This document shows positions 1-61,462 of a stretch of 61,462 bases of DNA, piece after piece. Position 1 is the stretch's first letter; each line of letters opens with the position of its first letter. Source of the stretch: a virus; IMG/VR virus record IMGVR_UViG_3300034168_000141, positions 1 through 61,462 of that record. One strand, given 5' to 3'. The position numbers and the translations under genes are program-made. A model generated the notes under the pieces. It did not search any database and was not told the DNA's origin. It saw only the letters and a program-made list of their open reading frames with translations.

Positions 1-106
1 AATGTTAAAGAAGAACCACCGCCTGATGAAGCAGGGAAGTTAGCCAAGCTACCATCACCTCTCACATATTGTGATACAGTACCTGCTCCTGTAACCGCTA
101 TATCTC
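1..106. repeat. Terminal direct repeat (contig-end overlap)
   Basis: Bases 1-106 are identical to 61357-61462, so the contig closes into a circle. The same sequence occurs a third time at 31116-31221, where identity continues to base 119 before the first mismatch. All three copies lie in the same reading frame of a tail-fibre gene. The overlap is best read as an assembly join of a circular map, not as a biological terminal repeat. Confidence 0.95.
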
Positions 107-1712
107 CACTACTTGTAATAGGGCTGTTCGCTACACTAAATGCTGAAGGCATTGTTAAGCCCACACTTGTAACTGTTCCTCCACTGGAAGGCGCTGAGTT
201 AGTTACTGTGAAGTTAGGATAAGTTCCTGTAACTCCAATACCGGTACCAGCTGTTAATGCTACTACTTGGTCAGGTGCTGTATTCGTTATTGTCTGATTA
301 GGATATGCTCCTGTAATACTTATTCCTGTTCCTGCGGTTGGATTGTATTGAGCAGGTATAACAGGAAATGTAGCTAAGCTGCCATCACCTCTGAGATATT
401 GCAGAGTAGTTCCAGTTGGTGTGTTAAACTTGCCGTTAAAAATTAACCAATCACTTGAAAGTAAATATCCATTAGTCGTGCCATTAGCAGATGACATAGA
501 TAGGTTAGGAGTAGATCCACCTGTAGATGACATTGGAGCAGTAGCCGTAACAGCCGTAACCGTTCCACCTGAAGGTGCATTATTGGTAATGGTAAAGTTC
601 GGATATGTACCCGTTACTGCTATACCACTCCCTGCGGTTAACGCTACCACCTGATCAGGAGCTGAGTTAGTTACCGTAATGCTTCCGCTACTTGTTACCG
701 GGCTACCGCTTACGCTGATCCCTGTGCCTGCCGTTACACCTACACTTGTTACTGTTCCATTTGTCAGCGTTGGCTTGTTAAGAATTTGACTCACCCCACT
801 TGTGCTATTCCAATCTGAATTAACCTGAGCAGCAGGGATAGTAGGCTTATTGAGAATCTGAGCTACTCCACTAACTGCATTCCAATCGCTATTAACTTGG
901 GCCGCTGGTATAGTCGGCTTGTTATCTAAATCATCATAGTCATTACTAAAGGCAGTAGCTCCTAAATCAGCAGTGTTAGCTTTTAAAGCTATCTCAGCTT
1001 GCAGAGCTGCAATGTCATCAACTATAGAAATGATAACAGCGCATTCAGGTAAATCTTCACAAGTTAAACCACCTGCCTCAAGTACATGCCATCCTTTTAC
1101 ACCTTCAGCATCTGTACCATAGTAATAAGTGTTGCCAGGTGTTTCCTCGTCATTAACTAATGAGACATTAAAGCCCTGCTGAGTGATGCTATTAATGAAT
1201 GTAAGATAGTTATTTGCTTCGCTTGGTGAATCTGTAGGTGTGTTATAGTTCCAGCTTGCAGGAATAGAGCATGCGCTCCAATCGTAATCTAAGCTCAGCT
1301 CTACTATTCCTGTTACCCCTGTTAGCGTATGAGTGTACTGCTCTACAAATGGCTCAGCATTTACCGGGCGAGTAAGCACTACATCTGAGCCGAACATATT
1401 ACCCAGGTAAATCTCGTTAATTAAATCTTGAAATATTAGTGAGCAGTCAGTAATACTTTCCGCTTGGTAGCCTGTCTTATCTTCCTTATCTCTTGGTAGA
1501 TCGCTAATGAATATCTCAAAGCTGAAGCTCCGGGTACCTGGTGCGTAGTTAATAGCACGTGGCTTAACGTGCAGCCAAGGCCACTCTGCCTCTTTCTCTA
1601 AATCGGCTTGGCTAATCTCACCATGTGTAAACCTGCGCAGCTGAAAGTGTCCATCTGCAAATTGTCTAAAACGGTCTACTATGACGTTATATGTATAATT
1701 GATTGTGCTCAT
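1..1712 (-). CDS. Tail fibre, N-terminal part (phage A), open at window edge
   Basis: An open frame runs from ATG at 1712 to base 1 without a stop (570 codons). It continues in frame both into 61356 downward (circular closure) and into 31115 downward (phage A reconstruction, 989 residues in total). The first ~170 residues match the start of the phage B fibre (VDRFRQFADGHF against IDRFKAFASGHF) and probably form the tail-attachment domain. The rest is Gly/Thr/Ser-rich fibre repeats, including two ~24-residue copies with NKPTIPAAQVNSDW near 775-920. The start lies 15 bases after the stop of the frameshifted chaperone. Codon choice matches phage A. The fibre role is inferred from composition and neighbours. 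Confidence 0.85.
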   Translation of the reverse strand, partial: MSTINYTYNVIVDRFRQFADGHFQLRRFTHGEISQADLEKEAEWPWLHVKPRAINYAPGTRSFSFEIFISDLPRDKEDKTGYQAESITDCSLIFQDLINEIYLGNMFGSDVVLTRPVNAEPFVEQYTHTLTGVTGIVELSLDYDWSACSIPASWNYNTPTDSPSEANNYLTFINSITQQGFNVSLVNDEETPGNTYYYGTDAEGVKGWHVLEAGGLTCEDLPECAVIISIVDDIAALQAEIALKANTADLGATAFSNDYDDLDNKPTIPAAQVNSDWNAVSGVAQILNKPTIPAAQVNSDWNSTSGVSQILNKPTLTNGTVTSVGVTAGTGISVSGSPVTSSGSITVTNSAPDQVVALTAGSGIAVTGTYPNFTITNNAPSGGTVTAVTATAPMSSTGGSTPNLSMSSANGTTNGYLLSSDWLIFNGKFNTPTGTTLQYLRGDGSLATFPVIPAQYNPTAGTGISITGAYPNQTITNTAPDQVVALTAGTGIGVTGTYPNFTVTNSAPSSGGTVTSVGLTMPSAFSVANSPITSSGDIAVTGAGTVSQYVRGDGSLANFPASSGGGSSLT

Positions 1713-1727
1713 ATCTTATAGTGTAAA

Positions 1728-2467
1728 TTAAGACAGCTTTTGTTGTAATGCGTTTGCGTAATCCATAGCATAGGTTAAATGGGTAAATATTGTTGAAGCT
1801 CTCGTATTAGTTATAGCATCAAACTTAGTTATATCTCGCTCAGCCATCTCCTCTATCACGTGCCACCATTGGTACACACTTGCTAATGTTTCACCTCTTC
1901 TGCTAATTGACTGATCTCCCTCTTCAATGTCTCCAGCTCCTGCTCTAAATATTCGGGTGTACTGTTCACTAAATCGTTTCTGAGTGTCGAAAAAAAAAGC
2001 AGCGCAGCATTCACATTGGCTAAATTCATCTTCCTCATTTGAGGCACGTACTTCATGTGAGTAGTGCTATCATAATCCTCTATCTTGTATTGCAGATTAA
2101 TCTCAGCTGTTACCGGTCTATAGAGAATGCACATAAGCTCAGGCATCTGATGGGGGAAGTTCTTACTAAACTCAGATAGATCTAACCACTCTCCAAAGGT
2201 CATGCTCTTGAGATCAGGATGAAAGCCGAACTTAACCCCATCTATCTCTATGAACTTCTGAAATATCTTCTCGTCATTCTTTAAGCCTGCTGCATAGGTG
2301 CTTACTATCTTATCAATAGTAGGCATGTCTATCTTGCGTATATCATCTCGCTTTAATCCTGTGATGGCTGCTATCTGAGATATGCTATCTGTACCGGCAG
2401 CTATAAAATCTACATAAGTACCCAGTGTCTGATCTGAATACTTAGTGCTAATTATCTTCTCGCTCAT
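1728..2467 (-). CDS. Tail assembly chaperone, long form made by -1 frameshift (GT-like)
   Basis: If ribosomes slip back one base on the T9 run at 1990-1998, the frame stays open through the apparent gap to a TAA at 1728, giving about 246 residues. The added segment includes VYQWWHVIEEMAERDITKFD and FTHLTYAMDYANA. Phage B has the corresponding extension at the same place (GRYGWYHLFMEACGRDITKL, FTYMTYLIDY). In siphoviruses, G and GT chaperones made by frameshifting bind the tape measure during tail assembly. The assignment rests on homology between the two hidden frames, the conserved slip site and position before the tail genes. Confidence 0.82.
1883..2467 (-). CDS. Tail assembly chaperone, short form (G-like)
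   Basis: A 194-residue zero-frame product, homologous to the phage B protein at 32240-32824. Shared features are LSEFSKNFPHQMPELMCILY against a matching MVKIMGTLYRPI region, the LLFFSTL segment encoded by the T9 run, and a charged coiled-coil end. The start overlaps the small-terminase stop by ATGA, so translation is probably coupled. It is likely the predominant form, with the frameshifted long form as minor product. No enzymatic motif is visible. The role is inferred from gene position and the frameshift architecture. Confidence 0.75.
   Translation of the reverse strand: MSEKIISTKYSDQTLGTYVDFIAAGTDSISQIAAITGLKRDDIRKIDMPTIDKIVSTYAAGLKNDEKIFQKFIEIDGVKFGFHPDLKSMTFGEWLDLSEFSKNFPHQMPELMCILYRPVTAEINLQYKIEDYDSTTHMKYVPQMRKMNLANVNAALLFFSTLRNDLVNSTPEYLEQELETLKREISQLAEEVKH
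1990..1998 (-). other. Slippery site T9 in chaperone gene
   Basis: On the coding strand the zero frame reads C TTT TTT TT TCG across nine T, giving a canonical T TTT TTT heptamer. The identical T9 between GC and CGAC occurs at 32347-32355 in phage B. Beyond it both -1 frames stay open for about 85-95 codons. Confidence 0.8.
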
Positions 2468-2871
2468 ATGTTTGTACCATCAATAGTTATGTTAATGCTC
2501 TTTATCTCTGTGCTCAGCTCTTGCCTCTCTATGTAACCTCTCTGCTTACCTTGAGTCTTAAGGTAAAAGATAACAGCTGATGTGTTAGGTGCATCTTTAA
2601 TAGTTACCACATCACCATCATGGGTGAGCGCTTGGCGCTCTGCTCCCTCCATCAGCTTCTTAAGCTGCGACTCAGCAAAGTCTAAAGCTACATTCTTAAG
2701 TGAAGCTACAGCAGCGTTATACTCAGCATCATCTTTGAGCCATTCATAGTGAATAGTTCTACTGATCCCCAACTTCTCACAGGCTTCAGTTACGTTACCT
2801 AAAGAAGCAGTAAGCGCCTGAAGCATAGCATCTTTTTTCAGCGTTAACTTTTGTACAGGCTCCTCACTCAT
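2464..2871 (-). CDS. terS: Terminase small subunit
   Basis: 135 residues. It has an N-terminal HTH with the motif GNVTEACEKLGISR followed by YEWLKDDAEY, then LDFAESQLKKLM, SAVIFYLKTQGKQRGYIERQ. This is the pattern of phBC6A51-type small terminases, which recognise phage DNA and hand it to the large subunit. It lies between two late genes, with 4-base overlaps at both ends. Phage B carries an unrelated small terminase at the corresponding locus (33267-33623). The large subunit is 3 kb away on the other side of the leader RNA. Confidence 0.85.
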   Translation of the reverse strand: MSEEPVQKLTLKKDAMLQALTASLGNVTEACEKLGISRTIHYEWLKDDAEYNAAVASLKNVALDFAESQLKKLMEGAERQALTHDGDVVTIKDAPNTSAVIFYLKTQGKQRGYIERQELSTEIKSINITIDGTNI

Positions 2872-3221
2872 GCTAACTTATTCTTAAAGTGTGTTATTAA
2901 TTGCTCCATCTTACTATCATAGTATTTAGCAAAGGTAGTAAATCCCTCTGAATCAGCCTCATAAACCCTAAACATTATTCCTCTTAATCTCTGTGATGGC
3001 TTTTTGAGTGTATCTTCTAACTCTGATTTCAAGCTTTCTACTGCATCCAGCTCCTCACGTCTAAAGCTCTCGTCTTTAAACGCAAGATACCCGAACTGAT
3101 TAGCTGTACCAAACAGCTCAGCAGCCTGAGAAGGTGTGAGCTCATTAGTGCCAAAGGTAAGTTTTAAAGTCTTATCTTTTCTTGTGCCTACTGATTCAAG
3201 CTGCGCTGGTATTAATATCAT
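2868..3221 (-). CDS. Hypothetical late protein, 117 aa
   Basis: Not recognised. It is a charged, helical-looking protein with an internal segment LTPSQAAELFGTANQFGYLAF and no membrane segment or signal peptide. It overlaps its neighbours by 4 bases on both sides (ATGA type), so it belongs to the leader-controlled late operon just before the small terminase. In phage B the slot after the small terminase is filled by an unrelated 81-residue protein. Confidence 0.65.
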   Translation of the reverse strand: MILIPAQLESVGTRKDKTLKLTFGTNELTPSQAAELFGTANQFGYLAFKDESFRREELDAVESLKSELEDTLKKPSQRLRGIMFRVYEADSEGFTTFAKYYDSKMEQLITHFKNKLA

Positions 3222-3613
3222 TTGTTTAATATGATTGAATTGAATTCGGTTTCTGCATTTATAATGTTATTTGTAATTTCCTTATGAAGCGTATTAATGT
3301 TAAAAGCAATTTCATAAAATTCCAATTCAATAGCATCTGCCTTAGCCATTAAACAACAGTCCAAAAAGTATTGAGTATTAATAGTAGATTGATTACCTGC
3401 ATGATATCCTAACCAAAATCCTGTTATCAAACCATCTGAATTGCCATTGTAATACAAAAATTTAAAATTATTACCTTTAATATTGCTTTTTAACATAGCC
3501 CATGAAGCACCGTCAGTTTGGAAATCATCGTCATTAATGAATCCATAGTTTTCATCAAACCATTTAATTTGATGTTCTGGAACTATTACAAGTTTGGTTT
3601 CAGTAAATATCAT
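3218..3613 (-). CDS. Hypothetical protein, 131 aa
   Basis: Not recognised. Aromatic-rich, with segments IKWFDENYGFINDDDF and FWLGYHAGNQ, and no membrane segment or Cys cluster. The coding sequence is markedly AT-richer than the flanking genes and has no counterpart in phage B, so it may be a late insertion into the operon. The stop overlaps the start of the next gene by 4 bases. Confidence 0.6.
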   Translation of the reverse strand: MIFTETKLVIVPEHQIKWFDENYGFINDDDFQTDGASWAMLKSNIKGNNFKFLYYNGNSDGLITGFWLGYHAGNQSTINTQYFLDCCLMAKADAIELEFYEIAFNINTLHKEITNNIINAETEFNSIILNK

Positions 3614-3622
3614 CTGTTAGTT

Positions 3623-3772
3623 TTACGATCCACAATAAAGACAGTCCTCATCTTCTGCACCCTCTCCAGCATTTAGAATCTTCTCACATTCTTTGTCAAT
3701 CTGCTGATCAGTCCAAGTAGGATTAAACATTTTCACCTGAGCCCTCAAAAAGTTATACTTATTGTCATTCAT
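3623..3772 (-). CDS. Conserved small protein ending CLYCGS, 49 aa
   Basis: A short gene reading MNDNKYNFLRAQVKMF, then FNPTWTDQQID, an acidic stretch AEDED and the C-terminus CLYCGS. Phage B has the same protein at 32873-33028 (MSENKLNFLRSQIAMF, HPEW, acidic DDDD, CLYCGS). Conservation of both ends in otherwise divergent phages shows it is real. The CxxC could bind metal. It is the first gene after the structured late leader region in A. Function unknown. Confidence 0.8.
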   Translation of the reverse strand: MNDNKYNFLRAQVKMFNPTWTDQQIDKECEKILNAGEGAEDEDCLYCGS

Positions 3773-3789
3773 TAGATTTAATTTTAAAA

Positions 3790-4120
3790 GTTACATCTAA
3801 TAGTGTAATTAGCTATAAGCTTTAGCTATTAACTCTATGCTTAGAGCTTAGATTCTGAGCTAAATGAGAGATAGAAGTATCCAAGCAAAAAGATTACTCT
3901 TTCTGTTGGGCTCTCATTTAAATGACTGTCTCTCTGCTTGTCGCTTGAGTTCTTTCGCCATTATGAGTTAGTGTCATCAGCAATGTGCACTAACATGGTA
4001 TCTATCTTTTAGAGTAATTGCCTACCCTAAGTAACCTGGAGCTTATACCTTAGCCATACTCCTGAGCTTTGTTACTATCCCGCAGTAGCTCGTTTCATTC
4101 TCTATGCTGCCGTTAATCGA
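3790..4120 (-). other. Structured gene-free stretch downstream of late leader
   Basis: Gene-free apart from micro-ORFs of 4-15 codons. It holds several inverted repeats: AGCTTAG/CTGAGCT (3845-3861, 3-base loop), TAAATGAGAG/CTCTCATTTA (3861-3870 with 3911-3920), ATTACTCT/AGAGTAAT (3893-3900 with 4011-4018, crossing the previous pair), GTTAGTG/CACTAAC (3967-3994) and GGAG/CTCC (4038-4062). This could be a structured untranslated RNA or a packaging-start region near the small terminase. Nothing decides between these. Confidence 0.45.
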
Positions 4121-4130
4121 TTCCGCACAT

Positions 4131-4175
4131 AAAAAATATAGCCCTAAGGATGCAGGGTGAGAACATCCAAAGGGC
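4131..4175 (-). terminator. Intrinsic terminator at end of late leader
   Basis: Minus-strand hairpin with two 5-bp GC-rich blocks (GCCCU/AGGGC and GGAUG/CAUCC) separated by a UU/UU internal loop, followed by UAUAUUUUUU. The same U-tract decamer follows the phage B leader hairpin. Confidence 0.8.
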
Positions 4176-4214
4176 GTATAAAACCTTAAATCAAATCTAC
4201 AGTAATACCACCCT
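4131..4214 (-). ncRNA. Late-operon leader RNA with terminator and 5'-end/loop pairing (phage A)
   Basis: Starting about 4-5 bases after a TACATTTG box, the RNA opens with CAGGGUG (4215-4209). A terminator hairpin follows: GCCCU-UU-GGAUG / CAUCC-UU-AGGGC (4175-4141), then UAUAUUUUUU. The 11-nt loop contains CACCCUG, the exact complement of the 5' element, so the 5' end can form a 7-bp pseudoknot with the terminator loop. Phage B has the same layout with different sequences (35197-35266). Proposed role: conditional terminator of the late operon or a free small RNA, by analogy with the terminated late leaders of lambdoid phages. Confidence 0.7.
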
Positions 4215-4242
4215 GTAACAAATGTATTTAATATGTGTTACA
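4214..4242. promoter_or_regulatory. Dyad over late promoter, candidate operator
   Basis: TGTAACA (4214-4220) and TGTTACA (4236-4242) form a perfect 7-base inverted repeat with a 15-base spacer that straddles the -7 box of the late promoter. This is where a repressor or activator would be expected. No matching dyad was found at the phage B late promoter. Confidence 0.45.
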
Positions 4243-4253
4243 AATTCTACCAA
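4219..4253 (-). promoter_or_regulatory. Late promoter (Bacteroidota type), phage A
   Basis: On the minus strand TACATTTG (4226-4219) matches the -7 element TAnnTTTG. Possible -33 boxes are TTTG at 4244-4241 (14-base spacing, short) and TTG at 4253-4251 (24 bases, long), so the -33 assignment is weak. The -7 box lies immediately upstream of the leader RNA. Confidence 0.55.
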
Positions 4254-4262
4254 TGTTAAAAA

Positions 4263-4454
4263 CTATTTTGGCTGTTGAAAACGTAGCACTGTAATGTACA
4301 CCCAAAATGGCAGCCATACAAGGCCTGTAAAAGCCACACCCACATAAGCGTACCAATGGTAGTTAGATAGGTGTCTCTGATGCTTGTAAATGTTCAGGCT
4401 CAGTATTCCAAAGTGTAGGATAAAGCCAATTAAATAAATGGTTAATAGTGTCAT
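4263..4454 (-). CDS. Small membrane protein, 63 aa
   Basis: Two predicted transmembrane segments (roughly residues 2-18 and 32-56), separated by a basic loop KHQRHLSN. No signal-peptide cleavage site is evident. It starts by a 4-base overlap with the Cys-rich gene upstream and is the last gene before the late promoter. No counterpart is seen at the equivalent place in phage B. Function unknown; possibilities include superinfection exclusion or a lysis accessory, neither supported by a motif. Confidence 0.65.
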   Translation of the reverse strand: MTLLTIYLIGFILHFGILSLNIYKHQRHLSNYHWYAYVGVAFTGLVWLPFWVYITVLRFQQPK

Positions 4455-4966
4455 ATCTTTTTTCTTTTTGCTTTACGTTTCTTTATACGTTCAGGAGTAA
4501 TCTCTACTTGCGTTAATTCAGTTAATGCAGCCTTCTGCAAATCTTCTACTAATGATCTCTCTAATCTATCTAACAGCTCATTCATGCAGGGAGTGCAAGT
4601 AGTAAAGCTCTTGTTATCTTTAATGCCAAGATACTCACGTCTGAGTTTAAACAGCTGCTGCATCTCTCCAGCTTGTACACTTCCTCTCTTTCTAATAGCT
4701 CTAATTTGCTCAAGTGTTGGCATCTGCCATTCTTTTTGGTTGAGCGTTGGCCACTTCTTAGCTGGGCAGCTCGTTACTGCATAAGACGCTAAGTGATCTA
4801 CCGGGCAGCCACAAGGTTTAAAGACTACACCATCTAATGTAGTAGGCTGCTTAAATGGATTGATAGCATTTATTGGAGGTCCGCATGTTTTGTAACGCTC
4901 GTTAAATACAGGGCATGCCTTGCAGATATTTATCCTTGCTTCATAATCTGATGTGCTAATCATCAT
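4451..4966 (-). CDS. Cys-rich putative zinc-binding protein, 171 aa
   Basis: The N-terminal half carries ICKACPVF, KTCG, KPCGCPVDHLASYAVTSCPAKKW, and a later CTPC pair. The phage B homologue at 35319-35759 keeps ICRACKFF, SCG, LCGCVMP, ASCPASKW and CPPC. The paired cysteines suggest zinc coordination. The C-terminus is very basic (RIKKRKAKRKKI), compatible with nucleic-acid binding. In both phages it follows the sigma-like gene with an overlapping start, so a regulatory partnership is plausible but unproven. Confidence 0.75.
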   Translation of the reverse strand: MMISTSDYEARINICKACPVFNERYKTCGPPINAINPFKQPTTLDGVVFKPCGCPVDHLASYAVTSCPAKKWPTLNQKEWQMPTLEQIRAIRKRGSVQAGEMQQLFKLRREYLGIKDNKSFTTCTPCMNELLDRLERSLVEDLQKAALTELTQVEITPERIKKRKAKRKKI

Positions 4967-5466
4967 ATCTGTAATGAATTTCTTAGTGTTGTTTTAGCTT
5001 TCTGAATTGTCCTATAAAGATAGGCTAAAGGTATCCCTGTTTCTTTCGCCAATGCCTGATAAGAAAAATCATCTAAGGCATAGAGAAAGAATAGCTCACG
5101 CTCAAAGTATGGCAGTCTACTGATAAAGATATCTAACTGCTCATTCTCTAATCTCATCCCTACACTCTTATTCACATCATCCATGATATCATCTTTCAGA
5201 TCATTGCGTATCTTCTCAAACTTCCTCAGCGTATAATTAAAGCTGCTGTTACTACAGCGTGCAGCAAGTCTTATGCTATTGCTTACGTAATTGTTCAGCT
5301 TACCTCTGTTATGAATATCTTGCAGCTTATCCTTATCTGATTCTAATATCTTAAGTAGCGTGTCATGTAAAAGTTCATCTGCTACATCTGCACGCACTAC
5401 ACTATGCGCCACCCTGCGCCACTCTAAATAACACTTATCGAACTCAGAGCGCCAGGTATTCATCAA
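4963..5466 (-). CDS. RNA polymerase sigma-70-like factor
   Basis: 167 residues. The C-terminal third resembles sigma region 4: FISRLPYFERELFFLYALDD, FSYQALAKETGIP, LYRTIQKAKTTLR, an HTH that would contact a -35-type element. The N-terminus (YLEWRRVAHSVV, ELLHDTLLKILE) resembles region 2. This is the size of ECF-type factors. Phage B encodes a homologue at 35737-36240. The stop and start are shared with the Cys-rich gene by a 4-base overlap and the start lies inside the end of the nuclease gene. It may direct host RNA polymerase to phage promoters. Confidence 0.75.
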   Translation of the reverse strand: MMNTWRSEFDKCYLEWRRVAHSVVRADVADELLHDTLLKILESDKDKLQDIHNRGKLNNYVSNSIRLAARCSNSSFNYTLRKFEKIRNDLKDDIMDDVNKSVGMRLENEQLDIFISRLPYFERELFFLYALDDFSYQALAKETGIPLAYLYRTIQKAKTTLRNSLQI

Positions 5467-5788
5467 TAATTATTTGTGCCTGATCAAAGCTCTTGCATGT
5501 TACTGCTATGTAGCCTCTCTTCATTAATTTATTTTGCCATTCTTTCTGATGCTCACTCATTACACCCTTAGCTGTTTTCATTTCAATAGCTAAGCCATGC
5601 CATTCTTTTTTAGGCTCATAGATGAAGATATCAGGAAAGCCTTTAACGTATCCTGTTTTTTTCATCTTTACTGCCTGCTTCATGGAAGTTCTTACTCCTC
5701 CAGCTGAAGCACAATAAAGCGCCTTAGGATACTGCGCCACTAAATAGTTAATAACTGCTTCCTGTATTAGAGCTTCCTCATTCTTCAT
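5444..5788 (-). CDS. VRR-NUC nuclease
   Basis: 114 residues, close to a stand-alone VRR-NUC domain. The fold motifs are YCASAGG, KGYVKGFPDIFIY (catalytic Asp) and GLAIEMKTAKG (Glu-x-Lys), then QKEWQNKLMKRGY, the PD-(D/E)XK arrangement. Such enzymes cut branched or single-stranded DNA and could resolve replication or packaging intermediates. It is the first gene of a three-to-four-gene operon with the sigma-like and Cys-rich genes, conserved in both phages. Confidence 0.85.
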   Translation of the reverse strand: MKNEEALIQEAVINYLVAQYPKALYCASAGGVRTSMKQAVKMKKTGYVKGFPDIFIYEPKKEWHGLAIEMKTAKGVMSEHQKEWQNKLMKRGYIAVTCKSFDQAQIIIDEYLAL

Positions 5789-5810
5789 GATTCAAAATTA
5801 GCTAATTAAC

Positions 5811-5849
5811 TTATCCTCTATCCACATCTTGTTAACATACTTATTCACA
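5811..5849. promoter_or_regulatory. DnaA-box-like sites, candidate replication origin (phage A)
   Basis: In the AT-rich 167-base gap between large terminase and nuclease gene, TTATTCACA (5841-5849) matches the DnaA box TTATNCACA exactly and CTATCCACA (5818-5826) differs at one base. Both are on the plus strand, 23 bases apart. AT-rich flanks (TTAGCTAATTAA, TTTAATCAATATATTT) could serve as unwinding DNA. The phage encodes a DnaA domain IV protein, which would bind such boxes. No clear equivalent was found in phage B. Confidence 0.45.
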
Positions 5850-5863
5850 TATGATTTAATCAA

Positions 5864-5957
5864 TATATTTGGCTATCCATTTTAGCCTTTTGGTTTAGGT
5901 TTAGATTGATTATTGATTGCTGAATAGCCTTGCAAACGTGCAGGGCTATTTTGTTTT
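5864..5957 (+). ncRNA. Candidate plus-strand small RNA between minus-strand genes
   Basis: TATATTTG at 5864-5871 on the plus strand is followed about 50 bases later by a hairpin AATAGCC-TTGCA...TGCA-GGGCTATT and a T-rich end TTTTGTTTTA, which is terminator polarity on the plus strand only. The start GGCTAT (5871-5876) is complementary to ATAGCC of the terminator arm. No good -33 box is seen. All neighbouring genes are on the minus strand, so the RNA would end against the terminase 3' end. Confidence 0.35.
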
Positions 5958-7275
5958 AAATGAATGCGTACTTCGTGTAGTTCCTATTCAGCTCAAAGTA
6001 AGCTCTCATCATAATAGCATCTGCTATATCGGGAGATATCCCTCCGGTGCGCTGGCTGATTGTATCCTTAGAAGTAACTCGCAGCTTTCCTTCCTTATCA
6101 GGATCTACTCTTCTCACTAACTCCAGCTCTTTAATAATATCTTCCTGATATTTAATGGGGAAGGTAATCTCATTCTTATCTATGAGCTCACCTAATCTAA
6201 AGTAGCAGTCAGCTTTTAGATTCATGTACTGAGTGCCTCTTACTGCTTTGCTACCATTCATGAATTCTCTGCACCTAAGACTATCTACCAATCCACCGCC
6301 TACCCCATCAGCATCTGCAAGCACGTTGCTAAGTCTAATGCTGTGAGTGTTCATTAATCTTTGTATCTCTGCCTTTACTTCATCTTGTCTTTTTTGCTTA
6401 AGCACTACTATATCAATACAGCTTAATCCCTTCCATACACAAAGCACAGTTCTATCTTTACCCAAACGTGCTATATCCGCAGTGATGTATCCCTCTCCTA
6501 CATTCATTGGCTCTCTAAAGCAGCGCACTAATTCATCATACATATAAAGTCTATCTGAGCTGTTATCAAATTCCCAATCTCCCTCTAAGAGTCTCTTCCT
6601 GTCCGCTTCAGGTAATCGGCTAAGGCTTGTTACGTAGGAATCGGGTAAGTGTATATTATCACCAGGTAGCGCTTGAATAAATGCCCTGTGTTGGGGTAAA
6701 TTCTGATTCTTATAGGGTAAGTAGAATTGGTTATAGATCCATCCCTTTGAAGGATTGCAAGTGAGTAATATCTTAGGCTTAAGCCCAAACTCGTTTAGCT
6801 TGTACCTGATACGTGAGCTAACAATAGAATAAGCTTTCTCAGTTATCTCTGTAGCTTCGTCAATAAATGCATCTGTAATTTCAAGGCCACCTAAATCAGT
6901 CATCATCGGATCTGATGGATACAAAAACAAATCGGCTAAAATAATCTCTGAGCCATTGCTGAATTTAATGATATGGCTCTGCTGATTATAAATGAAATCT
7001 TCGCCTGCCTTTAAGCCTATTTCATGAGCCACCTGAAAGAAGGTAGCCATGGTAGTCTTTTTAAGCGTATCTAATTTAGCTCGGCCTATGAGAGATCGTG
7101 TACCTGGATACTTTAAGCGCCTAAGAATTTGCCACATGCAGCCAAGCATAGTCTTACCCCCTCCTGCTGCTCCTCCATAGAGAATAGTCTCAACGTCTGA
7201 ATCTACTGAAAGAAATTTAAGTGCCTCGCTTTGCCTTGTTAGTGGCTTAAAATTATAATCTATTTGTCTCTCCAT
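5956..7275 (-). CDS. terL: Terminase large subunit
   Basis: 439 residues. The ATPase has Walker A GGAAGGGKT (residues 34-42), an adenine-contact region around TRQSEA, and Walker B AFIDEAT near residue 137. The RNase H-like nuclease acidic residues lie in ITADIARLGKD, LADADGVGGG and SPDIADAIMM. It packages DNA into proheads and cuts it. The phage B copy (41693-43012) is full length and strongly similar, including the GRAKLDTLKKTT / GRSKLDTLKKTT stretch. The start overlaps the phosphoesterase gene by 16 bases. It sits at the end of the early operon, not next to the small subunit. Confidence 0.95.
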   Translation of the reverse strand: MERQIDYNFKPLTRQSEALKFLSVDSDVETILYGGAAGGGKTMLGCMWQILRRLKYPGTRSLIGRAKLDTLKKTTMATFFQVAHEIGLKAGEDFIYNQQSHIIKFSNGSEIILADLFLYPSDPMMTDLGGLEITDAFIDEATEITEKAYSIVSSRIRYKLNEFGLKPKILLTCNPSKGWIYNQFYLPYKNQNLPQHRAFIQALPGDNIHLPDSYVTSLSRLPEADRKRLLEGDWEFDNSSDRLYMYDELVRCFREPMNVGEGYITADIARLGKDRTVLCVWKGLSCIDIVVLKQKRQDEVKAEIQRLMNTHSIRLSNVLADADGVGGGLVDSLRCREFMNGSKAVRGTQYMNLKADCYFRLGELIDKNEITFPIKYQEDIIKELELVRRVDPDKEGKLRVTSKDTISQRTGGISPDIADAIMMRAYFELNRNYTKYAFI

Positions 7276-8138
7276 TGCACAAAATTAGGTACAATGAGGT
7301 GAGTATCAACAGGTTTCTTAATTCTTTCTAAATTTAATTCTAATAGATAAGCACCCAAAGGTTTAGGAGGTCTCATACGCTCTACGTGAAAGCCCATAAA
7401 GCCCTCATCATACTCTTCTTTATAACTTGCTGTTCTAATGTGATGCACATATCTCATGTTAATTCTATAGCCTGAGTTACTTGCATAGCATAACTCTTCT
7501 ACCATATCAGCATGATGGTAAAGTTCATGCACATGGCCGGTCCAAATGCAATCAGCTCCATCTATCATTACACCCATACGGTTATTCTGAATTACTCCCT
7601 TAGTAACTACTCCTCCTCCTCCTGATCCATGATAATACTTTGTCTTAAATACAAAAGTGCTCGTCTTAGTAGCTTGCACTCTATGTATCCACCAACCGCC
7701 ATAACCACCTACTAATACATTAGAGTTAGCTTCTCGGTTTAATCCACTTACAAATCTCTCTATTAAATCAGTTTCACAGTTCTTTATAATTGCAGTCTCA
7801 TGGTTACCATATCCCACAAATATCATCAAATGAGCATAAGGCTTAAACCAATCTATCGCAGTATTAACTAAAGCATCTAAGTAATTAGCTACGTTATGCT
7901 CCGGTAGAATATCCTGCTTACTTCTACGTGGATCATACTTGCCCTGCATGCAGCAGAACAAATCACCATTAACAGCAAAAGAAATATTTTCTTCTAAGCA
8001 CTTATCTAAATGCGCTTTAAGTAGCTTTCTATCGCAATGGGGATTATCCCAGTGCAGATCACTCATCATTAAAAACTTATCACCGCTTTTGCAAGTAGTA
8101 ACTATGACATTTCTACCCTCTCGATATGATGTAATCAT
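7260..8138 (-). CDS. Calcineurin-like metallophosphoesterase, 292 aa
   Basis: All signature metal ligands are present: SDLHWDN (27-33), NGD (57-59), GNHE (111-114), an isolated His at YYHGSGGGG (168-175) and GHVH (201-204). The family hydrolyses phosphodiesters or phosphomonoesters, including nucleic-acid ends. The substrate here is unknown. It is cotranscribed just upstream of the large terminase. Phage B encodes a different phosphoesterase (44403-45404) in its lysis region, so the two are probably not positional orthologues. Confidence 0.85.
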   Translation of the reverse strand: MITSYREGRNVIVTTCKSGDKFLMMSDLHWDNPHCDRKLLKAHLDKCLEENISFAVNGDLFCCMQGKYDPRRSKQDILPEHNVANYLDALVNTAIDWFKPYAHLMIFVGYGNHETAIIKNCETDLIERFVSGLNREANSNVLVGGYGGWWIHRVQATKTSTFVFKTKYYHGSGGGGVVTKGVIQNNRMGVMIDGADCIWTGHVHELYHHADMVEELCYASNSGYRINMRYVHHIRTASYKEEYDEGFMGFHVERMRPPKPLGAYLLELNLERIKKPVDTHLIVPNFVQWRDK

Positions 8139-8469
8139 TTGTAATTATATTAGATTTAAGCTCCTGAAAATGTTTCTTGAATTCGTTATAAGGCACATCT
8201 ATTACTACTGCATTATCTATGCCTTGCATAAGCGCTAAGGTGCGTTCTCCTACGTAGTACGTGCCATCTTTCCTAAACTCTACCTCAGCTTGAATACCCA
8301 CACATTTGCGAGCATCAAACATAAAGGGGATATCCTCAGCATAAGTAGCCTCTAAGCCTATGTCATCGCTGTAATTCCATTGAATTATCGTGCAGCTGCA
8401 TAGCTCAGGCAATAGTTTAGCGTTTAAATCTATTGGCTCCTTCTTTCTTTTAAATAGATTCATAGACAA
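8113..8469 (-). CDS. Hypothetical protein, 118 aa
   Basis: Not recognised. The N-terminus is basic (FKRKKEP), followed by mixed alpha/beta-like sequence with no membrane segment. The start, MSMNLFKR, could be the first or third codon. It overlaps the phosphoesterase start by 26 bases and begins a few bases after a strong terminator, so it depends on read-through or an unseen promoter. No counterpart in phage B. Confidence 0.6.
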   Translation of the reverse strand: MSMNLFKRKKEPIDLNAKLLPELCSCTIIQWNYSDDIGLEATYAEDIPFMFDARKCVGIQAEVEFRKDGTYYVGERTLALMQGIDNAVVIDVPYNEFKKHFQELKSNIITNDYIISRG

Positions 8470-8477
8470 AGGTTAAC

Positions 8478-8505
8478 AAAAAAGCCGAGCAATGAGCTCA
8501 GCTTT
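8478..8505 (-). terminator. Intrinsic terminator after HTH gene
   Basis: On the minus strand a 10-bp stem (AAAGCTGAGC with GCTCGGCTTT, one G-U pair) and 5-base loop precede TTTTTTG. It lies 47 bases after the end of the small HTH gene. It could divide the early operon into a replication part and a terminase part with reduced read-through. Confidence 0.8.
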
Positions 8506-8552
8506 TCAAATTAGTTACTAACATCTATTTGTTAGTGGAAGAAATTAGATAA

Positions 8553-8747
8553 TTATATTTTTTCCTCCCGAATCTCTATCTTAAATAGTTCTTTAAGTAT
8601 TTCTATCTCCGCATCTTTCCAGTTGCTAATTCCCTGCTCTCTCAGGCAATAGTTACTTTGCTCTATGCCTAACTTATAAGCTAGGTAGTCTTGCTTGTAT
8701 CCATAGAATAACCTATAGCATTTAATTGATTTGTGAAATGGTATCAT
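8553..8747 (-). CDS. Small HTH protein (Cro/XRE-like), 64 aa
   Basis: The sequence KSIKCYRLFYGYKQDYLAYK followed by LGIEQSNYCLRE and an acidic end looks like a compact XRE-type HTH in which the recognition helix is SNYCLREQG. It is the last gene before the terminator and overlaps the 247-residue replication gene by 4 bases. Probably a DNA-binding regulator. No C1/Cro pair or integrase is seen, so lysogeny control is not implied. Confidence 0.6.
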   Translation of the reverse strand: MIPFHKSIKCYRLFYGYKQDYLAYKLGIEQSNYCLREQGISNWKDAEIEILKELFKIEIREEKI

Positions 8748-9487
8748 GATTGTTTGATTATTTTTTTAATAATGTCTATGTAAATTAATCTGCTCAGCTC
8801 TATCTTTTGGTAGCCATCAAACTCTTCTTGGGCAGATGGGCCTAACACTACTCGGTTAGATGCTTTAAATTTAGCCTCTGTTTTCTGCTTAGCCAAGTCA
8901 TCAAAGCGTGCCCATACCTCTGCATCCCATTCCGATTTCTTATAGATGCCCTGCCTAAATAAGCGCTGACAGTTGTAAGGTGCAGATATTTCTACCCAGG
9001 TCTCCTTACCATCTTGCCATCTTTCTACATCAGCGTGCAGCGCAGTTAATGGATCAGTAGGTTCAGCTCTTATAATCTCAGGCTCTGGTAATATCAGCGC
9101 CTTGTTAAGCTCTCGCCATACTTTGCTCTTATACTCTTCATAGCGCTTAAATACATCACTCATAAAAGCTACGCTAAATAGATTAAATGCATCTATTCTG
9201 TCAAAGTCTTTACCTATTGCATTGTATAAGAAAGCATTTTGCCAATCTTTTATAGAGAGCTGCATGTAAGTAGTCAATACTACTTGCTTAAGCAGGCTAA
9301 CTTCGATGTCTGAAGGCAGAGATTTAATGCCATTAACTACAGCTGCTTGTGCTATGAGCTCTCTAAACTCTTGCTCATTCAAACATATAAGCTTATCTGA
9401 GCTCATGCAGGCCACGATGTTCTTCTCTTCAGCGCTTAGTAAACGACTGAAGCTCGGATGTACTAATACGGCCAATTCTTTGCTCAT
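8744..9487 (-). CDS. Putative replication protein, 247 aa
   Basis: Weakly similar in layout to the phage B protein at 40823-41578: both have an all-helical first half (WQNAFLYNAIGKDFDRIDAFNLFSVAFMSDVFKRYEEY against FNLAFELNAANELDKKCEHYGALSVSFIGDVLTAYK) and a charged second half. It follows the WKVG-motif protein in both phages, in a replication cluster. No Walker motif is present, so it is not a helicase. A helicase-loader or adaptor role is only a guess. Confidence 0.65.
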   Translation of the reverse strand: MSKELAVLVHPSFSRLLSAEEKNIVACMSSDKLICLNEQEFRELIAQAAVVNGIKSLPSDIEVSLLKQVVLTTYMQLSIKDWQNAFLYNAIGKDFDRIDAFNLFSVAFMSDVFKRYEEYKSKVWRELNKALILPEPEIIRAEPTDPLTALHADVERWQDGKETWVEISAPYNCQRLFRQGIYKKSEWDAEVWARFDDLAKQKTEAKFKASNRVVLGPSAQEEFDGYQKIELSRLIYIDIIKKIIKQS

Positions 9488-9752
9488 CTTGTTCTGTTTT
9501 ATTTTGGTTTATATCTCTTGCTCTCCACTGATCAGCAGCAGCCTTCCAGCTCTTCATGGAATTCTTGCCTACCTTCCATCCATTGCTCTCATAAAAGCAA
9601 TAGAATCTTTTAGATAGAACTATATCATCTGTGTAGGCTATGATGTCTGAGAGTGATGGAGGTGTAAATTTGATAGAAGGTAAACGCTTTGTTTCAAGCG
9701 CTTTAACCCTCTCCTCTAGCGCTTCGATGCGCTTTAATAAGATAGTCATCAT
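9429..9752 (-). CDS. Replication-associated protein with GWKVGKN motif, ~107 aa
   Basis: The start at 9752 (MMTILLKRIEALEERV) is chosen because the phage B homologue begins MMLILQLKKRIEILE. The N-terminal ~30 residues are a coiled coil. The C-terminal module reads FYCFYESNGWKVGKNSMKSWKAAADQW, matching FHAHYEANGWKVGRNQMKDW in phage B. This module is common at the C-terminus of Bacteroidota phage replication proteins and probably binds DNA or a partner. It overlaps the next gene by 59 bases. Confidence 0.7.
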   Translation of the reverse strand: MMTILLKRIEALEERVKALETKRLPSIKFTPPSLSDIIAYTDDIVLSKRFYCFYESNGWKVGKNSMKSWKAAADQWRARDINQNKTEQDEQRIGRISTSELQSFTKR

Positions 9753-9763
9753 TTGGTTTAGTA

Positions 9764-10168
9764 TTATTGATTCGCCAAATATAACAGAAATCTCTTCCAC
9801 CAAGGCAATGCTACTGCTTTTTTCTCTTTAAGCTCAGAGATATACTTAAAGCCTTTAGGCTTAGTCCATTCGTATTCGGTAATATTATTCTCTGCTTTTG
9901 TTTGCTGAATCTGCTCATAGTATCTATTCTTAGCCTCAATAAATTGATTGAACTTATCTTGTCTTAAATGCTTTGCAGCTTCCCAATCACGTGAGCCCAC
10001 CTTTTTAATAATGCCTACTTCTCGCATAAGTTGCAGGTATTGCTTTCCCATTCGCTCATGCTTGAGTGCTGCGCTTGGTGTCATTCCAGCATTGACTAAA
10101 ACACACACGCTTTTTACTCGCTCTATAGTTACCTTACCGGTATCATAACTAATGCTTAATTGTTTCAT
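9764..10168 (-). CDS. Conserved early protein, 134 aa
   Basis: Counterpart of phage B 39104-39523: both read IERVKSVCVLVNAGMTPSAALKH / IARVREFCKLVNEGIKPHHAL, then FNQFIEAKNRYYEQ / YELFVKAKNEYNKM, and end in a basic amphipathic segment (WWKRFLLYLANQ / IQRVVKSLFKL). The first part suggests an HTH. Likely DNA-binding replication accessory. Gene order differs slightly from phage B, where it precedes the DnaA-like gene. Function not recognised. Confidence 0.7.
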   Translation of the reverse strand: MKQLSISYDTGKVTIERVKSVCVLVNAGMTPSAALKHERMGKQYLQLMREVGIIKKVGSRDWEAAKHLRQDKFNQFIEAKNRYYEQIQQTKAENNITEYEWTKPKGFKYISELKEKKAVALPWWKRFLLYLANQ

Positions 10169-10188
10169 TTGGTTTAGTGATTTATTAA

Positions 10189-10677
10189 TTATTTACTTAA
10201 TCTGTTAAATGCTCGGTTTAAATCTTGGCTATCTATGTGATTTAGAATCTGCTCCACATGACCTCTATACATTCGATCTGTTTGGATTAAAGCCTCCACA
10301 TGCTTAACAGCGTGCAGCACTGTAGCGTGATGCCTATTAAATACCTTGCCTACATCATAGAAGCTCATGCTGGTACCCTTGCGAATAATCCACATAGCAG
10401 TTTGCCTGATATCGTTTAGTTCTCGCTTTCTACATTTGCCCTTCATCTCACTCCAATCCACCTGAGTAAGATTGCAAATCACTTTCATCATATCATTAGT
10501 GAGTTTCTCGTTAATAGATTCTACCTCTCCATTAATTGACTGCCAATTAAGCTCCGGTATCTCACTTTCATTCACAGCTCTGATTAAGTTATCTATGCGC
10601 TTGCGTGCAAAGTGCTGATGATCTGATGGTATAAGCAGAATTAAATCTGCTATCTTTTTTTCTACTGCGTTACTCAT
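10189..10677 (-). CDS. DnaA domain IV-like replication initiator, 162 aa
   Basis: The C-terminal half matches DnaA domain IV: DIRQTAMWIIRKGTSMSFYD, VGKVFNRHHATVLHAVKHVE, equivalent to the DnaA signature G-RDHSTVLHA. There is no AAA+ ATPase domain, so this is an origin-binding module alone, perhaps loading host replication proteins. The phage B homologue is at 39752-40285 (GKDHATVMHGVKQV). DnaA-box-like sites occur at 5811-5849. Starts by 4-base overlap with the preceding gene. Confidence 0.8.
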   Translation of the reverse strand: MSNAVEKKIADLILLIPSDHQHFARKRIDNLIRAVNESEIPELNWQSINGEVESINEKLTNDMMKVICNLTQVDWSEMKGKCRKRELNDIRQTAMWIIRKGTSMSFYDVGKVFNRHHATVLHAVKHVEALIQTDRMYRGHVEQILNHIDSQDLNRAFNRLSK

Positions 10678-10892
10678 TTGCTATCCTTCATTAATTCGAT
10701 TATGTATGGTATCTCTTCCTCAGTTACATTAGCGAGCTTACCTATGTGTGATACCTTCATAGTAAACGGTTGCTTAATGAACTTTTGAGCTGTGGGGTAA
10801 CTTACCTCCAGCACCTCCGCAAAGTGTGCAACAGTCATAAAATGACTGCGCACCCATGCGTGAAACGGTGTAAGCTTAGAATGGCATTTCAT
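10674..10892 (-). CDS. Small HTH protein, 72 aa
   Basis: The start at 10892 aligns with phage B 39520-39759: MKCHSKLTPFHAWVRSHF against MNKQIYKTPFGRLVKINF. The middle, FAEVLEVSYPTAQKFIKQP, looks like a Cro-type HTH with PTAQKFI as recognition helix (DPTARLYVTHP in B). It overlaps the SSB-like gene and the DnaA-like gene. Likely a small DNA-binding regulator of replication or transcription. Confidence 0.7.
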   Translation of the reverse strand: MKCHSKLTPFHAWVRSHFMTVAHFAEVLEVSYPTAQKFIKQPFTMKVSHIGKLANVTEEEIPYIIELMKDSK

Positions 10893-11499
10893 CGTTGCTA
10901 ATTTCATTGGTTAAATCTAATTTAGTTTCTATAATAGACTCGCCTTTAAGCCATGCTAAGAATATCTCAGCAGTATCTAATACATCACCTGGCTTACTTC
11001 CCTTTTGCTCTTTGCAGAATAGCACAGCATTGTTTAGAGCTACTGATTTGCTTATAGAATTCTGCACATCAGGTGATTCTTTGCGGTAATTAACAGCGCT
11101 ATTTACCGCACCACCTTGAGCAGAAGATGGACCACTGTACTGCATTGGATTCTGCATCTTAAAGTTAGTAGTCTTTTTACCTGTAGGACCTGTACGCTCT
11201 TCAGCAGTGTAATGCAAGGTAGCACCTACTGCTATCTTAGGGCTGTTCATATCCTTAACTCCTATTTGACCTACCTCTCCATTTTCGAGAAGTAAATCAA
11301 AGTAATGGATAGCTCCTGAAGGTCCATCCCACGTTCTAACAAATTTCTGTGATTTAACTGTTGACTGATTCATAACTGTTTGTTTTATTTTGTTTTTATT
11401 TATGTATTTATCTAACTTACTTGCTAACTTTTCTTCCTGCTCATCCCAATCTATTGATGGCTTCAGCTTATCCCAATTAGGTTCTCTTGTGTAACTCAT
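10876..11499 (-). CDS. SSB-like DNA-binding protein
   Basis: About 207 residues from the ATG at 11499. An internal ATG at 11373, after a typical A-rich leader, would give a 165-residue form starting MNQSTVKSQKF. The core (WDGPSGAIHYFDLLLENG, IAVGATLHYTAEERTG) looks like a small OB-fold. The C-terminus NEISNDEMPF copies the acidic tip of bacterial SSB (DDDIPF), which recruits replication partners. The phage B protein in this slot has an unrelated core but the same tip. Function inferred from tip, position and composition. Confidence 0.6.
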   Translation of the reverse strand: MSYTREPNWDKLKPSIDWDEQEEKLASKLDKYINKNKIKQTVMNQSTVKSQKFVRTWDGPSGAIHYFDLLLENGEVGQIGVKDMNSPKIAVGATLHYTAEERTGPTGKKTTNFKMQNPMQYSGPSSAQGGAVNSAVNYRKESPDVQNSISKSVALNNAVLFCKEQKGSKPGDVLDTAEIFLAWLKGESIIETKLDLTNEISNDEMPF

Positions 11500-11632
11500 C
11501 AGGATTGTTTTGAAAGTATGAGCGCCAGCTCTCATAAACTACTTTCTGAGCCATTTCGTTGAACTCTAACTCCTCTCCCGGTAGTGAGCTCTGCACGCAG
11601 ATAAATCTGCTTTGGTAGCGATCAGATAACAT
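11477..11632 (-). CDS. Small hypothetical early protein, 51 aa
   Basis: Reading MLSDRYQSRFICVQSSLPGE, an acidic middle and ESWRSYFQNNPDELHKRT. The start at 11632 is chosen because upstream codons in the same frame lie within the previous gene and look non-coding. It overlaps both neighbours (11 and 23 bases). Not recognised; no phage B counterpart. Confidence 0.5.
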   Translation of the reverse strand: MLSDRYQSRFICVQSSLPGEELEFNEMAQKVVYESWRSYFQNNPDELHKRT

Positions 11633-11852
11633 AGCGATCAGACATAAAGTAGTCATGCACATTATTTTCATCTTCGCTCTCAAATTGGTAGAGGAAGGTC
11701 CCATCATCAGGGAATACCTCACCATGCTTTTTAGCTGTTGAGAAATCAGTTAGTGAATAGGAGTGAGCTGATGTATACAGCCTCCATTTGCATCCTTCGG
11801 CATCCCACCGAGATACGATAACCTTACCGGTTATGTTGTTTGGTTTATTCAT
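11622..11852 (-). CDS. Small hypothetical early protein, 76 aa
   Basis: Contains a beta-rich segment ITGKVIVSRWDAEGCKWRLYTS and an acidic C-terminal half (EVFPDDGTFLYQFESEDENN). Not recognised and no counterpart in phage B. It belongs to the cluster of short genes at the front of the early operon, typical of host take-over genes. Confidence 0.55.
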   Translation of the reverse strand: MNKPNNITGKVIVSRWDAEGCKWRLYTSAHSYSLTDFSTAKKHGEVFPDDGTFLYQFESEDENNVHDYFMSDRYVI

Positions 11853-11877
11853 GATTATTAATTAAGTTGCTAATATA

Positions 11878-12114
11878 CTAAATTCTTTTTATACTGATAA
11901 CTACCTCGTCATTTTCCCACTCATACAATGCGCCTTCGTTATACTCTTCTATCCATACTGGAGTATAATCAAATTTGTAAATCTTCATGAGTAGTGGTAG
12001 CATCTGCTGCGCTACTTCCCATGTATCTGCTATGAATAAGTTAGCAGTGCCTAAGCGCTCAGCTATTGAGATTGCTACCTCGTCTAATGGTGTAACTACT
12101 ACGTGGTACTTCAT
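11878..12114 (-). CDS. Small hypothetical early protein, 78 aa
   Basis: Reading MKYHVVVTPLDEVAISIAER and an acidic C-terminal part (EEYNEGALYEWENDEVV). Starts by 4-base overlap with the 60-residue gene upstream. Not recognised. The equivalent position in phage B holds an unrelated 75-residue acidic protein, so this slot varies between the two phages. Confidence 0.55.
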   Translation of the reverse strand: MKYHVVVTPLDEVAISIAERLGTANLFIADTWEVAQQMLPLLMKIYKFDYTPVWIEEYNEGALYEWENDEVVISIKRI

Positions 12115-12293
12115 AGCTCTACCTCCTTACTTAATAGGATAGTCTTAGTAGGTATCCAGGTAATAGCTTCCTCATACTCAGCCTTAGCCTCTTCAAAGGT
12201 TGCAAATGATTTCTGATAGCTGCCATCAATTTTAAGATAGTAGCGTGTGCCATCATACTTGGCTTGCTCTTCAATTTCAAATAGTTTAGTCAT
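12111..12293 (-). CDS. Conserved early protein, 60 aa
   Basis: Homologous to phage B 37108-37278: YYLKIDGSYQKSFATFEEAKAEYEEAI and the end ILLSKE align with YYKIVVNGEFHMSYNDYDEAVRAYDKI and VILSKE. A short beta-hairpin then helix pattern. It is the second gene after the early promoter in both phages. Function unknown. Conservation shows it is real. Confidence 0.75.
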   Translation of the reverse strand: MTKLFEIEEQAKYDGTRYYLKIDGSYQKSFATFEEAKAEYEEAITWIPTKTILLSKEVEL

Positions 12294-12295
12294 GA

Positions 12296-12412
12296 TTATT
12301 TATAATTTATATTGGTTTCTATTTTTTCTAACTCTGCTGTCTGAGCATCGAATGTGCCAGCAATTAACATTCCTGCGAAGAGGACTAAGATGATGAGTAG
12401 TGCTTTTTTCAT
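12296..12412 (-). CDS. Small single-pass membrane protein, 38 aa
   Basis: Starts MKKALLIILVLFAGMLIAGT, then FDAQTAELEK. Phage B has the same gene (36998-37111, MKKQLLYIALLFGAMLIAGT, IDEQTRILEQ). The hydrophobic stretch is either a membrane anchor or an uncleaved signal. First gene behind the early promoter in A, second in B. Function unknown; an early inner-membrane factor such as superinfection exclusion is possible. Confidence 0.75.
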   Translation of the reverse strand: MKKALLIILVLFAGMLIAGTFDAQTAELEKIETNINYK

Positions 12413-12434
12413 TTGCTTATTGATTTAATTTTAG

Positions 12435-12466
12435 CAAATGTACTACAATATTTTAGATATGCAAAA
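12435..12466 (-). promoter_or_regulatory. Early promoter (Bacteroidota type), phage A
   Basis: Minus-strand TTTTG (12466-12462), 19-base spacer, TACATTTG (12442-12435): a close match to the -33/-7 consensus. The first early gene starts 22 bases beyond. A hairpin and a perfect dyad lie just upstream. Confidence 0.75.
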
Positions 12467-12470
12467 GAAA

Positions 12471-12490
12471 CCTTACTAATTTTAGTAAAG
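12471..12490 (-). terminator. Terminator of the late operon, phage A
   Basis: Minus-strand stem CTTTACTA / TAGTAAGG with a 4-base loop followed by TTTCTTTTG, which also supplies the -33 box of the early promoter. It follows the last late gene (spanin) by 22 bases. The stem is AT-rich, so termination may be partial. Confidence 0.5.
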
Positions 12491-12494
12491 TTAT

Positions 12495-12510
12495 TAACAA
12501 AGATTTGTTA
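12495..12510. repeat. Perfect dyad upstream of early promoter
   Basis: TAACAAA-GA-TTTGTTA, a 7-base inverted repeat with a 2-base centre, lies 29 bases upstream of the early -33 box, between the last late gene and the terminator stem. It is a candidate protein-binding site for an early regulator, or a weak RNA hairpin. Confidence 0.4.
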
Positions 12511-12512
12511 GC

Positions 12513-12911
12513 TTAGAAAAATACAGTGAAGATAATACCCCCTATAAATGAGATGGGAATACCTATAAGCGCTGTATTGCGCCATGATTCTTTACGTGCA
12601 GATTCTTTATCTCGCTCTTGCTGTGCTGCGCTTAGATTAATTGCCATGCGCTCGTTTAGTACACTGTATTCATCTATAGATTTAGCCTGATCACTAATGA
12701 CATAAGATGCAATACTATCACTTTTAGTCAATAAGACTACCTGAGATTTGAGATAATCACGCTCTATCTTTAATTTAAGTAATGATCTTACTTGCTCAGT
12801 CGTTAGTGTTACCAGGGTATCTTTCCCCGGCAAGGCTTGAGAGTAGATTGTGCATGGCTCTGCGCAGGCCATTCCTATCAAGAGAATCAATAGCGCTAAT
12901 GTTTGCTTCAT
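12513..12911 (-). CDS. Putative spanin (unimolecular type), 132 aa
   Basis: N-terminal secretion signal (LALLILLIGMACAEPC; Cys17 could be a lipid-attachment Cys), a long helical coiled-coil middle (ERDYLKSQVVLLTK, LNERMAINLSAAQQERDKE) and a C-terminal transmembrane segment (TALIGIPISFIGGIIFTVFF). Signal plus C-terminal anchor is the layout of u-spanins, which fuse inner and outer membranes in the last step of lysis. It overlaps the next spanin-like gene by 116 bases in another frame, like Rz/Rz1 pairs. Phage B has a similar protein at 43831. Confidence 0.6.
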   Translation of the reverse strand: MKQTLALLILLIGMACAEPCTIYSQALPGKDTLVTLTTEQVRSLLKLKIERDYLKSQVVLLTKSDSIASYVISDQAKSIDEYSVLNERMAINLSAAQQERDKESARKESWRNTALIGIPISFIGGIIFTVFF

Positions 12912-13152
12912 ATCTTTCTTTGTTACGTTCTAATTGCACATTCAGTTGTTCAATTTCAAGCATGCGCTGCACGTTAGTAGCTTCTAATGAATCAATAACA
13001 TGAGTAGCTCTGTCTGCTCTGCGCTCATAACCTTCAATAGCTTTCTTGCTATCCTTTAAAGCTATGTATAATAGCTGAATAGTAATGCAGATGGATAGTG
13101 CTACTACCATAACTGCAGCTGCTTTAATTTGAGTCTTGGCCTGTTGAGTCAT
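12796..13152 (-). CDS. Putative inner-membrane spanin-like protein, 118 aa
   Basis: The start at 13152 (MTQQAKTQIKAAAVMVV) removes codons overlapping the holin gene. One N-terminal membrane segment (residues ~10-30) is followed by a continuous coiled coil (SLEATNVQRMLEIEQLNVQLERNK), the pattern of i-spanins. The overlapping downstream gene encodes a secreted coiled-coil protein, so the two may act as a pair. Located in the lysis cassette after the holin-like gene. Confidence 0.55.
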   Translation of the reverse strand: MTQQAKTQIKAAAVMVVALSICITIQLLYIALKDSKKAIEGYERRADRATHVIDSLEATNVQRMLEIEQLNVQLERNKERYEANISAIDSLDRNGLRRAMHNLLSSLAGERYPGNTND

Positions 13153-13369
13153 TTGATTTCTTTTTACCAAAGATAGATTCTATAACTGTTAATCCCAAGC
13201 CTCCTCCTGCTAAAATTAGCAAGCCGTCAAACATATACTCAGGGCATTTATACTCTGTAAAGGTACCGATGTAAGATAAGTTGATGCATACAAGTAATGT
13301 TACTATAGACGCTACTCTTTTGGAGCTGGCATCTCCCTCATTACTAAATATGCTCCTTAACCATTTCAT
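13124..13369 (-). CDS. Holin-like membrane protein, 81 aa
   Basis: Two transmembrane segments (VASIVTLLVCINLSYIGTF and FDGLLILAGGGLGLTVIESIF) and a charged tail. Homologous to phage B 45367-45621 (SSKRIVAIFVTINLIAFTYVATFT, MFDTLALLTAGLFGGTVIERF). In both phages it lies in the lysis cassette. Size and topology fit a class II holin, but this family is not functionally proven. Confidence 0.65.
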   Translation of the reverse strand: MKWLRSIFSNEGDASSKRVASIVTLLVCINLSYIGTFTEYKCPEYMFDGLLILAGGGLGLTVIESIFGKKKSNDSTGQDSN

Positions 13370-13539
13370 CTTTTCTTACGCATCTTATAGATCGTAAAGA
13401 TAGATGCAGCTGCTGATAGTAATAAACAAAATATCTTTAATGCGAATTCAACATCTACCATCCATGCTGGAACACTAAGCAAGATGCTGCTAACTGTACC
13501 GGTTACTCCTTCGGCTATCTGCTGCTGATTATTACTCAT
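13366..13539 (-). CDS. Small membrane protein in lysis cassette, 57 aa
   Basis: Reads MSNNQQQIAEGVTGTVSSIL, then a hydrophobic helix ALKIFCLLLSAAASIFTIYK and a basic end MRKKR. Starts and ends in 4-base overlaps (ATGA) with the endolysin and the holin-like gene, so it is translated with them. Possibly a holin or antiholin partner. Confidence 0.65.
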   Translation of the reverse strand: MSNNQQQIAEGVTGTVSSILLSVPAWMVDVEFALKIFCLLLSAAASIFTIYKMRKKR

Positions 13540-14081
13540 GATTCTTTCAGTAGTGTGTATGTAAATGATTTTTTACCTGATTTAATACAGGCTTGTATAA
13601 GCTCTTTGAATTGCTTAGGATTGTTTAGCACCTGGCAGCCTGCACTCCACTTGTCAATATTCTTAGATTCTGTTAATTCGTTAGCTCTATGAATGTTAAT
13701 TCCAAATAGGCCCGTATCCTCTTTGCCCTGCTCCTCAGCAATGCTATCCTTATCGGCATCTCTGAATACAGTAACTTTCTTTGACTGTACTAATGCGTTG
13801 TATTTGCCCTTATGCAAGCCTAATACATAGGTATCTACGTATTGCCCTGCCTTAAGTACAGCAGTCCCTAAAGAATTGATAGGATTATTCAGCCAAAATG
13901 TACCTGGATTAGTCGTACCGGTGTACCATTGCACCTGATCACCTTGCACCAATCCTATTAAATCATCAAATTTATTAGGCTCATTTGCTTTAGACCTGAT
14001 ACCTACCACGTGAATAGTAGGCCATTTGTAGCCAAGCTCTGTAAATTGAGCTTTAAGCTCTTCTGCTGTTGGTGCTTTCAT
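13536..14081 (-). CDS. Putative endolysin with L,D-transpeptidase-like motif, 181 aa
   Basis: The C-terminal catalytic-looking motif is GLFGINIHRANELT then WSAGCQVL, a His plus S-x-GC pair as in YkuD-type cysteine enzymes that act on peptidoglycan. The N-terminal half is beta-rich with no signal peptide, consistent with holin-dependent release. It lies immediately upstream of two small membrane proteins. Phage B has a GH24 lysozyme in this slot, which supports a lytic role here by replacement. Confidence 0.65.
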   Translation of the reverse strand: MKAPTAEELKAQFTELGYKWPTIHVVGIRSKANEPNKFDDLIGLVQGDQVQWYTGTTNPGTFWLNNPINSLGTAVLKAGQYVDTYVLGLHKGKYNALVQSKKVTVFRDADKDSIAEEQGKEDTGLFGINIHRANELTESKNIDKWSAGCQVLNNPKQFKELIQACIKSGKKSFTYTLLKES

Positions 14082-14172
14082 GCTTTCTTAATTCTTTATC
14101 TCGTTTAGTTAGATAGACCTTTAGCTTACGCTCATAGTCTTTTCTTGTTTGCTCTTCCTTTGTTATCTTCAT
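14053..14172 (-). CDS. Conserved small basic protein, 39 aa
   Basis: Reads MKITKEEQTRKDYERKLKVY then LTKRDKELRKHE, a single charged helix. Phage B has an equivalent at 46301-46417 (YEEKFRKYLIRKEKQIKRL). In both it sits between the head-tail connector and the endolysin and overlaps the endolysin start. Function unknown. Confidence 0.7.
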   Translation of the reverse strand: MKITKEEQTRKDYERKLKVYLTKRDKELRKHESTNSRRA

Positions 14173-14748
14173 TTAGTTAGTAAAGTTTCTAATGCTAAAT
14201 CTATTCCATGGATTTGCTGCATCATTAGCAGCTCTGCTAAATGCTATTTGGCTCTGCCTGTTAACTACTCTGATGGGTGTAATATCAGGCGAAGTATTAT
14301 TGCTATATTCGGGATAGTCTGAGTTATTAGCACAAAGGTAATCTACCAATCTTTGAGTATAGTAGTTAGCATTCTCACGAGCCATATCTCGTAAAGATGA
14401 TAGTTCACTCTGAGAGATCGCTGTAGTATTCTCTGATTGGCGAGTAACTAAGTTACCGTTATCGTGCTTATACATAAGCATAGGGTAAAGCTCTACCATA
14501 GTCCACCATGCAGTAGGCTTAACTATGTATTCATTTAGCAAAGTCTCATAGACTCCTGCTAAAGTGCCATTCTCTATCTCGTTCTTAATCTTATTAGTTA
14601 GATTAGTACCTAACCACAAAGTAATATACTTATCTTGAGCTAAGTAAATTGCAGGGCGAATAAGGTTAGTATCTACAGCTTCATTCAGCTGAGTATATTT
14701 CTTAAGGAATTCCTCGTTAATGAAAAGTATTTCGGGTGCTATTGCCAT
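14173..14748 (-). CDS. Head-tail connector / head completion protein, 191 aa
   Basis: Homologous to phage B 46433-47005: PEILFINEEFLKKYTQLNEAVD and RPAIYLAQDKYITLWLGTNL against PEVLLIDENYIKKYSWINGSVD and YPAIYLSQDKYAQLYLGTDL; both end in a region with YYTQRLVDYLC. All-helical, no signal. Position directly after the portal suggests an adaptor that fits under the portal ring. The function is inferred from position and family habit in Bacteroidota phages. Confidence 0.7.
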   Translation of the reverse strand: MAIAPEILFINEEFLKKYTQLNEAVDTNLIRPAIYLAQDKYITLWLGTNLTNKIKNEIENGTLAGVYETLLNEYIVKPTAWWTMVELYPMLMYKHDNGNLVTRQSENTTAISQSELSSLRDMARENANYYTQRLVDYLCANNSDYPEYSNNTSPDITPIRVVNRQSQIAFSRAANDAANPWNRFSIRNFTN

Positions 14749-14759
14749 GTTATTAATGT

Positions 14760-16766
14760 TTAATTTGTTCCTGGGTATCTGCCTTGGTCGGGCATGTCAA
14801 ATGGTCGAGTATTAGCTGTAGCAAAGTCTTTAGCTATATCTTTTAAAGGCATGCCTGCTCTGATTGCTTTTGCTACTGATATAGGATCAGATGATTCTAA
14901 ACCATTATCTTTTACAAACTTTCCCTTCTCACGCTTTCTGAAGTATACTCTACGCTCCCAGTTATGCTTACAATTAACTCCGCCTTTATACAACCATACA
15001 GAATAGGTAGCTCCATTGTGGCCCATGTTAGGATTCAGCTCATTAGTATCTGATTCCATTTTAGTTAAATCTTCGTAACGGTATACATAACCATTACGTG
15101 CAGCGTTAGCCATTTGTCTACAGAACTTTCTACTCTTAGCGCTTGTATTTTTAGAGTAGGCATAACGCACTTTGTATAATCCGCTATCCATTTCAGATGG
15201 CTTATCAGGATCAGAGTAGCTTCTAACTGATGCAAGATTAACAGGCTCAGCTTCGATAAGCTCCCACTCCTCCTCATCTACTATCTCGCCCTTATCATCT
15301 AAGAATTCACACCACCAATTCTCATCCTCATCGGTAAAGATTGGCTTATCTGTGGAATCACTTAAATTAGTCTTTTTTTTTTGAGCAGATAGTTTAGCTA
15401 CAGCGTTGCCTCCGGTAGCTTCAAACATTGCAGTAGCTACGTCAATAGGTAACTGTAAGAACTGAACTAAGAATACAATGGCTTGCTCTTTAGTTAATGC
15501 TCCTGTCCCTACAGCTGCTACAATTTCTAAAGCGCTTGCTATCTGTGCACCGTTATAAGTTACATCACTTACTGATGCTCCTGCTGGTGCTACCGGTGCA
15601 GCTGTGTTAGAATCAGTTGTTGCATTATCTGCAACAGTTGAATCTATTGCTGCTGCTGCTGCATCCATCTCATCAGAGAATAAGTCGTTAGATTCAATAT
15701 AAACATCAGCCATAATGCCCATACCTTTAAATACTTCCTCAATACTATCTGTAACAATTTGCTGATATGGCTCAATTATATTCTTATTAAAAATTCTGTA
15801 AGCTTGTTTCATCTCATCAGCATTACTACCTAATCCTCCTGCATCACGAATACCAAAAAGTAGTGGTGATGTTACTCTGTGAGCGCCTAAGATGTTCTCT
15901 CTTGACTGAGTGCTTAACTCCATCCATTGCTTATCAGCATCGGACATAGGTACTAAGTCTAAACGTGGAGCTCTATCAGCAGATTCATTAAATGTAAATA
16001 CTACTTTGCCTGCCTTCTTAGCACCTACCATAGTCTCCCAATTTCTGCGGATAGCCATTTGCTCCTCAGGATCAGGAATACCGTTATTCATGTGAAGGAA
16101 ATAAGACGGTGCCATACCATTGCTTAAGAAAGCTCGGTAGAATTCGCTGATTTCTCTTGTTATTTCGATGTAATTGATAGCACTATAGTAGTCAGGCTTA
16201 GGATAGTAAGCACTGCCTGGAGTCATGATGCCCACAAATAGCACCTGAGAAGGCTCATCTGCTTTTGTAGTTGGATTATACATCGGGATAAATGTCGGAA
16301 TGTTCTTCTTTTTGCGCATATCATTCCAATCTTTAGAATAATAAACACCAGGTATAACATCTTCATCATTAGAAACAGCCAATCTAACATTCTCATAAGG
16401 CAAATGATTAATCTTAGCTACTGTTGTTCTATCTACACTCCAAATAATCTCTAAGTAGTAACCCCCTTGCATCTTAGCATCAAGCGTTATAGGCCTTCTT
16501 ATAGTGTTTAATTTCAATCTATCTATCTCACGTTGCGCTGTTGGATTAGTGCTCTTAAATTCCTTCCCTGCAATCATAAACGCTATGCTCATAGTAAGCG
16601 CTGAATGCACTGGTGAGCTATAGTATAAATCTATAAGGTAATTTGGGAATGAGTTAGCTTCACCAAGCGTTACCCATCCTTTGGGAGTTTCTTTCTCGTT
16701 AGCCTCTTGAGGCATTGCTGCTCCCAAGTTAACAAGCATTGGCGCTGAGTGTGCTATCTTATCCAT
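14760..16766 (-). CDS. Portal protein with C-terminal extra domain, 668 aa
   Basis: The portal core (about residues 1-450) includes DLYYSSPVHSALTMSIAFMI, MQGGYYLEIIWSVDRTTVAK and HRVTSPLLFGIRDAGGLGSN, matching the phage B portal throughout. After an A10 run encoding QKKK (15373-15382), a second domain follows with VRYAYSKNTSAKSRKFCRQM and GGVNCKHNWERRVYF, resembling MuF-type minor head proteins. A -1 slip on A AAA AAG would terminate within two codons and yield the core alone (~465 residues). Portal forms the dodecameric DNA gate. Confidence 0.88.
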   Translation of the reverse strand: MDKIAHSAPMLVNLGAAMPQEANEKETPKGWVTLGEANSFPNYLIDLYYSSPVHSALTMSIAFMIAGKEFKSTNPTAQREIDRLKLNTIRRPITLDAKMQGGYYLEIIWSVDRTTVAKINHLPYENVRLAVSNDEDVIPGVYYSKDWNDMRKKKNIPTFIPMYNPTTKADEPSQVLFVGIMTPGSAYYPKPDYYSAINYIEITREISEFYRAFLSNGMAPSYFLHMNNGIPDPEEQMAIRRNWETMVGAKKAGKVVFTFNESADRAPRLDLVPMSDADKQWMELSTQSRENILGAHRVTSPLLFGIRDAGGLGSNADEMKQAYRIFNKNIIEPYQQIVTDSIEEVFKGMGIMADVYIESNDLFSDEMDAAAAAIDSTVADNATTDSNTAAPVAPAGASVSDVTYNGAQIASALEIVAAVGTGALTKEQAIVFLVQFLQLPIDVATAMFEATGGNAVAKLSAQKKKTNLSDSTDKPIFTDEDENWWCEFLDDKGEIVDEEEWELIEAEPVNLASVRSYSDPDKPSEMDSGLYKVRYAYSKNTSAKSRKFCRQMANAARNGYVYRYEDLTKMESDTNELNPNMGHNGATYSVWLYKGGVNCKHNWERRVYFRKREKGKFVKDNGLESSDPISVAKAIRAGMPLKDIAKDFATANTRPFDMPDQGRYPGTN
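15373..15382 (-). other. A10 run at portal domain boundary
   Basis: On the coding strand ten A encode CAA AAA AAA AAG. The corresponding boundary of the phage B portal also has exactly ten A (47615-47624). Slippage by one base would end the protein at once in A. The site is a candidate for transcriptional slippage or ribosomal frameshifting, or for assembly error in a homopolymer. Confidence 0.5.
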
Positions 16767-17169
16767 TATATGCTATATCGTTATCTATTGTTAAATTCGG
16801 CTCTGTGAAACGAGGAGTAGTGATATCTTCTACTATTAAATACCCCTTCTCTATTACTCCTACTACTGCCGCATTTGTAGGATCTAAATTAGTGCTGCTA
16901 TTTTGCCCATAAACAATATAACTAAATCGTGCTGGATAGTTAATCAATAGGCTTGCAGCTGTTGGATTGTTGGCATTAGTGCCAATCTGAATGGTAGTGT
17001 ATCTATCATTCTGTGCTATCTGTGTTGGGATAGCATAAATCTTTTGAAGTGTCTGCTCGTTAGTTAATTCAAGCAGATAATGCGTATAAGTATTAGCAAG
17101 CAAAAGCTCCCCTTCCTTAAGGCTAAGGTAGAGGAGCTGAGTTGCTGTATTTTTTAGTAAGTAAATCAT
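16759..17169 (-). CDS. Conserved structural protein, 136 aa
   Basis: Homologous to phage B 48700-49083: IYLLKNTATQLLYLSLKEGELLL with YTHYLLELTNE, and SYIVYGQNSSTNLDPTNAAVVGVIEKGYL against DVYGQNSAVNLDPTNASVVGLVERGSM. Beta-rich and small. It overlaps the portal start by 8 bases. Likely a head decoration, connector or tail-terminator protein; the exact role is not recognisable. Confidence 0.7.
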   Translation of the reverse strand: MIYLLKNTATQLLYLSLKEGELLLANTYTHYLLELTNEQTLQKIYAIPTQIAQNDRYTTIQIGTNANNPTAASLLINYPARFSYIVYGQNSSTNLDPTNAAVVGVIEKGYLIVEDITTPRFTEPNLTIDNDIAYNG

Positions 17170-17193
17170 TGGCTAAAGATAGCTCAAATTTAC

Positions 17194-17742
17194 TTATAGT
17201 GAACCTGGTACTACAGTAACAGTTGCGAAATCTTCAAATGGATTATCTCCAGCATCTTGGTCAAGTAAATATGCCTTATCTTTCTCCTCACCTGTGAAGG
17301 TAACGGTATATCCTACCATATCACCTTTCGCAGTACCGGTAGTAGTAGTGAATGCAGTAACCTCAACACCATCTTTATATCCACACATCCAAATGTTATC
17401 GTTATTGTCTTGTACAAAAAGTACGTTGCGACCTTTAGCAATATTTTGAAGTTGTAGTGCACGTGCAGCGCTCATTCCATGGAATGAACACACGATAGTC
17501 TGAGTGTAATATACAGTGCCATTTTCGATAGAGATTGCAGCCTCTTCTGTGAATGATCCTGTGTGCTTTGGTAATTCGAATTCGTAAACGCTACCTGTAG
17601 GTAGAGCAGTTACTAAATTGCTTGTAGGATCAATAGTAGCGTCATTAGCAAATGTAGCGTAAGCGCCAAGATAAACAGCTTTGATGCCACCAATCGCCTC
17701 TTTGCAATTAATTTGAAAGCCTAATGTGGTTAAACAGCTCAT
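17194..17742 (-). CDS. Putative major tail protein, 182 aa
   Basis: Homologous to phage B 49157-49663: NCKEAIGGIKAVYLGAY, YEFELPKHTGSFTEEAAI, GTVYYTQTIVCSFH and GYTVTFTGEE against DCKDGIGGIKKIILCD, YTYELPTQTGSFEETI, GTIFYTQTVNVML. Beta-rich with no enzymatic motif. Size and placement after the capsid gene fit a tail-tube or head-tail protein. The tail-tube role is the better guess but not proven. Confidence 0.6.
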   Translation of the reverse strand: MSCLTTLGFQINCKEAIGGIKAVYLGAYATFANDATIDPTSNLVTALPTGSVYEFELPKHTGSFTEEAAISIENGTVYYTQTIVCSFHGMSAARALQLQNIAKGRNVLFVQDNNDNIWMCGYKDGVEVTAFTTTTGTAKGDMVGYTVTFTGEEKDKAYLLDQDAGDNPFEDFATVTVVPGSL

Positions 17743-17777
17743 GGTTATTTTTTATTATTTAGTTAAAATATCTTTGC

Positions 17778-17811
17778 AAAGAATGGGCAGCTCATAGCTT
17801 ACCCACTCTTT
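17778..17811 (-). terminator. Hairpin after capsid gene (phage A)
   Basis: Stem AAAGAGTGGG / CCCATTCTTT (10 bp with one G-U pair on the minus strand) with a 14-base loop, 17 bases after the capsid stop. No long U tract. Phage B has a hairpin at the same position, so it may tune the capsid-to-downstream expression ratio. Confidence 0.6.
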
Positions 17812-17828
17812 TAACAAAGGAGTATAAT

Positions 17829-18752
17829 TTAGTTATCGAATCCGATAACGATATCACCAAGCACTGCGTACTGAACACCAGCTCTGAATCTCATAGCCAT
17901 ACGCACGTTATCAGAAGCATCAGTGAAGCTCATATCTACAACCTTAACTTCGTTGAAATCTGATGTCAAATCAGTTCCGAATACCAAGTTAGCAGGAGTA
18001 GCTAAGATAACTACTGAATCAGAGATACCTGGACATACATACACATCATAACCGTTGAAAGTTAATGGAAATTGTACAGTACCTTGGAATGTTTGCAAGT
18101 ATCCAGCAGTAGCCAAAGCTTGACGGTATAACTGTGCAGTCTTACGGTTAACGTAGATCTTAAGATCAGGGCTTCCTACCAATGTAGCAGGCAATGCATC
18201 TGTACATAACTGAAGCTTAGCGATTACGTTAGTAGCATCCAAAGGAGCTGCGAAATCTACATCAGGAGTGCCACCTTTACCGGCATCAATTAAGTATTGC
18301 AATCCGTTAAATCCTGTGAATCCTGAAGATGGCCAGTTACCTTTCCAAATGTTGCACTCAATCTCCTGTGCTACTTTAGCAGCCAAGTGAGAGATTAAGA
18401 AATCAGAGAAGTTAGCAGGTACTACATCATTGATAAATCCACGACCTGTTTGAGCCGCTTCCCAATCTTTTGTAAATTCTGCTTTGCAAAGTTGGATATT
18501 AACCATAAGGTCAGTTACAGTCAATACTTTCTCCTCAAGAGTAAGAGCAGAAGTAGAATTGTCAAAGTCGCATGTAGCGCTCTTAACTAATCCTGAAGAT
18601 GCAAGTACCTTAAGTACAGCTTTGTATTTTACATTTTCCTTTACGGTAATGTAGTTGTTTGCAATAGTGTCTCCTGAAAGAACTGCTGCTGCAATGTACG
18701 GTAGCGCTAATTCGCCAGCGTAGGTTGAGGTGATGGTCAAGTTATCAGCCAT
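17829..18752 (-). CDS. Major capsid protein, 307 aa
   Basis: Homologous to the phage B protein at 49747-50649: N-terminus LTITSTYAGELALPYIAAAV against LTTTYAGREAAGYIRAAF; LCKAEFTKDWEAAQTGRGFI against LCKKDFLTDWEAKSEQDGFL; VYVCPGISDSVVILATPANL and end DNVRMAMRFRAGVQYAVLGD. The order protease, scaffold, capsid supports the call, as does the hairpin-delimited gene. Presumed HK97-like fold. It has a long A-rich leader as expected for a strongly translated Bacteroidota gene. Confidence 0.85.
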   Translation of the reverse strand: MADNLTITSTYAGELALPYIAAAVLSGDTIANNYITVKENVKYKAVLKVLASSGLVKSATCDFDNSTSALTLEEKVLTVTDLMVNIQLCKAEFTKDWEAAQTGRGFINDVVPANFSDFLISHLAAKVAQEIECNIWKGNWPSSGFTGFNGLQYLIDAGKGGTPDVDFAAPLDATNVIAKLQLCTDALPATLVGSPDLKIYVNRKTAQLYRQALATAGYLQTFQGTVQFPLTFNGYDVYVCPGISDSVVILATPANLVFGTDLTSDFNEVKVVDMSFTDASDNVRMAMRFRAGVQYAVLGDIVIGFDN

Positions 18753-18767
18753 TTTGTTTTTGTTTTA

Positions 18768-19346
18768 TTATTTGTTTTTGTATTTTGCTACTATTGCACG
18801 AGTTCTATCTTCGATATTACCCATTGCTTTGATGTTTAAAGGTGCTTCGTTTGAAGCTTGGCGAGACTGCTTAACAGTTGTCGCTGCTGGTGCTTGTGAA
18901 AGCTCAGTAATCTTGCTCTCAGCAGCGCTTAACTTAGCTTCGAACTCAGAGATAATGTTATTTAACAATCCCTCTACTTGCTCCTTAGAGTAAGTCTCAG
19001 CCACTTCTTGCTCTACTGTTACCTCTACTTCTGTAGAAGGCTCTTCAGCATCAGAGATAGATGCGATTAAACCACTTGCTACAACAATCATTTTACCGTT
19101 GTCTAAAGTGTATTCGCCATCTGCTAAAGGTGAAGGATTGCCATCTGCATCCATTACGAATATCTCTACTCCCTCAGCCCATTCGGCAGCAGGTGAATAG
19201 ATCATAGTGCCATCCATCAAAGCGCCCTCAGCCATCATCTCTACCTTAGTAGTTTCAGCTACAGGAGTCTCTTCAACAGATAACTTCACTCCATGCTTCA
19301 TAAGCTGCGGAGCGAACTTTTCTAAAATTTCAGAAATCATGTTCAT
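18768..19346 (-). CDS. Scaffold-like protein, 192 aa
   Basis: Highly acidic and helical, with VEVTVEQEVAETYSKEQVEG, LLNNIISEFEAKLSAAESKI, and a basic end IVAKYKNK that would bind capsid. Phage B 50666-51235 has the same plan, including a central beta segment (DADGNPSPLADGEYTLDNGK against DAEGNEVVVADGEYTTAEG) and the end PAATTVKQSRQ. Scaffolds guide prohead assembly and are removed by the protease encoded just upstream. The start could also be the third codon. Confidence 0.75.
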   Translation of the reverse strand: MNMISEILEKFAPQLMKHGVKLSVEETPVAETTKVEMMAEGALMDGTMIYSPAAEWAEGVEIFVMDADGNPSPLADGEYTLDNGKMIVVASGLIASISDAEEPSTEVEVTVEQEVAETYSKEQVEGLLNNIISEFEAKLSAAESKITELSQAPAATTVKQSRQASNEAPLNIKAMGNIEDRTRAIVAKYKNK

Positions 19347-19371
19347 AGTTTATAATTATTAGTGGAAAAAA

Positions 19372-19962
19372 TTACATATTCATTTCAAGTGCAGCAGCTA
19401 ATTCAGCTAATAGCTTCTCAAGGTCCTTCTCTTCTACCTTAGTCTCAGCCATTGGAGTAAACCATCCCTCTATAGAGAAGCCCTTAACCTCGCCATTCTT
19501 TACAGCAGCCCAAGTAGCATCATCATCTACCTTTACACCTATCATCCAGGTACCATCCGGTAACTCAAAGCCATAATTATCACCCTTATCAGCGCCTGCC
19601 TTAATCCAAGATTCAACAACAGTTAAGTTGTTTACCGGCATCTCATGCTGGATAGTGTGATTATGGTGCATATTACGCTTAAGGAATTCCTGAGCAGTCT
19701 GCTCAATAGTCTCTTTGCTGTATGTGATGAAATACTTTTCACCGTTACCATCGTAACGTACTATAGGCTGATTAGGGATCAGTGCAGGACCATATAACAT
19801 ACGCTTCTCACCATCCTCTACTCTTGCTAATAGCAAGTTAGCTTTAGATAGTGCTACAAAGTCTACCATTATAGCAGGCTCACTAACAAGGCTCACAGCG
19901 TACACTCCCATGTTATCCTCTTCCTCGCCTAAGCCGTATTCAATTAATTTTACATCACTCAT
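19372..19962 (-). CDS. XkdF-like prohead protease, 196 aa
   Basis: The start at 19962 (MSDVKLIEYG) aligns with MNKKIKVIEYG of phage B. XkdF-type features: GVYAVSLVSEPAIMVDFVAL, LIPNQPIVR, TYSKETIEQTAQEFLKRNM followed by His-rich HHNHTIQHE, VESWIKAGADKGDNYGFELP, GTWMIGVKV and KGFSIEGWF. The family is a putative serine protease that processes scaffold and capsid. The gene immediately precedes the scaffold. Confidence 0.8.
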   Translation of the reverse strand: MSDVKLIEYGLGEEEDNMGVYAVSLVSEPAIMVDFVALSKANLLLARVEDGEKRMLYGPALIPNQPIVRYDGNGEKYFITYSKETIEQTAQEFLKRNMHHNHTIQHEMPVNNLTVVESWIKAGADKGDNYGFELPDGTWMIGVKVDDDATWAAVKNGEVKGFSIEGWFTPMAETKVEEKDLEKLLAELAAALEMNM

Positions 19963-20107
19963 AAGTTTCATTTATTTCAAAAATTATAGCATCAATTATT
20001 TCGTCTATGATAGTATCAGTATCTTCTAATCCTGTTTTATCAATTTCAGATAGTGCGTTTCTTACTCCTCTTGCTACGCACTTTTTTAATAGTGGAAAAT
20101 TCGACAT
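19955..20107 (-). CDS. Small protein between tape measure and protease, 50 aa
   Basis: Reads MSNFPLLKKCVARGVRNALS, then an acidic helical tail (TDTIIDEIIDAIIFEINETY). The stop overlaps the protease start. Phage B has a different 58-residue gene on the other side of its protease. Not recognised. The overlap pattern and coding bias argue it is translated. Confidence 0.6.
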   Translation of the reverse strand: MSNFPLLKKCVARGVRNALSEIDKTGLEDTDTIIDEIIDAIIFEINETYE

Positions 20108-20112
20108 ATTTG

Positions 20113-22281
20113 TTATAAGTATGATTGATCTATTATCTTTTGACGTGCCTCTAAAGCGTTGGCTACATTGCCTGCTAATACATAAGTCTCTACTGTACCC
20201 GGTGCGTTATTATTAAAGTTACCTCCGCTGAAGTCTACAGCTGGAGCATTAGCTTGAGTATTAGTAGCACCTCCTCCCTGATCCATTGAAGTATTAGGAG
20301 CTCCTCCACCAAATTGAGTTTTAGCTATCTTAGCTACGTTAGCAAATCCCATTACACCAACCGCAACAGCTTGAGCTATCTTAACTGATGTTGGAACAGT
20401 CTCAGGTGAATTAAGAGCTTTAACAATAGCCGCATAAGTATCTACTAAAGACATAGCTATATTAAGAGCCTTGTTTACGTTGAACTGTCTCTTAGCAGTT
20501 TTCTCAGTACGTGCAGTAAAGCTTTCATTTAATGCAGTTAATGCAGATAAACCTTGTTTAACTGTATCTACTCTTAACTGCGCTTCTGCTTCAGCGTATT
20601 TCTTGGTAATAGCTAACTCAGCTTTAGCTTGCTGATCTTTTAATGTTTGTGCATTTTGGCCATAGTATTCAGCCTCAGTAATAAGTTGAAAATAATGCTC
20701 TCTTAATTGCTTTAATTCTAAATCTTGAGCCGATAAGCCAGCTTCATAAATACCCTCTTGAATAGTGTCAATAATTGTTTGCTCATCAGCCATAGCTTGA
20801 GTGTAAGCATCATTATAAGCTTTTTGTTTAGCAAGTTTTTTATCATTTTTATCCTTTTCTAAATTAACTTCTCTTTCTGTTTGGGTAAGTAATAATTCTA
20901 TTACTGCATTATTATACCACTCTTCTACAAGCAATCTATCAGCACCATTCTTTTGAGCCTCTTTCTTTTTCTTTTCGTATTGTTGGCGCAGTAACTCTAA
21001 TTCGTAAACATCAGCAGTGCTAAATGATTTTAATAATTCATTACGTAAATCTTGCTCAAAATCGGCACGTGTATCTATTTTAGCTTGTCTTGCATCAGCA
21101 GCTTCTTTTTCAATTTGCCTTTCTGTTTTAGCAATTACATCTTGAAGCAATTTAATATCTGCTTCAGTCTGTTTAAGGCCAAATATATCAGCATCTTTCC
21201 AAACCTTCTCGTTATTATCCTTAACCTGTTCACCTAATGAAGCTACAAAATCAGCAGCTCCACCCATTTCAGTAGTTACGTTAGCTTGTAACGCTTGCTG
21301 CTCTTTTAACTTTACATTAGCCTCATCTAAAAGCTGATTTAACTTTTGTGTAGATTGCTGTTTCTTTAATTCAGTAGCTTGTGCATCACCTAATAAACCA
21401 TAGGCTTCTACCAATCCATCATTATATTCTTTCTGAGCAGTAGCCTGATTAGTTGCTAATTGATTTTGCAACTCAAGCTTTTTATTATAAGCCTCTTGTA
21501 ACTTATCTTTATCTTTACTTATTTGAGCAAGTCTCATTTGAGTTTCTTGCTGTTTAATCTGATTGTTTAATAACTGCTCTTGTAATCTGTACTGAACAAA
21601 AGTAGAATCTCCATAAGCCTTACTTAAAGCTATTTGTTTATTTAAAATCTGCTCTTGCTTTTTCATAGCGTCAAGCGACTTTTCTAAATGATATCTAACT
21701 TTAGCTACTCCATTAGCTTGGTACATTTCAAATAGAGCCGTTAGCTCTTCCCAATAAGTATAAATAGCAGTAAGAACTCCAATAAGCAACCAAATAGGAT
21801 TCTCTTTTATAGCTGTTCCTAAAGCTTTAAATGCTGCTTTTCCTGCTGTGCCTATAGCTCTTAATCCATTGCTTATATCTTCAGGCTTAATTCGTGCAAG
21901 ATTACCAGCTACTAAATTTATTGATTGACTCAATCCATCAAAGTCAAGGTTGCTAATTTGCATACCCATCAAACCAAATGAATTACTTAAACCTTCAATA
22001 GCAGGCCCGGTATTTCCCTTTACTGCATCAGCAGCATCATTCATTCTATCCTTAAGTTCACCCATTTGAGCCGATAGCTCAGCAAATCGGGCGCTACTTG
22101 GATCATATTTATCTTGCTCTTTTCTTAATGCTGCATATTGCTGCTTTAATCCTTTAGTAGACTCCTCTACTTGAGTAGTAGAATCATCTACTTTTTTAAG
22201 CTCTTTGTTAATCTCCTCTAATCCTGCAAAAGTTCCATCATCATTAAAGAGGAGCTTTAATATCATTTCTTGTGTAGCCAT
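20113..22281 (-). CDS. Tape measure protein, 722 aa
   Basis: Long helical protein. The N-terminal coiled coil (LEEINKELKKVDDSTTQVEE, LRKEQDKYDPSSARFAELSA) and SFGLMGMQISNLDFDG match the phage B tape measure. A hydrophobic patch (NPIWLLIGVLTAIYTYW) is followed by Gln/Lys/Glu-rich coiled coil and a Gly/Asn-rich end (FSGGNFNNNAPG, YVLAGNVANALEARQKI). At about 1.5 A per residue this predicts a tail near 105-110 nm. Encoded directly upstream of head genes in transcription order. Confidence 0.88.
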   Translation of the reverse strand: MATQEMILKLLFNDDGTFAGLEEINKELKKVDDSTTQVEESTKGLKQQYAALRKEQDKYDPSSARFAELSAQMGELKDRMNDAADAVKGNTGPAIEGLSNSFGLMGMQISNLDFDGLSQSINLVAGNLARIKPEDISNGLRAIGTAGKAAFKALGTAIKENPIWLLIGVLTAIYTYWEELTALFEMYQANGVAKVRYHLEKSLDAMKKQEQILNKQIALSKAYGDSTFVQYRLQEQLLNNQIKQQETQMRLAQISKDKDKLQEAYNKKLELQNQLATNQATAQKEYNDGLVEAYGLLGDAQATELKKQQSTQKLNQLLDEANVKLKEQQALQANVTTEMGGAADFVASLGEQVKDNNEKVWKDADIFGLKQTEADIKLLQDVIAKTERQIEKEAADARQAKIDTRADFEQDLRNELLKSFSTADVYELELLRQQYEKKKKEAQKNGADRLLVEEWYNNAVIELLLTQTEREVNLEKDKNDKKLAKQKAYNDAYTQAMADEQTIIDTIQEGIYEAGLSAQDLELKQLREHYFQLITEAEYYGQNAQTLKDQQAKAELAITKKYAEAEAQLRVDTVKQGLSALTALNESFTARTEKTAKRQFNVNKALNIAMSLVDTYAAIVKALNSPETVPTSVKIAQAVAVGVMGFANVAKIAKTQFGGGAPNTSMDQGGGATNTQANAPAVDFSGGNFNNNAPGTVETYVLAGNVANALEARQKIIDQSYL

Positions 22282-22478
22282 TATACTATGCTATAAATTG
22301 TTAATGTAATTAAGCTAAGTAGCCCTATAACTATAGTGTAATTAATAGCTCTTATTTGCCATACCTTAAGCTTGGCATGATGGCTACCTACTGCATGCTG
22401 AAAAGTCTTAGTCTTACCTTGAGCTCCAGCACGCAACAAAGTCATGCTAATCACTATATCTTCTTGAGGATTTGTCAT
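22281..22478 (-). CDS. Small membrane protein, 65 aa
   Basis: Hydrophilic N-terminus then one C-terminal membrane helix (YTIVIGLLSLITLTIYSIV). Phage B has an equivalent at 54029-54235 (SLNVAFWIFILYKLLS). Both sit between the tape measure and the large tail protein and overlap both genes. A conserved C-terminal tail-anchored protein in the tail operon. Function unknown. Confidence 0.65.
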   Translation of the reverse strand: MTNPQEDIVISMTLLRAGAQGKTKTFQHAVGSHHAKLKVWQIRAINYTIVIGLLSLITLTIYSIV

Positions 22479-25400
22479 ATTATAGGTGTACGTTGGAATT
22501 TAGATTGAGTGTATTGAATAGTGGCGCTTACTACTGCCGTTTTACCGGTTAACTTGCACGTGATGTACGGTGCTATTTTATTACTTACTACTGGCATGTA
22601 CAAATCAAACAAGCTCGCACCAAATCCACTATAAAATTGGTTAACCAAAATCGGAGTAGAGCTGAACTGAGTTGTTTTATCTTTCCATAACATAGAGCTG
22701 TATTCTAAGCTTGCTACCCTTCCTATAAAGTCGGTTACATTATAGTCATATTCAAGTATAGAAATGTATACTTTAACCATCCATACTGTCTCAGTAGGCA
22801 TCACTATAGAGCCACCGCTAATACCATCTAACAATAGATTAATATTTGTAGGATTAGCATTTAAAGCACCTAACCCCATAAGCTGAATAAAGCCATGCTG
22901 TGATCTACCTGGTATAGTTGTCCCGTAGTTACTTGTTCCATCGTACCATGTACCACCTCCAAAGTGCACCCCTCTTACATCTGCCTCTGCCCATCTGCCC
23001 ATTACAGTAGTACCTTCTAAGTTAGGTCTGATAAAGTTGCGATATCCTAAAGCTTGGCTATAGTTGTTGTTAGGTGAGATACCATGCCCTAAGCCACTAA
23101 CAAAAATGCGCTCGTTATTGTTTTCTATTTCACCTCTAACTACGTTACCCATACCTGTGGCGCTCTTTTGGTTACCGCTTGTATTAGTGATATTGCTGCC
23201 GCCTGAGTTATTAGGTGAGCCAATTATACCGCCTGTTCCATTTGTTGGAGTAGACGCAAAGCATTGGCCCTTCTTTGAATTCCAAGTATAGCCGTAATAC
23301 TCACAGCATTCCTGTGATCCGTAACTCGTTGCTCCATCGTAATCTAAAAACTCTACTGCTCCTGTGCTTACGTTAATTGTGGATGGTGTGTATTGGCATA
23401 GCGCTCCAATGTCAAGTAAGCGCATGAGCTTGCATTTAGTTACTTGCTCTTCTGCTACAATATAATCTGTTAATTCAATCACTCTCCACCAAGAATCCTT
23501 AATCCAAATCTTATCGTTAAACTTTAGGCCGAATACATCGGTAACATCTAATTGAAAATAAGCTTCCATAATTTTCTGCTCATCATCGTAAATTTCAGCA
23601 ATATACTCTCTCCAATATCTATCCCATAGCGTATGTAATGGCATGGTTTCTATTGGATGCGGAGGAATCTCTTGGCCAAAGTTTAGGTCATCGGTACCTA
23701 TTGCAGTTGGGATTGTTTTATAATGACTAAGTAATGGAATAAATGTAAATGTAGCTTCCTCTGCTACCTCATCATAAACCATAACTACAGCAGATTCAGT
23801 ATCTGCTCTGCGATAAAGTATCCTTGGTCCAGGTGTCATAAATTCACCTTTCTCATTAAAGTATTTAGGGATTACATAATTAGTGTTAGGAATCAGGTCG
23901 CATGGCGAAGCTCCAAATGTTAACTCTACAGTATAATCGTTAGTGCTGAAATCATTGCCCGGATCAGTAAGCCTAAGCTCACCATAAATGCGTTGTGCTC
24001 CTGTCTTATATTGAGCATTAAAATAATCTCCCTGCTCTTTGTAGCTCCATTTTAACATTCTTTTTCTGATATCTGAAGCTGGAGTAAGTGTGATATCTTT
24101 AGATGTGTCAAGTTTACCTGTCCAATCGTAATCCTCACCGCTGCCTAAATACTCCACCATTGGAATAATCTCAACAGCATTAGGTGCGTTAGGATTTGGT
24201 ACTAACACAGCATTAAACATCTTGAGAATATCTCTTAAGAAATCTACCTGCTTCATCTCAGGCGCATTGTTAGCTATCTGCACTGGATAGGCATAGCTTA
24301 AACCACTAACGTAACTAAATGCAGCGTAACTATCCGCTTTAATTTCTACATTTTGTGAGCTGCCTGCATGAGCAAAAATGTATAAAGTATACACATCACC
24401 TTGCTGCACGTCTAATTGAAAGTTGCTTGCTACGTTAAATGGATTAATTGGAGTAGTAGGCTGCCATCCTATACCTTGAGTATATTGCAAAGATGTAGGA
24501 CCTACTCCCATAGATAAAGGAAATGGAAAGAATAATTCAGTGCCACTTCTTACTCTCTTCCACATAATATCATACACATGCTGAGTATCTGCAGAATAGC
24601 CTGTAGTATCTACTTCAATATTTAAATCTATTTCAAAATTAGCTTGAAAGCTACCCTGAGCAGTGTATGCATTAGATGCCCAGCTATTAGATGGATCACT
24701 TATTTCGGTCCATCCTGTAAGTTGTTTGTAGTAATTACTTTGATCACCTTGAATATTAATATTAAACGCAGTATCTGCAGCAAATTCTACCTTAAATTTA
24801 GCTTCATCATTACTTAATCCCTCAGTTCGTGGACCTGTAACGTAGGGAACATACATCTTTAATAACTCTTCTTCTATTGTAGTTCCGCTATAAGTAAAGC
24901 CTGCCTCTGTTATTATCTTATTAAGCAGATATTTAGCCTGAAGCGCTAAGGTTAGCTCACCGGTATAGATAGGATTAACATCACTAAATATCCTTCTACT
25001 ACCTATCGCAGTATCTTCACTCCAATTCTGTCCTCTATCAGTTAAAGTATAACATGCAGCACCATCAAATAAACTGCTATTATTTATATCTTTAACATTT
25101 TCAAAAGTATTATCGTGCTCTAAATCAGAATAATCTAATTCTTTGAGTAGCTTATCTCCAATGCTGCGAGCTAAATCTACTGTCTCTCCAAAGAAAGCTA
25201 TAACGAATTCATGTACCTTATCCTGATGCGTAACTGCCTGCTTAAATTGGATGTGTCCCTCCGCAATGGGCAGCGTGTTAACGCTTAGCGTTGCATCAAT
25301 CTTTCTAAGTACGTTAATCTGAGTAGTGTCATTGTTAAGTAAGCTTGGGCTGTATTGCTGCCCAAAGAAATCTACGTTATTCTGCGTTGCAGGTATTCTA

Positions 25401-25546
25401 AACTCACGTGAGAATGCTCCCCTGGTAGTAAACTCAGAAACGCTATTAAAGTTAGATGAGTAACTGATGCTCTCATTCTCGTATAAGTCTACTACTATAG
25501 CAGCGCCATTGCTTGCCGTTACTGTTAAGATTACTTCTGCTCTCAT
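22475..25546 (-). CDS. Large tail tip / baseplate protein, 1023 aa
   Basis: Homologous to phage B 54232-57084. Shared markers are ASNGAAIVVDLYENESISYS, FSREFRIPATQNNVDFFGQQ, QVDFLRDILKMFNAVLVPNP, WTGKLDTSKDITL, and a Cys motif ECCEYYGYTWNSKKGQCF (CCRRFGYYWNSAKNNCFS in B). After this Cys motif the last ~270 residues are unrelated between phages and look like a fibre or receptor-contact region. Probably the distal tail hub to which fibres attach. Starts by 1-base and ends by 4-base overlaps with neighbours. Confidence 0.75.
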   Translation of the reverse strand: MRAEVILTVTASNGAAIVVDLYENESISYSSNFNSVSEFTTRGAFSREFRIPATQNNVDFFGQQYSPSLLNNDTTQINVLRKIDATLSVNTLPIAEGHIQFKQAVTHQDKVHEFVIAFFGETVDLARSIGDKLLKELDYSDLEHDNTFENVKDINNSSLFDGAACYTLTDRGQNWSEDTAIGSRRIFSDVNPIYTGELTLALQAKYLLNKIITEAGFTYSGTTIEEELLKMYVPYVTGPRTEGLSNDEAKFKVEFAADTAFNINIQGDQSNYYKQLTGWTEISDPSNSWASNAYTAQGSFQANFEIDLNIEVDTTGYSADTQHVYDIMWKRVRSGTELFFPFPLSMGVGPTSLQYTQGIGWQPTTPINPFNVASNFQLDVQQGDVYTLYIFAHAGSSQNVEIKADSYAAFSYVSGLSYAYPVQIANNAPEMKQVDFLRDILKMFNAVLVPNPNAPNAVEIIPMVEYLGSGEDYDWTGKLDTSKDITLTPASDIRKRMLKWSYKEQGDYFNAQYKTGAQRIYGELRLTDPGNDFSTNDYTVELTFGASPCDLIPNTNYVIPKYFNEKGEFMTPGPRILYRRADTESAVVMVYDEVAEEATFTFIPLLSHYKTIPTAIGTDDLNFGQEIPPHPIETMPLHTLWDRYWREYIAEIYDDEQKIMEAYFQLDVTDVFGLKFNDKIWIKDSWWRVIELTDYIVAEEQVTKCKLMRLLDIGALCQYTPSTINVSTGAVEFLDYDGATSYGSQECCEYYGYTWNSKKGQCFASTPTNGTGGIIGSPNNSGGSNITNTSGNQKSATGMGNVVRGEIENNNERIFVSGLGHGISPNNNYSQALGYRNFIRPNLEGTTVMGRWAEADVRGVHFGGGTWYDGTSNYGTTIPGRSQHGFIQLMGLGALNANPTNINLLLDGISGGSIVMPTETVWMVKVYISILEYDYNVTDFIGRVASLEYSSMLWKDKTTQFSSTPILVNQFYSGFGASLFDLYMPVVSNKIAPYITCKLTGKTAVVSATIQYTQSKFQRTPII

Positions 25547-26832
25547 TATGCTGTATAATCGTTACTGAATTTTAACATCAATTCTAAATCGTTTTTAATG
25601 TAGCTACGTGATTTGATAGCTGTATAGTTATTGCTATCAATTACCACAGGAATAGCTGAGCCATCAGGATTAATGATATAAACAGATTCAGAGTAAATCA
25701 GATTCTTAAGATATTCGAATTGCCCTTCAGTTAAGAAGTCTGTTCTGATTCTTAGCATCTTCTCTACAAATGGATTACGCTCAGTCAAGCCTCTATCATA
25801 TGTGTTAAATCCAAAAGCGCTTTCAGCATCAGCAGTACCATAGTTACCTACTACCTTTCTGTATCGCTTACGCTCCACTGAGTAAGATTCCTCAGATCGT
25901 TTAGTAAAGTTAAAGTAATCCCATCCACCTCTGCTATTAGTCCAGCCTAATCTTATCTTATCAAATCTGCACTCCTCTGCTGCTTTGAATACAGCTATTG
26001 ATCGTGCGACTGTTGAAGCTCCACTATTTCTAAAAGTAATTAAATAGTGATGCCACGCTGCATCTAATCCAAATATAGCATCTATGTTAGCCGGTAATAA
26101 TGGTAAGTGATTAATGTAACCCTCACTTATTAAGCAAGCTAACACATCGGTCTGCACTGGTGCTCCTGCTGCGTTGAACTGAACTATCTGCACATCAAAG
26201 ATATCATTTCCTGTTAAGCTTGCACCATCATCCGCAGGAATAGTAAGCACTCCATAATCATCAGCAAAAGCTGTTATCCCTATCGTGTTAGCGCCTAAAC
26301 TATATTCACTTAATACGTCATCCATTGCATAGGTGCTACGTACTAAATCACTCATGATGTAGCTTGTGGCTGAGTCTAATGCAAAGTAAGTAGATGGATC
26401 AGGATTAAACCCATCTGCAATTTGAAACGCTGCATTTATTAATGCCGCTGCTCCTGTCAATGGATAAGCTGTAGCCTGCTTCTCAAATACACCAAGCACC
26501 TCATAGCCTTCATAAATGTTAGTAGCTACTATCATGATGTTGCGGGCTCTGTCATCATCTTGCACCGTTGTAGATGCAAATAATGAAGGTACCGCATCTG
26601 AAGTGTTTACCCCTAAATCCATCTTCGAATAGACTACAGGATAAAGGTCAAACACTAACGCACCGTTCAGATTAGGCTGCACGTAAAAGGTATTTACTGC
26701 GCCTGCGTTAACGCTAACCTCTACTACATATCTAAAGCCAGGCTGCCCTATGTTAGAAGATGTAGCCACTACTATTAGTTTCTGCTTTAGCGCAGTATAA
26801 GAGTAGGGTTGTTGTTGTATTGTAATTGCCAT
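25546..26832 (-). CDS. Tail protein, 428 aa
   Basis: Homologous to phage B 57081-58316: both start MAITIQQQPYSYTALKQKLI / MAITINEQPYQYTPIGQRLM and share ADGFNPDPSTYFALDSATSY / SDGYKPNPNTRYALDG and CRFDKIRLGWTNSRGGWDYF, NFTKRSEESYSVERKRYRKV. Beta-rich, probably a baseplate or distal-tail component acting with the following large tail protein. The specific role is not recognisable. Overlaps neighbours by single bases (TAATG type). Confidence 0.7.
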   Translation of the reverse strand: MAITIQQQPYSYTALKQKLIVVATSSNIGQPGFRYVVEVSVNAGAVNTFYVQPNLNGALVFDLYPVVYSKMDLGVNTSDAVPSLFASTTVQDDDRARNIMIVATNIYEGYEVLGVFEKQATAYPLTGAAALINAAFQIADGFNPDPSTYFALDSATSYIMSDLVRSTYAMDDVLSEYSLGANTIGITAFADDYGVLTIPADDGASLTGNDIFDVQIVQFNAAGAPVQTDVLACLISEGYINHLPLLPANIDAIFGLDAAWHHYLITFRNSGASTVARSIAVFKAAEECRFDKIRLGWTNSRGGWDYFNFTKRSEESYSVERKRYRKVVGNYGTADAESAFGFNTYDRGLTERNPFVEKMLRIRTDFLTEGQFEYLKNLIYSESVYIINPDGSAIPVVIDSNNYTAIKSRSYIKNDLELMLKFSNDYTA

Positions 26833-27455
26833 TATGCAGGTTTAATATTAGTTAATTTTCTCGTTTGATTTAAGATATAAATGTTAACAGCCTCACCCAT
26901 TGCAGCGTTAAGCTGTGGGCCATATTCAGGTAATGTCTCTAAGTAGGCATCTCTCCAATAATATAGGGGAGCAATACCTTTTTTCTCTATGCTCTTAGCC
27001 ATTGCATTAGCTACCATCCTGCGCTGATCCTCATCTTTGTTTACTGCGCTCTTAGCAAACTTAGTCATTTTGCCAGTGTCTCCCATTGCACGTAATCTAA
27101 TCTTCTTTAGATTCATCCAAGTAAGTATAGCCTCTACCGGAGGCTTAGCTGCACTTGCTGCGAAGCGTGTATCTATTCCTTTGTAGTTACTCTCCTTACC
27201 CTGCCTACCATACTCTACCCACTTGCCATAATCAGCTGATGAGTTGAATGAGATAGATGGAGTAGTACCGGTAACATCCATATCATAATATAGCGAAGCT
27301 GCGAGTGTACCTGTAGTATTAGCTTTGCGCTTCTTTCCGTATCTCGTTTGCTGGATACGAATATTTGAGCGTGCCCGATCAGTAACGGTCTCACCGAAAT
27401 CTAAGAGCACATCATACAGTGCTCCTTGTTCAAACAGCTCAGCTAATATGCTCAT
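26832..27455 (-). CDS. HK97 gp10-like tail completion protein, 207 aa
   Basis: Features of gp10-like proteins: GETVTDRARSNIR, TGTLAASLYYDMDV, DYGKWVEYGRQGK, with basic helical C-terminus. The phage B counterpart is 58322-58924 (ASGTLEKSLTYRLKI, GQYFLFREKGVNG, IKGIRLRDKSSGKF). The usual role is joining tail tube to head. Immediately upstream, the 65-residue gene ends with codons for MPNEQS, identical in DNA to the start of the phage B gp10-like gene, marking a recombination scar. Confidence 0.7.
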   Translation of the reverse strand: MSILAELFEQGALYDVLLDFGETVTDRARSNIRIQQTRYGKKRKANTTGTLAASLYYDMDVTGTTPSISFNSSADYGKWVEYGRQGKESNYKGIDTRFAASAAKPPVEAILTWMNLKKIRLRAMGDTGKMTKFAKSAVNKDEDQRRMVANAMAKSIEKKGIAPLYYWRDAYLETLPEYGPQLNAAMGEAVNIYILNQTRKLTNIKPA

Positions 27456-27457
27456 AG

Positions 27458-27655
27458 TTATTCGCTCTGTTCGTTAGGCATCGTTTCCTCTGAGACTACA
27501 GGAGATTCGTCAAACCAATACCACCCATCTATTGGGTATGTGTGTTCATCTTTATTCTCTCTTGTTAACTCATAGTCTGCCGAATACACAAAGTTAGGAG
27601 CAAACATCCATTCTGCTACTTCATTTTGTTTGTAAAATCCTGATGTATTTTCCAT
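27458..27655 (-). CDS. Small protein, candidate fibre partner, 65 aa
   Basis: Acidic, Trp/Tyr-rich (VAEWMFAPNFVYSADYEL, IDGWYWFDESP). It lies between the LRR fibre-like gene and gp10-like gene, the slot often used for fibre assembly chaperones. Its last seven codons (MPNEQSE) derive from the former start of the gp10-like gene (19-base identity with 58906-58924). Function not recognised. Confidence 0.6.
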   Translation of the reverse strand: MENTSGFYKQNEVAEWMFAPNFVYSADYELTRENKDEHTYPIDGWYWFDESPVVSEETMPNEQSE

Positions 27656-27656
27656 A

Positions 27657-29855
27657 TTATCCTATTATAGCCCAACCTTTTGATGTTATTATTAATCTAT
27701 TTGCAGCAGTAAGGCCTGCTGTTCCCGTTGCTGTTGTTATATTAATTGTTTTAGATGTAACTGCTGGTTGTGCAGCCATATCATTAAACAACTGTATTAA
27801 GTTAGCTGTAGACATATTAGTATGAGAAACATTTATTTGTGGAGATGATCCTGTCCATTGACCTGCTGACGTGTTTAATAATCTTACTGATTGAACATCT
27901 GTTCTTTGTGTAGATCCTTGACCATTAATTTGAAGATCTATTAGAGGGCATGAAAATGATATTGATAATAATCTAGAAAATGTATTACCCAATGCACTAA
28001 CCAATGGTGTAGCAGTTAACGATCCTAACTTATCAAAATTATTTATAGTAGATAAATTAGCGCAGAATTGAAACATATACTGTATGGATGTCAATAAAGA
28101 CATCTGATTTGTGGGGAATGTTATTGATTTCAAACTATTACAATTTTGAAACGCATACGCAAATATAGTAGCTGCAGAAGATACAGTTGCTGGTAAAACA
28201 ATAGTTTGTATTTTTCTGCAAGAATTAAACATATTAGTAAAACTAGTACAAGCAGACATACTAGTAGGTAAGGTAACAGATATTAGAGAAGAGCATGCGC
28301 TAAACATTGAGTCAACAATTGTTACAGCGTTCATAGTTGAAGGAAATGTTACAGCTTCTAAATTAACACAGTTATTGAAGCATTGTGATAAAGTTGTTAC
28401 AGCGTTCATACTCGTGGGCATGTTTATCGTTTTCAATAAAGTACACTGTAAAAAAGTATTATTTAAATTAGTTAAACTATTTTGAACACCTGGAGACCAA
28501 TTTAATGTCTTTAAAGAAGTACAAGATTGAAATGTAGCAGCTAAAGTAGTAAACAGATATGATGAGTTTATAGTTATACTTTCTAATGATCTACAATTTT
28601 GAAATGCTCCCGAAAAATTTACACCAGAAGAAGAAACATTAGAAGGTAAAGTAACATCAGTAAGATTTACACACCCCGCAAACATACTTGACATGTTAGT
28701 GCAAAAAGGCATATCCGACTGAAAAACAACTCTTTTTAAATTTGTACAACTACCAAACAAAGAACTCACAGTAGTTGCACTAAAATTTAAAGGCAAAACA
28801 ATAGATTTTAAATTAGTACAGTTTGAAAAAGCAGTACTAAAAGTATATCTAGCATTTGAAGAACATGATGATGGAAAATATACGTTTTGAAGATTAGGGC
28901 AGCCAGTTATTCCCGATGAAAAATTGACTGTTGTAGCACTTGCAAATGTTGGTAAACTTGTAAACCTAACCCATTCTATTGAAGTGCAATTATTAATGAA
29001 ACTACTAAAATTTGTACAAGTATTAACAGATGGAACTGTTACATTTTTTAAAGCATAGCAACTAGCAAAAACATTGGATAAATTAGTACAGCTATTAAGT
29101 GAAGTAGGAAAATTAACAGATGTTAAAAAATAACAGTTAAAAAATGTCTGATTAAGAGAACTTATATTTATTGCATTTGAAGGTATTACAACAGAACGTA
29201 AAGCATAACAGTTCATAAACGTCTGAGCAAATCCCGTTAAATTAGCAGCCGATGTAGGCATTACAACAACAGCAAGATTGAAACATTCTTGAAAAGTATA
29301 TGACATGTCAGTCCATGTAATAACAGAAGGTAGTTTTGCATATTCTAAATAACTATAACTGCCTAAACCATTGCTGAAGCTATAGTAAGTTGCCATGCTT
29401 ACTGTTTGAGTACCATCTCCATAATACATCTCTAAAACATAACAGGTAGTATATACATTACTACTATTAAGAGAAACTCGTACTGGAAGTATTCTACAGG
29501 CTGCCAATACTGAAACACCTGTACCTGTAAAGTATATTCTAATTTTAAATGTTGTGTACCCTAAAGAGCAGGGAGTTCCTGTACCTGGAGTATAAACATG
29601 TGTTGTATCAGTCTGAGTTGCTGCAATAGTAAGAGTATCTGTTGTACCATCTCCCCAATCAATAATTAAATTTTGAGATCCCGATGTTCTACTAAACTGC
29701 GTTCTGATAGTACATGAAGCATCATTTATATCAGACATTAAAAATTGAACCTCGTTTGCAGCATCTGTAATTACAGGCCAATCAGCAGGTCTTACATAAG
29801 GTGTAGGCTGAACTGTTCTACTAAAAAAATTCTGTACTGGTAAATTAAATGCCAT
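27657..29855 (-). CDS. PKD plus BspA-like leucine-rich tail protein, 732 aa
   Basis: The N-terminal ~130 residues contain a PKD-type motif IIDWGDGTTDT with THVYTPGTG. Then follow about twenty 22-25-residue repeats of the form FxNCxxLxxVxLP, typical of BspA-like LRR_5 (for example FASCYALKNVTVPS, MFAGCVNLTDVTLPSN). Such repeats bind surface ligands, so this is probably a receptor-binding or adhesion protein on the tail. The gene is distinctly AT-richer than its neighbours and has no phage B counterpart, suggesting acquisition from a Bacteroidota host. Confidence 0.8.
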   Translation of the reverse strand: MAFNLPVQNFFSRTVQPTPYVRPADWPVITDAANEVQFLMSDINDASCTIRTQFSRTSGSQNLIIDWGDGTTDTLTIAATQTDTTHVYTPGTGTPCSLGYTTFKIRIYFTGTGVSVLAACRILPVRVSLNSSNVYTTCYVLEMYYGDGTQTVSMATYYSFSNGLGSYSYLEYAKLPSVITWTDMSYTFQECFNLAVVVMPTSAANLTGFAQTFMNCYALRSVVIPSNAINISSLNQTFFNCYFLTSVNFPTSLNSCTNLSNVFASCYALKNVTVPSVNTCTNFSSFINNCTSIEWVRFTSLPTFASATTVNFSSGITGCPNLQNVYFPSSCSSNARYTFSTAFSNCTNLKSIVLPLNFSATTVSSLFGSCTNLKRVVFQSDMPFCTNMSSMFAGCVNLTDVTLPSNVSSSGVNFSGAFQNCRSLESITINSSYLFTTLAATFQSCTSLKTLNWSPGVQNSLTNLNNTFLQCTLLKTINMPTSMNAVTTLSQCFNNCVNLEAVTFPSTMNAVTIVDSMFSACSSLISVTLPTSMSACTSFTNMFNSCRKIQTIVLPATVSSAATIFAYAFQNCNSLKSITFPTNQMSLLTSIQYMFQFCANLSTINNFDKLGSLTATPLVSALGNTFSRLLSISFSCPLIDLQINGQGSTQRTDVQSVRLLNTSAGQWTGSSPQINVSHTNMSTANLIQLFNDMAAQPAVTSKTINITTATGTAGLTAANRLIITSKGWAIIG

Positions 29856-29857
29856 AG

Positions 29858-32101
29858 TTATACTGTTGGAAATATAGTTACTTCTCCTGTTATATTAGTT
29901 TGCGGTGGAAACAAAGAATAAAATGTACAACTTCCTGCTGTTACGTCAACTTGTGGTAACATACCGCAGGTAGTAACCTCTGAATAACTAGCATTACCTG
30001 GAGTAAAATCTACTCGGGTATTAGTTGTTATATTAACATTTGAAAATGTATATGTATAATATCCACTTACTAAAACCCAGCTTGCAGCTGTTAGTGTCTG
30101 AGCTGTTAATTTATATATTGTACCTCCACCTCCGCCACCACCCGAATACTGCGGAATGTTTAATGTAGCACCTACCAAAGTAGCTGCGCCACTTGTTCCT
30201 GTTGTAGTTAAAGTGAGCGTGTCTTGCTTAGCGTTTAATGCTGTTTGCGTTGCAGTTGAGATAGGCTTGTTAAGATCGCTTGTGTTGTCTACATTGGCCA
30301 AACCTACTGCTGTTTTGTCTAATGTTTGAAACGTCTTATCGCCTCTGTAATAATCGCCTGTTGTTCCTGCCGTAATCGTTGGCTCTACTGCTATATTACC
30401 ACTACCCAAAAGAGTAGTGCTATTGACAGTCTTTATATTAGTATTGCTAACGAGTAGATCTTGCTTTCCATTAAACGTAGTCCAATCCGCAGAACTTAAT
30501 GCGCCTCTATTCGCTGCGCTTGCTGTTGGAAGGTTAAACGTATGCGTACTTGTCGCAGATGAGATACCGAAGTCAGTGCCACTCGTTCCAGTTGCGAAGT
30601 TCTGCACCTGTGCAGTTAAGCCATTCAATGCAGTTAAGCCTGTTGAGAAGGTAGTTATTACTTCACACAGGTGACTGTTTTCGGTGTGGAGTGTAATCGT
30701 TCTGCCCGAGTGCGTAACGTATATTCTAACCGCTAATCTATCAGTAGCCGCTAACGTAGTTTGAGGTATAGCTAACGCACTAACATAAAGGTCTATTGCC
30801 GTTCCGTTGGTGATGCCTTCGGGAGTAGCTGAATTAGACGCTATCAAAGATAAGGTTGCTCCATCCCATTTATACAATTCAATATAAAATGAAGGAGTGC
30901 CACCGCTACTTGATGCGCTGAAATATGTTTCAAAGTTCCAATTTCCTCCAGGTATCTCTAATAGATTTGGAACATTCGCATCTGTGATAAAAGATTGAAT
31001 GTAACCGTCTGCTGCTATTGTGAAATCTGTTCCTGCACCTAAGACAGGAGTTCTGTCCATTTCCTTAAATGCTACACCTCCAAATGTACCTTGCGCTACT
31101 GATCCGTTGAGGTAAAATGTTAAAGAAGAACCACCGCCTGATGAAGCAGGGAAGTTAGCCAAGCTACCATCACCTCTCACATATTGTGATACAGTACCTG
31201 CTCCTGTAACCGCTATATCTCCACTACTTGTAATGGGACTATTCGCTACACTAAATGCGGAAGGCATTGTTAAGCCCACGCTTGTAACTGTTCCAGTTGG
31301 TATTGTCGGAAGGTTGTCGAGGTCGTTATAGTTGTTGCTGAAACCAACCGCGCTGATGCTGGTGATGTCAGCCTTCAAAAGTATTTCTTCTTCGAGTGCG
31401 TCAATGGCTGCTTCAATGTCTATAATAGTTTGACAATCACCAATCGTTTCGCAGGTTAATCCACTTGCTTCAAGTAAGTACCAACCGCGCACTCCTTCCT
31501 CGTCCGTTCCGTAGTAATAGTTTGGTGCTGGTGTTGCCTCATCATTCACTAACGACACGTTGCCGTTCTCGTCGCGTGTAATTGAATCAATGAACGTTAA
31601 GATTGAACCCGTACCACCGCTTCCGCTTTCAAAAAAGTCGTTCCACTCCGCAGGAATTGAACACGCGTCCCAATAATAAGGAACAAGCAATTCAAGACTA
31701 ATCGTCCAACCTGTTAACGTGTTGTGAAATTCTTCAAGGAAGGGTTCTAACGTGACATTTTGCACCGTGATTAAGTCGCCAAACAAAACGCGGTGGTTTG
31801 TTATCTCGGCAACTAAATCTTCAGCTATGCGTTGAAGGTCAGAAAGAACCTCACGTTGAAACTCAACCTTGTCGTCTTTATCTCTAGGAAGATCCGCAAG
31901 GACAATCTGAAAAGAGAATGTCTTAGTACCTTTTGCGTAAGTAACGTTCGAAGGTACAACGTGCATAAATGGATATTCGGTAAACTTTTCAAGGTCTGCC
32001 GTGTCAATCTGACCATGTGAAAAGGTCTTAAGAATAAAGTGTCCAGAGGCAAATGCCTTGAATCTATCTATAAGTGCGTTGTAGCTTTGTACGTTCGACA
32101 T
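29858..32101 (-). CDS. Tail fibre as assembled (phage B N-terminus on phage A C-terminus), 747 aa
   Basis: ATG at 32101; the first ~260 residues (to about 31300) have phage B codon style and pair with the B chaperone gene upstream. The middle (about 31234-30440) is nearly identical to 60680-61356 and 1-180. The end (TIYKLTAQTLTAASWVLVSG, GNASYSEVTTCGMLPQVDV) leads into phage A genes. The hybrid is probably an assembly product: B proper would join 32101-31116 to 61356-60141 (733 residues), A proper 1712-1 to 31115-29858 (989 residues). All combinations are in frame. Confidence 0.8.
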   Translation of the reverse strand: MSNVQSYNALIDRFKAFASGHFILKTFSHGQIDTADLEKFTEYPFMHVVPSNVTYAKGTKTFSFQIVLADLPRDKDDKVEFQREVLSDLQRIAEDLVAEITNHRVLFGDLITVQNVTLEPFLEEFHNTLTGWTISLELLVPYYWDACSIPAEWNDFFESGSGGTGSILTFIDSITRDENGNVSLVNDEATPAPNYYYGTDEEGVRGWYLLEASGLTCETIGDCQTIIDIEAAIDALEEEILLKADITSISAVGFSNNYNDLDNLPTIPTGTVTSVGLTMPSAFSVANSPITSSGDIAVTGAGTVSQYVRGDGSLANFPASSGGGSSLTFYLNGSVAQGTFGGVAFKEMDRTPVLGAGTDFTIAADGYIQSFITDANVPNLLEIPGGNWNFETYFSASSSGGTPSFYIELYKWDGATLSLIASNSATPEGITNGTAIDLYVSALAIPQTTLAATDRLAVRIYVTHSGRTITLHTENSHLCEVITTFSTGLTALNGLTAQVQNFATGTSGTDFGISSATSTHTFNLPTASAANRGALSSADWTTFNGKQDLLVSNTNIKTVNSTTLLGSGNIAVEPTITAGTTGDYYRGDKTFQTLDKTAVGLANVDNTSDLNKPISTATQTALNAKQDTLTLTTTGTSGAATLVGATLNIPQYSGGGGGGGTIYKLTAQTLTAASWVLVSGYYTYTFSNVNITTNTRVDFTPGNASYSEVTTCGMLPQVDVTAGSCTFYSLFPPQTNITGEVTIFPTV
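30440..31234. repeat. Fibre-tip segment shared between phages A and B
   Basis: Nearly identical by eye to 60680-61462 plus 1-119, with scattered single-base changes, whereas the flanking fibre regions and other genes are far more divergent. It encodes LTFYLNGSVAQGTFGG through HSGRTITLHTENSHLC. This is either recent exchange of a fibre domain or a strongly selected receptor-contact domain, and it is the probable assembly crossover. Confidence 0.85.
31116..31234. repeat. Internal copy of the contig-end repeat
   Basis: Identical to bases 1-119 and, over 106 bases, to 61357-61462. It marks the point where the two phage maps can be separated: 1-31115 and 31116-61356. Confidence 0.9.
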
Positions 32102-32824
32102 AATTGTAGTCTATTAGGTAAGTCATATATGTAAATATCTCCCACGCGCTTTTTTCCGTAATTGAATCTAATTTAGTTATGTCACGTCCGCATGCTTCCA
32201 TGAAAAGGTGATACCAACCGTATCTTCCAAGCACATGATTTAAGTTGTCTCTGTCTTCAATTGCTCCGTCAGTTCCTCCGTCAACTTCTGTACTTCCTTC
32301 TCCAAATAGTCTAGCGAAGTGTTGCTTAGTTCGTTGAGCAAAGTCGAAAAAAAAAGCATCGCACCATTGAATTGTTCAAGCGTCATCTGCTCAACGTAGC
32401 CTTCAACGAGTTCTCTGTTTTGTTTGCTGTGTGGGACGATTGTATACTTTGAACCTACGCGTTTGTCTATTGGTCGGTAAAGCGTTCCCATTATTTTGAC
32501 CATGTTCTCACCTACATTTGCAGCCCACGTTGAAATGTCAGCGTACTCACCCATTGAGATAGAATACAGGTCAGGAATGAAACCAAAGTCCTTGTCTTTG
32601 ATTGTTATCGTTTCAAAGAACTTTGCGCTTTCGTTAGCGAGTGTATCTTCAAACGCTCCTAACAATGTCGGCAAATGTTGGAAGGGAATTTGTTCCGCTT
32701 GTTCTTTCAGTAGGTTACTAATGCTAACCAACTTGTCGATGTCGTTCTTCGCTGCGTGGTAGTCAACGTATTGCTTGACGCTTATTGAAGAATAGTCAGC
32801 AGGTATACTTACTTTTATACTCAT
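32064..32824 (-). CDS. Tail assembly chaperone, long -1 frameshift form (phage B)
   Basis: A -1 slip on T9 (32347-32355) opens a frame to a TAG at 32064, overlapping the fibre start by 38 bases and giving about 253 residues. The extension contains GRYGWYHLFMEACGRDITKL, then SAWEIFTYMTYLIDYNYVER, homologous to the hidden extension of phage A. The pattern matches G/GT chaperones of siphoviruses, in which the T domain recruits tail-tube protein. Confidence 0.82.
32240..32824 (-). CDS. Tail assembly chaperone, short form (phage B)
   Basis: 194 residues, the same length as its phage A homologue. MSIKVSIPADYSSISVKQYV at the start, DKDFGFIPDLYSISMGEYAD and MVKIMGTLYRPIDKRVGSKY in the middle, and MLFFSTLLNELSN over the slip site. 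Follows the CLYCGS gene and precedes the fibre. Helical and charged C-terminus. Confidence 0.75.
   Translation of the reverse strand: MSIKVSIPADYSSISVKQYVDYHAAKNDIDKLVSISNLLKEQAEQIPFQHLPTLLGAFEDTLANESAKFFETITIKDKDFGFIPDLYSISMGEYADISTWAANVGENMVKIMGTLYRPIDKRVGSKYTIVPHSKQNRELVEGYVEQMTLEQFNGAMLFFSTLLNELSNTSLDYLEKEVQKLTEELTEQLKTETT
32347..32355 (-). other. Slippery site T9 in chaperone gene (phage B)
   Basis: Nine T between GC and CGAC on the coding strand, identical to the phage A site at 1990-1998. T TTT TTT allows tandem -1 slippage. Confidence 0.8.
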
Positions 32825-32872
32825 ATTCGTAACTTTCGTAATGGTTTAGTAATTTTCGTAATGGTTTAGTAA

Positions 32873-33028
32873 TTAAGATCCGCAATAAAGACAACCTTCA
32901 TCGTCGTCGTCGATAGTGTTTGCTTCTTCGTGTACGCGTATGGCTTCCATGTGTACTTGTTCCTTCGTCCATTCGGGGTGGAACATCGCAATCTGCGAAC
33001 GCAAAAAGTTCAATTTGTTTTCGCTCAT
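32873..33028 (-). CDS. Conserved small protein ending CLYCGS (phage B), 51 aa
   Basis: MSENKLNFLRSQIAMFHPEW, then a helical segment, acidic TIDDDDE and CLYCGS. Homologue of phage A 3623-3772. Begins by an ATGA overlap with the 81-residue gene. About 50 gene-free bases with a repeated TTTCGTAATGGTTTAG (two tandem copies) separate it from the chaperone start. Confidence 0.82.
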   Translation of the reverse strand: MSENKLNFLRSQIAMFHPEWTKEQVHMEAIRVHEEANTIDDDDEGCLYCGS

Positions 33029-33270
33029 TTTATTAATTGTTCAATGTTTATTTCGTGATGACTAAGTAGTGCGCGAAAGTATTCGAATACTTCTTCAATA
33101 CCTTCTTGATATGCGCCTTCCTGTCGCTCATTGTATTTCGTAAACTTGCGATATCCATTCATTTCAATTTCCCAAAGTAACGAAGCCATATCACGAGCCT
33201 TTGTTGCTCTGTTGAACTCCACCCGATCGTTGGAATCTGAAAGGTCAAATGTCAAAGTTGCTTTGCTCAT
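33025..33270 (-). CDS. Hypothetical protein, 81 aa
   Basis: The sequence LTFDLSDSNDRVEFNRATKA, then MASLLWEIEMNGYRKFTKY and a helical end. This pattern is frequent in Bacteroidota phages next to terminase genes, but no function is known. Overlaps the small terminase stop by 4 bases and the CLYCGS start by 4, so translation of the three genes is coupled. Confidence 0.7.
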   Translation of the reverse strand: MSKATLTFDLSDSNDRVEFNRATKARDMASLLWEIEMNGYRKFTKYNERQEGAYQEGIEEVFEYFRALLSHHEINIEQLIK

Positions 33271-33623
33271 AACTTGTCGTTTATGATTATTTGTATCGGT
33301 TCGCTGTTGGCTCCTGTTAACTCTGTCATTTGTTTTGGGTTACCAAACGCACGGCTTAACAATGTTTCCAACGAATACAACGAACCCTTCTTTAACGAAG
33401 TCATCATTGCGTTGGCTATTGTCTTTTCAAGTATCGTTGCGCGTGGGTTATCCCAAACGCTTTTCAGTTCGTCCATATCCATAGCCATCATAGCTTGTAT
33501 GGTGTCGTTTATTTCGCTCAACTTGTAACCGCTTTCCTTCAACAACGAAACGTATTTCTTCGGTCGTCCGTTGGGGTTGCCGCTTTCTCCTTTCTTGTAT
33601 GGTATTAAATGTTCTTTGCTCAT
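33267..33623 (-). CDS. terS: Putative terminase small subunit (DUF5681-like)
   Basis: 118 residues from ATG at 33623, after the methyltransferase stop. The N-terminus YKKGESGNPNGRPKKYVSLL is the KGxSGNPNGRPKK signature of DUF5681 proteins, frequently found as small terminase-like DNA-binding proteins. The rest is helical. It occupies the locus of the unrelated small terminase of phage A. Call inferred from signature and position. Confidence 0.6.
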   Translation of the reverse strand: MSKEHLIPYKKGESGNPNGRPKKYVSLLKESGYKLSEINDTIQAMMAMDMDELKSVWDNPRATILEKTIANAMMTSLKKGSLYSLETLLSRAFGNPKQMTELTGANSEPIQIIINDKL

Positions 33624-33627
33624 TCTG

Positions 33628-34911
33628 TTATTGTTCTGTTTTAGCATACGTTTGACCGTTACGCTTTACGCTCAACGAAGGGTCTAGTTTCAACATTCTA
33701 TCTATTATCACTTGACAATACTTTGGGTCGAGTTCCATTCCATAACACTTGCGATTAAGTTGGTGCGCTGCAACCATTGTTGAACCCGAACCCAAGAAAG
33801 CATCTGCAACTATTTCATTTTCTTTTGAGCTGTTTTGAATTAATGGAGCCAATAAAAGTATTGGTTTCATTGTTGGGTGTTCTGTGCTTCTAGTTGGTTT
33901 GTCGCAATGTATTATTGTTGACTTGGTTTTATCGCTTAGCATTTCAGTAAGCATTTTTTTCATTTCGTCTTTTGTAAGTTTTTTAATATCTATCTTGTCT
34001 TCTATTACGGTTGTATGATTTCTTTCGTTTGTAAAATAATGAGCAGCTCCTTCCTTCCATCCGTATAAACAAAGTTCGTGTTTCCATTGGTAATCTTGCC
34101 TTCCCATAACCATTGAATTTTTGACCCACACAAGGTATTGTTTTAATAAAAGTCCTGAATTTCTCATAGCTGTTGAGAAGTTTGCGGTTTCTGTCGAGGC
34201 GTGCCAAACATACCAAGCACCGCCCTTTTTTGTGTAGCTTCCTAACGCTGTGTAAAAATCATATAAAAATTGGTAGAAATTGGAATCGGACATATCATCA
34301 TTTTGTATTGTTAAAGCGTCCTTTGTTTTTCCAATGTAAGCAATATTATACGGAGGATCAGTCATAACCATGTCGCAAAGTTTTTCATTCATTACTTTGT
34401 CCCAAGTGTCTACTTGTGTACTATCTCCACACAACAAACGATGTTCGCCTATCTCAAATAAATCTCCAATTACAATGTTGGTATTTATTTCATCTGGTAT
34501 TTCGTAATCATCTTCTTCAACTTCTATTTCTTCTTCAACTATTAAATCTGAAGGCAAGTCTAAACCCCACTGGTCCAATTGTTCCGCGTCCCATTCGTTT
34601 GCTAACGCATCCCAGTCCCATTCACCAAAACCAACATTGTCTTTAATAATAAAGGCGCGTTGTTGTTCTTCGTTTAATTCAGATGCTTTGATAATTGGTA
34701 TTTCTTTAAGTCCTGCTTCTTTGCACGCTTTCAATCTCATGTTACCACCAAGAACAATCATATCTTCATTTACGACTATTGGACGTAATTCCAACATTTG
34801 TGGAAGTTCTTTGATTGAAGCAACGAGTTTCTTGAATTTATCGTCCTTAATAATTCTTGGATTATTAGGATTAGATTTTACTTCGTTGATAGGGACAGTT
34901 TGTGTCTTCAT
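33628..34911 (-). CDS. ParB-domain / adenine-or-cytosine-N4 DNA methyltransferase, 427 aa
   Basis: The N-terminal ParB/sulfiredoxin-like domain (INEVKSNPNNPRIIKDDKF, IVLGGNMRLKACKEAGLKEI) is joined to a methyltransferase with motif IV DPPY (MTDPPYNIAYIGK) preceding motif I FLGSGSTMVAAHQL and ELDPKYCQVIIDR, the beta-group order. ParB-MTases in phages modify their own DNA and can block host restriction. It is the first gene of the phage B late operon, after the leader RNA. Phage A has none. Confidence 0.9.
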   Translation of the reverse strand: MKTQTVPINEVKSNPNNPRIIKDDKFKKLVASIKELPQMLELRPIVVNEDMIVLGGNMRLKACKEAGLKEIPIIKASELNEEQQRAFIIKDNVGFGEWDWDALANEWDAEQLDQWGLDLPSDLIVEEEIEVEEDDYEIPDEINTNIVIGDLFEIGEHRLLCGDSTQVDTWDKVMNEKLCDMVMTDPPYNIAYIGKTKDALTIQNDDMSDSNFYQFLYDFYTALGSYTKKGGAWYVWHASTETANFSTAMRNSGLLLKQYLVWVKNSMVMGRQDYQWKHELCLYGWKEGAAHYFTNERNHTTVIEDKIDIKKLTKDEMKKMLTEMLSDKTKSTIIHCDKPTRSTEHPTMKPILLLAPLIQNSSKENEIVADAFLGSGSTMVAAHQLNRKCYGMELDPKYCQVIIDRMLKLDPSLSVKRNGQTYAKTEQ

Positions 34912-35196
34912 ATAAGTTAAATATATTATTGTGCTAATTTACTTCAGTTGTTCCTTTTGTGTCACTAAACTTATTGACTGTCTTAAATGTGCAAAGAAAA
35001 CAAAACAAACAAAAACAAAAAGGTAAAACAAAAAGAAAGAAAAGAAAAAGTCTCCCCAAGAAAAACAAACTGTCTTTGCTCTTAAAAGAGCAGTTGCGCG
35101 ATCCAAGCATTGATGTATTGCAAGTGTAGTCATTGGTTACTTCGCTGTGACTTACGAAGGAGGTTGTTGTTCTTATCCAGTTTGTTTCATTTACTT
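34912..35196 (-). other. Gene-poor stretch between late leader and methyltransferase
   Basis: The minus strand holds a hairpin (AACTG...CAGTT with inner GCTCTT/AAGAGC, 35070-35098) followed by TTTGTTTTTCTT, which could be a second terminator, and a ~70-base almost pure pyrimidine tract (34990-35060). A 64-codon frame (34939-35133) runs through this tract but its second half is low-complexity Phe/Leu/Val, so it is not accepted as a gene. The position matches the structured gap of phage A. Confidence 0.5.
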
Positions 35197-35249
35197 AAAA
35201 AATATACCCCCAATTGTTTCTAGCCGCCAAGCAAAAACAAAAGGGGGTA
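35197..35249 (-). terminator. Intrinsic terminator at end of late leader (phage B)
   Basis: Stem UACCCCC/GGGGGUA with a long 31-nt loop and the U tract (UAUAUUUUUU in total, sharing UA with the stem). The same decamer follows the phage A leader hairpin. Confidence 0.7.
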
Positions 35250-35266
35250 ATAAGTTATTACTTGGC
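35197..35266 (-). ncRNA. Late-operon leader RNA with terminator and 5'-end/loop pairing (phage B)
   Basis: Four bases after TATATTTG the RNA would start GCCAAG (35266-35261). A terminator stem UACCCCC/GGGGGUA (35249-35243 with 35211-35205) closes a 31-nt loop holding CUUGGC (35231-35226), complementary to the 5' end, and is followed by UAUUUUUU. The 15-base palindrome GTAATAAGTTATTAC (35247-35261) can form a competing hairpin. Same order of elements as phage A 4131-4214, with different paired sequences. Confidence 0.7.
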
Positions 35267-35270
35267 TATA

Positions 35271-35278
35271 CAAATATA
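35271..35278 (-). promoter_or_regulatory. Late promoter -7 box (phage B)
   Basis: Minus-strand TATATTTG, a perfect TAnnTTTG match. No clean TTTG is seen 19-21 bases upstream (TTTTAG lies near), so the -33 box may be degenerate or the promoter may need an activator or a phage sigma factor. Confidence 0.6.
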
Positions 35279-35318
35279 CGTTTGTACTTCTAAAAGTTGC
35301 CTAAGAAGTTTTAAGTTC

Positions 35319-35759
35319 TTAATTGTTCAAATCAACATCGACATCTTTCATTGATTCAAGAAACGTATTGATGTCTTTCTTAACGCAAGGCGGACACGTT
35401 GAACGCTCGTTGAACGCTCCTGTGGCTTTATCCTTAAAATAATAAAACTTTAACATATCTTTCTGCTCTAAACGTCCCTGAGCCTTCATATCGAGCAAGA
35501 ATCGTTTGAACTCTATTTGTTCGTCCATTGAAAGAACACCGTTCCATTTAGACGCTGGACAAGATGCGAAGGCGAGTTTTGCTTTGACTGGCATGACACA
35601 ACCACATAACTTAATTGACTTCTTGCGGAATAGAACTTCAGTTTCTACTTCGTCGCCTAAAATTAAAGTACCGCACGACTGCGTTGAAGGTTCGAAGAAT
35701 TTGCAAGCACGACAAATGTCTAACCTGCGTTTGTACTCATTGTGTTTTGCGAATAACAT
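35319..35759 (-). CDS. Cys-rich putative zinc-binding protein (phage B), 146 aa
   Basis: Homologue of phage A 4451-4966. Conserved cysteines in LDICRACKFFEPSTQSCG, KLCGCVMPVKAKLAFASCPA with the following KW, and STCPPCVK. Its start overlaps the end of the sigma-like gene by 23 bases. It lacks the very basic C-terminal tail of the phage A protein. The gene ends about 40 bases before the late promoter of phage B. Confidence 0.75.
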   Translation of the reverse strand: MLFAKHNEYKRRLDICRACKFFEPSTQSCGTLILGDEVETEVLFRKKSIKLCGCVMPVKAKLAFASCPASKWNGVLSMDEQIEFKRFLLDMKAQGRLEQKDMLKFYYFKDKATGAFNERSTCPPCVKKDINTFLESMKDVDVDLNN

Positions 35760-36240
35760 TTGCTCTTATTTTTTGTTTGATATTATCAATGGTTCGGTAA
35801 AGGAATGGAGTAGGTATTCCCGTCTGTTTGGATAGTTCACGATAGGTAAAATCTTCAAGTATGTATTCCTGAAAGATAAGACGCTCAAACTCGCTCAACC
35901 TACTTATAAGAATATCCAGTTGCTCGTTGGTCATTCGTGCGCCGAGCCAAGTCTTGTCCACTTCGTGCGCATAGTCTTTGAAGTCGCGGCGGTTTCTATT
36001 CCAGGCTATTGTTTGTTTATAGAAAGGCGACGTTGGACTGTTGACCGACAAATACATAACGCGAATAAGATAAAACTCAAAGTCGCCTGTGTCAATTAGG
36101 TTTTCAATGTGTTTACTACCAAACATAGAAAGCAAAGAGTCGTGCAAAAGATCCTCGTAGTAATCTTCGCCTCGCGAAATGTTCTTCGCAAGTTCTTTGA
36201 ACTTTTTATAGTTACCTTCTATGTAGTGGTCAAGTGTCAC
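35737..36240 (-). CDS. RNA polymerase sigma-70-like factor (phage B), 167 aa
   Basis: Same length as the phage A homologue. Region 4-like C-terminus: LISRLSEFERLIFQEYILED, FTYRELSKQTGIPTPFLYRT, then IDNIKQKIR. The N-terminal part has YYEDLLHDSLLSMF. Overlaps VRR-NUC and Cys-rich genes. Likely controls phage transcription together with the host polymerase. Target promoters are unknown. Confidence 0.75.
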   Translation of the reverse strand: MTLDHYIEGNYKKFKELAKNISRGEDYYEDLLHDSLLSMFGSKHIENLIDTGDFEFYLIRVMYLSVNSPTSPFYKQTIAWNRNRRDFKDYAHEVDKTWLGARMTNEQLDILISRLSEFERLIFQEYILEDFTYRELSKQTGIPTPFLYRTIDNIKQKIRANVIRKTQ

Positions 36241-36647
36241 ATGTTAAAGTATTCGTCTATTATCTTTATAGCTTCCTCGCTACCTTTACAAATATAAGAA
36301 CAATAACCTCTGTTTCTTAATTGTTCCTGCCAAGCTATTTGCTCGGGTTCTATTTTACTTCCCTTTACTTTCTTCATTTCAATTGCAAGACCGTGAAATT
36401 GACCGCGCGACTCGTATATGAATAAGTCTGGAAACCCTTTGACATATCCTGCCTTTGCCATTTTGATTCTTTGCGAATCGCTTGTCCACATTCCACCTGC
36501 TGAAGCACAATACAACGCGTCGGGGTATGCTAAACGAAGGTACTTAATTACTATTTCTTGTTGGTTTTGTTCCGATTCGGGTGTTATTTTACGCTTCACA
36601 ACACTTTTTTTATAAGTTTTCTTAAAAGTTTTCACGTTCATTTTCAA
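36237..36647 (-). CDS. VRR-NUC nuclease (phage B), 136 aa
   Basis: Matches the phage A nuclease: YPDALYCASAGGMWTS, AGYVKGFPDLFIYESRGQFH, GLAIEMKKVKGSK and AWQEQLRNRGYCSY, preserving the Asp and Glu-x-Lys metal-binding residues. It carries an extra ~30-residue basic N-terminus (KTFKKTYKKSVVKRK). First gene of the minus-strand operon that diverges from the early module; the gap to it contains the early promoter. Confidence 0.85.
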   Translation of the reverse strand: MKMNVKTFKKTYKKSVVKRKITPESEQNQQEIVIKYLRLAYPDALYCASAGGMWTSDSQRIKMAKAGYVKGFPDLFIYESRGQFHGLAIEMKKVKGSKIEPEQIAWQEQLRNRGYCSYICKGSEEAIKIIDEYFNM

Positions 36648-36682
36648 TTAGTTAGAAATTATTTTCAATTTATTTTCATTTT

Positions 36683-36716
36683 TTTGTTGTGTATTCAAAA
36701 GTTTAGCATATATTTG
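36683..36716 (+). promoter_or_regulatory. Early promoter (Bacteroidota type), phage B
   Basis: TTTG (36683-36686), 22-base spacer, TATATTTG (36709-36716). The first early gene starts 36 bases further on. It drives the inverted plus-strand module. The gap is AT-rich and also must hold the start of the divergent nuclease operon. Confidence 0.75.
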
Positions 36717-36751
36717 TCAAACAATTAACAACAACACCAAAGATACACAAA

Positions 36752-36976
36752 ATGAACACAACGAAAACAAACAGAGTTAAAGAAGTAATTTCACAAGTAG
36801 CAGGAATCGCAGTTGACTTTACAATCAGAGGCGAAAAGTCTTTCACATTTCACTTTGAAGGAAAGAACGAAAGAGCAATGAACAGAATTGCAAACTATTT
36901 TATTTCAGGCAACGCATCGGTTCAATCAGAATACGATTCAGAAATCGATTACACTTGCATCTTTATTGAAGCATAA
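36752..36976 (+). CDS. Hypothetical first early protein, 74 aa
   Basis: MNTTKTNRVKEVISQVAGIA, then FTIRGEKSFTFHFEGKNERA and an acidic end. Alpha/beta-like, no membrane segment. Closest gene to the strong early promoter. Not recognised, no phage A counterpart. Confidence 0.65.
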   Translation: MNTTKTNRVKEVISQVAGIAVDFTIRGEKSFTFHFEGKNERAMNRIANYFISGNASVQSEYDSEIDYTCIFIEA

Positions 36977-36997
36977 CAACTAAAACCAAATAATCAA

Positions 36998-37111
36998 ATG
37001 AAAAAACAACTACTGTACATCGCGCTTCTATTCGGAGCAATGTTAATCGCAGGAACGATTGACGAACAAACAAGAATCTTAGAACAACAACCAAACACAA
37101 CAAACAAATGA
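36998..37111 (+). CDS. Small single-pass membrane protein (phage B), 37 aa
   Basis: MKKQLLYIALLFGAMLIAGT, then IDEQTRILEQQ. Clear homologue of phage A 12296-12412 (identical MLIAGT core and D-x-QT). The stop overlaps the next start as ATGA. Its conservation at the front of both early operons suggests an early membrane function. Confidence 0.75.
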   Translation: MKKQLLYIALLFGAMLIAGTIDEQTRILEQQPNTTNK

Positions 37112-37278
37112 AAGTAGAACTAATTCAAAAAACAACGTTGACCGATATGTACTACAAGATTGTAGTCAACGGAGAGTTTCATATGTCGTACAACGACTAC
37201 GACGAAGCGGTGCGCGCTTACGACAAAATCAAGTCAGCCATTCCACGCGAAGAAGTAATCTTATCAAAAGAAATTTAA
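37108..37278 (+). CDS. Conserved early protein, 56 aa
   Basis: MKVELIQKTTLTDMYYKIVV, then NDYDEAVRAYDKIKSAIP and end VILSKEI. Homologue of phage A 12111-12293, in the same order relative to the small membrane protein. Function unknown. Confidence 0.75.
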   Translation: MKVELIQKTTLTDMYYKIVVNGEFHMSYNDYDEAVRAYDKIKSAIPREEVILSKEI

Positions 37279-37292
37279 AACCAACAAACAAA

Positions 37293-37520
37293 ATGAACAA
37301 TGAAAAACATCTTTACACAACCCCGTTCTTATTTGAAAACGACGTTAAACTCATTATGGATTCAATCATGCAAACCCAAGATTATTGGGGTAGCAAGAGA
37401 AATGGAACACTGGCTTGGGATACGTTTTGTCAAAGTCGAATTGACGAACTTGAACCACTACTCAACAAACTTGATTCAACATCTTGGAAAGAACTACCAG
37501 AGCCAACAAAAGAAATCTAA
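37293..37520 (+). CDS. Hypothetical early protein, 75 aa
   Basis: Acidic, Trp-containing protein (LFENDVKLIMDSIMQTQDYW, DTFCQSRIDELEPLLNKLD). The composition is normal for phage B in this frame. Another frame overlaps it (37300-37656); only that frame's tail after 37521 (NLTHNEVAANIEKHQKLSEA) looks protein-like, so either a second small gene or a +1 frameshift extension may exist. Confidence 0.55.
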   Translation: MNNEKHLYTTPFLFENDVKLIMDSIMQTQDYWGSKRNGTLAWDTFCQSRIDELEPLLNKLDSTSWKELPEPTKEI

Positions 37521-37656
37521 CTTTATTTGCGTTTCTTCGTCAGCGTCAGCGTACAACCTAACACACAACGAAGTCGCAGCCAACATTGAGAAACATCAAA
37601 AACTTTCGGAAGCGCGTTGGAACGACAACTTAATTGAATATATTTGTAACCACTAA
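37521..37656 (+). other. Possible coding tail in the +1 frame
   Basis: After the stop of the 75-residue gene, the frame one base on is open for about 45 codons and reads YNLTHNEVAANIEKHQKLSE, then ARWNDNLIEYICNH, with protein-like composition but no suitable ATG of its own. It could be a frameshift extension or a degraded gene. The last bases overlap an internal promoter. Confidence 0.3.
37617..37646 (+). promoter_or_regulatory. Internal early promoter (phage B)
   Basis: TTG (37617-37619), 19-base spacer, TATATTTG (37639-37646), then 24 bases to the ATG at 37671. Good match to the Bacteroidota consensus. It would boost the 96-residue and SSB-like genes. Confidence 0.6.
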
Positions 37657-37670
37657 AAATCAAATAAACT

Positions 37671-37961
37671 ATGTACTGTCCTAAAATCACTTACTGCTTT
37701 AACGATGACGATATACGCACGTTGAACGAAAGAATTAAATCAATCGCAAACAACTACAACGACGACCGCACAGGCTGGTTTGAAGTAGACGAACAACAAC
37801 ACCTGACATTTGTAGACGAACAAGACAATATGTACACAATCAGTTTGCGCGGTCGCTTCTGGAAGAACGACGATCCTGAATTTGACTTGGACTACGTGAC
37901 GTTAGAAAAGGACGGTGTTTCGTTTAGCTTCGACATTAACATTTTTGATGACCACGTGTAA
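37671..37961 (+). CDS. Hypothetical early protein, 96 aa
   Basis: Strongly acidic (many Asp), with beta-rich second half FEVDEQQHLTFVDEQDNMYT, ISLRGRFWKNDDPEFDLD. Possibly a DNA-mimic type protein by charge, but no family is recognised. Preceded by its own promoter and joined to the SSB-like gene by a 1-base overlap (TAATG). Confidence 0.65.
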   Translation: MYCPKITYCFNDDDIRTLNERIKSIANNYNDDRTGWFEVDEQQHLTFVDEQDNMYTISLRGRFWKNDDPEFDLDYVTLEKDGVSFSFDINIFDDHV

Positions 37962-38752
37962 TGGGTTACTTCAAACGGATAAACGAACAATCCGACATTC
38001 ACGACAGTCAGTTGAGGCATATCCAAAGCGACCACGAACTCGCTATAAAGTTCGAAGAATACTTAAATCAATTTAATAACAACAAAATAAACAACAACAT
38101 GAGCATCATTGCACAACAAACAAACAACGGCGGCGGCGGACAAACAGTACCTGCTGGAACACACGTAGCACGCTGCTACCAAATCATTCACATCGGAACA
38201 ATCCTCGACACCTTTCAAGGTGAGGAGAAGTTAGTTAACAAAGTTCGTTTGGTATTCGAACTACCTTTAGAAACCGCCGACTTCGGTAAAGGTGAACAAC
38301 CATTCTCAATTGGTCGCGACTTTACTTTGTCTATGCACGAAAAGAGCGGACTGAGAGCCTTCGTTCAAGGTTGGTTAGGCAAAGCATTCAGCGACGCAGA
38401 AGCTAATAAATTTGACATCGCAACGCTGTTAGGTAAGGAAGGAATGGTGAACGTAATGCACCGCACCGCGAACACAGGACGCACCTACGCAGACATCAAA
38501 GGTGCTTCGCCACTTGTTAAGGGTATGACTTGTCCCCCATTGGTGAACTCGGCTTTCCTTTTGGACTACGATAGCGAAGATTTTGACTTGCGTTTTAAGA
38601 TGTTACCAGAGTGGTTGCAAAACAAGGTCAGCACGTCGGCTGAATTTAGCAACCGATTGGACCGCGCTGCGGATCAAATGAACAAGGCAAAACAGATGCT
38701 TGAAAAAAGCGGTTTAGTTTCTACTGACGAAACAGACGATATGCCATTCTAA
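37961..38752 (+). CDS. SSB-like / recombination-associated protein, 263 aa
   Basis: The core starting at the internal Met (38099, MSIIAQQTNNGGGGQTVPAG) continues THVARCYQIIHIGTILDTFQ, VRLVFELPLETADF and SIGRDFTLSMHEKSGLRAFV, similar to phage ssDNA-associated proteins found near replication genes. The C-terminus DETDDMPF copies the SSB tip. The first ~46 residues precede a typical A-rich leader in frame, so 38099 may be a second start. Unrelated to the phage A protein in this slot apart from the tip. Confidence 0.6.
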   Translation: MGYFKRINEQSDIHDSQLRHIQSDHELAIKFEEYLNQFNNNKINNNMSIIAQQTNNGGGGQTVPAGTHVARCYQIIHIGTILDTFQGEEKLVNKVRLVFELPLETADFGKGEQPFSIGRDFTLSMHEKSGLRAFVQGWLGKAFSDAEANKFDIATLLGKEGMVNVMHRTANTGRTYADIKGASPLVKGMTCPPLVNSAFLLDYDSEDFDLRFKMLPEWLQNKVSTSAEFSNRLDRAADQMNKAKQMLEKSGLVSTDETDDMPF

Positions 38753-38759
38753 ATAATAC

Positions 38760-38783
38760 GAGAGGGTTGAAATATACCCTCTC
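38760..38783 (+). terminator. Hairpin after SSB-like gene
   Basis: GAGAGGGT / ACCCTCTC, 8-bp stem with an 8-base loop, 7 bases after the stop, then TAATTTC. Weak U tract, so more likely a partial terminator or transcript stabiliser that separates the abundant SSB-like gene from replication genes. Confidence 0.6.
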
Positions 38784-38813
38784 TAATTTCAAAAACCACA
38801 CAATCAAAACACA

Positions 38814-39107
38814 ATGAAAAAATTAGTATCACTTGAAAACCGCGTTGAGAAACTACTTAAGAAGTACAAATTTCTCCGCAACAACAACAACGCACTTTGC
38901 GTGAAAGTTTGGGAACAACAGTTCGACGAACGCAAGGACATTACAAGCAACTTCTTTGCTATGTACGAAAGCGGCAAGTACGTCAGCGCGGACAACATCA
39001 CACGCATAGCACGACTTGTTAAGCAATACAATCCAGAACTACGCGGAACAAATGACAAAGACAACAAGAAGAAAGCGCAACTAATCAAACCACTATTAAG
39101 AAAATGA
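38814..39107 (+). CDS. Hypothetical early protein, 97 aa
   Basis: Basic helical protein (LENRVEKLLKKYKFLRNNNN, ALCVKVWEQQF), then TRIARLVKQYNPELRGTND and a Lys-rich end. Possibly DNA-binding with an HTH-like C-terminal half. No phage A counterpart. Overlaps the next gene by 4 bases. Confidence 0.6.
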   Translation: MKKLVSLENRVEKLLKKYKFLRNNNNALCVKVWEQQFDERKDITSNFFAMYESGKYVSADNITRIARLVKQYNPELRGTNDKDNKKKAQLIKPLLRK

Positions 39108-39523
39108 AAACAAGAAAAGAATTTAACATTGCAAGAGTTCGTGAATTTTGCAAATTAGTAAATGAAGGAATAAAACCTCACCACGCATTGACACAAATGA
39201 ACGCGTGTAGCGGTTACGTTAGACCACTAAAAAAATCGGGCTTATACTGGAAAGAAAAAAACGGAACGTATAAAGCCGTTGAGCGTATCCGAGCAGATCG
39301 TTATGAATTGTTTGTTAAAGCTAAAAACGAATACAACAAAATGAACTACTTAAAGTATGAAAAGCAATCTATTGAAAAGAAAAGGTCTTATACCAAATTC
39401 GTAAAACAAGCAACGCTTTTCAATCAGGCAAAAGAACCAAAACAAAAGACAACAATACCAGTTCGAAAAAAAATACAACTGTCCTTCATTCAACGCGTGG
39501 TAAAATCACTTTTTAAACTATGA
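39104..39523 (+). CDS. Conserved early protein (phage B), 139 aa
   Basis: Counterpart of phage A 9764-10168: FNIARVREFCKLVNEGIKPH, RADRYELFVKAKNEYNKMNY and basic amphipathic end FIQRVVKSLFKL. Very basic overall. Probably DNA-binding. 4-base overlap to the HTH gene. Confidence 0.7.
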   Translation: MKTRKEFNIARVREFCKLVNEGIKPHHALTQMNACSGYVRPLKKSGLYWKEKNGTYKAVERIRADRYELFVKAKNEYNKMNYLKYEKQSIEKKRSYTKFVKQATLFNQAKEPKQKTTIPVRKKIQLSFIQRVVKSLFKL

Positions 39524-39759
39524 ACAAACAAATCTATAAAACGCCCTTCGGTCGCCTTGTTAAGATAAACTTTAAGACAATGCAGAACTTCAAGAACGTT
39601 CTCCGCATCAGCGATCCAACGGCACGACTTTACGTTACGCATCCAGAACGAATGAGAATCAAAGACTTCAACAACATCTGTTTGCACACAGGATTGTCGC
39701 GCGAAGAAGTATTTAGCACCTTTACACCAACCAAATTAATAAACGAAGAAAATGACTAA
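39520..39759 (+). CDS. Small HTH protein (phage B), 79 aa
   Basis: KTPFGRLVKINFKTMQNFKN, VLRISDPTARLYVTHPERM, then acidic tail. Homologue of the phage A 72-residue HTH protein, with the recognition helix around PTARLYV. In both phages it directly precedes the DnaA-like gene. Confidence 0.7.
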   Translation: MNKQIYKTPFGRLVKINFKTMQNFKNVLRISDPTARLYVTHPERMRIKDFNNICLHTGLSREEVFSTFTPTKLINEEND

Positions 39760-40285
39760 CGAACAGATAAGAAACGAAGTGCTTGACATGATACCATTCA
39801 GACACATGGAACGCTTCGAAACACTTTGGCTTATGCTGACGCCACGCTACGAAAGATTGACGACGGAACAAATAAAGATGCAACAAGAACTGGAGAATGA
39901 ACGTGAAATGTTTTGGTCAGCATTGGAAGATATAACGTGCAGCGTGTTGGGAATACCTTCGCAAGCGTTATACACACCAACAAGACGACGTGAGATTGTA
40001 ACAGCAAGACAAGTTATATTCTTTCTTATTCGTCCTTGCTACCTTCAAAGCTACGAATCAATAGGGAAGCACTACGGCAAGGATCACGCAACGGTTATGC
40101 ACGGAGTGAAGCAAGTAAGTTGGCAAATTGAGTGCGACAAGAACTATGCAGCCAACGTTGAACGCATCTGTTATTTATTAAATGATATGGGTTATGCTAA
40201 ACCAATAAAATTTTACACTAAATTTGTCGAGCATCTGGAACATCAAAAACAAATCAAACTTAAAAAACAACTAAAAAGAAAATGA
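39752..40285 (+). CDS. DnaA domain IV-like replication initiator (phage B), 177 aa
   Basis: REIVTARQVIFFLIRPCYLQ, YESIGKHYGKDHATVMHGVK, then CDKNYAANVERICYL: the DnaA domain IV signature including the DHATV box-contact motif. The N-terminal ~90 residues are helical (possible partner-binding region) and no ATPase domain is present. A basic extension of ~25 residues follows the domain. Homologue of phage A 10189-10677. Confidence 0.8.
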   Translation: MTNEQIRNEVLDMIPFRHMERFETLWLMLTPRYERLTTEQIKMQQELENEREMFWSALEDITCSVLGIPSQALYTPTRRREIVTARQVIFFLIRPCYLQSYESIGKHYGKDHATVMHGVKQVSWQIECDKNYAANVERICYLLNDMGYAKPIKFYTKFVEHLEHQKQIKLKKQLKRK

Positions 40286-40485
40286 AATCAGAATTAATCT
40301 TTTGTCCGAATTGCGAAAGCAAAGAACTCGGAGAGCGAGTTGATGAAATCTTACGTGACCAACAGCTTGAAGATTGGGACACCGCCTACGAATTTGTTGA
40401 CGACGAAGGAGAAATCAAAGTGTGCTTCGATTGTCAGGACTGGGACGACGCAGACGACGACGCAAAAGGTGAGGGTTGGGACTAA
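40282..40485 (+). CDS. Acidic zinc-ribbon protein, 67 aa
   Basis: Two CxxC pairs (FCPNCESK and VCFDCQDW) about 40 residues apart, with roughly a third of residues Asp or Glu and a tail DWDDADDDAKGEGWD. Could bind zinc and a basic partner, or mimic DNA charge. Not recognised. No phage A counterpart, inserted between the DnaA-like and WKVG genes. Confidence 0.65.
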   Translation: MKSELIFCPNCESKELGERVDEILRDQQLEDWDTAYEFVDDEGEIKVCFDCQDWDDADDDAKGEGWD

Positions 40486-40497
40486 ATAAAAAACAAA

Positions 40498-40890
40498 ATG
40501 ATGTTAATACTACAACTAAAAAAGAGAATTGAGATTCTCGAAGCGCAGGTTCAACAATTGTTGACAGCGCAAACAACACCAACGCTAATCGCAAAAGAAA
40601 AGAAGTCGCCATTTGTCAAACCAACTGTTGTTGAAATCTACGATTATGCCTGTGAGAAATTAAGCAACGACGACGCATTGAAATTCACCGAGAAATTCCA
40701 CGCACACTACGAAGCAAATGGCTGGAAGGTCGGACGCAATCAAATGAAAGACTGGAAGGCTGCCGTTCGTAAGTGGGACTTATCTACCTTTGTAACTACA
40801 AACCAAACTACAAAAATCAAAAATGGAAAATTCGACTCCGATGCTGCGCAACGCATCTACAACGACGCTCACAATTACACAAAGGGTTGA
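40498..40890 (+). CDS. Replication-associated protein with GWKVGRN motif, 130 aa
   Basis: N-terminal coiled coil (LILQLKKRIEILEAQVQQLL), then VVEIYDYACEKLSNDDALKF and FHAHYEANGWKVGRNQMKDW with KAAVRKW. Homologue of phage A 9429-9752. Followed by and overlapping the 251-residue gene. Likely part of the replication initiation set. Confidence 0.7.
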   Translation: MMLILQLKKRIEILEAQVQQLLTAQTTPTLIAKEKKSPFVKPTVVEIYDYACEKLSNDDALKFTEKFHAHYEANGWKVGRNQMKDWKAAVRKWDLSTFVTTNQTTKIKNGKFDSDAAQRIYNDAHNYTKG

Positions 40891-41578
40891 TCGTGCGGAA
40901 CGTGAAAGCGCGTTTGTTGCCGACTACGAACTCCCTGCATTCGTTAAGTTATGCTCAAAGGTCTGCGCTATGTACGGCATCGCACTTCCTGAAGCGCAAC
41001 TGTTGCAAATGTTGCATGAGTTCATAGGCAAGCACTTTCGTTGGGTTACGTTCGAACACTTCAACCTCGCGTTTGAATTGAACGCAGCGAATGAGTTAGA
41101 CAAAAAGTGTGAGCATTATGGAGCGTTAAGCGTGTCGTTTATAGGCGACGTGTTAACGGCTTACAAACCACACCGCGACAAGGCGAACCTGCAAATTCAG
41201 AGAGAAATTGCGGAACAAAAAGAAGAACAAACCAAACAATTAAAGGAAAGCGAAATGGCGGTAAACGATGATAGCTGGAGAAGAATGCTTGCGGAAGACT
41301 TGCAGAACTATAAGAAAGGAAAATATACGGTCATTGAGATTCGTGCGGTGTCGCTTATGCGTTGGCTCGAAGAAAGCAAAATAATAAACGCTGAAACCTT
41401 CACCGAAGAAGAATACCGCCTTTGCAAAGCGAACGCAAAGAAGAACGTGTATTTCGAACAACAACTCGTTCAATCAATGGTTGACCGCATGAGCGACCGC
41501 AAAAGAATGTTGTTGAAGGAATCAATACGTTTCGAAGGTATGCGTGAGTTGTACAAATTATATCTAAGTAAACAATAA
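40823..41578 (+). CDS. Putative replication protein (phage B), 251 aa
   Basis: Helical. FVKLCSKVCAMYGIALPEAQ, FRWVTFEHFNLAFELNAANE and FIGDVLTAYKPHRDKANLQI, then a highly charged linker and a C-terminal helical part. Corresponds to phage A 8744-9487 in position and first-half pattern. No ATPase motif. The start ATG lies 30 bases after a TACCTTTG box (40785-40792), which may be an internal promoter. Confidence 0.65.
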   Translation: MENSTPMLRNASTTTLTITQRVDRAERESAFVADYELPAFVKLCSKVCAMYGIALPEAQLLQMLHEFIGKHFRWVTFEHFNLAFELNAANELDKKCEHYGALSVSFIGDVLTAYKPHRDKANLQIQREIAEQKEEQTKQLKESEMAVNDDSWRRMLAEDLQNYKKGKYTVIEIRAVSLMRWLEESKIINAETFTEEEYRLCKANAKKNVYFEQQLVQSMVDRMSDRKRMLLKESIRFEGMRELYKLYLSKQ

Positions 41579-41582
41579 AACA

Positions 41583-41702
41583 ATGGACACAAAAGACAAA
41601 ATTTTAGCAGTGATTGGTTTTGTATTATCACTTGCGTTAAACGTTACGATCGTTGGCGGAATTGCCTATATTATTTATCACTTCATTACTAAATGGTGGT
41701 AA
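41583..41702 (+). CDS. Small membrane protein, 39 aa
   Basis: MDTKDKILAVIGFVLSLALN, then VTIVGGIAYIIYHFITKWW: a single long or two short hydrophobic helices. It overlaps the large-terminase start by 10 bases. Coding appears real because of A-rich leader and clean start. Function unknown. Confidence 0.55.
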   Translation: MDTKDKILAVIGFVLSLALNVTIVGGIAYIIYHFITKWW

Positions 41703-43012
41703 ACAAACCATACAAACCAAACTACCTGCCGCGTCAGATTGAAGCGTTAAACTACCTGAACACCGATAGTATCGTTGAACAGTTGTTATACGGTGGCGCG
41801 GCAGGAGGTGGTAAGACGAAGTTTGGTTGTATGTGGCAGATTCAACGTCGTTTGAAGTACGCAGGGACACGTTCTCTTATTGGACGTAGCAAATTAGATA
41901 CGTTGAAAAAGACGACCTTAAACACCTTCTTTGAAACGGCTGAGGAGTTTGGATTGATAGCGAATAAACACTACACTTTCAACGGACAATCCAACGTGAT
42001 TAAGTTCTTCAACGGAAGTGAAATTGTTTTGAAAGATTTATTCGCATACCCTTCCGATGTAAATTTCAACAGTCTTGGTTCGTTAGAAATCACAGATTAT
42101 TTTATAGACGAATGTTCCGAAGTAACAGAAAAGGCGGTGAGCATTGTTCACTCCAGATGCCGTTATAAGTTGAACGAGTTCGGGTTAATACCCAAAGGTT
42201 TCTTATCCTGCAATCCTGCGAAGGGTTGGTTGTACAATGAGTTCTACATGAAGAACAACCGCAACGAACTACCTTCACACCGCGCATTTGTTCAAGCGTT
42301 ACCGCAAGACAATCCATTCCTTCCTGTTGCTTACATCGAATCTCTTAGACGCCTTCCTGAATACGACCGCAAAAGACTACTCGAAGGGAACTGGGAGTTC
42401 GACGATGATAGCGACAAGTTGTTTCAAACCGAGAACTTATTGCGAATGTTTCGAAACGAAGTAATCAATGAAGGCAAGAAATACATAACAGCCGACATAG
42501 CGCGTTTCGGTAAGGATAGAACCATTATCTGCGTTTGGGAAGGTCTAACTATCATTGATATAATTGAGCTCAACAGAGCAGCCATTGACGAAGTCGTGAA
42601 CAAGATTCGCGTTGTAATGAAAGACCATTCTATTCTTCTTCAAAATGTTATCGCAGATGAAGACGGCATCGGCGCGGGTGCGGTTGACTATCTGAAGTGC
42701 GTCGGATTTCAGAATGGATCTAAACCCAAACACCCACAATACCAAAATCTGAAAAGCGAATGTTATTACAAATTGGCGCAATACGTCGAAGAAAATAAAG
42801 TCACTATCTTATCCAGTACGCGCAAAGAACAAATCGTTCGTGAACTCGAAATGATTAAGCGACACCGCGCGGACGTGGACGGAAAACTTATGGTCACACC
42901 GAAGGACGTTATCAAGAACCGCGAAGGTATTTCTCCTGACGTTGCCGACGCAATCATGATGCGAATGTATTTCGAACTTAATCCTTCTTATGGACAATAT
43001 GTTGTCGGTTAG
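41693..43012 (+). CDS. terL: Terminase large subunit (phage B)
   Basis: 439 residues, the same length as phage A. Walker A GGAAGGGKT (about residues 33-41), Walker B YFIDECSEVT, nuclease acids in ITADIARFGKD, IADEDGIGAG and SPDVADAIMM. Encoded on the plus strand at the end of the inverted early module, facing the late operon. Followed by four short genes absent from phage A. Confidence 0.95.
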   Translation: MVVNKPYKPNYLPRQIEALNYLNTDSIVEQLLYGGAAGGGKTKFGCMWQIQRRLKYAGTRSLIGRSKLDTLKKTTLNTFFETAEEFGLIANKHYTFNGQSNVIKFFNGSEIVLKDLFAYPSDVNFNSLGSLEITDYFIDECSEVTEKAVSIVHSRCRYKLNEFGLIPKGFLSCNPAKGWLYNEFYMKNNRNELPSHRAFVQALPQDNPFLPVAYIESLRRLPEYDRKRLLEGNWEFDDDSDKLFQTENLLRMFRNEVINEGKKYITADIARFGKDRTIICVWEGLTIIDIIELNRAAIDEVVNKIRVVMKDHSILLQNVIADEDGIGAGAVDYLKCVGFQNGSKPKHPQYQNLKSECYYKLAQYVEENKVTILSSTRKEQIVRELEMIKRHRADVDGKLMVTPKDVIKNREGISPDVADAIMMRMYFELNPSYGQYVVG

Positions 43013-43036
43013 AATTATTTAGCATACATTTACAAT

Positions 43037-43249
43037 ATGGAAGCAAAAGAAAGGGCAGAAGAACTGTTCAACAAGTATTGCATTTATTTGCGAGCAGGTT
43101 TATTATACGATGACGAGGCAAGGGAAGATGCAAAGCAATGCGCTTTAATTGCAGTAGACGAAAGTTTAGAGTATGTGAATTCTCTTGATAATGATACAAT
43201 AGAATTTCTTATGGATGTAAAACAAGCAATAGAAAAAATAATAATATGA
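43037..43249 (+). CDS. Hypothetical protein, 70 aa
   Basis: Helical, acidic (KERAEELFNKYCIYLRAGLL, LEYVNSLDNDTIEFLMDVKQ). A type often seen in Bacteroidota phages, function unknown. A TACATTTA box (43024-43031, preceded by TTTAGCA as in the early promoter) sits very close to the start, so a promoter there is doubtful. Confidence 0.6.
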   Translation: MEAKERAEELFNKYCIYLRAGLLYDDEAREDAKQCALIAVDESLEYVNSLDNDTIEFLMDVKQAIEKIII

Positions 43250-43461
43250 AAAACACACCACTATACGAGTCTTTAAAAATGACTTACGACAGAGAGCGAG
43301 AAATTGTTAATTCAATTGCAACCTACTTTCAACAAGGTAAGATTCTCGGAGATATTCTTCTGGAACTTTCACAACGAAAAGACTTAAACGCAAAAGAGAA
43401 AATCTACTTAGCGTTAATGATTGGAAGTATGATGTCTAAACCAAACGAAGATGCAAACTAG
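43246..43461 (+). CDS. Hypothetical protein, 71 aa
   Basis: Helical, with YESLKMTYDREREIVNSIAT and KIYLALMIGSMMSKP. Joined to neighbours by 4- and 11-base overlaps. Not recognised. Part of the short-gene tail behind the large terminase, found only in phage B. Confidence 0.55.
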   Translation: MKNTPLYESLKMTYDREREIVNSIATYFQQGKILGDILLELSQRKDLNAKEKIYLALMIGSMMSKPNEDAN

Positions 43462-43702
43462 TATTGATTGGCTTATATCTGAATTTGAAAAACAGATTCA
43501 ATTTAGACCTGATTCAGAATTGGATATTTGGTTTAAGGAATTATTTCCAAAAGCTAAAGAACTTCATAAAATGGAAATTGAAAATGCTTATTTAGATGGA
43601 GATTCTAATGGTTGTGGTTGCTACGATTATAGCACAGAACAAGATGCAGAAGAATACTACAATTCAAAAAATTATATAACAGATGGCGCAGAGCAAAACT
43701 AA
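43451..43702 (+). CDS. Hypothetical protein, 83 aa
   Basis: SIDWLISEFEKQIQFRPDSE, ELFPKAKELHKMEIENAYLD, and end EEYYNSKNY. This helix pattern with W-L near the N-terminus and EQYYN-like end recurs in Bacteroidota phages and prophages. No function known. A short Cys segment NGCGCYD is present. Confidence 0.6.
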   Translation: MQTSIDWLISEFEKQIQFRPDSELDIWFKELFPKAKELHKMEIENAYLDGDSNGCGCYDYSTEQDAEEYYNSKNYITDGAEQN

Positions 43703-43868
43703 AAAAGGAATATGTGTTTACTTACACAAAGACCTGTGGAATGAGATTGACGAGAAACGTGGGGAGAATAGCCGCAACATTTTTTTAAGCGAAGCTATCC
43801 AGTTCTCAATGAAATTCTACATTCCTGAATCTAAAGTAAAATTGAAAGAACAAACGTCGACAAAATAG
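43683..43868 (+). CDS. Ribbon-helix-helix-like protein, 61 aa
   Basis: KGICVYLHKDLWNEIDEKRG then ENSRNIFLSEAIQFSM fits a ribbon-helix-helix fold (beta strand then two helices), suggesting a small DNA-binding repressor. Its 3' end overlaps the convergent spanin gene by 38 bases. Last gene of the plus-strand module. Confidence 0.55.
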   Translation: MAQSKTKKGICVYLHKDLWNEIDEKRGENSRNIFLSEAIQFSMKFYIPESKVKLKEQTSTK

Positions 43869-44406
43869 CGACGGTTGACGTAACGACTAAAGCGTGGTTT
43901 CTGCGCTTTTTTTGTTTCTCTAATTTCTTTTTATCAGCAGCGAGATTGTTAATTTCTTCGGTTAATATGTTTTCCTTCTGTTCATAAGCAACAACCACTT
44001 CTTGTAAGTTGTTTATTTTTTCTTCTTCGATGTTTAATTGTTCTTTTAGGTTGTTAATTACCAATGAATCGGAAGCAATAACGCTATCGCAAGAGTTCAC
44101 CAAAGTGATAACATCAACCCTATTAATAGTATCTCGAATAATAATAGCAGAACGAGTTCTTTTATAGGTGGTTTTGGCTGTAAGTTGAGCATCTTCATAC
44201 GTTCTCAGTTGTTTGTAAAGTTCTATTTGTTCTTGAAGTAGTCGGTCGTATTCGCCAACGTTGTAGTTAATGACGCTATCTTGTTTTTGTACGTTTTCTT
44301 GTACGCTTTTTTTAGGCGTACAACCCCACCAATTCCAACACAACACCAACCAAAGCAAAGACGTTCCAATAAATAGCAGCAATGCCGCAAGTATATTCCT
44401 TCTCAT
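43831..44406 (-). CDS. Putative u-spanin, 191 aa
   Basis: N-terminal hydrophobic signal (LAALLLFIGTSLLWLVLCW) with a Cys (WWGC-TPKK) that could be lipidated, a long coiled coil (LQEQIELYKQLRTYEDAQLT, NNLKEQLNIEEEKINNLQEV) and a C-terminal membrane helix (LVVTSTVAILSTFVLSILL). This layout, anchoring to outer and inner membranes, fits a unimolecular spanin. Last gene of the phage B late operon, like the phage A spanin. Confidence 0.6.
   Translation of the reverse strand: MRRNILAALLLFIGTSLLWLVLCWNWWGCTPKKSVQENVQKQDSVINYNVGEYDRLLQEQIELYKQLRTYEDAQLTAKTTYKRTRSAIIIRDTINRVDVITLVNSCDSVIASDSLVINNLKEQLNIEEEKINNLQEVVVAYEQKENILTEEINNLAADKKKLEKQKKRRNHALVVTSTVAILSTFVLSILL
43889..43913 (+). terminator. Terminator of the inverted early module
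   Basis: AAAGCG / CGCTTT stem (6 bp, 9-base loop) followed by TTTT. It lies inside the opposing spanin gene, 20 bases after the last plus-strand stop, so one stretch serves both strands. Confidence 0.75.
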
Positions 44407-45404
44407 AATATCTGACCTTCGTGTATTCTTAAATTCTTAACGCTGTAACTTCCATTCGTTCCTTTTTCAACAATAGCAAAGCCGTGATTGTACTTCGAAT
44501 ATGGGTTGTAGTCAGGACTTAATTCAGATAAGCAACCAACACCCCAACAAGTGATAAACTTGCCGTTAGCGTCCCTTTCGTTGTGTTCCGCCGTCTGGTG
44601 ATGATGTCCACACAACGCAGAAACTTTTGTCTTCATAAACAATCCACGCGCTACGTTGACCGACGGAAGGAATTGTTTTCCAAACTCATGTCCGTGAAAG
44701 ATTGAAAGTTTACCGATATTCAATTTGCTCTTGCCGTCAATCCAAGTGATGTTGTGTTTGTCTAAATGACACAATGAAGCAAAGTCGAAAGCGTCAATGT
44801 CGAATAGTTCTGGCGCTTTAATACGCATATATCTCCAATATCTTTCTTCGTGGTTTCCTTCCTTATAATAAATGTGAGCTGTTGGAAATTGTTTGCGTAA
44901 CGTATCTACAAACTGACGCATTGCGTACAACTCGTCTTTGAATTTTCTTTTGCGTGGATCTTTGACAAAGTCGCTAATCATGTGACAGTCCAACGCGTCC
45001 CCGTTTAGAATAACCGCGTCGCACCCCTGACGAACACCTTCGTTAATTGCAACCGTTAACGCTTCGTTATCCTGATAAGGAATGTGAACGTCGCAAAGAA
45101 TCAAAAACTTCGTTCCCTTAACCTCAACGTGTCTGCGCTTTTTAGCATACGACTTCGGAAGGGCAAATGGGTTAAGTGGTCGTGGCTTTGCTTCAAACAA
45201 TGACTTGTCCGTTGTTCTCTTTCTTTCAAGGTTACCATGCTTACCACGAATAGTGCGGATAAAGTCACGCGCGTGTTCTTCTGTTGTGTAAACTTCGGGA
45301 TATTCTGCAAACAATTTCTTCGCAAGAGTGAGCGAAGGAGCGTCTTTGAATTTAGAACAAACTTCCTCAGCTATTAATCTCGCTGGTGTTTTCGGTGTTG
45401 CCAT
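44403..45404 (-). CDS. Metallophosphoesterase, ~333 aa
   Basis: Start chosen at 45404 (MATPKTPARL); an upstream ATG at 45431 is also possible. A ~90-residue N-terminal part precedes the phosphoesterase: FLILCDVHIPY, AVILNGDALDCH, YYKEGNHEERYWRY, IFHGHEFG and ALCGHHHQT, carrying all metal ligands. Lies between holin-like and spanin-like genes. Not obviously orthologous to the phage A enzyme. Substrate unknown; a role in lysis or host nucleic-acid attack is open. Confidence 0.85.
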   Translation of the reverse strand: MATPKTPARLIAEEVCSKFKDAPSLTLAKKLFAEYPEVYTTEEHARDFIRTIRGKHGNLERKRTTDKSLFEAKPRPLNPFALPKSYAKKRRHVEVKGTKFLILCDVHIPYQDNEALTVAINEGVRQGCDAVILNGDALDCHMISDFVKDPRKRKFKDELYAMRQFVDTLRKQFPTAHIYYKEGNHEERYWRYMRIKAPELFDIDAFDFASLCHLDKHNITWIDGKSKLNIGKLSIFHGHEFGKQFLPSVNVARGLFMKTKVSALCGHHHQTAEHNERDANGKFITCWGVGCLSELSPDYNPYSKYNHGFAIVEKGTNGSYSVKNLRIHEGQIL

Positions 45405-45621
45405 TCTTTGCTTGTTTTGTGAATCTCTCAATTACAGTACCACCGAACAATCCTGCGGTCAACAATGCTAATGTGTCAAACATTGCAATGGGACAAACGT
45501 AGGTTGTAAAAGTCGCAACATAGGTGAAAGCAATTAGGTTAATTGTAACAAATATAGCAACAATTCGTTTCGAACTAACTTTTGAACACGAACTTAACAA
45601 AGATATTAACCATTCTTTCAT
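45367..45621 (-). CDS. Holin-like membrane protein (phage B), 84 aa
   Basis: Two membrane helices (RIVAIFVTINLIAFTYVATF and FDTLALLTAGLFGGTVIERF) with hydrophilic ends. Homologue of phage A 13124-13369, keeping SSKR at the start of helix 1 and CP-x-x-MFD between helices. Starts by 4-base overlap with the preceding lysis gene. Confidence 0.65.
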   Translation of the reverse strand: MKEWLISLLSSCSKVSSKRIVAIFVTINLIAFTYVATFTTYVCPIAMFDTLALLTAGLFGGTVIERFTKQAKNGNTENTSEINS

Positions 45622-45866
45622 ATTAGACGCAAGACAAGTTGAACAATAAGACCACCAACGACACCAGCAGCGGTTGCAATACCACTAAAACGAGCGACTT
45701 GTAAACGTTGGTTTTGAATATACTTGTCGTGTTTTTGAACCTTACTCACAAGACCTTCGATTTTCATTTCGTCATCACCAATAAGAACGTGATAAATGCG
45801 GTCTATCTTCTTATTCATATTCTGCAATTCCTCGTGTATCAAAGCTATCTCGTTTTCGGTGTTCAT
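45618..45866 (-). CDS. Coiled-coil membrane protein in lysis cassette, 82 aa
   Basis: The start at 45866 (MNTENEIALIHEEL) avoids overlap with lysozyme codons. A coiled coil (ELQNMNKKIDRIYHVLIGDD) and GLVSKVQKHDKYIQNQ precede a C-terminal membrane helix (GIATAAGVVGGLIVQLVLRL). The pattern resembles small holin or holin-regulator proteins of Bacteroidota phages. Position equals the 57-residue membrane protein of phage A. Confidence 0.6.
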   Translation of the reverse strand: MNTENEIALIHEELQNMNKKIDRIYHVLIGDDEMKIEGLVSKVQKHDKYIQNQRLQVARFSGIATAAGVVGGLIVQLVLRLI

Positions 45867-45867
45867 G

Positions 45868-46311
45868 TCATTTGAAGTATAGTTGTATTTCTGCCTCTCT
45901 GCGTGTAACCAAACCATTTAAGACTTTACCACCGCCCTTGTTCCAAAGTTTGAAAGAATCTGCAATTGTTGGATCTTGTGGATTGATATTTAATTTCTTA
46001 AACACCGAAGAACGTTTAAAGCCACCCGTACCAATGTTGTACGCAAGTGAAACACACGCGCTAAATTGATTATCGTTGAGTGGTTTCAAAATAAAAGGAG
46101 TGATTGAAACTGCGAACTGGTCAATTATAAACTTCGCTAATTCGTCAGCACGTTGCTGAGTGATTACGTCGCCTTCTTTCACCTTATCTCCGTTCTCGTA
46201 GAAAGTATTTCCAAAGCCAATAGTCCACACGTTTGCAGGACATTTATACGCTTTCAATCTACAACCTTCAAAACGCTTTATTAGAGCGTATCCTTCTGCG
46301 TTAACTTTCAT
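45868..46311 (-). CDS. GH24 lysozyme-type endolysin, 147 aa
   Basis: IKRFEGCRLKAYKCPANVWT with the catalytic Glu in RFEG, IGFGNTFYENGDKV (T4-type active-site loop), NQFSACVSLAYNIGTGGFKR and a C-terminal LVTRREAEIQLYF. Cuts the glycan strand of peptidoglycan. No signal peptide, so release depends on a holin. Replaces the L,D-transpeptidase-like enzyme of phage A. Confidence 0.9.
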   Translation of the reverse strand: MKVNAEGYALIKRFEGCRLKAYKCPANVWTIGFGNTFYENGDKVKEGDVITQQRADELAKFIIDQFAVSITPFILKPLNDNQFSACVSLAYNIGTGGFKRSSVFKKLNINPQDPTIADSFKLWNKGGGKVLNGLVTRREAEIQLYFK

Positions 46312-46417
46312 TCACCAATCTTTTTATTTGTTTCTCTTTTCGAATTAAATACTTACGGAATTTCTCCTCGTAAATCTTTTGCTTAACCATGTCTTTCTTG
46401 CGTCCCCTTGTAGCCAT
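46301..46417 (-). CDS. Conserved small basic protein (phage B), 38 aa
   Basis: MATRGRKKDMVKQKIYEEKF, then RKYLIRKEKQIKRL. A single basic helix equivalent to phage A 14053-14172. Overlaps the lysozyme start by 11 bases. Position between connector and endolysin is conserved; function unknown. Confidence 0.7.
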   Translation of the reverse strand: MATRGRKKDMVKQKIYEEKFRKYLIRKEKQIKRLVNES

Positions 46418-46432
46418 GTTTTGTTTTATTCG

Positions 46433-47005
46433 TTATCTAATCCACCCCAAACCTTGTCTTCTGTAAGTGTATGCGTATCTATCGCGTCCTGTACTAATCT
46501 CAAAAGCGTTGGAAGGGTACACGTTAGTCTGCGACCATATCTGTTGAGTTACGTTTGTCGTGTACTCTGGAAAGTCCGATTGATTAAAACACAAATAGTC
46601 AACCATTCTTTGAGTGTAAAACATAGCTTGTGAACGTGCTTGGTCGCGGTAGTTCTGCAAGTCGGTTTGTGTTATTGGTGTAGTGTCTTCGCTTGTGCGA
46701 ATTACTAAACTTCCGTTATCCGTTTTAACGTACAAATGAGGCAGCATTTCATACAAAGACCACCACATAATCATTCGACGCAAGTAATTGTCAAGAAGGG
46801 TTGCGTATGCGCCCGTGATGTCATCGTTGACAACATCTTCTTTCACTTTGTTATAAAGGTCAGTTCCTAAATACAACTGCGCGTACTTGTCCTGCGACAA
46901 ATAGATAGCAGGGTACATAAGCAACGGATCGACTGAGCCGTTAATCCAACTATATTTTTTTATGTAGTTTTCGTCAATGAGTAGAACTTCGGGTTGTAGT
47001 GCCAT
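46433..47005 (-). CDS. Head-tail connector / head completion protein (phage B), 190 aa
   Basis: Homologue of phage A 14173-14748: QPEVLLIDENYIKKYSWING, YPAIYLSQDKYAQLYLGTDL, IRTSEDTTPITQTDLQNYRD and FYTQRMVDYLCFNQSDFPEY. Three bases separate it from the portal stop. Role inferred from position. Confidence 0.7.
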   Translation of the reverse strand: MALQPEVLLIDENYIKKYSWINGSVDPLLMYPAIYLSQDKYAQLYLGTDLYNKVKEDVVNDDITGAYATLLDNYLRRMIMWWSLYEMLPHLYVKTDNGSLVIRTSEDTTPITQTDLQNYRDQARSQAMFYTQRMVDYLCFNQSDFPEYTTNVTQQIWSQTNVYPSNAFEISTGRDRYAYTYRRQGLGWIR

Positions 47006-47008
47006 TTT

Positions 47009-48697
47009 TTATGAGTATTTAATTGAACCTCGTGAGGGTGTGTTAATTGGAGCAACACCTTCAGCTCCTTTTTGCGGTACAAATGGATTGTTACCAACGC
47101 GCTTGTCGTTATTTAATCCGTCGTTAGGAAGTACACGTCCTTTTGAATCTCTTTTACGAATGTAAATTTGACGCTTCCAAAAGTGATGACAAAACGCGCC
47201 ACCTTTCCAAATAAATATGTCGTAGGTGTTTGAACCGCCTGGTCCGAAATCGGGGTTAATGTCGGGATCTTTGCTCATCTTTTCAATATCTTCATATCTA
47301 AAAGACAAACCTGCTTGAGAAATACCTACCATTTCTTGACAAAACTCACGACTATTTTCGCTTAAGTTTTGTGAGTAAGCATAACGTAATTTGTAAAGTC
47401 CTGTGTCGCCAAAAGCAGACCTTTCGTCAGCGTTTGCGTAACTACGAACACTCATATATTCCTGACGGAAATTAGCCTCGTTTTCGGGTTCTGTTACGTC
47501 TTCTTCACTCAACAACTCCCACTCGTCTAAATCGACTAATTCAGCTTTTTCTTTTAGCGCGTTAATCCAAAGACGACCTTGCTCATCTGAAAAATCATTT
47601 TCAGCAGCAACTACTTTTTTTTTTAACTCAGCAGTTTGAACCGTTGGTTGAACAACAACTACTTCGTCGAATACGCTGTTCATTGTGATAGTTAAATCAC
47701 TTCCAAGAATAGGCGCGAATGTATTTGTAATGATTCTTTGGTATGGCTTGATTACTTGATTGTTGAATATCTCCATTCCAACCAACATTTCGTCCTTATT
47801 CGAACCGAATCCTGTTGTATCTCTAATTCCGTGAATCAATGGCGACACAACGCGGTGTCCTACCATGATTTGCTTTGCGGTTTCTTCTGATAAGAACTGA
47901 TATTGTTTGTCAGCGTCCGACAAAGGAAAGTCTTGTATTTGTGGAGCGCGTGTAGGATCTTCGTTGAAAGTCATTAAGAACTTCCCTGCGTTACTTGCAC
48001 CGCTCAATCTTTCTTCCCACTCACGACGTATTGCCTCACGTTCTTCTTTCTGCGGTATTCCGTTTAAGAAGTTAATGATGAATGAAGGAAATAATCCGTT
48101 TAAGATATTGTTGACGTGGTATAGTCCCATTTGATAAGACAACTCAACGTAGTTCAACGCTCCGAAGTAGTCAGGCTTTGCGTAGTACGAAGAACCTGCC
48201 ATCATTCCGTGAGCGTAGATAACTTGACGCGGTTGTTCTTCCGCCTGTGAAGGATTGAATGCAGGAATGAACTCAGGCTTTCCTTTTTTGCTTCGTGAGT
48301 TAGCCCAGTCACGTGAATACCAAATTCCTGTAATGTCATCTTCTTCTTTGTCGTAAGCAAGACGACAGTTCTCAAAAGGCAAGTGGTTGATTTTAACAAC
48401 GCGAGTGAAGTCCATTGACCAAATCACTTCGGCAACAAATGCACCTTGAAGTTTTAAGTCGAACGCAATACCTTGCAATGCGTTGTCGAGAATCGTACCG
48501 GTACCTTTGCCTTCAATCATGTAAGCAATTGAGTTCGTCAATGCGTTGTGAATAGGACTGTTATAATAAAGCGTGATTAGGTGCTGAGGAAATAAGTTGT
48601 TGTAACCGTAGTCAATCCAACCAGCACGGTTCTCTTTTTCAGTTGCTTCAACTGGTTCGTATGCCGATAAGTTAATTGCTTGAATGTTATTTTCCAT
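47009..48697 (-). CDS. Portal protein with C-terminal extra domain (phage B), 562 aa
   Basis: The core matches phage A (LITLYYNSPIHNALTNSIAY, LQGAFVAEVIWSMDFTRVVK, HRVVSPLIHGIRDTTGFGSN). An A10 run (47615-47624) encodes KKK at the same boundary as in A. Then the second domain: LRYAYSQNLSENSREFCQEM and GGAFCHHFWKRQIYIRKR. It is about 100 residues shorter than A, lacking the Ala-rich insert before the A10 run and the A C-terminal extension. Confidence 0.88.
   Translation of the reverse strand: MENNIQAINLSAYEPVEATEKENRAGWIDYGYNNLFPQHLITLYYNSPIHNALTNSIAYMIEGKGTGTILDNALQGIAFDLKLQGAFVAEVIWSMDFTRVVKINHLPFENCRLAYDKEEDDITGIWYSRDWANSRSKKGKPEFIPAFNPSQAEEQPRQVIYAHGMMAGSSYYAKPDYFGALNYVELSYQMGLYHVNNILNGLFPSFIINFLNGIPQKEEREAIRREWEERLSGASNAGKFLMTFNEDPTRAPQIQDFPLSDADKQYQFLSEETAKQIMVGHRVVSPLIHGIRDTTGFGSNKDEMLVGMEIFNNQVIKPYQRIITNTFAPILGSDLTITMNSVFDEVVVVQPTVQTAELKKKVVAAENDFSDEQGRLWINALKEKAELVDLDEWELLSEEDVTEPENEANFRQEYMSVRSYANADERSAFGDTGLYKLRYAYSQNLSENSREFCQEMVGISQAGLSFRYEDIEKMSKDPDINPDFGPGGSNTYDIFIWKGGAFCHHFWKRQIYIRKRDSKGRVLPNDGLNNDKRVGNNPFVPQKGAEGVAPINTPSRGSIKYS
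47615..47624 (-). other. A10 run at portal domain boundary (phage B)
   Basis: Coding strand TTA AAA AAA AAA GTA. A -1 slip would give seven more codons then TGA; a +1 slip would give TAG at once. It is in the same place as the A10 run of phage A. Confidence 0.5.
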
Positions 48698-48699
48698 AG

Positions 48700-49083
48700 T
48701 TATGCACCTGTATAAATTACGTCTACGGGAATCGTAGGCGAAGAAACGTCGAAGTAAATTGTTCCATCTTGAAGTATCATTGAACCACGTTCAACCAAAC
48801 CTACAACGGAAGCGTTTGTTGGATCTAAATTAACCGCGCTGTTTTGTCCGTACACGTCGTACTTATATTTTCCAGCGTCAACAAGACCAACTGTTGTCAA
48901 ACGTATTTTAGTAACACGTTCATTTTCGTTTATGACCTCTACGACCTGACCAAGTTGTTCACCTGTCATTTCGTATGTCATAACAAGAAGGTAATTTGTA
49001 AACGCAACATTGAAGTAAGCACGTCCCTCGTCTAACGAAAGCCATGCGTATTGATTCGCAGTATTTGTATTCAAATAAACCAT
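48700..49083 (-). CDS. Conserved structural protein (phage B), 127 aa
   Basis: Homologue of phage A 16759-17169 (YGQNSAVNLDPTNASVVGLV). N-terminus VYLNTNTANQYAWLSLDEGR. Beta-rich. Lies between putative major tail and portal genes; likely a virion component of unknown position. Confidence 0.7.
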   Translation of the reverse strand: MVYLNTNTANQYAWLSLDEGRAYFNVAFTNYLLVMTYEMTGEQLGQVVEVINENERVTKIRLTTVGLVDAGKYKYDVYGQNSAVNLDPTNASVVGLVERGSMILQDGTIYFDVSSPTIPVDVIYTGA

Positions 49084-49110
49084 TCTAACTTTTATTTGTT
49101 TGCTAAAATT

Positions 49111-49143
49111 ACATCACAGAGGGACGCTTTGCCCCTCTATGTG
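49111..49143 (-). terminator. Hairpin between tail and structural genes
   Basis: Minus strand CACA-T-AGAGGG ... CCCTCT-GTG, about 9 bp around a 10-base loop, in the 73-base gap. No U tract. Probably a transcript stabiliser or partial terminator. Confidence 0.5.
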
Positions 49144-49156
49144 TAAAAGTTTTTTG

Positions 49157-49663
49157 TTAGTCAAGGATTGACAAAGGCGCACCGCTCAATTTGTACGCTC
49201 TTTTTGGAGTTTCGTGTACAAATGCAAGTGTGTATCCGTTCATATCACCTAAAGCTGTTCCTGTCGCTGCTGTTCCTGTTGAAAGGTCAGCACCGAACTC
49301 ATAACCAACAGCCCACCAATTATCGCTGGAATCGTTAACGAAAACCATTGGACGACCTTGTGCAACTGTTTGCAACTCCAAACGCTTTGGAGCGCTCAAT
49401 TTGTTCAACATAACGTTTACCGTCTGCGTGTAGAAAATAGTTCCTGCATCGCGGTTGAAGTTAATTGTTTCTTCAAACGATCCTGTTTGTGTTGGCAATT
49501 CGTATGTGTACAAATCACCTGAGATTGGGCCAACGATAGCAGTAACAATTTCGTTTGCGTCAAAAGTTAACGAAGTAACCGTGTCGCAAAGAATGATTTT
49601 CTTAATACCACCGATGCCGTCTTTGCAATCGAGTGTGAAACCTGTGCTTAATTCACATGCCAT
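49157..49663 (-). CDS. Putative major tail protein (phage B), 168 aa
   Basis: Homologue of phage A 17194-17742, with GFTLDCKDGIGGIKKIILCD, GDLYTYELPTQTGSFEETIN and FYTQTVNVMLNKLSAPKRLE. Flanked by hairpins on both sides, which fits a highly and separately expressed structural gene. Confidence 0.6.
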   Translation of the reverse strand: MACELSTGFTLDCKDGIGGIKKIILCDTVTSLTFDANEIVTAIVGPISGDLYTYELPTQTGSFEETINFNRDAGTIFYTQTVNVMLNKLSAPKRLELQTVAQGRPMVFVNDSSDNWWAVGYEFGADLSTGTAATGTALGDMNGYTLAFVHETPKRAYKLSGAPLSILD

Positions 49664-49690
49664 ATTATTAATGTTTTTATTAGCACAAAA

Positions 49691-49728
49691 GAGGGGTGGT
49701 TTTTATGCCACCACCTCTCTATATGCAA
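49691..49728 (-). terminator. Terminator after capsid gene (phage B)
   Basis: Minus strand GAGAGGTGGTGG / CCACCCCTC with an 8-base A-rich loop, then TTTTGTG; about 20 bases after the capsid stop. Position matches the hairpin after the phage A capsid gene. Confidence 0.7.
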
Positions 49729-49746
49729 GGGTTAGAATGGTTGAGA

Positions 49747-50649
49747 TTAGGCAGTATATTGGTAGAACGCGATTTCGTTTCCGAATCCGTATTGTACACC
49801 TGCGAAGAAAGACGCTGCGAAACGTACGTTGTCAGAAAGGTCGTATTGGTACATATCTAAAACCGCTACGTTGTTCCATTGGTCAAGTAAGTTAGTACCG
49901 AACCAAAGGTTTGATTTTTGGTAAAACGCCATTGTGTCGTCGCTCATTCCAGGACATTCGATAACGTCGTATTGTCCCTGCCAGTTCATTACAACTGATT
50001 CACCTTGATACAAGTAGTATCCACCACCAAGACCAAGAATTGCGCTTCTGTATGCTTCAGCAACATTTGAAGAAACTGCGATAACAGGCTTTTCAGTAGC
50101 ACGACGAACGCGTGTTGGAAGTGTCAAAACAAGTTTACCCATTTCCTCGATTACGTTTGCAGAAGTGATTGCCTCTGGAGCATCAACGTCAAGAACATCT
50201 CCGTCAGCTAAGAACAAAGTTTCGAAACCTGCGTACTCACCAGCGTTAGCGTTAACACCCTGCCATATCAATACTTCGTTGCGTGCTGCAACACCCGCCA
50301 ATACGTTAGCGATTAAAGCGTCAGTCAATGAAGCGTGAAGGAATCCGTCTTGCTCAGACTTAGCTTCCCAATCAGTCAAGAAATCTTTCTTGCAAAGTTG
50401 ACGGTGAACTTGGAATTTCTCCAAAGTCAAGATACGCTCTGTAAGAGTAACAGTTCCAGTTGGTGTGAAGTCACAAGTCGCGTTTGCGAAAGTGATAGAA
50501 TCAACTAATTTGCGAACAACTTGCTTGTACTCGATGTTCTCTTTGAAAGTAACAGCAGCAAGTGATTCGTTGCTTAAAAACGCAGCGCGGATATATCCTG
50601 CTGCTTCGCGACCTGCGTAGGTCGTAGTTAATGAAGTGGTAGTAGCCAT
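49747..50649 (-). CDS. Major capsid protein (phage B), 300 aa
   Basis: Homologue of phage A 17829-18752. SLTTTYAGREAAGYIRAAFL, LEKFQVHRQLCKKDFLTDWE, DVIECPGMSDDTMAFYQKSN and LSDNVRFAASFFAGVQYGFG. Preceded by the scaffold gene and an A/T-rich leader. Codon use is the most biased of the phage B genes, as expected for a highly expressed product. Confidence 0.85.
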   Translation of the reverse strand: MATTTSLTTTYAGREAAGYIRAAFLSNESLAAVTFKENIEYKQVVRKLVDSITFANATCDFTPTGTVTLTERILTLEKFQVHRQLCKKDFLTDWEAKSEQDGFLHASLTDALIANVLAGVAARNEVLIWQGVNANAGEYAGFETLFLADGDVLDVDAPEAITSANVIEEMGKLVLTLPTRVRRATEKPVIAVSSNVAEAYRSAILGLGGGYYLYQGESVVMNWQGQYDVIECPGMSDDTMAFYQKSNLWFGTNLLDQWNNVAVLDMYQYDLSDNVRFAASFFAGVQYGFGNEIAFYQYTA

Positions 50650-50665
50650 TTTTTATTTTGTTTTT

Positions 50666-51235
50666 TTATTTTTTTAAGTGAAATAAGAAGCGTTCTTCTG
50701 CTGACATTTTATTGTAGCTTTTTGAAGGTGCGCTTACTTTTGATTGTTTAACTTCTTTGATTGATGTTGCCGCAGGTTGTGCGCTCAACTTCTCTACGTT
50801 AGCAGAAAGTTCGGTGTTTGCCTTCTTGATGTCGGCAAGTTCGCTTTCTAATTTAGCAACCAAAGACAAAAGACCTTCAACCTCTGCGTTGAATGTGTCC
50901 TCAACAACAACTTCCGTTGATTGTTCTTCTTCGATTGTTATTTCAACCTCTGGTTCTTCAACCATTGGCTTCAATTCAACAAGTAGTCCGTCAGTAACAA
51001 CTACAATAACCCCTTCGGCTGTTGTGTATTCTCCGTCCGCTACAACAACTTCGTTGCCTTCTGCGTCTTTTGCGAATACACGAACTCCAGGCGCCCATGT
51101 GTCGCTGTCTGAATAGATGCTTGTTCCGTCCTCTAATACCGCTTCAACCATTTGCTTAACCTCAACTACTTCTTCAGCAGATAGGCTTACATTGTGCTTT
51201 GCGAAAAGAGCGTTAACTTTTTCTCTTAAGTTCAT
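50666..51235 (-). CDS. Scaffold-like protein (phage B), 189 aa
   Basis: The start at 51235 (MNLREKVNALFAKHNVSLSA) is preferred over the upstream ATG at 51307 because that leader encodes a non-homologous hydrophobic stretch. Acidic (VEEPEVEITIEEEQSTEVVV) with coiled coil (LVAKLESELADIKKANTELS) and PAATSIKEVKQSKV as in phage A. Followed directly by the capsid gene. Confidence 0.75.
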   Translation of the reverse strand: MNLREKVNALFAKHNVSLSAEEVVEVKQMVEAVLEDGTSIYSDSDTWAPGVRVFAKDAEGNEVVVADGEYTTAEGVIVVVTDGLLVELKPMVEEPEVEITIEEEQSTEVVVEDTFNAEVEGLLSLVAKLESELADIKKANTELSANVEKLSAQPAATSIKEVKQSKVSAPSKSYNKMSAEERFLFHLKK

Positions 51236-51278
51236 ATAAGTGTTTATTAAATGTTTAGTTCCTAAATAGAAAAACCTG

Positions 51279-51358
51279 TATATTTGTTTCACAATTCGGC
51301 TTTTCATAGTTGATTTTGATTTTTAGGTTTGACGAGGGGAGTAGTTACCCCTCGTTTT
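51279..51358 (+). ncRNA. Candidate plus-strand small RNA upstream of scaffold gene
   Basis: TATATTTG (51279-51286, plus strand; TTTA 21 bases upstream as a partial -33) is followed by a near-ideal plus-strand terminator at 51327-51358: CGAGGGG, 8-base loop, CCCCTCG, nine T. On the minus strand the hairpin lacks a U tract. Predicted RNA about 65 nt, antisense to the scaffold leader and an intergenic region in an otherwise minus-strand operon. Confidence 0.5.
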
Positions 51359-51361
51359 TTT

Positions 51362-51538
51362 TTACCCTAAAGAATCCAATATCGTGTTTAGCGTCTTCAT
51401 TTCGTCGTCGGTCAATCCGTAAGACTTGAACCCCATTTTACCGCCATCGTCCGTTATCTTGGTGAGTGCGTTGAGAAACAGGGTAGCATCGTCGTTGAAT
51501 AGTTCGACCTTTAAGAACCCCCCTGCTTCTATGTTCAT
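51362..51538 (-). CDS. Small protein downstream of protease, 58 aa
   Basis: MNIEAGGFLKVELFNDDATL, FLNALTKITDDGGKMGFKSY and GLTDDEMKTLNTIL. Starts immediately before the protease stop codon (no gap). Clear coding character and phage B codon use. Not recognised. The terminator-like hairpin follows within ten bases. Confidence 0.7.
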   Translation of the reverse strand: MNIEAGGFLKVELFNDDATLFLNALTKITDDGGKMGFKSYGLTDDEMKTLNTILDSLG

Positions 51539-52129
51539 TTAATCCTCTTTCAAAAGGTCATTTAGTTCTTCAAGAATGGCAGCAAACTCGTCGTGTGAGT
51601 GCAAATACATTTCTTTCTCAACTTCAAATTTTCCTTCGATTGAGAAACCCAACACTTCTTTGTTTTGTATCTGCTGTTTCACTTCTTCGTTGTCCACTTT
51701 CATGCAACCGAACCACGTTCCTTCTGGAAGGTCGAAGCCGAAGTTCTTTGACTTGTCGTTTTCGCCTTCAATGATCCACGTTTCCACCAAAGAAACACCG
51801 TCAACCACTTTCGCGTGTTCAACTGTTGCGTTGTTGGTCATGTTTTGCTTTAAGTAGTTGTAAGCAATTGAGCGAATGGTGTCCTTTGAATACTTAACGT
51901 AGTATTCTTCATTCGTCTTGTCGTCACGTCGGTAGATTAGTTGGTCAGGAATCAATAGAGCGCCGTATAAAAGACCTCTAAAATCTTCTTTGAACTTTAC
52001 CGTATGTTGTTCGCTTAACGCAACGAAATCGACACCTATTGCAGGTTGTTCTACCACGCTGATTGCGAATACTCCGAGCGAACCTTCGTCGTCCACTCCG
52101 TATTCAATAACTTTAATTTTTTTGTTCAT
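51539..52129 (-). CDS. XkdF-like prohead protease (phage B), 196 aa
   Basis: Homologue of phage A 19372-19962: KVIEYGVDDEGSLGVFAISV, VEQPAIGVDFVALSE, YSKDTIRSIAYNYLKQNM, VETWIIEGENDKSKNFGFDL, PEGTWFGCMKV and LGFSIEGKF. A conserved His lies in ATVEHAKVVDG. Processes scaffold and capsid in the prohead. Confidence 0.8.
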   Translation of the reverse strand: MNKKIKVIEYGVDDEGSLGVFAISVVEQPAIGVDFVALSEQHTVKFKEDFRGLLYGALLIPDQLIYRRDDKTNEEYYVKYSKDTIRSIAYNYLKQNMTNNATVEHAKVVDGVSLVETWIIEGENDKSKNFGFDLPEGTWFGCMKVDNEEVKQQIQNKEVLGFSIEGKFEVEKEMYLHSHDEFAAILEELNDLLKED

Positions 52130-52133
52130 GTTT

Positions 52134-54029
52134 TTATCCTCCTAATCGTGATTGGTTTTGAATTAACTGTTGTGCTTCTAAGTTGCTTGACACTTGACCG
52201 CCTAAGACGTACGCTTGCAATGGTGGTTGTTGGTTGGGTTGCTGACTGATAAAGTCGTAGTTAGCAGGGGAAGGTGCTGTTGTTCCACCACTTGCGCTTG
52301 GTACACTTCCACCGCCACCACCACCACTTGTTCCACTTGTTCCTTGAAATTGTTGTTTGCTTATAATGGCGACACGCGCAAGACCTTGTGCTATTGCTAT
52401 TCCTGCTGCTATTGCTGCACGAACAGGTGCGTCTGGTGTACTAATAGCCATTTGCGAACGATACGCTCCTTGTGCGGCAAGATATGTGTCTATGGTAGCT
52501 GTTGCTATACTTACACCCTTTTGTATTGCAAATGCTTTCTTCTGTTGCGCTTCAGACTTTCCTGCAAATGCCGCTGCTAAATCTCCAATGATTGATAAAG
52601 ACGTTTTTAATGCGTCAACGCGAAGTTGTGCTTTTGCTGCTTCCGCTTGTCTTAATTCTTCAAGTTCTTCTTGTGTATGTATAGATTTTAAGGCGGTAAG
52701 ATTTGCATGTGACTGCATTTCGGCAAGAAGTTTTGCATCTGCTTTTTTCTTTTCTCTTGCCTTTAAATCTTCGTAGCTAATAGATGCCATTCTATCATCT
52801 TCAGCCATCATTTCGTCGTTTAATTTTTTACGACGTTCTAACTCATCTTTATCTGATTGTTCTTGCAAACGTTTCTTTTCATCTTCTTCTTTTTCTCTTG
52901 CAGTTTTTGCTGCTTTAGTTCTTTCATGAATTGCTTTTACTTCGGTGTCAATAGTAGCTAATACCGCAGAAGATGCTTCTTGTTCAAGATATGCTATTCT
53001 TTGAGTAGATTCTTCTAAATCTAAAGCAGCTTTTCCTATTCCTTCTGTACCATTGTACCATTCACTTATATTTTGGTTTGTTTCTTTAAATAATGTTTGT
53101 GTATTAAATCTTGCTGTTTCTACTGCTTTATCAAATTCTTGTTGAGTTAATTTTCCTTTTTTAGCAGCAAGTTCTTGTTCTAACGCTATTTTCTTTGCAT
53201 ATTCTTGTTCTAATAATCCTTTTGCTGCATTTGCTTTTGCTTCTTTTTTTATGTTGTCAATTAACTTTACTTTTGCTGCATTTAACGCTTCTGTATCGTT
53301 AATATCTCCATTGATATTTGAGAAGTATGCTGGATACATATCTTCTAAATCACTCAATGCTTTTCTTCTTTCTTTTTCTGTTAAATTATGGTCTTGAACT
53401 CTTTGAGTTAATATCTCAATTTGAGCAATATTTTCTGCTCCTTTTGCAAGTTCTTGTTTTGTTGCTTCATTTAAATCATTAGTAACTCTTGTAAGATTTT
53501 GTTGTTCTATTGAAGTTTGTTTTGACCATGTAGCAATTTCTTTCCAATTGTAAGCAATAGCAGCTAAAACACCAACAGTTAAAAAGAAAGGATTAGATAC
53601 AACAGAAGCAGCAAGATTTCCTAAACCTTTAACTAATCCTCCTACTTCTTCTTTAATTGTTTTAAAATCTATTTTTCGAACCGCTGTTCCCATTCCTGTA
53701 AGCGCTTGTCCTGCGCCTTTCAAGTCCAAGTCCATAAGACGTGAACCGAACAAACCAACGTTGTTAGAAAGACCTTCGAAGGCGTTACCAGCGTTAGCAC
53801 TAATCTCTGCGCCTAAGTCGGAAATGTTGTCCTTCAACTCAGCAGCACGTGCAGACGCTTTTTTGAACGCGTCGCTCGTTTGATCCATCGTGAGCAACTG
53901 ATTATTCAGCGCACGAAGTTCAGCCTTTGCGCTCTTGAATCCTGTCGCCGTATTGTCCGCAGCGTTTGCGGTTTGGTTGAGGATATTAACCGCATTTGTG
54001 CTTACGTTGAAATCTATTGTATTCGCCAT
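52134..54029 (-). CDS. Tape measure protein (phage B), 631 aa
   Basis: N-terminus with AKAELRALNNQLLTMDQTSD and NVGLFGSRLMDLDLKGAGQA matches phage A. A hydrophobic patch (NPFFLTVGVLAAIAYNW) is followed by coiled coil (KTAREKEEDEKKRLQEQSDK) and a Gly/Ser-rich end, then QAYVLGGQVSSNLEAQQLIQ. Predicts a tail near 95 nm, slightly shorter than that of phage A. Confidence 0.88.
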   Translation of the reverse strand: MANTIDFNVSTNAVNILNQTANAADNTATGFKSAKAELRALNNQLLTMDQTSDAFKKASARAAELKDNISDLGAEISANAGNAFEGLSNNVGLFGSRLMDLDLKGAGQALTGMGTAVRKIDFKTIKEEVGGLVKGLGNLAASVVSNPFFLTVGVLAAIAYNWKEIATWSKQTSIEQQNLTRVTNDLNEATKQELAKGAENIAQIEILTQRVQDHNLTEKERRKALSDLEDMYPAYFSNINGDINDTEALNAAKVKLIDNIKKEAKANAAKGLLEQEYAKKIALEQELAAKKGKLTQQEFDKAVETARFNTQTLFKETNQNISEWYNGTEGIGKAALDLEESTQRIAYLEQEASSAVLATIDTEVKAIHERTKAAKTAREKEEDEKKRLQEQSDKDELERRKKLNDEMMAEDDRMASISYEDLKAREKKKADAKLLAEMQSHANLTALKSIHTQEELEELRQAEAAKAQLRVDALKTSLSIIGDLAAAFAGKSEAQQKKAFAIQKGVSIATATIDTYLAAQGAYRSQMAISTPDAPVRAAIAAGIAIAQGLARVAIISKQQFQGTSGTSGGGGGGSVPSASGGTTAPSPANYDFISQQPNQQPPLQAYVLGGQVSSNLEAQQLIQNQSRLGG

Positions 54030-54235
54030 TATGAGAGTAGTTTATAAAGTATAAATATCCAAAACGCTACGTTTAACGAAATACGTGTCACTTTCCAAGC
54101 GTAGTGCTTCCACATTTCCAACTTACGTTTGCCGTTAGCCATTATTCCGCTCTCGCCTTTTGTCTTGATATTCAACTTAATGAACTCTAAACAAGCGACC
54201 ATTGAGTGTGCTTTATTTTGAAAATTATTTATCAT
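54029..54235 (-). CDS. Small tail-anchored membrane protein, 68 aa
   Basis: Hydrophilic N-terminus, basic middle (MANGKRKLEMWKHYAWKV) and C-terminal membrane helix (LNVAFWIFILYKLL). Equivalent of phage A 22281-22478. Overlaps both neighbours. Function unknown. Confidence 0.65.
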   Translation of the reverse strand: MINNFQNKAHSMVACLEFIKLNIKTKGESGIMANGKRKLEMWKHYAWKVTRISLNVAFWIFILYKLLS

Positions 54236-57084
54236 GCTCTTTCGATTATTGCGTTAACAACAGACGCTGTATTTGCGGTGAAAGCAATAGCACTTCCAAC
54301 CGCTATATTGTTTCCTAAAGTATAAGCACTTCCGTCGTCGGTAATGGTTACAACAGGACTATTCTTTACGTTGTCAATCTTGTTAATGATTAAGTCGTAA
54401 GGAGCGAAAACGGTAGCCGTTAAACTGCTCATGAAGTCAATAGTCCACGTTATCGTGTTGTCGTTTTCGCTATCAATCTTCCAGTTGCTGCCGTCGCTCA
54501 CCAAAGTCACGACACTACCGCTTGTTTTTATTGTGTACGTTATTGCGCTTTCAATCTTTTGCCCTGTGTATGCGTGAAGCGTTGCGCCATAATCGTCGCT
54601 TGCTAATTTTATGCTGATGATTGTCCCTCTCGTTGTTTGTGCAGAAGGAAGGTAAACATCAATATCTGCGGCTAAGTCAGTAAGTAAAATCGTTCTGTCG
54701 AAATTAGTCACTACATAATCGGTACTTATTGACCTTACTGGCTGCGATACCGACGCGTTAAAGCTCACAGGCGCACCGAAGCGTGTTGGTGCTAACGTTG
54801 GTGCTTCTGCCGTAATGAATGAACGTGTGCCGATGTTTGGAACAGAGAAACAATTATTCTTCGCAGAGTTCCAATAGTAGCCAAAGCGACGACAACAATC
54901 TTCGGTGACTACCGCAGGATCTCCGTTTGGTGTTTCCCAATTTATTGTTTGGTCAAGATTGGCGGTGATAGGTAAAATGTCGCAGTCGTTGTCTATGTCC
55001 AAAATACGAATAAGTTTTACCTTTGTCATGTTTTGCTCACCTACAACGTAGCCTTCGATGTCTAACACTCTCCACCATGAATCAACAATCCATATTTTAT
55101 CTGACCATTGAAAAGTAAATATGTCGTTTAGTGTTAGTGCAAACATACCCTCTAATATGCGCGCTTGTCCGTCGTATAACTCGCGGTAATAGTTACGCCA
55201 CCAACGGTTGTAAAGGTTGTTGTATGGGGGCGCTATGATTGTGTGAAGTGGTACTTCGGGTGCAAAGTTTAAGTCTGAATCTCCGACACTTGCGTTCATT
55301 GTCGAATAGTTATTCAAACACTTAACAGCCGTTTGCACTACTGTATTTGTAACCTCATCGTACATATTCACGAAGAAGTCAGCGAAGTAATAAAGTATGC
55401 GTGGTTTTGGTTGCACGAATTGACCTTCGCCATTGATGAAACGAGGAACTACAACGTCAGTATTCTCAACCGCCCGTGAAGGTGTTGGTGCAAATGCTAA
55501 CTCAACCTTTTCTTCTCCAGTTGCAAACTCGTTGATTACTTCAAAGTCGTTCTCCGTTACTTCGTAGCTTCCGAAGATATGACCGTTGTCTTTGTAGACG
55601 TTGTTGTAATAGTCTGAATCTTCGGTGTACGTGAAGGTGAACTTAGCCTTTTGAAGGTCGGTTGTTGGATAGTACGTTATGTCTTTTGAAAGGTCGAGTT
55701 TCTCCGTCCAATCTAACGTGTTACCGCTTCCGATATATTCAACAAGTGGTTCAATGCGTAATGTGTTTGGAAGTGTGCGGTCGGGAACGAAGGCAAGGTT
55801 GAACATCTTTTGAATAGACGTGATAAAGTCTATTTGCTTCATGTCTGGAGCGTTGTATTCCATAACACACGCATCACCTGTTAAAGATGTTCCAATGCTT
55901 ACAATTTCCAATCCTGTTCCAAAAGAATCTACTGCTCCCGTTCCGAATAAATCAACGTCCCAAGTAAATGTTCCTGCGGTTGAATCTTGTGGAAGTATTT
56001 GCAACTTGAATTTTACTTGTTGTCCTGCATTAAATGCAAAAGTTTGCGTTGTATCTAAATAAAACAAATAACTTGTTTGAAGCAATTCGTAGTCATAAGT
56101 AAACACATCGTCAACATAAACCAAAACACGCAAAGGATAGTTTCCAAAATCCTCTCCATTCAAAGTATTTACTCTGCCGTGAGCAGTAATGCGAAAAGAG
56201 TATTGTGCGGAATATGGAACAGTAAATACTCCAGCACTCCAATTTGCACCTGCATCTTCATATTCAGTTAGTGCGCTGTATAAATTATAAATGTTGTTTG
56301 AAGGTGCAAATGTTAATCCGTTAACGTTAGACGCTACTGCTAAATTTGCAGCGTTATCGTTTAGCCCAAGTGTTGCGTTCAAATACTGACCATTGACAAA
56401 TGGAACATACACGTGTTCAAGACATTCGGTCAATGTATTACTTGCCCATTGAACTCCTGCGTCTTTAAGTATCTCGTCGAACAGATATTGAGCCCTCACG
56501 GCAGGTGTCAAGTGTCCTACTTTAAGCGAATTAGGAATATCAGAAGAATAAATTACTTGTCCCTCTGTGTTTGTTGCTGTTAAGTTCCACTTATCGCAAA
56601 GCGTCAATATCGTGTGTGCGTTAGGCGGTGTTCCCACGTTAGCGTGAAGCAAGTCGTAGTCCAAGTCACCTGCAACGATGCTCTCAATATCGCGTAGTTT
56701 CTTTTCATTTAATAAACGTGAAAGGTTAGGTACTTCACCGAAGAAAACAACTTCAAATTCAAACAATTTTCCACTCTGCCAATAAAGTTTTTTCACTTGA
56801 ATGTGACCACTTGCTATTGGGATAGTGTTAACCGTTAAGTTCGCAGTCACCTTCTTACGGAAGTCAAACCACCCGTTGAAGTTAACGTTGAAGATAGCAC
56901 CGAAGAAGTCTACGTTTGTCGCGCTTGCTGGTATGCGAAACTCCTGCGAGTAGTTACCGACAGAACTAAAGTTCGTGAGATCCGTGAACTTATAGTTGAG
57001 GTGCATTTTCTCATTCTCGTAAAGGTCAATCGTTGACGCGTTGCCGTTGCTATCGGTCAGCGTTAGTATTACTTCGTTCATCAT
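54232..57084 (-). CDS. Large tail tip / baseplate protein (phage B), 950 aa
   Basis: Homologue of phage A 22475-25546. SNGNASTIDLYENEKMHLNY, YSQEFRIPASATNVDFFGAI, KQIDFITSIQKMFNLAFVPD, and CCRRFGYYWNSAKNNCFSV. The segment after the Cys motif (ITAEAPTLAPTRFGAPVSFN, a beta-rich domain near LAADIDVYLPSA) is unrelated to that of phage A, so the C-terminal module is exchangeable. Likely tail hub. Confidence 0.75.
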   Translation of the reverse strand: MMNEVILTLTDSNGNASTIDLYENEKMHLNYKFTDLTNFSSVGNYSQEFRIPASATNVDFFGAIFNVNFNGWFDFRKKVTANLTVNTIPIASGHIQVKKLYWQSGKLFEFEVVFFGEVPNLSRLLNEKKLRDIESIVAGDLDYDLLHANVGTPPNAHTILTLCDKWNLTATNTEGQVIYSSDIPNSLKVGHLTPAVRAQYLFDEILKDAGVQWASNTLTECLEHVYVPFVNGQYLNATLGLNDNAANLAVASNVNGLTFAPSNNIYNLYSALTEYEDAGANWSAGVFTVPYSAQYSFRITAHGRVNTLNGEDFGNYPLRVLVYVDDVFTYDYELLQTSYLFYLDTTQTFAFNAGQQVKFKLQILPQDSTAGTFTWDVDLFGTGAVDSFGTGLEIVSIGTSLTGDACVMEYNAPDMKQIDFITSIQKMFNLAFVPDRTLPNTLRIEPLVEYIGSGNTLDWTEKLDLSKDITYYPTTDLQKAKFTFTYTEDSDYYNNVYKDNGHIFGSYEVTENDFEVINEFATGEEKVELAFAPTPSRAVENTDVVVPRFINGEGQFVQPKPRILYYFADFFVNMYDEVTNTVVQTAVKCLNNYSTMNASVGDSDLNFAPEVPLHTIIAPPYNNLYNRWWRNYYRELYDGQARILEGMFALTLNDIFTFQWSDKIWIVDSWWRVLDIEGYVVGEQNMTKVKLIRILDIDNDCDILPITANLDQTINWETPNGDPAVVTEDCCRRFGYYWNSAKNNCFSVPNIGTRSFITAEAPTLAPTRFGAPVSFNASVSQPVRSISTDYVVTNFDRTILLTDLAADIDVYLPSAQTTRGTIISIKLASDDYGATLHAYTGQKIESAITYTIKTSGSVVTLVSDGSNWKIDSENDNTITWTIDFMSSLTATVFAPYDLIINKIDNVKNSPVVTITDDGSAYTLGNNIAVGSAIAFTANTASVVNAIIERA

Positions 57085-58316
57085 AAGCCAACAGGTTGTG
57101 AGTATTTAAGGTTCAAAGTAACGTTGTAAAGTTTCGAATATCTTTCGTCCTTGATAACAAAGTTTTGAGTGTCGACAAGAACAGGTGTCAGCGTTGCGTC
57201 GTCGTTGATTATAAACACGTCGTTGGAACGACAAAGCGTTTGCAATAATTCAAACTCTCCAACGGAAACCCAGTCGCTATTTATTTGTAGTCCTTTCGTT
57301 GTCTTAACGTAGCGGTCGGTTGTTCCCCTGTCCCATGTGTTGAATGAAAACGTTGCAGCGTTGTATTGACCTACTACTTTTTGGTATTGTTTGCGGTCGT
57401 AGTTATACGATAGTTCCGACTTCTTCGTGAAGTTGAAGTAATCCACACCGCCGCAAGTGTTTGTCCAACCCAAACGCACGTTGTCAAAGCGACAATCATC
57501 AGCGACAATATAAAAACAATAGACGCGTGAAGCAGGTGTGTAAACGGGGAAGGCAATTTCTTTTCCAAATTGTATTGTGTAGTATTTAGCACCTGTCAAG
57601 TCTATTCCTGTCGCAGCGACGTTTTGATAAAATGCAGCTACTATGTTAACAACAGAATCATTGTTGCCTATTGCAATTGATATTGTATCAATCAAAGTAT
57701 TTGTGTTGTCGTAGGTCGTAATTACGGCAATGTCGAAGTCATTATCTATAAGCAATGTGGTATAAGAAGGAGCGTACAAAACACCGTAGTCAGCTAATCG
57801 AGTAGGAATATAAACCCAATCGTTAGATAGTCCGCGTGCGCTTGCTTCAATCCATTTGTGCGTATCTGTTGTGCGTTCACTCATTGCGTATTTCGTGATG
57901 CCGTCTAACGCGTAACGTGTGTTTGGGTTTGGTTTATATCCGTCGCTTACTTGATATTCAGCAAGGAAAGCAAAAACGTCGTCAATGTCAGCCATTCCTG
58001 CGCCACTAACGGTGAACACTCCGTCAATCAACCAACCTTCTTTTATTGTGCATGAGATAAACGCTACGCTGGTGTTCTCTGTTCCTGTTGTTTGGAAGTG
58101 TTCGTTCGCTTCGTGTTGTAGTTGCTCACGAAATATCGGAGCAAGGTCTAAAATACCTTTGTTTGAAGCGTTAGGTTGCACGTTGACTTGGAACGCACCG
58201 AAGTCAAACACAAAACGAAAGCCTGTATTTGCGACGTTGGTTGAACTGCACACGATCATCAGCCGTTGTCCGATAGGTGTGTATTGGTATGGTTGTTCGT
58301 TTATTGTAATTGCCAT
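57081..58316 (-). CDS. Tail protein (phage B), 411 aa
   Basis: Homologue of phage A 25546-26832. MAITINEQPYQYTPIGQRLM, QVSDGYKPNPNTRYALDGIT, CRFDNVRLGWTNTCGGVDYF and NFTKKSELSYNYDRKQYQKV. Beta-rich baseplate-type protein. Overlaps the large tail protein by 4 bases. Confidence 0.7.
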   Translation of the reverse strand: MAITINEQPYQYTPIGQRLMIVCSSTNVANTGFRFVFDFGAFQVNVQPNASNKGILDLAPIFREQLQHEANEHFQTTGTENTSVAFISCTIKEGWLIDGVFTVSGAGMADIDDVFAFLAEYQVSDGYKPNPNTRYALDGITKYAMSERTTDTHKWIEASARGLSNDWVYIPTRLADYGVLYAPSYTTLLIDNDFDIAVITTYDNTNTLIDTISIAIGNNDSVVNIVAAFYQNVAATGIDLTGAKYYTIQFGKEIAFPVYTPASRVYCFYIVADDCRFDNVRLGWTNTCGGVDYFNFTKKSELSYNYDRKQYQKVVGQYNAATFSFNTWDRGTTDRYVKTTKGLQINSDWVSVGEFELLQTLCRSNDVFIINDDATLTPVLVDTQNFVIKDERYSKLYNVTLNLKYSQPVGL

Positions 58317-58321
58317 ATTTG

Positions 58322-58924
58322 TTAAATGTCTTTTAGTTGGTTTTCTAAAACTGCGTTAAAGTCTTTTCCGTATGCTTCGACCACCTTCGCTTCGTACTCG
58401 TCCCAAATGTTTTCAAAGGCATATTCAAATGCGTTCCACCCCTTGATACCGTCACGACGAACCTTGAACATAATGAGTTTCGCAACCTGTTGTTTTAAGT
58501 CCTCTGTTGATTTCTTAAACTTTCCGCTACTCTTATCGCGTAGTCGTATTCCCTTAATTGTCATCCAGTCGTAGATGCTTTTCTGCATTGGCGACATTTG
58601 ACCTTTCGCAGGTTTGCTTCCGCTTCCTTTCTTAAATGAGTAGGGTGCGCCTTGCGACTTGCTCGTTCCATTCACACCCTTTTCACGAAACAGGAAGTAT
58701 TGTCCTGCCTTGCCTTTTGCGTACACCGCGACGTTTATCTCTTTGCCTTTAATCTTCAATCGATAAGTTAACGACTTTTCAAGCGTACCACTTGCTACCG
58801 CGTTGGTGAAGTTGCGTCCCACCTTTCGCTTCATGCGATAGTCGGACTGCATCAACTCAACAAAGCGTTTCGCCATGTCGTTGACCACAGCGAAGAAGTT
58901 GGGTGCGCTCTGTTCGTTAGGCAT
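58322..58924 (-). CDS. HK97 gp10-like tail completion protein (phage B), 200 aa
   Basis: Starts MPNEQSAPNFFAVVNDMAKR, then ASGTLEKSLTYRLKIKGKEI, GQYFLFREKGVNGTSKSQGA and a basic middle. Counterpart of phage A 26832-27455. The first 19 bases of the gene are identical to the end of the small gene preceding the phage A version. Overlaps the fibre-partner gene by 8 bases. Confidence 0.7.
   Translation of the reverse strand: MPNEQSAPNFFAVVNDMAKRFVELMQSDYRMKRKVGRNFTNAVASGTLEKSLTYRLKIKGKEINVAVYAKGKAGQYFLFREKGVNGTSKSQGAPYSFKKGSGSKPAKGQMSPMQKSIYDWMTIKGIRLRDKSSGKFKKSTEDLKQQVAKLIMFKVRRDGIKGWNAFEYAFENIWDEYEAKVVEAYGKDFNAVLENQLKDI
58906..58924. repeat. 19-base identity with 27463-27481 at a module boundary
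   Basis: CGCTCTGTTCGTTAGGCAT occurs in both phages. In B it is the start of the gp10-like gene; in A it is the last codons of the preceding small gene, just before the gp10-like gene. Flanks differ on both sides. It marks a recombination point between fibre and tail modules. Confidence 0.7.
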
Positions 58925-59120
58925 TAGCTTTTAATGCTTCAACAAATAAATTAATATCTGTATATTTTGAATCGTTAATAGTACAAGAAAGGTCAAGTAA
59001 GATTAAGCCACTTGTGGTTGAGATTAATGCTTGACTGCTGCTTATTATTTCATTTTCTCCTTCGAAAGTATATTCGATTGAATTGAAAATAAATCCGTTT
59101 TGTGTTGTTTCTATATTCAT
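58917..59120 (-). CDS. Small fibre-partner protein, copy 2, 67 aa
   Basis: Starts MNIETTQNGFIFNSIEYTFE and contains GLILLDLSCTINDSKYTDIN, LFVEALKA. It is a paralogue of the 99-residue protein at 59840-60139 (NVLLDLSCTIQDVSFTDINN, FISALG). Each copy follows a fibre-tip gene. Probably a fibre assembly chaperone or tip component, inferred from pairing. Confidence 0.65.
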   Translation of the reverse strand: MNIETTQNGFIFNSIEYTFEGENEIISSSQALISTTSGLILLDLSCTINDSKYTDINLFVEALKANA

Positions 59121-59121
59121 A

Positions 59122-59847
59122 TTAAATATATTTAGTTGCCCTTGCAAATTTAATCACTGCGCTATCACTTGAATTAGTTAATTGAATTGAAAATAATAAA
59201 TAATATGATGTATTTGTATTGTATGTTATATTACTAACACTTCCAGCAATACTAAAATCTCCCAAAGTCGCTGTATTTGCTTGAATAGTGCTTAAAGTAT
59301 TACTCTTTATACTCATATTTCTTATGGATTGAAAAAATTGAGAATTAGTATTTACTAATGTAGCTATCAATGTTGCTCCTGTTATAGTATTTGATGTATT
59401 CAAATAAATGCGGATTGCAGCGTTTCCTGCGCTACCTGTTTTTAACGCTCTTGTTATTATTTCAAGCATTCCGCTTGTGGTAAAAGTATTTGCAGCAATT
59501 AACATTGATTTAGACAACGTATCTGCGGTTGTTCCCGTTACAACTGTGCCGTCAGTTATATCTAATGAAATGACTGACGGATTACTGCTTCCACCAACTA
59601 CTAAATCACCACTTCCTAAAACCGAACTTCCATTAATGGTTTTGATGTTAGTACCACTAACAAGAGCTGCCTGTTTTGCGTTGAAGGTAGCCCAATCCGT
59701 AGCCGATAAATAACCGTCAACCAAACTGGTAGCAGCAGGCATACTGATAGCAGGTGTCGCTCCACCTGACGACACAACAGGTGCTGTCCCTGTTACGGAA
59801 GTTACACCACTCGCAGCCGCTGCTTTTATGTAGACGTTGTTAACCAT
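59122..59847 (-). CDS. Fibre-tip protein, copy 2, 241 aa
   Basis: Contains fibre linker sequence (VSGTNIKTINGSSVLGSGDL, VVGG) and a C-terminal domain (NTFTTSGMLEIITRALKTGS, AAIRIYLNTSNTITGATLIA) paralogous to the end of the main fibre at 60141 (NTLTSNSMLEVIYKVKRITG, GSAFLNTSNSLSGAIIVAA). It lacks the N-terminal attachment domain, so it is a partial duplicate that could be an alternative tip or bind the main fibre. Confidence 0.7.
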   Translation of the reverse strand: MVNNVYIKAAAASGVTSVTGTAPVVSSGGATPAISMPAATSLVDGYLSATDWATFNAKQAALVSGTNIKTINGSSVLGSGDLVVGGSSNPSVISLDITDGTVVTGTTADTLSKSMLIAANTFTTSGMLEIITRALKTGSAGNAAIRIYLNTSNTITGATLIATLVNTNSQFFQSIRNMSIKSNTLSTIQANTATLGDFSIAGSVSNITYNTNTSYYLLFSIQLTNSSDSAVIKFARATKYI

Positions 59848-60139
59848 TTGTTTTCAGTCGCTTCAGTTCCTCAAACATCTCAAGAAGTTGCGCTTCTTTT
59901 TGCGCTATTAATTCCTCTTGCGTTGGTTCTTTAATTATTTCAACAATTCCTAACGCACTAATAAAATTATTAATATCGGTAAATGATACATCTTGAATTG
60001 TACAAGACAAATCTAATAACACATTACCTTTGTCAGTGTATGCCAATATTTGTGTGCTATTTAAGATTTCAATTGAACTTAAAATATAATCATTTTCTTT
60101 GAAGAAAATAATATTGTTTGGTTTAATTACTATATTCAT
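59840..60139 (-). CDS. Small fibre-partner protein, copy 1, 99 aa
   Basis: MNIVIKPNNIIFFKENDYIL, NVLLDLSCTIQDVSFTDINN and a C-terminal coiled coil (EELIAQKEAQLLEMFEELKR). Paralogue of 58917-59120, with an added coiled coil. Follows the fibre gene by one base and overlaps the second fibre-tip gene by 8. Fibre chaperone role is inferred. Confidence 0.65.
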   Translation of the reverse strand: MNIVIKPNNIIFFKENDYILSSIEILNSTQILAYTDKGNVLLDLSCTIQDVSFTDINNFISALGIVEIIKEPTQEELIAQKEAQLLEMFEELKRLKTNG

Positions 60140-60140
60140 G

Positions 60141-61462
60141 TTAAAAGTATTTTGTTAATAAAGCTGCTTCAGTTCTTGCGGTATCACCTCCACCCACTGT
60201 TCTTATACAAAACAACAAATAATTATCAACAGTTGTATTGAATGGTGTTGTCATCATTTGATCTGCAACGAAATCTGTAAGTTGAGCTCCAGTAGTCCCA
60301 AAGTAACATAAATTACCAGCTGTTAAATGAAAATTTCGTGTAAGAGTTGCATAAGTTTGAGTCGTGCCTATTGTCGGACAAGCTGCTACTATAATTGCTC
60401 CTGATAAACTATTTGATGTGTTTAGAAAAGCAGAACCAGTAATACCACTTGCAGCACCTGTAATTCTTTTTACTTTGTAAATAACTTCTAACATAGAATT
60501 ACTTGTTAATGTGTTTGCAGGTATTAAAACTGACAAACTAATTATTTGAGTAAATGGAGTACCAACAGTTGCACCACCTGTTGTATTTATATAAACTGTT
60601 GAGGGATTACTGCTTCCACCTCCTCCTACTACTAAATCCCCACTACCAAGCAACGAGTTGCCGTTAATAGTCTTGATGTTAGTACCGCTAACGAGTAGAT
60701 CTTGCTTGCCATTAAACGTTGTCCAATCCGCAGAACTTAATGCGCCTCTATTGGCTGCGCTTGCTGTTGGAAGGTTAAACGTATGCGTACTTGTCGCTGA
60801 TGAGATACCGAAGTCAGTGCCACTCGTTCCAGTTGCGAAGTTCTGCACCTGTGCCGTTAAGCCATTCAATGCAGTAACACCTGTTGAGAAGGTAGTAATG
60901 ACTTGACAAAGATGACTATTTTCAGTATGAAGTGTAATCGTTCTGCCTGAGTGCGTAACGTAGATTCTTATTGCTAACCTATCCGTTACCGTTAACACTG
61001 TTTGCGGTACTGCTAATGCACTAACGTAAAGGTGTATTGCCGTTCCGTTGGTGATGCCTTCGGGAGTAGCCGAGTTAGACGCTATCAAAGACAATGTTGC
61101 TCCATCCCATTTGTATAACTCAATATAAAATGAAGGAGTGCCACCGCTACTTGATGCGCTGAAATATGTTTCAAAGTTCCAATTTCCTCCAGGTATCTCT
61201 AATAGATTTGGAACATTCGCATCTGTAATAAAAGACTGAATGTAACCATCTGCTGCTATTGTGAAATCTGTTCCTGCACCTAAGATAGGCACTCTGTCCA
61301 TTTCCTTAAACGCTACACCGCCAAATGTTCCTTGTGCTACTGATCCGTTGAGGTAAAATGTTAAAGAAGAACCACCGCCTGATGAAGCAGGGAAGTTAGC
61401 CAAGCTACCATCACCTCTCACATATTGTGATACAGTACCTGCTCCTGTAACCGCTATATCTC
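60141..61462 (-). CDS. Tail fibre, C-terminal part (phage B), open at window edge
   Basis: The frame is open from the window end to TAA at 60141. The first part (to ~60680) is nearly identical to the phage A fibre segment at 30440-31234. The last ~140 residues (PSTVYINTTGGATVGTPFTQ, NTLTSNSMLEVIYKVKRITG) are specific to B and duplicated at 59122-59847. In phage B the natural N-terminus is probably 32101-31116. In the circular contig it continues from base 1 instead. Confidence 0.85.
   Translation of the reverse strand, partial: DIAVTGAGTVSQYVRGDGSLANFPASSGGGSSLTFYLNGSVAQGTFGGVAFKEMDRVPILGAGTDFTIAADGYIQSFITDANVPNLLEIPGGNWNFETYFSASSSGGTPSFYIELYKWDGATLSLIASNSATPEGITNGTAIHLYVSALAVPQTVLTVTDRLAIRIYVTHSGRTITLHTENSHLCQVITTFSTGVTALNGLTAQVQNFATGTSGTDFGISSATSTHTFNLPTASAANRGALSSADWTTFNGKQDLLVSGTNIKTINGNSLLGSGDLVVGGGGSSNPSTVYINTTGGATVGTPFTQIISLSVLIPANTLTSNSMLEVIYKVKRITGAASGITGSAFLNTSNSLSGAIIVAACPTIGTTQTYATLTRNFHLTAGNLCYFGTTGAQLTDFVADQMMTTPFNTTVDNYLLFCIRTVGGGDTARTEAALLTKYF

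Follow-up and report, generated by a model that had tools for sequence, protein, structure and literature searches.

Judged from sequence, the self-clasping leader described here, in which the first bases of a transcript are complementary to the loop of its own terminator, is probably a real and hitherto undescribed on/off element for genes of Bacteroidota viruses. The explanation that we consider best, and to which we give somewhat more credence than doubt, is a cis-acting conditional intrinsic terminator with a sealed 5' end. Two such leaders, A and B, lie in the window, by which we mean the whole 61,462-nucleotide stretch of viral DNA that was analyzed. In the window, the genomes of two phages that occur together seem to meet at a shared repeat, probably through chimeric assembly: loci from the contigs 3300034068_000202 (31242 bp) and 3300034068_000203 (30355 bp) agree with one half each at 100%, and there is a 106-bp terminal repeat, the positions concerned being 1-106, 31108-31294 and 61357-61462.

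Leader A was identified by direct reading of the sequence. Its elements and the two genes that frame it are as follows; the clasp is the pairing between RNA start and terminator loop.

4131-4226, minus strand: leader A, from the TAnnTTTG promoter box to the terminator U-tract.
4219-4226, minus strand: TACATTTG, the Bacteroidota sigma-A -7 box of leader A, recognized from its sequence and placed at -12 to -5 according to PMC9723704.
4209-4214, minus strand: AGGGUG, the 5' strand of clasp A, from the predicted +1.
4181-4208, minus strand: linker between the clasp strand and the terminator (AUUACUG...GAUUUAAGG).
4141-4175, minus strand: terminator-like hairpin A, with outer stem GCCCU/AGGGC, a UU/UU internal loop and inner stem GGAUGU/GCAUCC.
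4154-4159, minus strand: CACCCU, the 3' strand of clasp A, within the hairpin loop.
4131-4136, minus strand: U6 tract of terminator A.
2464-2871, minus strand: terminase small subunit, in the operon behind leader A.
4963-5466, minus strand: phage sigma-factor-like protein, upstream of leader A.

For Flavobacterium psychrophilum, the TAnnTTTG -7 box has been placed at -12 to -5 (PMC9723704). Four nucleotides, TTAC, separate the TACATTTG box from AGGGUG, and from the published box position we infer that transcription starts at A4214, where clasp A begins. The loop CACCCU (4159-4154) is complementary to this RNA start (4214-4209). The first-pass annotation had proposed a seven-base match between the 5' end and the terminator loop, at the head of the late operon. 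The complementarity was confirmed and is more general than had been claimed, and the operon indeed leads to the terminase small subunit and tail genes. However, the seven bases had included C4215/G4153; since C4215 is -1 by the Flavobacterium box position, the RNA itself has six Watson-Crick pairs plus one G-U. The hairpin reads GCCCU-UU-GGAUGU-UCUCACCCU-GCAUCC-UU-AGGGC (4175-4141), followed by U6, and by itself is worth about -19 to -20 kcal/mol. The minimum-energy fold of leader A lacks the pseudoknot because the folding program cannot include one. Among 13 pairs of a TAnnTTTG box and a terminator in the window, the two leaders scored -13.8 and -13.2 kcal/mol, against -5.6 kcal/mol for the next. 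In its sequence, leader A has the layout of a lambda-type late leader, with a promoter and a terminator heading a late operon.

A second leader named in the same annotation also proved to be real, with its box at 35278-35271, a GCCAAGUAA start, the loop UUGCUUGGC and U6 at 35202-35197.

35271-35278, minus strand: TATATTTG box of leader B.
35258-35266, minus strand: GCCAAGUAA, the 5' strand of clasp B, starting at the predicted +1.
35207-35247, minus strand: terminator-like hairpin B, with CCCCC/GGGGG, a UU/UU internal loop and UUGUUU/AAACAA.
35226-35234, minus strand: UUGCUUGGC, the 3' strand of clasp B, within the loop.
35197-35202, minus strand: U6 tract of terminator B.
35737-36240, minus strand: sigma-factor-like protein upstream of leader B, homologous to that of leader A.

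Leader B follows the plan of leader A with unrelated pairing letters (GCCAAGUAA/UUGCUUGGC), and the linker AUUACUG...GAUUUAAGG, conserved in family A, is absent from B. The two phages are distant, their sigma-like proteins being 37% and their large terminases 60% identical.

We collected relatives of both phages from IMG/VR, using two neighbouring DUF6171-like genes and a sigma-like protein alignment as queries (24, 80 and 80 loci), and read 77 distinct leaders among them. The pairing was maintained through many two-sided changes across these 77 relatives. Family A clasps include AGGGUG/CACCCU, AUGUGUGA/UCACACAU, AUGCGUGA/UCACGCAU, AUGCGC/GCGCAU and AUGCGAC/GUCGCAU; family B clasps include GCCAAGCA/UGCUUGGC, GUCAAACCU/AGGUUUGAC, GUCAAACGU/ACGUUUGAC, GUCAAGCGU/ACGCUUGAC, GUCAAGUGU/GCACUUGAC and GCCAAAUGAA/UUCGUUUGGC. 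The -7 box was invariant across 26 aligned A-type leaders, and in 72 of the 77 leaders the clasp helix started 3, 4 or 5 nt past the box, that is, at +1 plus or minus 1. In family B, 99.5% of the cells of the clasp helix were paired, with two-sided changes at four of its eight pairs; none of 500 shuffles reached the covariation score, and slid controls gave at most one two-sided pair each. In alignment A2 the row of window leader B begins at +1, which leaves the clasp unaffected. The clasp columns of family A were misaligned by MAFFT, and this family was therefore tested by permutation instead. Its leaders paired with their own loops at a mean of -12.2 kcal/mol, a value as low as which was found in none of 5,000 permutations of loops among leaders. 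The 6-nt loop cut used in the permutation was too short for B, so support for B comes from the covariation with shuffle and slid controls and from the clasp pairs.

Relatives that keep the promoter without the pairing had been named in the first-pass annotation as an outcome that would count against the element. This check did not refute it: in nearly all relatives the pairing was kept and compensated, and weakened clasps were confined, in the leaders that we tabulated, to L100 (a recombinant leader, with five to six weak pairs) and L004, L165 and L166 (shorter or bulged). Separately, in the B-type loci L101, L108, L110, L111, L115, L117-L119, L129, L131, L137 and L140 the place of the expected leader is taken by different sequence that seems to be coding on the other strand. 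In bacterial genomes we found no relative of the sigma-like protein except a weak one in Sphingomicrobium.

In both families the terminator is followed by 150 to 400 nt of structured RNA, and no long gene starts there.

4034-4137, minus strand: class I structured RNA, directly behind terminator A, with a sub-threshold resemblance to Rfam RF02932 (Betaproteobacteria-1).
35050-35196 (extent approximate), minus strand: class II structured RNA behind terminator B (CUUCG UAAGUCACAG CGAAG ... UGACU).

The class I RNA matched RF02932 at 28.6 bits (E 0.0011; threshold 49.4), and conservation among window relatives covers a stretch of about 300 nt. The class II hairpin stem covaries (CUUCG/CGAAG, CUGAG/CUCAG), and its loop AAGUCA could pair with the downstream UGACU. 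Class I stood behind 83 and class II behind 62 of 147 leaders of A and B relatives, the two being exchangeable. A search for TAnnTTTG-type promoters revealed no box recurring at a fixed place between the A/B terminators and the first gene, so the simplest view is that the structured RNAs and the late genes are served by read-through, although promoters of another type may also lie there. Polymerases reading through in the window would reach first the conserved structured RNA and afterwards the late operon. We also considered class I as an element linked to the small terminase gene and rejected this: class I RNA occurs without the leader in many unrelated phages (L003, L007, L017, L025, L031, L045, L049, L052), where it adjoins primase/helicase, terminase or other, unrelated genes.

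A wider scan of large-terminase relatives of Flavobacterium phage 11b turned up unrelated leaders of the same plan. In L256 and in one of the three leaders of L249, the RNA start pairs directly with the terminator loop; in most others, a 5' hairpin beginning at the predicted +1 or +2 carries a loop complementary to the terminator loop, an arrangement of kissing loops. The leader of phage 11b itself (33621-33725 of AJ842011) has the kissing loops CGGGCAGG/CCUGCCCG. Our first scan did not separate real boxes from permuted decoys (-9.5 kcal/mol or lower in 14 of 129 real versus 38 of 601 decoy pairs), and we therefore relied on a scan free of the T-tract condition, a pattern test, covariation of the kissing helix and the distance between box and RNA start. 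The T-free scan gave 12 leader matches versus 2 in the upstream control; about 10 of the 12 were non-coding and had a U-rich tract at their end. Because the earlier scans had required a T-tract, only the T-free scan and the pattern search inform on the U-tract without bias.

The predictive pattern specified TTTG and a GUAG...CUAC hairpin only, and left the loop positions open. It found 113 stretches, of which 80 were retrieved, 62 of them distinct and with enough sequence. The predicted complement (exact, at least seven of eight loop bases) lay 34-40 nt downstream in 56 of the 62 distinct sites, compared with 1.4% of cases when loops were swapped. The six sites without it look unrelated, two lying in long frames and two sharing another repeated sequence. 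The search had specified only TTTG, yet all 57 true leaders (under slightly different deduplication) had TA in the box, and in all 57 kissing leaders the 5' hairpin started 4-5 nt past it. In 24 aligned leaders the loop-loop helix was 100% paired, with two-sided changes at four of seven pairs; the terminator stems covaried too, and none of 500 shuffles reached the score of the whole structure.

This covariation bears on a reading at the DNA level, namely that the complementary sequences at +1 and downstream are operator half-sites, forming an inverted repeat to which a phage regulator binds at the promoter. The positions of the two sequences could suit such sites, but the one downstream sits within the loop of a hairpin, the one upstream has its first base where the RNA is predicted to start, and the hairpin stems covary as well; we regard this reading as very improbable.

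A covariance model of the kissing-loop family defined here (R1, the 5' GUAG hairpin plus terminator) detected the 11b leader (E 0.0012) and the hemulen6-1 leaders, and found neither window leader. The window leaders have no conserved 5' hairpin, and our claim is therefore limited to a similar mode of action and does not extend to homology. What they share with the kissing family is the TAnnTTTG box with a 5' end predicted to be sealed at +1 or +2, together with compensated pairing between a 5' element and the terminator loop. Scans of Nonlabens phage P12024S and Cellulophaga phage phi10:1 gave no convincing leader.

Downstream of the kissing stem, U occupies 91-98% of positions +1 to +5, and in 48 of 53 leaders a U5 run begins 0 nt from the stem base. 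The leaders of 11b relatives mostly lie 7-29 nt ahead of an ATG (one at 49 nt, and one tandem copy at 133 nt), and in the kissing family the stem base precedes the ATG by a nearly constant 9-13 nt, with an ATG at 9-19 nt past the stem in the aligned set. This spacing would be needless for a pure terminator and hints at a role in translation. Its tightness makes a 5' UTR module for stability and translation the main rival: the clasp would block 5'-end-dependent decay and the U-rich stretch would be a ribosome standby site. Such a module would account for the sealing at +1 or +2, for the constant distance from hairpin base to ATG and for the many unrelated genes that the leader precedes. On the other hand, the window families have structured RNA in place of a long gene, and the U5 run directly adjoins the base of the stem as in terminators; on balance we consider this rival unlikely, and favor the conditional terminator.

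Genes behind kissing leaders encode NUMOD4/HNH and GIY-YIG endonucleases, primase, methylases, helicase, DUF6291 and ParB proteins. In Bacteroidota phages, homing endonuclease genes of the HNH and GIY-YIG types that stand alone (L317-L396) often have the same kind of promoter and kissing leader, as if the endonuclease cassette travelled with them. Two cultured groups carry the leader, namely 34 Flavobacterium phage records of the hemulen/mumin group and phage 11b, and it is therefore directly testable. The two leaders of phage hemulen6-1 (13726-13822 and 14761-14871 of MN812208.1) differ in their pairing letters, and the second precedes the genes that lead to primase. Since the same architecture precedes replication genes, methylases, helicase and homing endonucleases in other phages, late operons are not its only setting, and it is improbable that the element is nothing more than a lone small RNA. 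A stable small RNA with its target elsewhere, the late operon being merely a neighbour, would need just such a sealed 5' end and 3' terminator, and lambda pR' makes a short RNA of this kind. Nevertheless, the hairpin in the distant phages mostly lies within 7-29 nt of the next start codon, and pairing letters differ even between copies within one genome, so that we hold this explanation to be decidedly improbable.

We propose that the conditional terminator works as follows. A host-type TAnnTTTG promoter would start the RNA, whose first bases would be sealed from +1 or +2, in the window phages by direct pairing of the RNA start with the terminator hairpin loop and in phage 11b and its relatives by a 5' hairpin loop that kisses the terminator loop. 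Most transcripts would stop at the U-tract, giving an RNA of roughly 70-95 nt with both ends protected, and expression of the downstream genes would come from the transcripts that continue past it, a share that a phage or host factor may increase when the time is right. Termination, the tuning of stopping or stability by the clasp, and regulated read-through are all inferred. More tentatively, and with rather less confidence than in the terminator itself, we suggest that these leaders may represent a kind of RNA switch that is widespread among Bacteroidota phages and so far undescribed, in which the sealed 5' end clasps the apical loop as a protein-free or phage-factor-dependent gate, with letters specific to each operon of a phage that would avoid cross-talk. 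A leader terminator locked in this way would bear on gene control in Bacteroidota phages, which are abundant in the gut and in water and whose gene control is a largely open subject.

No leader matched an Rfam 15 family above the gathering threshold where scanned. An above-threshold DUF805b cis-regulatory RNA occurs in an 11b-related contig (L262:5251-5286), away from the leader. The literature searches that were possible for kissing or pseudoknot terminator leaders gave nothing nearer than antisense attenuators, and we know of no leader terminator in which the RNA locks the loop with its own first bases. The leaders lack the conserved ligand-binding core of a pseudoknot riboswitch: there is free variation in the pairing letters, and in B the linker is short and not conserved. 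RF02932 is resembled, below threshold, by the class I RNA, an element separate from the leader. Lambda pR', which yields a short terminated RNA, shares with the window leaders a promoter and a terminator (tR') heading the late genes and a regulatory gene just upstream; whereas lambda has Q, we identified no Q-like gene here, only the sigma-like gene upstream. To our knowledge, a clasp between 5' end and terminator loop is not part of lambda tR'.

The put RNA of phage HK022, of about 70 nt with two stem-loops, lies upstream of the terminators that it suppresses (PMC9378689). Like put, the leaders are short structured phage RNAs with stem-loops near the promoter that could act on RNA polymerase (PMC9378689). 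A self-acting antiterminator of this type, in which the clasped RNA would bind RNA polymerase and pass this and later terminators, is suggested by the contact between two neighbouring hairpins directly at the promoter, by the many copies at operon heads and by conserved internal loops in the terminator stem, many of which are UGAU/UGAU-like and compatible with tandem sheared G-A pairs. However, put has no terminator or U-tract of its own and acts on later terminators, whereas the window and 11b elements are a hairpin plus U-tract, and no sequence relation to put was detectable; we think this explanation quite unlikely. The conditional terminator finds a further likeness in pT181-type attenuators, in which loop-loop RNA contacts decide whether a terminator forms; there the partner is an antisense RNA acting in trans, whereas here both partners lie in one leader. 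Leader terminators are already known as a kind, and what appears to be new is the locking of the loop by the RNA's own first bases, compensated in several unrelated-looking families.
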